From Deltaproteobacteria bacterium RBG_13_52_11 (GTDB taxonomy: Bacteria; Desulfobacterota; B13-G15; RBG-16-54-18): 32,728 nt of DNA. Made by a program: the position numbers and the translations under genes. The notes beneath the pieces were generated by a model that saw nothing but the letters and a program-made list of their open reading frames with translations, did not search any database and was not told where the DNA came from. Positions 1 to 32,728 of this stretch are shown here, piece by piece (the first letter of the stretch is position 1; each line of letters begins with the position of its first letter). Location of the stretch: NCBI GenBank assembly GCA_001797745.1, contig MGQF01000062.1, positions 3,460-36,187 on the forward strand. The letters run 5' to 3'.

Positions 1-977
1 CCGCTCAAAGGAGCAACTACCGTTATGGCCAGTGCGGTGGGTGTCATCAGCAGACCGGCGTGAAGAGGGCTATAGCCTAAGGAGAGTTGAAGGAAGAAGG
101 GCATCAGGAAAAGGTTTGCCGACATACCCAGGAAAGAAAGGAATCCGACTATGTTGCCAAAGCTGAAAAGCCGGTTCTTGAACAACGTGAGGTCTATCAA
201 GGGTTGCGAGGTTCTGGCCTCCCATAGCGGCACGAGGGCCAGGGTGGTAGCAGCTACTGCCAGTTCAACGATGACGTGCGGCCTCCCCCAATCCCCCTCT
301 TGTCCCATTGTCAATCCCAACAGCAGCGCGGTGAGGCCCGTTACTATCAGGGCGGCGCCTAAAAAATCGAAGCTTTGCTTGTTTTCCAGTGGTGATGATA
401 CGAGGTGTTCTTTCAGTACGAAGGCGGCCATGATGGTACCCATGATACCCACTGGCACGTTCACGTAGAATATCGATCGCCAACCCAGAGTGCTGACAAG
501 GATCCCCCCCAGAGTGGGGCCGACTGTAAAGCCTATTGCCACGATGGTTCCGTTGATGCCCAGTGCGCGCCCCCGCTCCGTAGATGGGAACACTGCTGTA
601 ATGATTGCGAAGCTGTTGGCCATGAGCATGGCAGCGCCCACAGCCTGGAGTGAGCGGAACAGGATCAGTTGGGGCGGATTTTGCGAGAGGGCGCAAAGGG
701 CTGAGCCCAGGCTGAACACCATGAACCCAAGACGCAATATCTTTTTTCGGCCCATCATATCAGCTAATCGGCCCAAAGGGAGCAGCAAGCCGGTAATAAC
801 CAGTAAATAAGATAAGATGACCCATTCCGATAAGGCCAGGCTGGCCTTGAAGTAGCCCATTATGGTAGGTAAGCTGATGTTAACTATACTGGCATCGAGA
901 GTGGACATGAAGATGCCGATTCCCACGGTACCAAGAACCCACCATCGGTGGTTATCGCCATGCACATTCAAAGGCAT
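1..977 (-). CDS. DHA2/EmrB-QacA-type MFS multidrug efflux transporter, C-terminus cut by window edge
   Basis: Manual reverse-strand translation from ATG at 977: MPLNVHGDNHRWWVLGTVGIGIFMSTLDASIVNISLPTIMGYFKASLALSEWVILSYLLVITGLLLPLGRLADMMGRKK...; open to base 1. Motifs D-x-x-I-V-N-x-x-LPT and GRLAD-x-x-GRKK are typical of DHA2 MFS. Not in the ORF track because there is no stop in the window. Confidence 0.93.
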   Translation of the reverse strand, partial: MPLNVHGDNHRWWVLGTVGIGIFMSTLDASIVNISLPTIMGYFKASLALSEWVILSYLLVITGLLLPLGRLADMMGRKKILRLGFMVFSLGSALCALSQNPPQLILFRSLQAVGAAMLMANSFAIITAVFPSTERGRALGINGTIVAIGFTVGPTLGGILVSTLGWRSIFYVNVPVGIMGTIMAAFVLKEHLVSSPLENKQSFDFLGAALIVTGLTALLLGLTMGQEGDWGRPHVIVELAVAATTLALVPLWEARTSQPLIDLTLFKNRLFSFGNIVGFLSFLGMSANLFLMPFFLQLSLGYSPLHAGLLMTPTALAITVVAPLS

Positions 978-1100
978 CTGGTTTTCCCCTCGTGGTCTTC
1001 AGGATACAGTAACGAGAAACGCATCTTTATTGGTGTTGGCATCTTCTTCCTCAGTAGTCGATGTCTGAAGATAATGGCTGTCTAGGTTCGTTTGATGTGA

Positions 1101-1114
1101 TAAGTAATTACTTA
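1101..1114. promoter_or_regulatory. 14-bp perfect palindrome TAAGTAATTACTTA upstream of the MFS gene; candidate operator
   Basis: Sequence equals its own reverse complement; lies about 125 bp upstream of the MFS start in non-coding DNA. Confidence 0.4.
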
Positions 1115-1401
1115 GCGAATAAATATAAAATGAGTATGGATGTGGAGTCAAGTCAAGAAGTGGATGTTCTGTAAAGCCAATTGAGAAATGAAGATAGAGA
1201 CAATCTTGCCACCTCATGGCGTCACTCGACTTTCAAGGCCGGGAACGTTTGCGCAGGCCTGTCATGGAATAAAAAAATTCTATTGAATTCCCACCATATT
1301 GCCAATCTTTTTGCAACGCAGGTAACAACGTCCCGCTTCTTTGGACTTGAGTTCCCCTATTGCGGGGCGAATTGAATAGACATCTATGTTAGAATAGATA
1401 T

Positions 1402-2169
1402 ATGTCCATGTCTGATTCCAGAGACCCCTATGATCCCCGCACACGGGAATACCTGCATGAAGCGTTGCGTACCCTCCCGCAGGGAAGGCCTCCCCTGATC
1501 ACGATAGTGAAGCAGGCCAAGGAGGGGATGGGAGATGAAGGGGGGGTGCTCGGGGTTTTCCCCGCATCCTTTAATCCCCCAACATCAGCTCATGAGGCCC
1601 TGGTCAGGGAAGCGGCCAACGCCGTCCCCTTTGACGAGATCCTGTTGGTCTTGGACCAGCAGGCCATGGACAAGGAACTCTGCGGCGCCCTCCTGGAAGA
1701 CAGACTCCTCATGCTCCTCGTCCTCTTCGGGGATGATCCCCGGATTTCGCTGGGGATCTCCAACCGGGGGCTCTTTCTGGAGAAGGTCGGGGCCGTGCAA
1801 AAGGTCTACCCGCAAGATACGAAGATCTATTTCATCGTCGGGTATGACACCATCGTGAGAATCATCGACCCCAAGTACTATGGAGACAGAGACAAGGCCC
1901 TCCACTCGCTCTTCTCCCAGGCCCGATTTCTGGTGGCCAATCGGGGGGGGTGCGACGAGAGAGTCCTCCTTGAGCTCTTTGCGCGGGAGGAGAACCGCCC
2001 CTTTGCAGCACAGGTATTGCCCCTCACGCTCCCCCCTCCCCTCGCCTGGATCTCCTCGTCCGAAGTCCGCCAGCAACTGGCAGAGGGGAAATCGGTGCAG
2101 AGATTAATCCCTCCCACGCTGGAGGAGTTCTTACAGAAACAAGGATTTTACGGTAGACATGGAACATGA
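1402..2169 (+). CDS. Nicotinate-nucleotide adenylyltransferase-like (NadD/NMNAT superfamily) protein
   Basis: GVFPASFNPPTSAHEAL (variant of GxFDPxHxGH) and C-terminal ISSSEVRQQL (variant of ISSTxIR). Confidence 0.75.
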   Translation: MSMSDSRDPYDPRTREYLHEALRTLPQGRPPLITIVKQAKEGMGDEGGVLGVFPASFNPPTSAHEALVREAANAVPFDEILLVLDQQAMDKELCGALLEDRLLMLLVLFGDDPRISLGISNRGLFLEKVGAVQKVYPQDTKIYFIVGYDTIVRIIDPKYYGDRDKALHSLFSQARFLVANRGGCDERVLLELFAREENRPFAAQVLPLTLPPPLAWISSSEVRQQLAEGKSVQRLIPPTLEEFLQKQGFYGRHGT

Positions 2170-2198
2170 AATGAGATAATATTTTTCAACTTGCAGAT

Positions 2199-2558
2199 AT
2201 GAAGAGAATTTTAGTGGTCGATGACGAAGAGGGTATCCGCCTCCTCTACAAAGAGGAGTTAGAGGAGGAAGGGTATGAGGTAGAACTAGCTGCAGGAGGT
2301 GAGGAGGCCCTACAGAAGCTGAAGAGATCGAAGCCGGACCTAATCACCCTCGATCTCAAGATGCCCGGCATGGGAGGACTGGAGGTCCTCGAGAGGATAC
2401 GGGAGCAGGATAAGGAACTACCGGTAGTCATCTGCACCGCCTACGGAGACTATAAGAGGGACCTTGCCACCTGGGCCTCTGATGCCTATGTGGTGAAGAG
2501 TTCGGACTTGACGGAACTCAAACAAGTGATCAGGGGGTTTCTCGAAAACAAAGGATAG
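2199..2558 (+). CDS. Single-domain response regulator (CheY-like receiver)
   Basis: ILVVDDEEGIRLLYKEELEEEGYEV...LITLDLKMPGMGGLEVLERI...VICTAYG...DAYVVKSSD; acidic pocket, phospho-Asp and Lys present. Confidence 0.93.
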   Translation: MKRILVVDDEEGIRLLYKEELEEEGYEVELAAGGEEALQKLKRSKPDLITLDLKMPGMGGLEVLERIREQDKELPVVICTAYGDYKRDLATWASDAYVVKSSDLTELKQVIRGFLENKG

Positions 2559-2571
2559 AGGGCAATCGTGT

Positions 2572-2647
2572 GGGGATGTAGCTCAGTTGGGAGAGCATCA
2601 CGTTCGCAACGTGAGGGTCGGGGGTTCGAATCCCCCCATCTCCACCA
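2572..2647 (+). tRNA. tRNA-Ala (anticodon CGC), encoded CCA
   Basis: Cloverleaf: GGGGATG/CATCTCC acceptor with G3:U70, GCTC...GAGC D arm, TCACG TTCGCAA CGTGA anticodon arm, GGGGG TTCGAAT CCCCC T arm, ACCA end; T6 tract just downstream. Confidence 0.96.
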
Positions 2648-2770
2648 CATTTTTTATTCTCGTGAAGATACCCTCCAATAATAACTCACAGTCATTTCCA
2701 TCCTTAATATGTTTACAAGCCGTTGTCAGGGGGTAATCCCTGAAACCGCAATGGATGTTTCTTAGCTCTG

Positions 2771-2794
2771 AAGGATTCAAGGAGTCAAGGATTC
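2771..2794 (+). repeat. Three tandem 8-bp units AAGGATTC-AAGGAGTC-AAGGATTC
   Basis: Read directly in intergenic DNA between tRNA-Ala and proC. Confidence 0.6.
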
Positions 2795-2843
2795 CAGAGG
2801 TCTAGTGAGATATAGAAGAATTAAGGAGAAAATAAATCCTCGT

Positions 2844-2925
2844 TCTCTCCTCTCCCCCCTGGGGAGGATGAAGGTGAGGAAAATAGAGAGGATTTTCACC
2901 GTTTGTGGGCAACGATGCCGTAATG
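2844..2925 (+). repeat. Partial copy of the REP/MITE-like element also found at 21296-21440
   Basis: CTCTCCTCTCCCCCCTGGGGAGGATGAAGGTGAGG... and GTGGGCAACGA resemble TCTCTTCTCCCCTGGGGGAGAGGATGTAAGGTGAGGGG...GTGGGTAACGA. Confidence 0.5.
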
Positions 2926-2989
2926 AAGAATTAATCCTGTTTTTTGCAGGCGGAGATCAGGCAAACCCTTAATCATAATTGAGAAGGAG

Positions 2990-3808
2990 TTGGAGATGCA
3001 GAAGAAGAAAATCGGAATCATCGGCGTCGGAAATATGGGTGAGGCCATCCTGCGGGGTCTCCACCAAAAAGGGATGGCAAAGGGGATCGTGGTCAGCGAG
3101 ATCCGTCCCGACAGGGGGGACTACATCAAGAAGAACTACGGCGTGGAGGCGATTCCGGATAATCAAAAACTCGCCTCCCAGGTTCAGATCATCATTCTCG
3201 CTGTCAAGCCCCAGGAGTTGAAGGGGGTCCTTCAGGCAATTGCCCCTGCCCTGGACGCATCCACACTCCTTATCTCCATCGCTGCCGGCGCCTCACTCGG
3301 GGCCATTGCTTCTATCCTGGCAAAGGACGTGCGCCTTGTCAGGGCTATGCCGAATATCGCCGCCCTGGCGTTGGAGTCCGCCACCGCCCTCTCTCCAGGG
3401 GGAGGGGCATCTGCGGAAGATATGGAGGTAGCCCAGGAGATATTCAATGCCATGGGCAAGACAGTCGTCATCCCGGAAGCGCTTATGGACGCCGTGACCG
3501 GCATGAGTGGCAGTGGACCTGCCTATGTCTGTCTCTTCATCGAGGCCCTGGCAGATGGAGGGGTGCGGATGGGTCTGCCGAGGAAGGATGCCCTGGAAAT
3601 GGCGATCCAGACCGTCCTGGGGACTGCCCGGCTCCTCTCAGAACAAGGTGAGCACCCGGCCCATCTAAAGGACAGGGTGGCCTCCCCAGGGGGGACGACC
3701 ATAGCAGGGATCGCCTCGTTGGAGGCCAAAGGGTTCAGGGGGGCCGTGATGGAGGCCGTGGCCGCCGCCACCCAGCGTTCCAAAGAGCTGGCAAAGATAC
3801 CGGGGTGA
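2990..3808 (+). CDS. proC: Pyrroline-5-carboxylate reductase
   Basis: IGIIGVGNMGEAILRGL Rossmann motif; RAMPNIAA; MSGSGPAYVCLFIEALADGGVRMGLPR; VASPGGTTIAGI. Start may be the downstream ATG at 2996. Confidence 0.96.
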   Translation: MEMQKKKIGIIGVGNMGEAILRGLHQKGMAKGIVVSEIRPDRGDYIKKNYGVEAIPDNQKLASQVQIIILAVKPQELKGVLQAIAPALDASTLLISIAAGASLGAIASILAKDVRLVRAMPNIAALALESATALSPGGGASAEDMEVAQEIFNAMGKTVVIPEALMDAVTGMSGSGPAYVCLFIEALADGGVRMGLPRKDALEMAIQTVLGTARLLSEQGEHPAHLKDRVASPGGTTIAGIASLEAKGFRGAVMEAVAAATQRSKELAKIPG

Positions 3809-3896
3809 TGCTGTAAATAAAGAAATCATCGGAGGAGGACGGAGACGGGAAGCAGTTGACTATCGTGACTATCTTCGTTGCCTCAGGGTGCCTGAT

Positions 3897-3914
3897 GGGG
3901 AATCTTTATTCCCC
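3897..3914 (+). other. Hairpin GGGGAAT-CTTT-ATTCCCC downstream of proC
   Basis: 7-bp perfect stem; no clear T tract follows, so terminator function is uncertain. Confidence 0.35.
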
Positions 3915-4023
3915 TGGTCGCGATATTCACTGATTCTGACAAGGTCAACTTAGTCAACAACATCCCCTGTGGCCAGCCCCTATAATATCTGAAAAGGAGC
4001 GAATTTAAAAAAGGAGATGGCAT

Positions 4024-5667
4024 GTGGCGATAAAAGGTTTTACTGAATACGCCAAGGAAGATCGTGAGCAGTATAGCAGAATGAGGTGGTGGCTTGGGAT
4101 GACCTGGGGGGACATGCTAGACAAGGCTACCGACATCTACCCCGATAAGATCGGTCTTGTCGACGGCGTGGGTCGCTGGACCAACAGGGAGGTCCGGGAA
4201 AAGGTGGACCGGCTGGCAATCAGCCTGATGAAGCTCGGCATCAAACCCCGCGACTGGGTCCTTCTCCAGTTCCCCAACTGGCATGAATATATCCTGGCGT
4301 TCTTTGCCATGCAGAAGATCGGCGCCCTCACCGTCCTCCTCATTCCCCGACATAACCAGTCGGAGATCAACCACCTGGCGGCACTGACGAAGCCGGTGGC
4401 GTGGATTGTGCCGAAAAAGTATGGAAAGATTGACTACCAGCCCATAATCGACGACGTGCTGAAACAAAACCCCCAGCTCAAACACGTAATCCAGGTAAGA
4501 GCAGAGAAAAACGGCACATATCCTACCCTGAATGAGCTGATTGAGGAGGCAAAGCTGACGGAAGATAATCTCAAAGCTTTAGAGGAGAGGAGACCTGATC
4601 CGGCAGAGGTTTCCCATATCATGCCTACCGGCGGGACTACCGGTCTGCCAAAAGCAAGCGTCCGGACCCACAACTCTTATATCACCAACATCGAATATCA
4701 CTCCAGGGCGTGGGAAATCACGAGCAGCGATACGATTATGGTGATTACGCCCGTGGGCCACAGCATGGCAATGCACTGGGGCATTGGCGCAGCACTTTTC
4801 AATTATGCGAAGCTTGTCCTCCTTGACTCGGTACACGCGGACGATATCTGCGAGTGCATACAAAAAGAAAAGGTGACTGCTTTCCCTTCCGTTCCTGCCC
4901 TCGTTGCGAGGATGCTCGCCTTGGAGGGTCTGGAAAAATATGATTTGAGCTCACTGAGGACAATATCGGTGGGTGGAGCGTCGAGCGCGCCCGAGCTGCT
5001 TCGCGGCGCCTACGACAAGCTCAAATGTATCGTCATCAACGGGTTCGGCTCGTCTGAGGGTACCAATACCGCCACCAGACCTGGCGACAGTATGGATATC
5101 ATCTGCAACAGCGTGGGTAGACCGGTCTGCCCCTACGATACGATCAAGATCATCGATGAGGGAGGAAATGAAGTTTCACCCAGCATCGAAGGGGAACTTG
5201 TCTCCAAGGGACCCGGTATTTTCACGGGGTACTTCAAATCTCCTGAAGAAAACAGCCAGATCTTCACCAAGGACGGGTTCTTCAAGACGGGGGACAAGGC
5301 AAAAAAAGATCAGTTTGGAAATATCCAGATAACAGGCAGAATTAAGGATATCATCAACAGGGGAGGCGAAAAGATCAGTGCTATTGATATTGAAAACCTG
5401 ATGAGTACCCACCCAGGGATTAGCGAGACGTCGGTCATAGGTATGCCCGATGAAGTACTCGGTGAGAGAATCTGCGCTTATGTCACGCTTAAACCAGGCA
5501 TAAGGCTTACCTTTAAAGAGATCATCGCCTTTTTAAAAGGGAAAGGTGCGTCTGTACAGCAGCTCCCCGAAAGAATCGAGTTTGCTGAAGAACTGCCAAT
5601 GACAAAAGTGGGTAAAGTTGATAAGAAAGCCCTCAGAGAAGACATTAAAAAGCGGCTCGAGGGTTAA
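4024..5667 (+). CDS. AMP-dependent synthetase/ligase (acyl-CoA/aryl-CoA ligase, EntE-like)
   Basis: P-loop-like MPTGGTTGLPKA, GFGSSEG, FKTGDKAKKDQFGNIQITGRIKDIINRGGEKIS, C-terminal PMTKVGKVDKKALRE. GTG start. Confidence 0.93.
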   Translation: MAIKGFTEYAKEDREQYSRMRWWLGMTWGDMLDKATDIYPDKIGLVDGVGRWTNREVREKVDRLAISLMKLGIKPRDWVLLQFPNWHEYILAFFAMQKIGALTVLLIPRHNQSEINHLAALTKPVAWIVPKKYGKIDYQPIIDDVLKQNPQLKHVIQVRAEKNGTYPTLNELIEEAKLTEDNLKALEERRPDPAEVSHIMPTGGTTGLPKASVRTHNSYITNIEYHSRAWEITSSDTIMVITPVGHSMAMHWGIGAALFNYAKLVLLDSVHADDICECIQKEKVTAFPSVPALVARMLALEGLEKYDLSSLRTISVGGASSAPELLRGAYDKLKCIVINGFGSSEGTNTATRPGDSMDIICNSVGRPVCPYDTIKIIDEGGNEVSPSIEGELVSKGPGIFTGYFKSPEENSQIFTKDGFFKTGDKAKKDQFGNIQITGRIKDIINRGGEKISAIDIENLMSTHPGISETSVIGMPDEVLGERICAYVTLKPGIRLTFKEIIAFLKGKGASVQQLPERIEFAEELPMTKVGKVDKKALREDIKKRLEG

Positions 5668-5685
5668 CACGTGGGGAAAGCCTCG

Positions 5686-5772
5686 GGTCGGACCAGGGTA
5701 ACGATTTTCCTTGTCCCCCTTGAAATGCATTTCAAGCAAAAATATCAAACTTTAATTGACATTTATTAACAT
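5686..5772 (+). repeat. Dispersed repeat R1, copy 1, upstream of chrA; contains the perfect 18-bp palindrome CTTGAAATGCATTTCAAG (5719-5736)
   Basis: Shares GTCGGACCAGGGTAACGATTTTCC, CTTGAAATNCATT and AATATCAAACT.TAATTGACATTTATTAACAT with 7705-7812; the second part also with 9236-9313. Confidence 0.85.
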
Positions 5773-6949
5773 GACATCCTCAATCCCGAAAGAGCGCACT
5801 ATAAAGCCGCCGTTTGCTTCTCTGTTTAAATCCTTTCTACGATTGGGGCTTACGGCATTCGGCGGCCCTTCTATGGTAGCCTACATTCGCACGATGGCAG
5901 TCGAACAGAAACAGTGGCTCGATGAAGAATCTTTTCGTGATGGTGTGGCCCTGTGTCAAACAATACCAGGGGCAACAGCTATGCAGACAGCAGCATATGT
6001 AGGGTTAAGAACGCGAGGAGTCGGCGGCGCTATAGTAAGTTTTGTTGGTTTTGGCCTTCCTGCCTTTATCCTTATGCTGACGTTCTCAGCCCTTTACACC
6101 TCCACGCATACTGTACCCTCCGTGACTTCGGCATTTAGTGGTCTTCAGGCTATCATCGTAGCTATCGTCGCCAACGCCACAGTCTCATTTGGTAAAACGA
6201 CATTGAAAAATTGGGGCACTATAGTTATTGCTGTGGTTGCTGCAGTCTTGTTCGGAATAGGAGTGAACCCGCTTATTGTTATCGCGGCAGCCGCTTTGGT
6301 TGGCCTTATGTTGAGTAAAGGACAGCACGCCTCTCGTTCGGCTCGTGCGTCAACGCAACAGCCACTGTCGATGAAACCCTTTGTGTTGCTTTTGGCATTT
6401 ATTGTTGCCGTCTTTATTCTGCTTTTGCTGATACAACGTCGGTTATTTGACCTCGCTATACTCATGTTTAGGATAGACTTGTTTGCCTTCGGCGGTGGGT
6501 TTGCTTCTGTTCCCCTTATGTTCCATGAAATTGTTCAAGTCCGCCATTGGATGGATAGCTCAACGTTTTTGAACGGAATTGCTCTCGGACAAGTTACACC
6601 AGGCCCTATTGTAATCACCGCAACCTTTGTAGGATATATGCTGTATGGGCTTCCAGGTGGATTGGTAGCTACTCTCGGCGTGTTTTCACCCTCTTTCCTC
6701 ATGGTTATTGGAATCGTACCATATTTTGACCGTTTACGCGCTTCACCGTATTTCAATAGAGCAATGAGCGGTATACTGTCTTCATTTGTCGGACTTCTTC
6801 TGACTGTTACCGTGCGTTTTGCCTCACATGTGCCGTGGGATTTTCCGCATGTTCTGTTTGCTTGTGCGGCACTCGTTGCCCTGCTTTTGAGCGTGGATAT
6901 AGTGTGGGTGGTTTTGATAGGAACAGCCCTTTCAGTAGTAGCGCTGTAG
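5756..6949 (+). CDS. chrA: Chromate transporter family (CHR, two-domain long form)
   Basis: LFKSFLRLGLTAFGGPSMVAYIRTMAVEQKQWLDEESFRDGVALCQTIPGATAMQTAAYVGLRTRG and second half FRIDLFAFGGGFASVPLM...GIALGQVTPGPIVITATFVGY. ATG at 5771 is a more likely start than the TTG at 5756. Confidence 0.92.
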   Translation: MTFINMTSSIPKERTIKPPFASLFKSFLRLGLTAFGGPSMVAYIRTMAVEQKQWLDEESFRDGVALCQTIPGATAMQTAAYVGLRTRGVGGAIVSFVGFGLPAFILMLTFSALYTSTHTVPSVTSAFSGLQAIIVAIVANATVSFGKTTLKNWGTIVIAVVAAVLFGIGVNPLIVIAAAALVGLMLSKGQHASRSARASTQQPLSMKPFVLLLAFIVAVFILLLLIQRRLFDLAILMFRIDLFAFGGGFASVPLMFHEIVQVRHWMDSSTFLNGIALGQVTPGPIVITATFVGYMLYGLPGGLVATLGVFSPSFLMVIGIVPYFDRLRASPYFNRAMSGILSSFVGLLLTVTVRFASHVPWDFPHVLFACAALVALLLSVDIVWVVLIGTALSVVAL

Positions 6950-7033
6950 AAGGCTTGATGAGCAGCCTAACTCGCTGTCAAGAGGAAAGAAGGGAAGATT
7001 AGGTCTAGAACAGCTTGACAGGGAAAATATAGG

Positions 7034-7720
7034 ATGTCTCTTGATAGATTACGTGCGGTCATGAACAAAGGGCGCAGGGGTTTTCCCTCGTCAGTGTTCT
7101 TTCTGCTCGGCGCCAACGCGGTGCCGTTGCTGGGCGTCCTTTTCGGGGGCTGGGACCTGGTGGAAATCCTTTTCGCCTACTGGGCGGAGAACGTGGTGAT
7201 CGGCTTCTTCAGCCTCCTCAAGATGATTTTTGCTCAAGACGACACCCGCGGCTGGCTCATTATCCTTACTGTTTTTATGAAGATCATCGGCTGCACCTTT
7301 TTTATCGTGCATTTTGGGGGGTTTACGGCCGCCCACGGGGCGGTGCTGTACGCGATCTTTCATGAGTTCCTGAACGTGCAAATCCAGCCGATGGAACTCT
7401 TATATATGGGGCGGTACGTAGTGGCCGCGCTGTTCCTCAGCCACGGATATTCCTTTGTGGTTAATTACCTGATCAAGGGTGAGAGGGGCCAGACAAAAGG
7501 CAACGATCCGATGTTCGAACCATATCGTCGGGTCATAGTGATGCATTTGACGCTGGTCTTTGGCACGGGATGTATTATTATCCTTGGCCAACCGTTTTTT
7601 ATGCTCCTGATTCTTGTCATCTTGAAGACCGGCGTCGACCTGCATGCGCATCTCAGGGAAAGACGAAAGTTTGCCAGTGACCTGGAAACACGTTCCGGCT
7701 CTGTGGTCGTATCAGGGTAA
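7034..7720 (+). CDS. DUF6498-like integral membrane protein
   Basis: Multiple TM stretches; LVEILFAYWAENVVIGFFSLLKMIFA and FFIVHFGGFTAAHGAVLYAIF. Stop codon lies inside repeat R1 copy 2. Confidence 0.75.
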   Translation: MSLDRLRAVMNKGRRGFPSSVFFLLGANAVPLLGVLFGGWDLVEILFAYWAENVVIGFFSLLKMIFAQDDTRGWLIILTVFMKIIGCTFFIVHFGGFTAAHGAVLYAIFHEFLNVQIQPMELLYMGRYVVAALFLSHGYSFVVNYLIKGERGQTKGNDPMFEPYRRVIVMHLTLVFGTGCIIILGQPFFMLLILVILKTGVDLHAHLRERRKFASDLETRSGSVVVSG

Positions 7721-7812
7721 CGATTTTCCCCCACCCCGTCCCGTCAGCTTGAAATACATTGTAAGCTCAAATATCAAACTATAATTGACATTTATTAACA
7801 TTTATGATAATC
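7705..7812 (+). repeat. Dispersed repeat R1, copy 2
   Basis: GTCGTATCAGGGTAACGATTTTCC...CTTGAAATACATTGTAAGCTCAAATATCAAACTATAATTGACATTTATTAACATTTATGATAA. Confidence 0.85.
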
Positions 7813-7909
7813 GGAAAAGAGCTTTTGGCTAGGATCATTCGTCAAGCAGGAACCAGCAAAGATGAATGGGAAAAATTGTAACCCACAACTCACTCCAACA
7901 ACAGTACTC

Positions 7910-8020
7910 CGTCGCCCAGCGCTCCAAAGACCTGGCAAAGATACAGGGGTGAGTCTGTGAATGAAGAGACCATTTCTGATGTGGTAGTATGAGAAGTAAA
8001 AATTGCCGTAGAACCACGTC
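7910..8020 (+). repeat. Dispersed repeat R2 (proC 3' end plus downstream), copy B
   Basis: GTCGCCCAGCGCTCCAAAGACCTGGCAAAGATACAGGGGTGAG aligns with the proC tail CACCCAGCGTTCCAAAGAGCTGGCAAAGATACCGGGGTGATG; followed by AGTATGAGAAGTAAAAATTGCCGTAGAACCA. Confidence 0.8.
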
Positions 8021-8074
8021 CTCTTCTTGAAGGATATCCACTTTAATGAGACTGAGAACAAAAGATGTTGAAAC

Positions 8075-9139
8075 ATGGCAAAGCTGATTAAGAAGAGATC
8101 AAAGAAAAGCGGCCTTCCACCCGGGAGCCTCGTTCACATTGGAGAAAGAAAGGTAGAGACGCCCAAGATCAGCATCATAGATTATAACGAGACCCAATTC
8201 CAGGAAAAGGCAACCCAGGCGATTGAGGAATGTTTCATCTTTAAAGATAAGCCAACGGTGACATGGACTAATATTGTCGGACTTCATCAGACAGAGATAC
8301 TCGAAAAGCTGGGCGATTGTTATGGATTTCATCCCCTTGTTTTGGAAGACATCCTGAATACGGATCAACGTCCGAAAATGGAGGATTATGGAGATTATGT
8401 TTATATCGTTCTCAGGAGCCTTGAATACAATCATCAGAAAGAGGAGATAGAATCGGATCAGATCAGTATCATCCTGGGTCAGAATTTTGTCTTCTCTTTT
8501 CAGGAAAAAGAAGGAGACACCTTTGATCCCATCCGGGAGCGGATCAGGACCGGTAAAGGCCGTATCAGAAAAATAGGAGCGGATTATCTGGCTTATGCTT
8601 TATTAGATTCAATCGTAGATAACTATTTTATCATCCTGGAAAAACTAGGCGAGCGGATAGAACTTCTCGAAGAGCAATTAGTCACCCGTCCGACACCAGA
8701 AACATTACAGACGATCCATGATTTAAAAAAAGAGATGATATTTTTGCGGAGGGCTGTCTGGCCTTTAAGGGAGGTGGTGGGCAGCCTTGAAAGGGGAGAA
8801 TCATCTCTGATACAAGCCTCAACCAGGATCTATCTCAGAGACCTTTACGACCACACCATTCAGGTGATTGATAACATCGAGACATTCCGGGACATGATCT
8901 CAGGGATACTGGATATCTATCTTTCAAGCGTCAGTAACCGGCTTAACGCGGTGATGAAGGTGCTGACCATCATTGCTACGATTTTTATGCCCCTCACCTT
9001 TCTTGCCGGGATTTATGGAATGAACTTCAAATATATGCCGGAGCTGGAGTGGAGATGGGGTTATCCATTCATCTGGTTGGTTATGATTGGAATTGGGATT
9101 TTCATGCGGGTTTATTTCAAAAAGAGGAAGTGGTTATAA
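8075..9139 (+). CDS. corA: Magnesium/cobalt transporter CorA
   Basis: C-terminal FMPLTFLAGIYGMNFKYMPELEWRWGYPFIW (GMN signature) followed by a second TM helix and basic tail. Confidence 0.96.
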   Translation: MAKLIKKRSKKSGLPPGSLVHIGERKVETPKISIIDYNETQFQEKATQAIEECFIFKDKPTVTWTNIVGLHQTEILEKLGDCYGFHPLVLEDILNTDQRPKMEDYGDYVYIVLRSLEYNHQKEEIESDQISIILGQNFVFSFQEKEGDTFDPIRERIRTGKGRIRKIGADYLAYALLDSIVDNYFIILEKLGERIELLEEQLVTRPTPETLQTIHDLKKEMIFLRRAVWPLREVVGSLERGESSLIQASTRIYLRDLYDHTIQVIDNIETFRDMISGILDIYLSSVSNRLNAVMKVLTIIATIFMPLTFLAGIYGMNFKYMPELEWRWGYPFIWLVMIGIGIFMRVYFKKRKWL

Positions 9140-9169
9140 AAGAGACGCGTGTATGTTGGATTGCGCCTT

Positions 9170-9235
9170 GACAAAAGAGACCCTTTCTGCTGCGCGGGCG
9201 CATGAGCAGTAAAAATTGCCTTAGAACCAACGTGC
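9170..9235 (+). repeat. Dispersed repeat R2, copy C (distal part only)
   Basis: AAAGAGACCCTTTCTGCTGCGCGGGCGCATGAGCAGTAAAAATTGCCTTAGAACCAACGT shared with copies B and D. Confidence 0.8.
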
Positions 9236-9313
9236 TATTCCCGTCCTATTGAATTACATTATAAGTAAAAATATCAAACTATAATTGACATTTATTAACA
9301 TTTATGATAAATA
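9236..9313 (+). repeat. Dispersed repeat R1, copy 3 (distal part)
   Basis: CCCGTCCTATTGAATTACATTATAAGTAAAAATATCAAACTATAATTGACATTTATTAACATTTATGATAA, near-identical to copy 2. Confidence 0.85.
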
Positions 9314-9450
9314 GAAATTATTACATTTTGCATGAATCCATCTCATAAAAGTCATATGAGAAAATAAAAATGATGAGAACCGAAGAATACAAGATTTGGG
9401 GTCAGATATTGAATCTGTAATATAACCAATAAAATCAAAGGAGAACAGAT

Positions 9451-9552
9451 ATGTCAAAAAGTCGTGATGTTAAAAAAAATGTAAAAAAGAAGCCACAAAA
9501 AACGCGCAAAGAGAAGAGGCTTGAGAAAATAGCGAAAAAAGCAGGAAAATAA
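9451..9552 (+). CDS. 33-aa Lys/Arg-rich small protein MSKSRDVKKNVKKKPQKTRKEKRLEKIAKKAGK
   Basis: Excellent SD (AAAGGAG, 7 nt before ATG) and a 3' hairpin; below the ORF-track size cutoff. Confidence 0.75.
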   Translation: MSKSRDVKKNVKKKPQKTRKEKRLEKIAKKAGK

Positions 9553-9570
9553 AAATAAACGAGATTGGGT

Positions 9571-9616
9571 GTTAGACTGCGAACCTGAAAGCTAGACTAT
9601 AGCTTCCAGGTCTAAC
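9571..9616 (+). terminator. Strong two-tier hairpin after the small basic ORF
   Basis: Outer stem GTTAGAC/GTCTAAC; inner stem CCTGAAAGCTA (9584-9594)/TAGCTTCCAGG (9600-9610) with one mismatch; only a weak T run follows. Confidence 0.5.
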
Positions 9617-9645
9617 CAGAAATTTTAATCCATGTCGGGTCTGGA

Positions 9646-9812
9646 GTCGGACCAGGGTAACAGTTTAAAGGTGTCAAAGGGGCCGTGATGGAGACCGTGG
9701 CCGCCGCCACCCAGCGCTCCAGAAAACTGGCAATATGAAGGGGTGATGCTGTGAATAACGAGATCCTCTCGGCTTCGGGTGCATGAGAACTAAAAATTGT
9801 CTTAGAACCAGC
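9646..9812 (+). repeat. Mosaic repeat: R1 start joined to proC-tail fragment and R2 (copy D)
   Basis: GTCGGACCAGGGTAAC then AAAGGTGTCAAAGGGGCCGTGATGGAGACCGTGGCCGCCGCCACCCAGCGCTCC..., i.e. KGVKGAVMETVAAATQRSRKLAI*, versus proC KGFRGAVMEAVAAATQRSKELAKIPG*; ends GCATGAGAACTAAAAATTGTCTTAGAACCA. Confidence 0.9.
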
Positions 9813-9833
9813 GTTCACTTCTTTCTTTGGTAC

Positions 9834-10694
9834 CTATCTTGAATACCAGTCAACGGGTACGGCATACTCTCCGCCGATAGGTTTCTTCGCACCTATCCAA
9901 GAGAATGCCTCGATTGGGGAAGTGAAATAATGGTATTTCTTAAAAACTGCCTTCGCTTCCTCGGAGTTAAGATAATCGAGAAATCGTTGGGCAAGTTCTT
10001 GCGATTGCGAATAGGAAATAATACCTGCCTGTCCTGCGCCGATTCTCTGCAATTCATCGGCTGTCAACCGCACCGTCCCGATTTTTTCGGGATACCACCC
10101 TTCGAGAAAGTGGAAACCGATGATGGCATCTACCTGTGCCAAGACAAGCAAGGTTGCAAGTTTGTTGAAATCTTCGGTATGGGTCACCACATTTCTTTTG
10201 AAAGCATCTCTTTCTTGCGCTGACAGGCTCTTGTCTACGACCTCGGCGGTGAGCATCCCGATATAGACTATCTCAGGATTCCCCATAGCCACTCGTATGC
10301 CGCTTCTGGTAAGGTCTTTTAACCCACGGATATTTTTGGTGTTCCTCTTTTGCACGTTGATACAGGGTACGACGTAAGCTATATTCTTTACCGAATCTCC
10401 TACAATAAGGCCTTTTTTCTTGCCCTTTTCCATAAAATCTTCTGAGGGCGATATAAACACATCCCCTCTTTTTGTGAGCTGTATCTGTGCAAAGATAGTA
10501 GAAACTGCACCGTAAGTCACATAGATCTGTGCCATATTCTTTTTTTGAAATACATCGATGATTTCATCTATAGGACGCTTAAAAGCAGCGCCGCAAAAGA
10601 CCATTAACCGTTCTTCAGACCAAGAACGGCCCGATACAAGAGCTAAAAAAAACAGAACGAGGAACACTATCTTCGAAACTCTATCCATGGGCAA
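9834..10694 (-). CDS. Periplasmic substrate-binding protein, ModA (molybdate/tungstate)-like
   Basis: Signal peptide; LMVFCGAAFKRPIDEIIDVFQKK...VTYGAVSTIFAQIQLTKRGDVFISPSEDFMEKGKKKG; no ABC permease/ATPase adjacent. Confidence 0.8.
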   Translation of the reverse strand: MPMDRVSKIVFLVLFFLALVSGRSWSEERLMVFCGAAFKRPIDEIIDVFQKKNMAQIYVTYGAVSTIFAQIQLTKRGDVFISPSEDFMEKGKKKGLIVGDSVKNIAYVVPCINVQKRNTKNIRGLKDLTRSGIRVAMGNPEIVYIGMLTAEVVDKSLSAQERDAFKRNVVTHTEDFNKLATLLVLAQVDAIIGFHFLEGWYPEKIGTVRLTADELQRIGAGQAGIISYSQSQELAQRFLDYLNSEEAKAVFKKYHYFTSPIEAFSWIGAKKPIGGEYAVPVDWYSR

Positions 10695-10702
10695 TACCTC
10701 CT

Positions 10703-11110
10703 TTATCGTAGAATAGTTAAAATTTTCAACGTCTCACTGCGAAATAAAGGATCGTAAAAATGCCGTTGGATATGAAGACGATCTGCGTAACACTCGTTTC
10801 CAGTCTCGGATTCCGGGCAGGCCCGTTCATGGCAATGACGCCAGATAACGAGCTTTTCAAGGAAGAAAAAGAGCATGATCCCCGCAAGGATGGTGGCTGA
10901 AATAGACAGTGGCGAAGCAGAGCGTTTCATGGCCTTCGGGATCATACCAAGAAGGGCGGAACTGAGAAGTGTTCCTGTGGCGTAACTTACGAAGACCAAA
11001 ATGAACTTCCACCGGTATCGTTCTGGCAGAAATAGAATGAGCGAAGCGCCCAACACCGCCCCGATACTACCGAGCATGCTGAAAAATAGAATATAGCACA
11101 GAATCGACAT
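10703..11110 (-). pseudogene. ZIP-family metal transporter, probably internally deleted and frameshifted
   Basis: N-terminal half LGASLILFLPERYRWKFILVFVSYATGTLLSSALLGMIPKAM...FFFLEKLVIWRHCHE is ZIP-like, then about 45 aa of unlike sequence; another frame over the same DNA reads VTQIVFISNGIFTILYFAVRR*, resembling a ZIP C-terminal TM helix. Confidence 0.6.
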
Positions 11111-11112
11111 GG

Positions 11113-12414
11113 TTATTCTACCACCTCTTTCACCCCCTTCGTGATTTGGGATTCTTCCAGGCTGTGGGTGGGGGCAGTGATTTGCTCCAGTTCACCGTTG
11201 CGGTATGTGTCGATGACCTCCTGCACGTCCATATGTTCTTGAACGCGGTATATGTCGACGAAATTGTCCTTTAGCATGTGGAAGGAAAGCTCCCCGATCT
11301 GCGATGTAAAGAGCACGTCAAGCCCATGACCGATGACCGCTTTTATGACCTTTACCCCGATATGCATCCCTTTGCCGAGAAATTCATTGAGATAGAAATC
11401 TTCAATCTCTGCATGATCCCCATGGATCTTAAGGATGACGAAATAGGGCGCCCTGCCGAAGTGGCCGTGTACCTTGGACTGGAGACCGTTCATATCCTCT
11501 ACAGGGATAATGGCCGACACAATATCCTTTTTTGAGGGCTCCACGTGCACAAAAACCGATTCGATCTCTTTATATGCAGTTGTTACTAAATGCTCAACCG
11601 TGTCAGCCAGGTTATGGGCCTTGTAGACCGGAATGGATGGGCTTGTAGCAATCTCGCATTCAACCATCTTAAAGGGGCCGGATTGCCTGATCTTAATATC
11701 ATGTATGTCTTTGACTCCTTCCACCCGGGAGATCATCGCTTCTATCTCGGACCGCAGTTTCGGATCGAGGTTTGCATCCATCAGTATCAGAACGGATATC
11801 CAGACATTCTTGATACCCAGCCAGATAATCACTGACGCTATTATCATCACGACACTTCCCTCTACATACGGAACCCTCGCAAAGGTGAGGAGAATACCCG
11901 CCATAACGACAAAAGAGGTCGCTATATCGAAAAAGGCTTCGGACGCATTTGCGAGAAGGGCGCGTGAATTAATTGCATCACCGATCTCTTTTTCTTCTGT
12001 GGCTATGAAATAGGCGACGACCAGTGATAGGAGGCTGGCCGACAAGGGAAGCAGGGGGAACCCCGGGGGAGTTTCTAAGTGAAAGAGCCTTTTATATCCC
12101 TCGAAAAGGTTCTCTATGCCTGCCCAGGTAATCAGCCCCCCTATAATGAGAGTTACGAATGTTTCCGCTTTATAGAGTCCGTAAGGGAACTGTTTACTTT
12201 TCTTGCCGCCCGCGATCCAGAGACCGAACCATGACGCAAAGATAGCCAGAGCATCGACGCTGCTGTGGTATGCATCGGCTATAAGAATGCTCGATTCAAA
12301 GCAATAGCCTATTACAAATTTGATCGCCGCAAGGAGGAGTATGACAACAGTTGCTGTACGGGCTATCCTTTGTCCCCGTTTCAGCGAGTCAATATGATTC
12401 TTTTTCTCTCCCAT
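11113..12414 (-). CDS. Cation diffusion facilitator (CDF) transporter with C-terminal NifX/dinitrogenase-cofactor (DINITRO) domain
   Basis: CDF: LIADAYHSSVDALAIFASWFGLWIAGGKKSKQFPYGLYKAETFVTLIIG; C-terminus: SAIIPVEDMNGLQSKVHGHFGRAPYFVIL...VKVIKAVIGHGLDVLFTSQIG. Confidence 0.9.
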   Translation of the reverse strand: MGEKKNHIDSLKRGQRIARTATVVILLLAAIKFVIGYCFESSILIADAYHSSVDALAIFASWFGLWIAGGKKSKQFPYGLYKAETFVTLIIGGLITWAGIENLFEGYKRLFHLETPPGFPLLPLSASLLSLVVAYFIATEEKEIGDAINSRALLANASEAFFDIATSFVVMAGILLTFARVPYVEGSVVMIIASVIIWLGIKNVWISVLILMDANLDPKLRSEIEAMISRVEGVKDIHDIKIRQSGPFKMVECEIATSPSIPVYKAHNLADTVEHLVTTAYKEIESVFVHVEPSKKDIVSAIIPVEDMNGLQSKVHGHFGRAPYFVILKIHGDHAEIEDFYLNEFLGKGMHIGVKVIKAVIGHGLDVLFTSQIGELSFHMLKDNFVDIYRVQEHMDVQEVIDTYRNGELEQITAPTHSLEESQITKGVKEVVE

Positions 12415-12438
12415 GGTTTTTCAGGCGGAAGGGATAGG

Positions 12439-12666
12439 CTATTCAACCTTGAGAAATTGACGAGTCATAAAAGACCCGCATTGAGGGCATCTTCTCTGGA
12501 AACAGGGTAGGCCTGGCTCACGGGGGGCTACAAGTCCGCATTGGGGGCAGATGCAGTTAGTAGGCGGTCCTCCCGGACCAAAACCTCCCCTGCCTCTTCT
12601 TTTTCTCGCTCTGCCTCGTTGATTGATTCCGGGAAAACCTCTTTTCCTTCCAAAACCAAATGCCAT
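12439..12666 (-). CDS. Small Gly/Arg-rich zinc-ribbon protein, copy 1
   Basis: CPQCGLVAPREPGLPCFQRRCPQCGSFMTR; paralogous to 19603-19833. Confidence 0.8.
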   Translation of the reverse strand: MAFGFGRKRGFPGINQRGRARKRRGRGGFGPGGPPTNCICPQCGLVAPREPGLPCFQRRCPQCGSFMTRQFLKVE

Positions 12667-12836
12667 TATTCCTCATCTGTATGTGTATTTTTCTTGATTA
12701 TTTAAACCCTATGATCTTCCCAACCTTCATGCCGATATTGCTTGAATGTGTTATTGACCTGTTTGATTTTCCTGATGGAATCATCTGGCAGATGAAAACC
12801 GACCATGCTGAGATAGATAGTTTCATTGATATAGCG

Positions 12837-13367
12837 TCATGGTATGTCGATCTTTTCCATACCGAGGTCGCAGTACTTCCGTGCCAGGTCTATGTAAATC
12901 TTGTTCGTCCAATCCCAGAAGTCCCGTTCCTGCTGCGATACCGCTCTGATCTCTTTCGCGGGGTTACCTGCCACGATTATCGTTTCCGGTATCTTCTGCT
13001 CCCGCTTTACTACGGCACCCTCCGCCACAATAGATCCACGGGCAACCTCCGACCAGACGCTTAAAATGGCGCCCATACCGATTCCTGCCGAATCCCCTAT
13101 CCGCTTCGCATGTATGATCGCCCCGTGACCGATAACTACCCTGTGGCCTATGGAGCAACACTCTTGGGGCGGGGCATGAATGACAACGCCTTCCTCAACA
13201 GCCGATTCATCCCCTATCACGATTGTCCCGTAATCACCGCGCAGGATGACACCATGCCCGATGTAGCAGTTGTTCCCGATCTTCACATCTCCTATGATCA
13301 GAGCTGTTTCGCTCACGTATGTGCCGGATCCAATCACGGGCTCCTTTTTATCAAATCTATACAGCAT
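12837..13367 (-). CDS. Gamma-carbonic-anhydrase family / hexapeptide-repeat protein
   Basis: Left-handed beta-helix repeats: VKIGNNCYIGHGVILRGDYGTIVIGDESAVEEGVVIHAPP...VVIGHGAIIHAKRIGDSAGIGMGAIL...IVAEGAVVK...IIVAGNPAKEIR. Confidence 0.9.
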   Translation of the reverse strand: MLYRFDKKEPVIGSGTYVSETALIIGDVKIGNNCYIGHGVILRGDYGTIVIGDESAVEEGVVIHAPPQECCSIGHRVVIGHGAIIHAKRIGDSAGIGMGAILSVWSEVARGSIVAEGAVVKREQKIPETIIVAGNPAKEIRAVSQQERDFWDWTNKIYIDLARKYCDLGMEKIDIP

Positions 13368-13402
13368 TTTCCTTTTCTCCCGAACGGATTGCGTGTGACT
13401 GC

Positions 13403-13801
13403 TTATATTTCATTGCTGCGTTCTTTCGTTAGGGTTTTTCCGAAGTAATCCATAATGGCCTTTCTCAGCCCGGCAGCTCCCAAATTCGAGCAGTGGAGTT
13501 TAATCTCAGGCAATCCGTCAAGGGCTTCCACAATATCATCTTCCGAGAGCATCATCGCATCCTCGATATGCTTGCCTATGGCAAGCTCTGTCATGGCGCT
13601 GGCGCAGGCGATTGCCGCCCCACACCCCCTTATCTGGTACTTTACGTCTGTCACCACGTCCTGTGCTACTTTGATAAAAACCCTTAATAAATCTCCACAA
13701 TTCTTATCGCCGATCTCGCCGATTCCGTCGGCATCGTCAATGACACCGGCGTTTCGTGGATTTTTGAAATGCTCAATCACTTTTTCGCTGTATCCGATCA
13801 T
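13403..13801 (-). CDS. NifU-like/IscU iron-sulfur cluster assembly scaffold
   Basis: YSEKVIEHFKNPRNAGVIDDADGIGEIGDKNCGDLLRVFIKV...RGCGAAIACASAMTELAIGK...KLHCSNLGAAGLRKAIMDY; three conserved Cys. Confidence 0.94.
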   Translation of the reverse strand: MIGYSEKVIEHFKNPRNAGVIDDADGIGEIGDKNCGDLLRVFIKVAQDVVTDVKYQIRGCGAAIACASAMTELAIGKHIEDAMMLSEDDIVEALDGLPEIKLHCSNLGAAGLRKAIMDYFGKTLTKERSNEI

Positions 13802-13806
13802 ACTCT

Positions 13807-14571
13807 TTACCCCTTCTCGGCATATTTTTTTGTTATCGTTAAAAGCCTGACAGATCCCGACCTTTTTAGTTGTCTGAAGTTTGCCCCTTCGCTGATATAG
13901 CGCAAGGCCGTTGACGTGTCGGTAACCAGACTGCCCGATATGATATCAATGCCGTAATCGAAGAGCACCGGAGCCATCGGGGTGGTAGGCCCGAGGATCA
14001 TTTTCACGCTCCCGGGCGGGCACAACGCAAGAATCGCCGTTAAAGTGTGGTTTATCAGCGTCGTGCTCGAAATAGCAATAACGTCCGATTGGGGCAGATA
14101 TGTTCCGGCATCACTTTCAGGATAGTCACCCGGCCTTTGCCGCCTTTCGATAATCCAAAGGTTTCTGGCGGTCTTTCTCAGGTCATCCGTAAACGGGAAA
14201 TGGCCGATGACGGAGATGTTTTTCCCCTTTCCGTGCTCCATAAGTATATCCCCTGCGTTAATCTCCATGGCTGCCGAAATATCCGTATCAATGAGGGAGT
14301 TTATTGCAGCAAGTCCCAGCGAAGCCTCTGAAATGTCTTCGGACAAAGATAGCTGGGCAAGCTCCATTGCGGTCATCTCCGAAGGGGGGCGAAAATTACC
14401 GTTGTCCTTATTTTCATCAGGGCAAAGCCCTCTCATCATTGTGGATGCCAGGCCGCAGCGCCTACTCACAACGGCGGTCCAGAAAAGACCTCTTCGCACC
14501 TCCTGAACGGCAGAATCAGCTTTCAGGCCGGCCAATATCCCTCTTAAAATCTGCATGTCATTACACCTCAT
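13807..14571 (-). CDS. DUF364 (putative heavy-metal-chelation/Rossmann-like) protein
   Basis: VIAISSTTLINHTLTAILALCPPGSVKMILGPTTPMAPVLFDYGIDIISGSLVTD. Confidence 0.8.
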   Translation of the reverse strand: MRCNDMQILRGILAGLKADSAVQEVRRGLFWTAVVSRRCGLASTMMRGLCPDENKDNGNFRPPSEMTAMELAQLSLSEDISEASLGLAAINSLIDTDISAAMEINAGDILMEHGKGKNISVIGHFPFTDDLRKTARNLWIIERRQRPGDYPESDAGTYLPQSDVIAISSTTLINHTLTAILALCPPGSVKMILGPTTPMAPVLFDYGIDIISGSLVTDTSTALRYISEGANFRQLKRSGSVRLLTITKKYAEKG

Positions 14572-15374
14572 ACCCTGCCGTAAGGGCAGATTCTGTTGAG
14601 GCCCATGAGTTCACAGATGCCGGCAGATGTAACGCCGTAGATAAGATACTGTTTCTGATAGAACTGAATCGCCTTCCAGATTCGATCAAACGTCCCGTTT
14701 ACAAAGGTTGTGCCGGTCAAGAGAATAAGATCGGAATTTTCCGCCAGTTGTTCCGCCATGATGTTTCCATCCCAGACTTTAACGCCGTACTTTACGGAGC
14801 CGATGTTTTGCCTGTTGAGATCGTTAACCTTTACATTGTCGGCCCCGAAGGTGTCACATAAAGACTCTAGGATAGCGGGGTTCAACCCGATAAGGCCGAC
14901 CTTCTGCGCGCCGTACTTATCCTTAATATGGGCAGATATCTCCTTTGCACATTGTTCCGGCTCATTGTCCCGGCAATGGAGGGTTGATCGGATAATATGG
15001 AGGTGTTTTAGGACAGCGTTCATTGCGGCGATGAATATGGCCCGCCCACCGTTCGTGAGAAGCGACAGGGCAATCGCCTCTCTCAGTTTCCCTATAAACT
15101 CTTTTGGCGTATCGGTGAAGGCATGCGCCTTTGCCCCTTGAAATTCGGCCTCAATCACCCTTTCTTTACCGACGACAATGGGGAAATCTCTCCTCCCCGG
15201 TTTGCCGATCGCCTCTTCAGGAGATAAGGTCTTAACGAGGATGATGACAGCGGTATCGAGCAGATCATGCGATTGCGCAATCTTTTTAAATCTTTCCCGA
15301 GACTGCCACAAAGTTGAAAATTCTGTTTTAAAGTCCATAACATTCTCTTTCAGCCTGCCTATTTTTTTACTCAT
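14568..15374 (-). CDS. DUF364-related Rossmann-like protein
   Basis: LILLTGTTFVNGTFDRIWKAIQFYQKQYLIYGVTSAGICELMGLNRICPYGR; 4-nt overlap with the downstream paralog-like gene. Confidence 0.7.
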   Translation of the reverse strand: MSKKIGRLKENVMDFKTEFSTLWQSRERFKKIAQSHDLLDTAVIILVKTLSPEEAIGKPGRRDFPIVVGKERVIEAEFQGAKAHAFTDTPKEFIGKLREAIALSLLTNGGRAIFIAAMNAVLKHLHIIRSTLHCRDNEPEQCAKEISAHIKDKYGAQKVGLIGLNPAILESLCDTFGADNVKVNDLNRQNIGSVKYGVKVWDGNIMAEQLAENSDLILLTGTTFVNGTFDRIWKAIQFYQKQYLIYGVTSAGICELMGLNRICPYGRV

Positions 15375-16303
15375 CTGGTAAACACATACTGTGTCCCTGC
15401 GGTATTGAGGATAAACTGTTCGGGCATTTCAGAAGCAACAAAGGCAATCGCTTCGAATCCGGTGCAGTGTGCCGGGATGATATAATCAGGAGCTATTTGC
15501 TTAATATCTGATACGGTCTTCTCGATAATCTCCGGCGCCGCGTTGATAAGATGGAACCCCCCTATCACTGCGTGCACTTCTTCTATCCCCGTCAGGTGCT
15601 GCGCATGTTTCACGGTATTCACGATGCCAGCATGGGCGCAGCCGGATAGGATGACAATGCCTTTCCCTTTTACGTTGCACACCACTGCCTGCTCTCCGGG
15701 GAAATAATCTTGCTCGAAGGTGCCCCCTTTTTGAATAATAAGGTTGGGTGAATCCTGTTCATAGTCGGTGACGCGCCCTATCTTGCCGGTAAGATAACAG
15801 CCGGGTATCACTTCGACGGGTCCCCTGGCCTCCACTATCTCTGCTATACCCTGTCGTTCTATGCCCTCCTTTTCCAATCTGCCCAGATCGATCAAATCAT
15901 CGCTGCCGGGACGGCGGGAAAATCTGCGGGCAAAAACTTCCTCGCCAACGTAAAGGTGAATGCCCGGACTGGCGCGTCCGAGTATAGCTAATAATCCACT
16001 CCAGTGGTCGAAGTGGCCGTGGCTCAATCCGAAGGCGTCAACCATGCCGGGATCGATGCCGAGGAGTGCCATGTTGTTAATGATCCCAAGGGAATCCAGC
16101 CCATAATCGAACATGAAAAAGTGGGATTCCCCGTTGATAACGGTTTCCAGGTGACAGGAAAAGCCGTGTTCCGCATGGATGGAGGCGCCGGGAAAGGCCC
16201 TGAAGCGCTTCCCAATTGGTGGATCGGGCCTTAAGGCATCGTAGTAGTTGTCCGTGACAATAGTAAGTGTAAGTCCATCTACTGCTAAAGATCCTGTCCT
16301 CAT
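15371..16303 (-). CDS. MBL-fold metallo-hydrolase
   Basis: LSHGHFDHWSGL (HxHxDH-type), GCAHAGIVNTVKHA, AVIGGFHLINA, PAHCTG. Confidence 0.92.
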   Translation of the reverse strand: MRTGSLAVDGLTLTIVTDNYYDALRPDPPIGKRFRAFPGASIHAEHGFSCHLETVINGESHFFMFDYGLDSLGIINNMALLGIDPGMVDAFGLSHGHFDHWSGLLAILGRASPGIHLYVGEEVFARRFSRRPGSDDLIDLGRLEKEGIERQGIAEIVEARGPVEVIPGCYLTGKIGRVTDYEQDSPNLIIQKGGTFEQDYFPGEQAVVCNVKGKGIVILSGCAHAGIVNTVKHAQHLTGIEEVHAVIGGFHLINAAPEIIEKTVSDIKQIAPDYIIPAHCTGFEAIAFVASEMPEQFILNTAGTQYVFTR

Positions 16304-16548
16304 CTTCTACAACCCCCTCCGGTTGAGCAGGGGGGGGTATCGCAGCGCTCCTCTTTGCCGCAGCAGGTCTTTCCCGCCTGTGAGCCGATACGTGAGCCAT
16401 GCATGGAGAAACTGCTTACCGACAATTTCTGCTTTAATTGTAAGCTCCCACAGTGTCTGCAACTGATCTTTGAATCTCCCTGGCCAACTCCAACGAGAAA
16501 TTCGCTTACCTTCCCGCACGCTTCACACACATATTCATAAATAGGCAT
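16300..16548 (-). CDS. FmdB-type zinc-ribbon protein with Cys-rich tail
   Basis: MPIYEYVCEACGKVSEFLVGVG...SCRHCGSLQLKQKLS, tail KTCCGKEERCDTPPCSTGGGCRR. Confidence 0.9.
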   Translation of the reverse strand: MPIYEYVCEACGKVSEFLVGVGQGDSKISCRHCGSLQLKQKLSVSSFSMHGSRIGSQAGKTCCGKEERCDTPPCSTGGGCRR

Positions 16549-16597
16549 ATGGGACCTCCCATAAAAAGCCGATTTCTTTAAAAAGACCTTTGGTGTC

Positions 16598-17824
16598 TTA
16601 GTGATCGCACGTATTGGCGCCGGTCTGGAGAGTCCCTTTCAGGTACTGTTCGACCACCTCTTTCGGGGATTCTGCGATAGCGCCTGTTATCACCCGTATC
16701 CCCTTTTCCGCAAAAAGCTGTTGCGCACGGCTCCCCATACCCCCTGCAATGACACAATTGACGCCCTGCTGGGAGAGCCATACAGGCAGCAGTCCTGGTT
16801 CATGAGGCGGCGGGTTGACGTAGGTCTCGTTCACCACCTTGCCTTCTCCATCAGCGTCAATCAAGGCAAATGCCTCACAGTGACCGAAGTGCGCACAGAG
16901 CTTTCCTTCATATGTGGGAACTGCAAATTTCATGGTGCCCTCCTGTTGTATTTTTTTATTTTTTTCTTCTTTCTTTTCCTGCTGTTCAGGCGTTGAGGGC
17001 GGTTTTTCTGCCGTATGTATTTCCCCCTGCATGATGACAGTGGCGATGGTCTCGAACCGCTTTGCCGTTTCCGACTTTCCATAGAAATACACAGAGGGCC
17101 GGCCCTCATCGCCGCTTTTAACGATATCGGGATCAAGCGGGACCTTGCCGAGGAAGGGAACGCCGTGCTTGCGAGCAAGAGCTTCACCGCCTCCTCGGGA
17201 GAATATATCTGTTTCTTTTCCGCAGTGAGGGCAGATAAAGCCGCTCATATTCTCTATGATCCCTGCTATAGGGAGTTTGAGCTGTCTGCAAAAGGTGACG
17301 CACTTCTCCACGTCTATGATAGACACCTCCTGAGGGGTTGTCAGGATTACGGCCCTGGCTTTCTTCCCGAGGATTTGCGCGACGGAAAGGGGCTCATCTC
17401 CTGTCCCCGGAGGGCAGTCGACAACGAGATAGTCGAGCTTCCCCCAGGCGACGCGCTGGATAAACTCCCGGATCATATTGGCCTTTATAGGGCCTCTCCA
17501 GATGACGGGGTGTTCATCGTTGTCGAGGAGAAAGCCCATGGAGACGGCGTTGACGTTGGCGTAGCACTCGATGGGGAGAAATTCTTCGTTATGTATCCCC
17601 ATCTTCTTGCCGGTGAGACCGAGGAGCTTGGGGATGCTTGGGCCGTGGATATCGACATCGAGGATGCCAGACCTCAACCCCTGCAGAGAGAGGCTGAGCG
17701 TCAGGTTCACCGCCGCAGTACTCTTTCCGACACCCCCTTTGCCGGAGAGTACAATAATGATATGGTCGATATCGTCGAGCTTCTTCTGTATTGCGATGTT
17801 CTGTGCGGATTGGTCTTCTTTCAT
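16598..17824 (-). CDS. Mrp/NBP35 (ApbC-like) P-loop ATPase fused to a C-terminal NifX/DINITRO domain
   Basis: SGKGGVGKSTAAVNLTLSL; DVDIHGPSIPKLLG; VDCPPGTGDEPLSV; FICPHCGKETDIF; linker EKKEEKNKKIQQEGT; C-terminal MKFAVPTYEGKLCAHFGHCEAFALID. Confidence 0.94.
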   Translation of the reverse strand: MKEDQSAQNIAIQKKLDDIDHIIIVLSGKGGVGKSTAAVNLTLSLSLQGLRSGILDVDIHGPSIPKLLGLTGKKMGIHNEEFLPIECYANVNAVSMGFLLDNDEHPVIWRGPIKANMIREFIQRVAWGKLDYLVVDCPPGTGDEPLSVAQILGKKARAVILTTPQEVSIIDVEKCVTFCRQLKLPIAGIIENMSGFICPHCGKETDIFSRGGGEALARKHGVPFLGKVPLDPDIVKSGDEGRPSVYFYGKSETAKRFETIATVIMQGEIHTAEKPPSTPEQQEKKEEKNKKIQQEGTMKFAVPTYEGKLCAHFGHCEAFALIDADGEGKVVNETYVNPPPHEPGLLPVWLSQQGVNCVIAGGMGSRAQQLFAEKGIRVITGAIAESPKEVVEQYLKGTLQTGANTCDH

Positions 17825-18705
17825 ATCTCCTCCAGGATCGATTGCAGTTTTGTATGAATGGCCCGGATAGCGTTGCTTGCGTCGCAGCCGGGGTTATAGT
17901 CCACGATGGCCTTCCCCGCCCTCTGCGCCTCGGTAATCGCCGTTTCGTATGGTATTTCGCCGAGAAACGTATGGTTGCCTGCGTCGCAGTACTCCTTGAT
18001 GGCAGCCAGCCAGGAAGGGTTGATGTCGCACTTATTGACCACCACGGCGGCCCTGAGGCGGAAATGGTTCGCCAGGGCGATGACACGTTCAAGGTCATGG
18101 ACCCCCGTCGGAGTCGGCTCCGTTACGACGATTGCCAGGTTCGTTCCCGTCACGGAAGAGATAACCGGACACCCGATGCCGGGCGGCCCGTCTATAATAA
18201 TAAGTCGCTTTCCCATTGACTCCGCCTCTACCCTGGCTTCGTTCCTCACTGCCGCGACAAGCTTTCCCGAGTTGTCTTCCCCCGGCAGAAGTTCTGCAAA
18301 AACAAATCGCGCGTGATTGCCTGTATCCGATACATACCAGTGGCCTGCGGTATGGGGTGAAAAATTGACGGCATGGGCCGGACAGAAGAGGTAGCAGGCG
18401 CCGCACCCCTCACAGGAAAGCTGGTCAACGATAAAATCGGATGAGATGGCCCCAAAACGGCACACGTCCCTGCATACCCCGCAGCCGGTGCAGCGTGCGA
18501 GGTCTATTGCGGCCTTCTTCCCCCCGGAGAAGGCGCTCTCTCGGATGATCCTTTCGGGCGAAAGGATCATGTGAAGATTGGCGGCGTCTACATCGCAGTC
18601 GACCATGACCTTGTCAATAAACAATGAGGCAAGGGCAGCTACGAGAGAGGTCTTACCGGTGCCGCCTTTGCCGCTTATGACAACGATCTCTTTTAACGTC
18701 TCCAT
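17821..18705 (-). CDS. MinD-superfamily ATPase with inserted 2x[4Fe-4S] ferredoxin domain (copy 1)
   Basis: ISGKGGTGKTSLVAAL; CTGCGVCRDVCRFGAI and CEGCGACYLFCPAHAV; IDGPPGIGCPVISS. Confidence 0.94.
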   Translation of the reverse strand: METLKEIVVISGKGGTGKTSLVAALASLFIDKVMVDCDVDAANLHMILSPERIIRESAFSGGKKAAIDLARCTGCGVCRDVCRFGAISSDFIVDQLSCEGCGACYLFCPAHAVNFSPHTAGHWYVSDTGNHARFVFAELLPGEDNSGKLVAAVRNEARVEAESMGKRLIIIDGPPGIGCPVISSVTGTNLAIVVTEPTPTGVHDLERVIALANHFRLRAAVVVNKCDINPSWLAAIKEYCDAGNHTFLGEIPYETAITEAQRAGKAIVDYNPGCDASNAIRAIHTKLQSILEEI

Positions 18706-18711
18706 TTCATG

Positions 18712-19575
18712 TCACCTTTGACTTGTCTGCCCCGGCAGTCTCGCGATATTGATGGTGAGGTCCACAAAATGATCGAGATAACAAGGGAGTGCGCTCAGGA
18801 TAATCTCCCCCCTCGAATAGGCCTTGGCTATCTCCCTGTCTTCAGGAAGCGTCATGAGCAGGGGGATGTTGTTTTGCGAAAGGTAGTCCCTAAGAGGCGC
18901 AAACTCCCCCTGTTCTCTGTTGATGACGACCCCCACCGGTTTATCCATGGTGAGGGCGACGGATACGGCAATCTTCAAATCGTGAAGCCCAAAGGGGGTC
19001 GGTTCGGTGACGAGGACTACCATATCCGCATCAGAGATGGTCTTTACCACGGGGCAGGATGTGCCTGGAGGGGCGTCGATGATCTTGATATACCCATCCT
19101 TATAGTATTCCTTGACTGCCCTTATAACCGGAGCGGCCATGGGCTCGCCCACAGTGAGGACCCCTTGTACAAAATCTATGTCCTGGATTGCTGTGCCCTG
19201 TTCCGTATAGCCGACTTCGCGCTCCTCCTCCCTGATGGCCCCTTCGGGACAGATTTTCACGCAGAGCCCGCAGCTGTGGCACATCTCCGGAAAGATCATG
19301 GTGGCGCTTGGGAAGTTCACGATGGCCTTGAACTGGCATTGCGCCCCGCATGCTCCACAAAACGTGCATTTGTCGAGGTCGACAGCAGGCACCATGACCT
19401 TCACCGGCTTTTTCCCGTTGTTGGCAGGCCTGAGAAAAAGATGCCCATTCGGTTCCTCTACATCACAGTCAAGGTATTGAACCTGCTGTCTGAAAGATGC
19501 CAGGTGGTAGGCGAAATTGATTGCTATGGTCGTCTTCCCCGTTCCCCCCTTGCCGCTTGCGAATGCTATCTTCAT
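18712..19575 (-). CDS. MinD-superfamily ATPase with inserted 2x[4Fe-4S] ferredoxin domain (copy 2)
   Basis: ASGKGGTGKTTIAINFAYHLA; CTFCGACGAQCQFKAI and CHSCGLCVKICPEGAI; IDAPPGTSCPVV. Confidence 0.95.
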   Translation of the reverse strand: MKIAFASGKGGTGKTTIAINFAYHLASFRQQVQYLDCDVEEPNGHLFLRPANNGKKPVKVMVPAVDLDKCTFCGACGAQCQFKAIVNFPSATMIFPEMCHSCGLCVKICPEGAIREEEREVGYTEQGTAIQDIDFVQGVLTVGEPMAAPVIRAVKEYYKDGYIKIIDAPPGTSCPVVKTISDADMVVLVTEPTPFGLHDLKIAVSVALTMDKPVGVVINREQGEFAPLRDYLSQNNIPLLMTLPEDREIAKAYSRGEIILSALPCYLDHFVDLTINIARLPGQTSQR

Positions 19576-19602
19576 GTATAACCTTCCGTCTGTTCACTTC
19601 GC

Positions 19603-19833
19603 TCATGCCCGTGTCATGGGCGCGTTACACTGGGGGCACAACTGCTGGTAGCACGGGACACCCCGTTGGTGAGGCGCCCGCTGCCCACACGTAGGGCAGA
19701 CGCATTCCCCGCCTGGGCCAAGCCCTTTGCCGCCCATCCTGCCGCGTCCGCCCCCTGATCCGCGGCCCGCACCTGCACCTGCAGCACCCTGTATATTCCC
19801 TGGTCCTTTATTCCTGCCATATCCCTTCGCCAT
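19603..19833 (-). CDS. Small Gly/Arg-rich zinc-ribbon protein, copy 2
   Basis: CPTCGQRAPHQRGVPCYQQLCPQCNAPMTR. Confidence 0.82.
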   Translation of the reverse strand: MAKGYGRNKGPGNIQGAAGAGAGRGSGGGRGRMGGKGLGPGGECVCPTCGQRAPHQRGVPCYQQLCPQCNAPMTRA

Positions 19834-19860
19834 TTTTTACCTCCCTGGGATGTTTGTCAT

Positions 19861-19890
19861 ATACGGTGAGGGCAGTAGCCCTCACCGTAT
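19861..19890. other. Perfect 13-bp intraoperonic hairpin ATACGGTGAGGGC-AGTA-GCCCTCACCGTAT
   Basis: Inverted repeat read directly; lies between the DUF5320 stop (19896) and the next gene start (19833); no U tract on the minus strand. Confidence 0.85.
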
Positions 19891-19895
19891 CCCCT

Positions 19896-20267
19896 TTACT
19901 TTTCGTCCTGGAGCTTTGTGAGGCGATCTTGAATCTGTTTCAAGGCGTCCTCCATATCAGCCGCCTCTGCTTTGAGCATGTCGATTTCAGTCTCCTTGTC
20001 CATGGGGGGTGAGCCATACGGAGGCGCACCTGCCTGGGGCCACTGGAAAAACGGGTTCATGGGGGCACAGAACGGCAACCCGGTGGCGTAGAACCAGTGT
20101 CTGAAGCGAAGACCTCTTCCACTGCCCCGGCCCATTCCTGGTCCGAAATACCCCCTTCCAAAGGCTGGATTGGCATATCCCGGCATATCATATCCCGCAC
20201 AATAACCGCCCCTTCTTCCTGTCATCGACCCCATTCCCATTGGTCCTGTTCCATCTCCTCTCGGCAT
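19896..20267 (-). CDS. DUF5320 domain protein
   Basis: MPRGDGTGPMGMGSMTGRRGGYCAG N-terminal signature, Gly-rich middle, C-terminal coiled coil. Confidence 0.88.
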   Translation of the reverse strand: MPRGDGTGPMGMGSMTGRRGGYCAGYDMPGYANPAFGRGYFGPGMGRGSGRGLRFRHWFYATGLPFCAPMNPFFQWPQAGAPPYGSPPMDKETEIDMLKAEAADMEDALKQIQDRLTKLQDEK

Positions 20268-20285
20268 AACTCATACCTCCCTTCC

Positions 20286-21041
20286 TTACCAGTGCCCGCT
20301 TACATCGGGACCGGCCAGTTTAATAAGCTTTCCCTCCTCGAAAGCCCTGAGTGCCTCTGATACGGTCATGTTGGATGCGGTGTATACCGCGACTCCGGCA
20401 GTCTGAAGCACCCGGAATGCATTCGGCCCCAGATGGCCGCTGATGACGGTTTGTGCCCCTGCATTGACGATATTCTCGGCGCTCTGAATACCTGCCCCCT
20501 GGGGAGCATTCATGCTGACCGTGTTATCGACAACGCTGTGGGTTTTTGTTTCGGGGTCATAGATGATGATCTTTCTGCTTCTCCCGAACCTTTCGTCTAC
20601 CTTACCCTCTAAAGTCCCATCGACACTCGTTACCGCAATCTTCATTATCCCTCCTTGTTGGGTGAGTACGCCCTTCCCCTTTTGTTGCATACCTTTTCCC
20701 CAGCCATGCCGACACTTATGGCGCCAGCCGCAGGGGGGAATATTGTTCGCGTCCACAATGACATTTCCCCCTTCGATCCTCAGCGCCTTGCCGTTTACGA
20801 CGGCATCGGCCATCTTTTCATGGGCCGATAAAAGGAGACGGTGAAACGTGGGTTGAGAGACATTCATCTGCCTTGCGGCCTCCTCCTGGGGTAAGCCGAG
20901 GAGGTTTTTGAGACGGATCGCCTCCAATTCATCATGCTGGATGACGACCTCCTCCAATTCTGCCAGCCTTACGCCTGCGGGCTTAAAGTACGTCACACTG
21001 GGGAGAAAACCTATGTTTCGTCTGCATCTTGGACGCGTCAT
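20286..21041 (-). CDS. DUF134 (HTH) regulator fused to a C-terminal NifX/DINITRO domain
   Basis: TRPRCRRNIGFLPSVTYFKPAG...LEAIRLKNLLGLPQEEAARQMNVSQPTFHRLLLSAHEKMADAVVNGKALRIEGG; then MKIAVTSVDGTLEGKVDERFGRSRKIIIYD. Confidence 0.94.
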   Translation of the reverse strand: MTRPRCRRNIGFLPSVTYFKPAGVRLAELEEVVIQHDELEAIRLKNLLGLPQEEAARQMNVSQPTFHRLLLSAHEKMADAVVNGKALRIEGGNVIVDANNIPPCGWRHKCRHGWGKGMQQKGKGVLTQQGGIMKIAVTSVDGTLEGKVDERFGRSRKIIIYDPETKTHSVVDNTVSMNAPQGAGIQSAENIVNAGAQTVISGHLGPNAFRVLQTAGVAVYTASNMTVSEALRAFEEGKLIKLAGPDVSGHW

Positions 21042-21095
21042 GTTTCAATTACTTTCAGATAAAGCGCATAAAAACAATAAGATACAAATATTATA

Positions 21096-21127
21096 ATGAA
21101 TATATATTCATAATAGAATTTTGTCAA
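21096..21127 (-). promoter_or_regulatory. Predicted promoter TTGACA-N17-TATATT of the DUF134-NifX operon overlapped by the 16-bp perfect palindrome ATGAATATATATTCAT (21096-21111)
   Basis: Reverse strand reads TTGACA AAATTCTATTATGAATA TATATT; the palindrome covers the end of the spacer and the -10; start codon at 21041. Confidence 0.65.
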
Positions 21128-21295
21128 GGGGAAAGCCCCAGTTTCTTGGTCTTCTGTACAAAAAATGCTATATAGGGGATGTTGGTTCTAAAACACCTTG
21201 ACGGAATTGTCTTACAGGGGTAAAAAAGTTGTTCTGAAACGAGCAAGTAACGGTGCTGAAAGATTTTGGTTTACTCAGAAAATAGCCACCAATAT

Positions 21296-21391
21296 CTCTT
21301 CTCCCCTGGGGGAGAGGATGTAAGGTGAGGGGGAAAGCCATAATTATAACCACCCTCACCCCGGCCCTCTCCCGCCAGCGGGAGAGGGGGA
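21296..21391. repeat. REP/MITE-like nested palindromic element
   Basis: Hairpins CTCCCC-TG-GGGGAG (21301-21314) and CCCTCTCCCGC-CA-GCGGGAGAGGG (21365-21388), joined by outer pairing GGTGAGGG/CCCTCACC. Confidence 0.75.
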
Positions 21392-21412
21392 TATAGCGGA
21401 TTTGCATCATTC

Positions 21413-21898
21413 GTGGGTAACGAAACCGCCATGGGAAATTATGAAGAAAAAGCAGGTATGAAGCGGCCATCCATCAGGGTTGACAGAGACGGCCTGTGGT
21501 ACTTCCAGGGGAGGGAGATCATCCGCAAGGATATCCTCTCCCTCTTTTATGACTCTCTCCACCTCGACGAGGAAGGGTATTATATAGAGATCAACGGAGA
21601 GCGCGAATACCTGGAGGTGGAGGATACGGTGTTTTTAGTGCAGGGGGCGGAGCTGGTCAGGGAGGAGGCCTTCCTCATCCGCCTCAACGACGGCACCCAG
21701 GAGCAATTAGATCTTGATACCCTGCGCATAACAAAGGAGAACGTTCCCTACTGCCTAGTCAAGGAGGGAAGGTTCCCTGCCCGTTTTTTGCGCCTCCCCT
21801 TTTACCAGGTGGCCCAACACGCCCAGCACGATGAGGATACTGATGAATACTTCCTCCTGCTCAACGGGAGGAAGTACCCCTTGCAACGGGCCTCATAG
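21413..21898 (+). CDS. Conserved hypothetical, DUF1285-like
   Basis: IRVDRDGLWYFQGREIIRKDILSLFYDSLHLDEEGYYIEINGEREYLEVEDTVFLVQ. Start may be an internal ATG. Confidence 0.65.
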   Translation: MGNETAMGNYEEKAGMKRPSIRVDRDGLWYFQGREIIRKDILSLFYDSLHLDEEGYYIEINGEREYLEVEDTVFLVQGAELVREEAFLIRLNDGTQEQLDLDTLRITKENVPYCLVKEGRFPARFLRLPFYQVAQHAQHDEDTDEYFLLLNGRKYPLQRAS

Positions 21899-24349
21899 AC
21901 CTTGATAAGCCCTCACCGCTAATTTTTTGCCATCGCTCTGCACCGTAATGGCCCCGTCCAGATCAGTCCGCAGTACCTGGCAACCGAGCGCCTCATATCG
22001 CTCCACAACCCCTTTTCCCGGGAGGTGAAAGGGGTTCCCAAAGCCGAGCGAAATGACGGCGTACTGGGGTGAGACCCGCTTGATGAAGGGGTCAGTGCTG
22101 GATTTTTTGCTCCCGTGATGGGGGACCTTGATCACCTGGGCGCGCAGCCCCTTGTCGGCCCCCAAGAGTCTGGCCTCTGCTTGTTTCTCAATATCCCCGG
22201 TGAAGAGCAGGCGATGATCGCCAAAAGAAATCATCAGCACTAACGCATTATTGTTGACCCAACCCCTTTTCTGAGCCCTTCCGGCCATCCACCCCTCAGC
22301 AGGATGGAGGGCCTGAACCTGAACCCCCTCAATGGTGCGGGCGAATCCATCCCCTACCCTCACCATAGTGATCCCTTTGCCCCTGATGATTCCCAGAAGT
22401 TCTTGATAGCTAGGACTCGGGTTCTCCATCCCATTGTGCCAGAACTCCCGGCAACGGAAGTGCCGGGCAATAAAGATGAGGCCCTTATAGTGATCCGGTT
22501 GCGGGTGGGAGAGGACCAGATAATCGATCTTCAAGATGCGCCTCTCCCAGAGGAAGGGGGCTATCACCCTTTCTCCCACATCGAAATCCCCGTAGGGACC
22601 TCCTCCATCAATCAACATCCGCTTGCCCCAAGGGAATTCCACCAGGGCGCAGTCCCCCTGCCCGACATCAAGGAAGGTCGCCCGAATGCCGTGAGTCGCT
22701 GAACCCCTGATGCCCCAATAGGAGAGATCGAGCAACGCAAGCACGAGCATGAGGGCCAGGACCGCCTTTTTAAGGCGAGGCCCCTTGAGCCAGAGGAGGG
22801 AGGCGACAAAGGCGTACATGATAATCATCTCCAGCGCCGTGGGGCTCGGCAGGTAAAAGGAGGCGAAGGGGAGGGAAGCGAGTAACTCCATAGTCTTAGT
22901 CCCCCAATAGGATAATACGGCAGCTGCCTGGGCCAAGAGGGCCCCGCATGATGGGAAGATAGGGATCAGGGGGAGAGAGAGGAGACCGAGGGGGAGGATG
23001 CCAAACCCCACCAAGGGGATGATGATGGCATTGGAGGCAAGACCCATGGTTGAGAAGCGATGGAAGTGGAATGCCACCACAGGGGAGGTGACGACCAAGG
23101 CAGCACAGGAGGTGATGAGAGAGAGGATTATTACCTTTTTAATCCATCCACCCCTTCTGCGGGTCAAGAGGGTTAGGGGGTCGTCCTGATGGTAAAGGAG
23201 GCGATAGATGGGAGGGGTGAGCACGATAATCCCCAACACGGAGAGGAAGGAGAGTTGAAATGAGGGGTCCCAGAGTGCAGTCGGGGAGCAGAGAAGGATG
23301 ATGAAGGCGGCGAGGCCCAGGGTGTTAAGGGGGTTCCGATATCTGTCTAAAAGGATGGAGACCAGGAAACAGGAGGCCATGATACCCGACCGAATAGTGG
23401 GGACGGGAAATCCGGTGATGAAGATATAGGCGAGCAGCGGGGGAAAGGTGGCGAGGGCGGCGATCTTTCGGGTATCATACCGCAAGAGGGCGCGCTCTGA
23501 TAACGCAAGAAGCCCTTGGACGGAAAAAAAGATGAGAGTAACGATGATGGCTAGGTGCGAACCAGAGATGGAGAGGATGTGGACTGCCCCCACGGCAACA
23601 AAGGCCTCGTTGACCTCTTTGGATATCTCCCCCCGCTCACCGATAAGCAAGGCCTTAAGAAACCCCCTCCCCGGCGGGGAGGTGTTCGCATCGAGAAAGG
23701 CCTCTACCCGCTCCCGCCAGTAGTCAAACCCACGCAAGAGGGGGTTCCCCTTTTCCGTGCTCAAGATTTGAATCTGGCCCCCATCACGCACATACCCCGT
23801 GACCAAGACCCCCATACGCCTCAGGTATCCTGCATGATCAAAGGAGCCTGGGTTGCGGAAGTTGCGGGGATGATAGAGCTTGGCCTGGAGGCGCACGCGA
23901 TAGCCATACCTCAATGGTATGGCAGGATCTCTGAGGGTGATCCTCACCCGCCCCGTAACAGGAATAATGGTATCGCCTTCGGAGATTTCCTCGGCCAGGA
24001 GATAGACGATGGTCTTCCCCTCATACCTCTGCGGGGGGAGGTAGATGGTGCCTGTCATCTGCACCTTTTGTCTGTCGGGGATCCGCGAGATATGGTTGGG
24101 AGGGATAGTGGGGTACATACTGAGATGGATAAGGAGGGCTCCCAGGGAGAGCAGAAGGGCCAGCGCAAGGAGTCGTGCAATTGGTAGCTTCCGGCGCCAG
24201 AGGAGGAGGCAAAGGGGGAGCAGTAGACACAACGCCATCAGGGAGATGATGACAGGGATATGTGCGCCAATCAGGATCCCCCCGATGAGGGCGAGGCAAA
24301 GGGAGAGGAAAGGAAATTGGAGTCCTTTCCACCCCGAGGCAATCATCAC
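21893..24349 (-). CDS. comEC: ComEC/Rec2-family DNA internalization competence protein
   Basis: Competence domain LLIGERGEISKEVNEAFVAVGAVHILSISGSHLAI; C-terminal MBL domain FLDVGQGDCALVEFPWGKRMLIDGGG...LSHPQPDHYKGL...VPHHGSKKSS. Confidence 0.95.
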   Translation of the reverse strand: MMIASGWKGLQFPFLSLCLALIGGILIGAHIPVIISLMALCLLLPLCLLLWRRKLPIARLLALALLLSLGALLIHLSMYPTIPPNHISRIPDRQKVQMTGTIYLPPQRYEGKTIVYLLAEEISEGDTIIPVTGRVRITLRDPAIPLRYGYRVRLQAKLYHPRNFRNPGSFDHAGYLRRMGVLVTGYVRDGGQIQILSTEKGNPLLRGFDYWRERVEAFLDANTSPPGRGFLKALLIGERGEISKEVNEAFVAVGAVHILSISGSHLAIIVTLIFFSVQGLLALSERALLRYDTRKIAALATFPPLLAYIFITGFPVPTIRSGIMASCFLVSILLDRYRNPLNTLGLAAFIILLCSPTALWDPSFQLSFLSVLGIIVLTPPIYRLLYHQDDPLTLLTRRRGGWIKKVIILSLITSCAALVVTSPVVAFHFHRFSTMGLASNAIIIPLVGFGILPLGLLSLPLIPIFPSCGALLAQAAAVLSYWGTKTMELLASLPFASFYLPSPTALEMIIMYAFVASLLWLKGPRLKKAVLALMLVLALLDLSYWGIRGSATHGIRATFLDVGQGDCALVEFPWGKRMLIDGGGPYGDFDVGERVIAPFLWERRILKIDYLVLSHPQPDHYKGLIFIARHFRCREFWHNGMENPSPSYQELLGIIRGKGITMVRVGDGFARTIEGVQVQALHPAEGWMAGRAQKRGWVNNNALVLMISFGDHRLLFTGDIEKQAEARLLGADKGLRAQVIKVPHHGSKKSSTDPFIKRVSPQYAVISLGFGNPFHLPGKGVVERYEALGCQVLRTDLDGAITVQSDGKKLAVRAYQGL

Positions 24350-24831
24350 TGGACGCGGAAAAAGAGGGGGCTTTTAAGGTAGTGGTAGTGCCCCGTGATT
24401 ACCTGGGGGACCTCCTTTTCGTCTGTCCGCTGGACCAGGAAGTGATTGAATTCCTCAAATTGCGAGAGCCGTATACCACTCGTGGTGGCGAGGTCTAAGA
24501 AGCTCTGATCGACAACGAACTCTTGTGCAGAGGTCTTTTGAAAAAAATCCTCTTCCTTCATCTCCAGAAGGATAAAGGTGAAGGTGATGAGGGCATCGAC
24601 GGAAAGGGTTCCCTTCCTCCTGTCCACAGGTCCCAGCAGGGTGAAAAATATGGTCTCCCCGAGGGCAGAGGCGATAAACTCCTGGAGCCGGTGACACGTA
24701 ATCTGGCCCTCTACCCGGACTTCTCCCGGTACCTTATGGAGTTTGCGTACAGTGACCTCTCGAAAGGGGGTGATCAGATCGCCCCGATAGGGGGATACAA
24801 CCGATTGGAAATTCACCTCATAGAGATGCAT
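24346..24831 (-). CDS. Hypothetical protein overlapping comEC by 4 nt
   Basis: Intact 161-aa ORF, translationally coupled arrangement with comEC; no family recognised. Confidence 0.6.
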   Translation of the reverse strand: MHLYEVNFQSVVSPYRGDLITPFREVTVRKLHKVPGEVRVEGQITCHRLQEFIASALGETIFFTLLGPVDRRKGTLSVDALITFTFILLEMKEEDFFQKTSAQEFVVDQSFLDLATTSGIRLSQFEEFNHFLVQRTDEKEVPQVITGHYHYLKSPLFFRVQ

Positions 24832-25063
24832 CCCTTCGTTCCCCTCCTTCCTGCAGAGATTCTGTGTGGGTCATTGCGTTACGCAGGCAGCAGTTACAAC
24901 CCCTGATCTCTGCTCATGGAACACTGGGCCTCATGAGCCCTCCTAACAGCGATATATAGACCAGAAGAAAGTATTATGAAAGACGGAACAGATCGAGCCA
25001 CCGAGCATCCAATTGCAGCGCAGTTCTGGATAGATATAAGTCCTGAGAGGCAAGGTCCTCTGT

Positions 25064-26245
25064 CTAGGCCTTTCTCAGGAGGTTCCTGGCGATGACCGCC
25101 CTCTGGATCTGATTGCTTCCCTCAAAGATCTGGGTGACCTTGGCATCCCGCATCATCCTCTCCGCGGGGTAATCCCTGAGATATCCATAGCCGCCCAGGA
25201 GTTGTACGGCATCGGTGGTTACCCGCATGGCCGCATCGGAGGCAAAACATTTGGCCATGGCCGAGAGTTTGTCTACACCAATGGCGGACATCCGATCCCT
25301 CTCGTAGACCTTTTGGTCCAGGAGCGTCGCAGCCTTGTATACCAAGGCCCGCGAGGCCTCAACTTGCATGGCCATGTCAGCCAGCATAAACTGTACCCCT
25401 TGGAAATCGGCCAACTTTTGTCCGAATTGTACCCTCTTGGTGGTATAGTCCAGGACGAAGTCAATGGCCCCCTGGGCGATCCCCACTGCCTGGGCTCCGA
25501 TGGCGGGCCGAGAGAGGTTGAGGGTCATCATGGCGATCTCCCATCCGCCCCCCTCTTTTCCAATGAGGTTCTCCTTGGGAACCATGGCATTCTCGAAGAT
25601 AAGGTCGGTGGTGTCGGAACCCCTCATACCCAATTTCTCTTCTCTTTTTCCGATGGTGAGTCCTGCAGTTTCCTTTTCCACCATGAAGACAGAGATCCCC
25701 TTGGTCCTCTCCCCCGGTCTCGTGGTGACGAAGACGGTGTATAGGTCAGCCGCACCGCCGTTGGTTACAAAACATTTCCTCCCATTTAAGAGGTAATAAT
25801 CCCCTTCTAACACTGCAGTGGTATTAAGAGAAGCGGCATCGGAACCCGCTTCTGGCTCTGTCAGGGCAAAGGCAGCCAGGGCATGGTCTTTCGCCACCCG
25901 CTCGTAGAATCTCTTTTTCTGCTCTTCAGTACCGGCCATCATCAGAGGCATGAGACCGACGGAGTGGGCAAGAATCATGAGGGAACTAGATCCACAGGCA
26001 TAGGCGATCTCCTCTGCGATGATGCAGAAGGCGGTGATATCCCCATCCATTCCTCCATAGCCCTCCGACAGCATCACCGAGAGGTACCCCTGTTGTGCAA
26101 AGAGCTCGGCCATGTCCCATGGAAAGGCACCAGCCGCATCTATTTCCGCCGCCCTCTTGGCTACCTTGGTGGAGGCGATTTTCTTCACCGATTCCCTGAG
26201 GAGGTGATTGCGCTCCTCCTTCATCTCCAAGCTCATCTCAGCCAT
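25064..26245 (-). CDS. Acyl-CoA dehydrogenase
   Basis: ALTEPEAGSDAASL; GRKCFVTNGGAADLYTVFV; RVQFGQKLADFQGVQFMLADMA; AVQLLGGYGYLRDYPAERMMRDAKVTQIFEGSNQIQRAVIAR. Confidence 0.96.
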   Translation of the reverse strand: MAEMSLEMKEERNHLLRESVKKIASTKVAKRAAEIDAAGAFPWDMAELFAQQGYLSVMLSEGYGGMDGDITAFCIIAEEIAYACGSSSLMILAHSVGLMPLMMAGTEEQKKRFYERVAKDHALAAFALTEPEAGSDAASLNTTAVLEGDYYLLNGRKCFVTNGGAADLYTVFVTTRPGERTKGISVFMVEKETAGLTIGKREEKLGMRGSDTTDLIFENAMVPKENLIGKEGGGWEIAMMTLNLSRPAIGAQAVGIAQGAIDFVLDYTTKRVQFGQKLADFQGVQFMLADMAMQVEASRALVYKAATLLDQKVYERDRMSAIGVDKLSAMAKCFASDAAMRVTTDAVQLLGGYGYLRDYPAERMMRDAKVTQIFEGSNQIQRAVIARNLLRKA

Positions 26246-26309
26246 TTCCTGATCCTCATATCTTCTAATTTTACAAAAGTTATTTCATACCACAAAATGT
26301 CCACCTGAG

Positions 26310-26345
26310 GCAAGGGTTTTCCCCGCTAAAAACCCCTTGCATTTT
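26310..26345 (+). terminator. Terminator-like hairpin plus T5 in the acyl-CoA dehydrogenase/response-regulator divergent intergenic region
   Basis: GCAAGGGTTTT...AAAAACCCCTTGC (one bulge) followed by ATTTTT on the plus strand. Confidence 0.4.
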
Positions 26346-26525
26346 TGTATTATGGACATGATAATAACACATTGTGCTCACCCTCATACAGTATAAAAAA
26401 CCGTACATATCTGCATTGGCGGTCATGGGGACGAAACCCCGCCTCAAAGGTGCCAAAGGGTATTCGAGGACAAACGCGGTATAAGGATCCACTGAGCCAT
26501 CTATGTTCATGATACCATTCCTGCT

Positions 26526-27212
26526 ATGCGCATCTTGGTGGTAGAGGACGAGAAGAAGGTAGCCAGTTTTCTCAAAAAGGGGCTGGAAGAGGAGTATTAT
26601 GCCGTGGACTGCGCCTACGACGGAGAAGAAGCCCTTTTTATGGTGGAGACCAACGATTATGACCTCGTGATCCTGGACATCATGCTCCCCAAGATAGATG
26701 GCCTGGAGGTTTTGGAGAGGGTGCGGGATAAGGGGTTGACTATCCCTGTCCTGATGTTGACGGCCAAGGATTCTGTGGAGGATGTCGTCAGGGGGCTCGA
26801 CGCAGGGGGTGATGACTACCTGACCAAGCCCTTTGCCTTCGCCGAGCTGCTCGCAAGGGTGAGGGCGTTGTTCAGGAGGAAAGAGCGGGAACCCGCAGGG
26901 GAGTTGCGGGTAGCGGATCTGGTCTTGGATCCGGTTGCCCACAAGGTGAGCAGGGGGGGTGAGGAGATCGAACTCACGGCCAAGGAGTATGCCCTCCTCG
27001 AATACCTGATGCGCCATGCCAACCGGGTAGTGACCAGGACCATGATAACAGAACATGTGTGGGACTACCATTTCGACCCCATGACCAACGTCATCGATGT
27101 CTATGTCAATCATCTGCGTAAAAAGGTCGACCCGAACTCTTCGCGCAGGCTTATCCACACCATCAGAGGGGTTGGGTATATACTAAAGGAAATAGGGGAT
27201 GATGCTGTTTAA
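26526..27212 (+). CDS. OmpR/PhoB-family response regulator
   Basis: ILVVEDEKKVASFLKKGLEEEYYAVD...VILDIMLPKIDGLEVL...GADDYL-like GGDDYLTKPF; winged helix ELTAKEYALLEYLMRHANRVVTRTMITEHVWDY. Confidence 0.96.
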   Translation: MRILVVEDEKKVASFLKKGLEEEYYAVDCAYDGEEALFMVETNDYDLVILDIMLPKIDGLEVLERVRDKGLTIPVLMLTAKDSVEDVVRGLDAGGDDYLTKPFAFAELLARVRALFRRKEREPAGELRVADLVLDPVAHKVSRGGEEIELTAKEYALLEYLMRHANRVVTRTMITEHVWDYHFDPMTNVIDVYVNHLRKKVDPNSSRRLIHTIRGVGYILKEIGDDAV

Positions 27213-28617
27213 GACCATAAAGTTTAAACTGACCCTCTGGTATGTGGTGATCCTGGGAATTATCCTCTCTTCTTTCAGCTTCTTCCTGTACTTTACCCTC
27301 GCCGACAGCCTCTATACGGGGGTGGACAACAAGATAAAGACCATGGCGGAGATCGTCGTCTCCTCGGCGCGTAGCCCCTTTGGGGCGGGCACCAGCATAA
27401 CCGATCTCGACCAGATCATGACGGAACGCTTCGGGATCAGGCCCTTGGGGAGGTTTATTCAAATACTGGATGAATCGGGCAAGGTCGGAGGCAGGTCGAC
27501 CAACCTGAGGGATATGCAGATCCCCATCAGCGTCCAGACCCTGACGGCAGCGTCCAAGGGTAAGACGACCTTCGAGACCGTTCAGGTCATGGGGAAATAT
27601 CCCTTGCGGGTGGTGACTATGCCCATTACAGAGAACGAGAGGATGGTGGGGATCGTCCAGGTGGGCAGTTCCCTGGAAGGCGTGGAGGAGGCCCTGCACG
27701 AGCTCCTCATCATCCTGCTCATTGCCGTCCCAGCCGCCCTGTTGTTTGCCAGCGCTGGGGGGCTCTTTTTGGCCAATAAGGCCCTGAGGCCAGTGGATGA
27801 GATCACGCAGATCGCCCGCAGAATCGGTTCCGGCGACCTCAACCAGAGGATACGGATAAAGCGGGTCAATGATGAACTCGGGAGGCTGGCCTCGACCTTC
27901 AATGAGATGATCGCCAAGCTGGAGCGATCGTTTCGCCAGGTAAGGCGCTTCACCGCCGATGCCTCTCATGAACTCAAGACCCCGTTAACCATCCTCAGGG
28001 GAGAGGTGGAGGTAGGACTGAAAAAGAAAAGGGGCATGAAGGAATATCAGAGGATATTGGCCAGCAACCTGGAAGAGATAAGCCGCATGTCCCGTATTGT
28101 CGATGACCTGCTCACCCTCTCCCGTGCAGACATGGGGGAACTTACCATGGTGCATGAGGAGATCAAGCTGTCCTCGCTCGCCCGGGAGGTATGGGAGGAT
28201 CTCCAGATTCTGGCCCAGGGAAAAGGGGTTCAGCTGAATTTCATGGATGACGGTTTCACGACGGTAGAGGGAGACCCCCTGTTTTTGCGACAGCTCATCT
28301 TGAATTTAACGGAGAATGGACTGAAGTATACCCCCTCAGGAGGTAAGGTGCAGTTGAAGGTAGAGGGGGACCGCGATCAAGGGGTAGTCAGAATTTTTGT
28401 CTCCGACACTGGTGTGGGGATATCCCAGAAGGACCTGAAGCGGGTCTTCGATCGTTTCTTCAGGGTAGATCAGGCGCGGTCACGAGAGACAGGGGGAACG
28501 GGGCTGGGGTTGAGTATCTGCCAATGGATTGTCCATGCCCATGAGGGCCAGATCGCGGTGGAGAGCAAGGTGGGGAAGGGGAGCACCTTTACGGTGACCC
28601 TGCCCCTGAAAGATTAA
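27199..28617 (+). CDS. HAMP-containing sensor histidine kinase
   Basis: TM-periplasmic-TM-HAMP; FTADASHELKTPLTILRGEVE H-box; N box LILNLTENGLKYTP; DTGVGISQKDLKRVFDRFFR; GGTGLGLSI. Confidence 0.96.
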   Translation: MMLFKTIKFKLTLWYVVILGIILSSFSFFLYFTLADSLYTGVDNKIKTMAEIVVSSARSPFGAGTSITDLDQIMTERFGIRPLGRFIQILDESGKVGGRSTNLRDMQIPISVQTLTAASKGKTTFETVQVMGKYPLRVVTMPITENERMVGIVQVGSSLEGVEEALHELLIILLIAVPAALLFASAGGLFLANKALRPVDEITQIARRIGSGDLNQRIRIKRVNDELGRLASTFNEMIAKLERSFRQVRRFTADASHELKTPLTILRGEVEVGLKKKRGMKEYQRILASNLEEISRMSRIVDDLLTLSRADMGELTMVHEEIKLSSLAREVWEDLQILAQGKGVQLNFMDDGFTTVEGDPLFLRQLILNLTENGLKYTPSGGKVQLKVEGDRDQGVVRIFVSDTGVGISQKDLKRVFDRFFRVDQARSRETGGTGLGLSICQWIVHAHEGQIAVESKVGKGSTFTVTLPLKD

Positions 28618-28622
28618 AAAGA

Positions 28623-28666
28623 TTTAATCTTCCTTTAATGGACGTTTAATCTTCCTCGGTTATAAT
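28623..28666 (+). promoter_or_regulatory. Three 11-bp direct repeats (TTTAATCTTCC/TTTAATGGACG/TTTAATCTTCC) upstream of -10 TATAAT; candidate OmpR/PhoB-type activator site
   Basis: TTTAAT at 28623, 28634 and 28645 (exact 11-bp phase), TATAAT at 28661-28666. Confidence 0.75.
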
Positions 28667-28695
28667 GATGTCAAAAAGAAAGGCCGGGGAAGAAG

Positions 28696-28932
28696 ATGTA
28701 TTTCAAGTTGGTGATGGAAGGAGGTCATGTAGGGGCGGGGAAGAGTTGTGAGATGGTGAGGTATTTTAAGGGTGACGACATCTTCTGCGTCCTTACAAAA
28801 TCCCTCCATACCCCTCGTTTGAAGAAGAAGGAGTTCGGTGGTGGTATCAAGCTTATCAAGGAGATCTCATGGCGAGAATATATCACCGGCAAGGGGCAAG
28901 AGAGGAGAAATCCTTACCTCAACCGTAATTGA
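28696..28932 (+). CDS. Small hypothetical protein (78 aa)
   Basis: MYFKLVMEGGHVGAGKSCEMVRYFKGDDIFCVL..., preceded by the promoter at 28623-28666; same strand as htrA. Confidence 0.65.
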   Translation: MYFKLVMEGGHVGAGKSCEMVRYFKGDDIFCVLTKSLHTPRLKKKEFGGGIKLIKEISWREYITGKGQERRNPYLNRN

Positions 28933-29001
28933 TCTTTTCCCCCCCTTACGTCCTTCAATACATTATCGTACAAAAATTACATATTAAGGAGTATAGAAAC
29001 A

Positions 29002-30423
29002 ATGAAACACGTACCTAAAATTATACTCGTGGTGTCTCTCGTCTGCTCTCTGGCCATCCTTCCCTCCCTTTCCATGGGCAAAGAGGTAGCTCAAGGGGTC
29101 ACGGGACTCCCCTCCCTAACCGAGTTGGCCAAGGAACTGAAGCCCACCGTGGTCAACATCAGCACCACTAAAGTGGTGCGGAGCCCCTTGGATGATTTCT
29201 TCCAGGGGTTTCGGGACTCCCCTGACTTCTTCGGTGATGACTTCTTCAAGCGGTTCTTCGGAGACCAACGCCGAGAGTTCAGACAGAAGAGCTTAGGATC
29301 GGGTTTTATTATCGACAAAGAGGGTTATATCCTCACCAACCATCACGTGGTCGAGAAGGCCGAAGAGATCAAGGTCAAGCTCTCGGACAAAAAGGAATAC
29401 GGCGCCCAGGTAATTGGAACAGACCCAAAGACGGATCTGGCCCTGATCAAGATCAAGGCTACGGGAGACCTGCCCGTGGTCCATATGGGCGATTCGGATA
29501 AGCTGGAGGTGGGTGAATGGGTTGTCGCCATCGGCAACCCCTTTGGGCTCGAGCAGACTGTTACGACGGGGATCATCAGCGCCAAGGGGAGGGTGATCGG
29601 GGCAGGTCCCTATGACGACTTCCTCCAGACCGATGCCTCCATCAACCCTGGCAACAGCGGTGGCCCCCTCTTTAACCTCAAGGGGGAGGTGGTGGGGATC
29701 AACACCGCCATTGTAGCCGGGGGTCAGGGAATCGGGTTTGCCATCCCCATCAATATGGCTAAGGGCCTGTTACCCCAGCTCAAAAGGGGCAGGGTGGTCT
29801 ATGGGTATCTGGGGGTATATATTCAGGACATCACCCCGGAACTGGCAAGCTCCTTCGGTCTCACAGAATCCAAGGGTGTGCTGGTCTCCGACGTAATACC
29901 GGACTCCCCTGCGAGCAAGGGAGGAGTGCATAAGGGTGACGTCATCCTGGAGTACGACGGGAAACAGGTCGAGGATAAGGGCCAACTCACCAAAATAGTG
30001 GGCAGAACACCAATTGGAAAAAAGGTAAAGCTCATTGTCTTGCGAGACAAGAAACAAGAGACCTTGTGGGTTACCATCGTGGCAGTTCAGGAGAAACAGG
30101 TCACTGCCGCTGCACAGAAACTTGAGGGGACAGATCGCTGGGGCATCAAGGTCCAGGATATCACTCCAGATATGGCTGCTCACCTCGGTTTGCCTGATAA
30201 TGAAGGGGTAGTGATTACCGAGGTGGAACCGGGGTCCTCTGCCCAGGAAGAAGGCCTACAACCGGGAGATGTGATCATTGAGGTGGAACATAACCCGATC
30301 AAGGATCTGGCTGCCTTCAGAAAATATATCGAGCCGTACAAAAAGAAAAAGACCCTCTTGCTCACCGTGCGGACGAAAGCCAATGATTATCACAACTTCT
30401 TTGTGGTCTTGAAGAAGGGCTAG
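29002..30423 (+). CDS. Do-family (HtrA/DegP/DegQ) periplasmic serine protease with two PDZ domains
   Basis: [62 protein letters not shown]; two PDZ modules. Confidence 0.96.
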
Positions 30424-31292
30424 ATGACCTTGTTGAGGGGGTACTCGATGATCCCCACCGCCCCCTTTCTGATCAACTGGGGAATGAGTTCCCTGGCTTC
30501 CAACTCTGACATCACCGTCTCCACAGAGACCCAGGCCTGATTGTACAGGTCAGCCACGGTGGGGGCGGTGATGCTGGGCAGTACCCCCATCACCTCTTGA
30601 AGTTGTTCTTTGGGGACGTTCATCTTCAGACCGACCATCCCCTCGGCATCCAGGGCACCCTTCAGGAGCTTGCCGATCTGTTCTATCTTCTCCCGCTTCC
30701 AGGGGTCCTTCCAGGCCTTCTTGTTAGCGATGAGTTGGGGATAGGTGGTCATTAATTCCTCGACGATCCTCAAGCCGTTGGCCTTAATGGTACTCCCGGT
30801 CTCCGTTACCTCTACAATGGCGTCGGCCAACCCCTCCACTACCTTTGCCTCGGTTGCCCCCCATGAGAACTCCACATCGACCTGTACCCCCTTTTTGGCA
30901 AAGTACGTGCGAGTGAAGTTCACCAACTCGGTAAAGACCTTTTTCCCCTTGAGGTCTTCAATCCGCTTCGCAGGGGAGTTTTCTGCCACCACCAACACCC
31001 ACCGGGCGGGCTGTTGGGTGGCCTTGGAGTAGACCAGATCCTGCGCCACTGCCACATCGGAATTGTTTTCCAAGATCCAGTCCTTGCCCGTCAGCCCCAC
31101 GTCGAGGGTCCCCGTTTCCACAAAGCGGGACATCTCTTGCGCCCGCACCAGGATGCAGCGGATCTCAGGGTCATCAATGGAGGGGAAATAACTCCTCGAA
31201 TCCATGGTGATCTTCCACCCTGAACGCCGAAAGAGCTCAATGGTGGCCTTCTCCAGGCTCCCTTTGGGTATGCCGAGCTTCAAGAGCTTCAC
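30420..31292 (-). CDS. hisG: ATP phosphoribosyltransferase, long form
   Basis: [54 protein letters not shown]-terminal regulatory domain. Confidence 0.96.
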
Positions 31293-31684
31293 CGGTACAC
31301 CTCCTCCGGATCAAAGACCCGTTCATCTATTTCCTTCAGTTCTCCCCCCTCCAGCCTTCGATAGAAACAGCTGCGGTGGCCTGTGTGGCAGGCGCCTCCC
31401 CCCTGCTGGGTCACCTTGAGCAGGACGGTGTCTTCATTACAGTCCACGTAGATCTCCTTGACCTCCTGCAGGTTCCCCGATTGCTCCCCCTTTACCCAGA
31501 GCTCATTTCTGGACCTGCTCCAGTAGGTGGCCAGACGGGTTCTCAGCGTCTCCCCCCAGGCCTGGCGGTTCATAAAAGCCAGCATCAGGATCTCACCAGA
31601 GGTGTAGTCTTGTACCACCACCGGTATCAGGCCTCCCAGCCTATCGAAGTTGGGTTCAATCCCCCCCATGTTCAATCTCCTCAC
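31289..31684 (-). CDS. hisI: Phosphoribosyl-AMP cyclohydrolase
   Basis: [88 protein letters not shown]. Confidence 0.96.
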
Positions 31685-32062
31685 TCCTCTTTTACCATAG
31701 ATCGTCCGTTATATCAACTTCTGGAAAATACACGATTCGAGGGTGCGCCTCCTCCCATGTTTGTGGGGGGGTAGTATAATCTGAGACAGGCAGAAATATT
31801 AGGTTTGATGAGATAAGTATGCGACTTTAAAGACACTATAATGATACGCGGGCGGCGGTTGTCTCATTTTCTGTTATGTGGATAACTCGATTTTTTACAA
31901 CAGAATATGTGACTAATTCACGGCAAAAAATCAATAATTATCAGTGGTGGGTAGTGTCCTGATTTGAAAATTAGGATGGAATTAGCATGGGATGGCAAAG
32001 TTGGTTTCTCGATAGGCGCAACGGTTGGCGGCTTAGGCACTTTGCCAGCCCCTTATAATCTC

Positions 32063-32106
32063 TGGCGTCCCCAAGGGGATTTGAACCCCTGTTGCCGACG
32101 TGAAAG
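32063..32106 (-). pseudogene. 3' half of tRNA-Glu(UUC), truncated at the anticodon loop; probable integration (att) scar
   Basis: Reverse strand CTTTCAC GTCGG CAAC AGGGG TTCAAAT CCCCT TGGGGAC G CCA; the sequence further 5' (CCAAG...) cannot form the anticodon, D or acceptor 5' strand. Confidence 0.85.
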
Positions 32107-32173
32107 CTTGGCAAAAAAGCCTTATTCTGCCATTTTTAACCCTCTTTAACCCTTAAAAACCCATTTAGAAGGG

Positions 32174-32728
32174 TTAAGTCCCGACTAGACTTAAAACAAT
32201 AAAATATCCAACTAAAAGAGCTAAGCCTAAGGGCACACCGAAAACCGCCCATTCTCGGCTTTTGATGCCCAATTTGCCGGCGCAGATAATATTTGGGATA
32301 TTTCCGGGAATCAGCATGCCTCCCGCTATTAATAACCCCAACAATAAATATTTGATCGTTTGCAAACTCATTTTTGAATTTATTTCAGCTGCAGTAAGAG
32401 TAGCATTATCAAGAATTGCCGAAACCATGTTTATCCAGTACAGTAGCTTGGCGGACATATGGATCAGATATTGTTCTACTATGGGTGAAAAGCCAGAACC
32501 TAGAAGAATCAAGCCCATCACAAAAATATAAACTTTAAAAGCTCTGAAAATTACATCTTTATAAGTTTCCGGCCGATCTTCGGTTAGGGTATTTTTGCTC
32601 TCTTTAGTCGATGGTGCTAAGAAGAATCCCCATATTCCTAAACCGATAACCGCTGGAGCCACCCATATCCCTAATAATTTAATTAAAAAGTAAAAGTCAG
32701 CATGATAAGGCGCACCTTTGAGTTTCGC
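32174..32728 (-). CDS. DUF1646-like integral membrane permease, N-terminus beyond window
   Basis: IPGNIPNIICAGKLGIKSREWAVFGVPLGLALLVGYFIVL; the frame stays open upstream to the edge (AKLKGAPYHADFYFLIKLLGIWVAPAVIGLG...). Confidence 0.75.
   Translation of the reverse strand, partial: AKLKGAPYHADFYFLIKLLGIWVAPAVIGLGIWGFFLAPSTKESKNTLTEDRPETYKDVIFRAFKVYIFVMGLILLGSGFSPIVEQYLIHMSAKLLYWINMVSAILDNATLTAAEINSKMSLQTIKYLLLGLLIAGGMLIPGNIPNIICAGKLGIKSREWAVFGVPLGLALLVGYFIVLSLVGT

Follow-up and report, generated by a model that had tools for sequence, protein, structure and literature searches.

A putative tandem operator for an OmpR-type regulator ahead of a conserved small protein gene and htrA in a deltaproteobacterial genome

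Tandem boxes of OmpR-family systems and the present locus

Tandem boxes read by OmpR-family regulators are a known kind of regulation, and the closest known system to the one described here is, by sequence comparison, the streptococcal CiaRH-HtrA system, with the PmrA box as the other close match. In Streptococcus, CiaR recognizes NTTAAG-N5-TTTAAG (TTTAAG-N5-TTTAAG) with an invariant final G and 10 nt to TATAAT; its targets include htrA, which is among the most strongly regulated, and csRNAs with anti-Shine-Dalgarno sequences (PMC3091779). The recognition helix of CiaR is VVEVYVSKVRKKL. The PmrA/BasR box of enterobacteria is a CTTAAG-N5-XTTAAT direct repeat to which this OmpR-family regulator binds head to tail (PMC3973317), and T187, N188, V192 and R210 are the DNA-contact residues of PmrA (PMC4660055). 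AgrR, CopR and PcoR read inverted repeats, that of AgrR being ATKACA-N4-TGTMAT (PMC7380067).

The window, that is the whole stretch of 32,728 nucleotides analysed here, carries a two-component regulator and kinase followed by a triple TTTAAT repeat, a gene for a 78-aa protein (S78) and a gene for an HtrA-type protease (Table 1). As in CiaRH, an OmpR-family regulator is found together with TTTAA core repeats separated by N5 (an 11-bp phase) and placed 10 nt from TATAAT, with htrA as a putative target, assigned here by box position alone and with unlinked HtrA genes included. Unlike the CiaR box, the half-site in the window ends in T instead of the invariant G and is present in three copies instead of two; the window helix (VIDVYVNHLRKKV) is identical to that of CiaR at 7 of 13 positions, and the system stands in a diderm context. 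Given the sixth base, the three copies and the helix, the window box would work like a CiaR box yet is not one. To our knowledge the S78 gene has no streptococcal counterpart, and CiaH homologues are reported from streptococci only.

Compared with PmrA, the contact residues T187, N188, V192 and R210 seem to be kept in the window regulator when the helix and wing are read by eye, whereas N/H replace H195/N196. The PmrA box has two half-sites against three here; TTTAAT is compatible with XTTAAT but not with the first half-site, CTTAAG, and PmrA acts on LPS modification rather than on HtrA and S78. In contrast to CusR, CopR and AgrR, the operator is a direct triple at 11 bp and not an inverted repeat, and no efflux genes are present in the unit. 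Tandem 11-bp direct repeats replacing the -35 upstream of a -10 are shared with the PhoB box, the half-site of which is CTGTCAT as opposed to TTTAAT. The main text of a D. vulgaris DAP-chip paper contains neither a TTTAA motif nor a mention of HtrA, and no description of the regulon, the three-copy box, the S78 family or the RNA variant considered below was found in the open-licence papers searched.

The response regulator consists of a receiver domain (PF00072, 112 bits) and a winged-helix domain (PF00486, Trans_reg_C, 101 bits) with the recognition helix TNVIDVYVNHLRKKV, and the kinase of sCache_3_2, HAMP, HisKA and HATPase_c domains. The top NCBIfam models of both proteins are heavy-metal ones, each scoring just under the cut-off; for the regulator, TIGR01387 gave 278.1, marginally below 279.2. 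The cut-off of 330 bits was not reached with NF007928 (PmrA/BasR; 211.3 bits), nor was that of the PhoB model. Because the regulator falls under the TIGR01387 cut-off and that class reads inverted repeats, the name "heavy-metal regulator" appears doubtful for this family.

Table 1. Features of the window around the TTTAAT triple.
Feature	Position	Strand	Basis and remarks
Response regulator, OmpR/PhoB family, 228 aa	26526..27212	+	PF00072 and PF00486; helix alignment
Sensor histidine kinase, 472 aa	27199..28617	+	Pfam, NCBIfam; overlaps the regulator gene
Half-site 1, TTTAAT	28623..28628	+	Sequence, kept in relatives; about -50 to -45 from the predicted start
Half-site 2, TTTAAT	28634..28639	+	Sequence, kept in relatives; overlaps the -35 position
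Half-site 3, TTTAAT	28645..28650	+	Sequence; 10 nt to the -10 element
-10 element, TATAAT	28661..28666	+	Kept as TATAAT/TACAAT/TATACT in relatives
S78, conserved protein, 78 aa	28696..28932	+	Orthologues, codon-position bias, predicted fold
HtrA/DegP-type (Do family) periplasmic serine protease, 473 aa	29002..30423	+	TIGR02037, Pfam

Promoter architecture and predicted mode of action

The TTTAAT triple lies between the kinase stop (28617) and the start of the S78 reading frame (28696), the 11-bp copies being TTTAATCTTCC (28623-28633), TTTAATGGACG (28634-28644) and again TTTAATCTTCC (28645-28655), followed by TCGGT and then TATAAT at 28661-28666. Over 12 bp there is no difference between copies 1 and 3; the middle copy has 7 of its 11 bases in common with the others, one base beyond the six of the TTTAAT core. 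The preliminary description had spoken of an exact triple 11-bp repeat, which holds for the 6-bp core and its phase but not for the full 11 bp; it had also placed the end of the repeat 5 bp before the -10 region and the repeat itself over the -35, and both placements are borne out, the first by the intervening TCGGT and the second by half-site 2. The last TTTAAT is separated from TATAAT by 10 nt, and transcription would start near 28673. The best -35 hexamer, TGGACG with a spacer of 16, is poor, as expected for an activator-dependent promoter.

It is highly probable that the triple serves as the operator-activator site of the adjacent regulator, which would switch on S78 and HtrA for envelope quality control. 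An envelope signal would be sensed by the sCache domain of the adjacent kinase, which would phosphorylate the regulator; the phosphorylated regulator would then bind the 11-bp-phased half-sites head to tail as dimers, cover the missing -35 and hold RNA polymerase at the TATAAT 10 nt downstream, in a PhoB/CiaR-like class II activation, and S78 and HtrA, once turned on, would form the periplasmic quality-control output. Judged by position, the two half-sites nearest the promoter correspond to a class II site of the CiaR or PhoB type that would stand in for the -35; with the third half-site added upstream, one might picture either a second dimer or a dimer that slides. Binding of the regulator to the box, its activating sign, co-transcription of S78 with HtrA and the envelope signal are all what we infer from the DNA itself.

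The sign of regulation might also be the opposite, with the adjacent regulator binding the triple as a repressor or as a phosphorylation-independent operator so that S78 and HtrA are turned off. Such a role would be compatible with half-site 3 lying within the promoter spacer, and sequence alone is silent on the sign, but it is improbable in view of the poor -35 and the 10-nt spacing, which is the same as in CiaR-activated promoters (PMC3091779). Autoregulation of the window's own two-component system via a TTTAAT box was ruled out, as the window contains no TTTAAT between 23138 and 28623 on the + strand and no ATTAAA between 5644 and 28613.

Conservation of the arrangement and the candidate reader of the box

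The box and the order regulator, kinase, box, S78, HtrA are kept in all six family relatives covering the region (G001-G006). The same-family count of seven out of seven refers to genomes with the region intact, and a further relative whose contig stops inside the kinase gene was left out. Conservation in syntenic genomes had been named beforehand as a test capable of refuting the proposal, and the box was found intact in these relatives and in further families. Families f13 and f74 likewise have a box before S78 adjoining the regulator and kinase; in f74 HtrA also follows, which gives the full order in a second family. The S78 gene is absent but regulator, kinase, box and HtrA are kept in G021, G058, G295, Nitrospirota and a Spirochaetales MAG. 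The predicted switch design recurs in many distantly related bacteria.

In G171 and G392 (f74) a box additionally stands ahead of the regulator gene, which is an autoregulatory position; the apparent upstream box at L098 is a coordinate artefact that duplicates the downstream box and was left out of the upstream-box count. Boxes located after the kinase were also observed in other phyla, including Omnitrophota (L047, L092), Pontibacter (L057), Persicitalea (L098) and Mucilaginibacter (L074), and the genes behind these boxes appear, from a look at their sequences, to encode receiver-domain proteins, a SulP-like transporter, a universal-stress-like protein and an outer-membrane efflux-like protein. 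At the Bacteroidota loci L057 and L098, TAGTTTTG and TAGCTTTG come 10 nt after the box and fit the Bacteroidota -7 consensus, TAnnTTTG. Behind the box in f9 (L270, L285) lie genes for PMT_2-type (ArnT-like) membrane glycosyltransferases, recalling the control of lipid A modification by PmrA.

Of the 44 loci with a regulator helix of the class DVY[VI]N.[LV]R, 19 had a called box, compared with 4 of 66 other loci (Fisher P = 5e-6, not corrected for phylogeny). For 25 of the 44 regulators of this class, no box was called beside the kinase. Other helices were found with other triples, namely DVLVSRLRN with three TGTAAT (L055) and DAYIRLLRR with three TTTCAT (L059). The box accompanies the window-type regulator-kinase pair across phyla, and perfect TTTAAT triples stay with this pair across families. 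Since the box is tied to the regulator-kinase pair, precedes the regulator gene in f74 and is associated with the helix class, the adjacent OmpR-type regulator, already named as the obvious candidate in the preliminary description, is the best candidate and very probably the reader of the box.

Several OmpR-type paralogues are present per genome, and the main rival reader belongs to a paralogous regulator-kinase pair of the same genome (G000:C67; L123:6981, - strand), the regulator of which is 59% identical to that of the window. The box may be real and yet be read mainly by this or another OmpR-type regulator, or by several through cross-talk. Such a reading would draw on the similar 11-bp-phased site before TATAAT that lies 3' of the C67 kinase (CTTCAT/TTTAAT/ATTAAT) and on the location of some f9 and f23 boxes away from a kinase; it is quite improbable, however, as the C67 site is a degenerate box and its regulator has a different helix (DVHVYHLRN), whereas perfect triples keep to the window-type regulator and the f74 box lies also before the gene of its orthologue.

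In shuffled sequences a triple with three or fewer mismatches is expected 0.03 times, against one observed in the window, where TTTAATCTTCCT is also the sole exact 12-mer repeated within 40 bp. A genome scan for TTTAAT-N5 repeats at 11-bp phase, as had been suggested for checking the repeat, revealed exactly two perfect triples in the 2.54-Mb genome, each 10 nt before a -10-like hexamer; the second, on another contig, has a fourth copy in front and precedes a 77%-identical S78 paralogue. Across 375 genomes of the phylum, triple-N10-TAnnnT occurs 31 times, compared with a single occurrence of the composition-matched reversed control. When half-site sequence was ignored and triplicate 6-mers with periods of 7-20 were counted in 84 regulator-kinase loci, period 11 was found 3' of the kinase in 14 of the 84 and each other period in 0-2, and no peak was seen upstream of the regulator. 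The 10-nt spacing is exact in 29 of 37 boxes, and in the aligned boxes N5 spacers of varying sequence go with phase and spacing conserved to the single base. Although TTTAAT consists of A and T only and adjoins a -10, the shuffles, the comparison of periods and the control with the reversed pattern rule out a chance repeat or a non-regulatory A/T-rich tract near a promoter, the base-exact phase and spacing with variable spacers leaving it a negligible probability.

From these comparisons comes an operator code that can be tested, NNTAAT-N5-NNTAAT-N5-NNTAAT-N10-TATAAT. It applies to a two-component family that is widespread and otherwise annotated as "heavy metal", with HtrA-centred envelope quality control as its predicted core job.

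HtrA, S78 and a small RNA as putative targets

The protease scored 494.3 bits with TIGR02037, above the cut-off of 416.2, and contains Trypsin_2 and two PDZ domains. A scan of the 69 bp separating S78 from HtrA revealed nothing resembling a terminator, and HtrA is therefore likely the second gene of the unit, co-transcribed with S78. In G030 and G067, HtrA is encoded away from the kinase and behind another gene, yet a box stands approximately 36-54 nt ahead of its start, which separates the link between box and HtrA from mere neighbourhood. The status of HtrA as a predicted target of the box is thus supported independently by these kinase-unlinked genes.

The S78 gene is preceded by a Shine-Dalgarno-like GGGGAAG at 28686-28692, and its orthologues and paralogues were found in 21 of 395 genomes of the phylum. 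Substitutions fall mainly on third codon positions (591, compared with 235 and 197 at the others); together with the orthologues, this bias indicates a real gene and rules out a spurious reading frame. No family could be assigned in Pfam or NCBIfam, Pfam giving no usable match at E up to 5, and S78 is regarded, from its sequence relatives, as a new conserved protein family. The predicted fold is beta-beta-alpha-beta-alpha (pLDDT 87), for which Foldseek matches were not significant either against the PDB (best E 0.13; RNA polymerase epsilon subunit and ribosomal LX-like proteins) or against viral models (best E 0.07). As for an RNA leader ahead of S78 in the window, no Rfam match and no stable fold were found.

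In related families, the slot that the S78 gene fills in the window is taken by a candidate small RNA of approximately 120-140 nt (L138:4318-4480, +; L139:7189-7030, -; L239-L253; all outside the window). It was observed between kinase and HtrA in f43, with 14 of 22 genomes of that class, as well as in G017 (f10). The layout is box, N10 and TATATT or similar, followed by a conserved RNA that is rich in pyrimidines and carries CCUCCUCCUU loops and a strong terminator. The loops correspond to the anti-Shine-Dalgarno sequence CCUCCUU (G054-type). Folding z-scores were -6.9 and -4.8, covariation was modest, and no match was obtained in Rfam. The TATAAT directly following two repeats in G054 and G017 was considered as a -10 and rejected, since in the alignment it is the third half-site and TATATT lies 10 nt further on.

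The build of this RNA recalls the streptococcal csRNAs and strengthens the parallel with CiaRH. The predicted regulon ties diderm bacteria to the streptococcal CiaRH-HtrA-csRNA logic. Two putative effectors are brought to light, the conserved S78 proteins and a small RNA that has no Rfam entry. It can be speculated, though it is rather unlikely, that the whole represents an ancient trans-phylum CiaR-like envelope regulon in which S78 and the anti-Shine-Dalgarno RNA are interchangeable post-transcriptional effectors filling one slot; if true, S78 would have translation or RNA as its target instead of working in the envelope.

Members of the S78 family were found at loci L122, L219, L220, L221-L223, L225, L227, L232 and L233. 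Segmental duplicates comprising around 45 nt of the kinase 3' end, the box and the S78 gene are scattered in genomes of the family (L236, L237, L238, L189, L234, L235); the kinase remnants are clear in G003 and G004, with only traces in G002 and G001, and in some duplicates decay has left the box but no intact S78 gene. Two distant members (L176, L177) carry a C2H2-like zinc-finger extension (CPICGERFRDIFSFRRHVEKYGAH).
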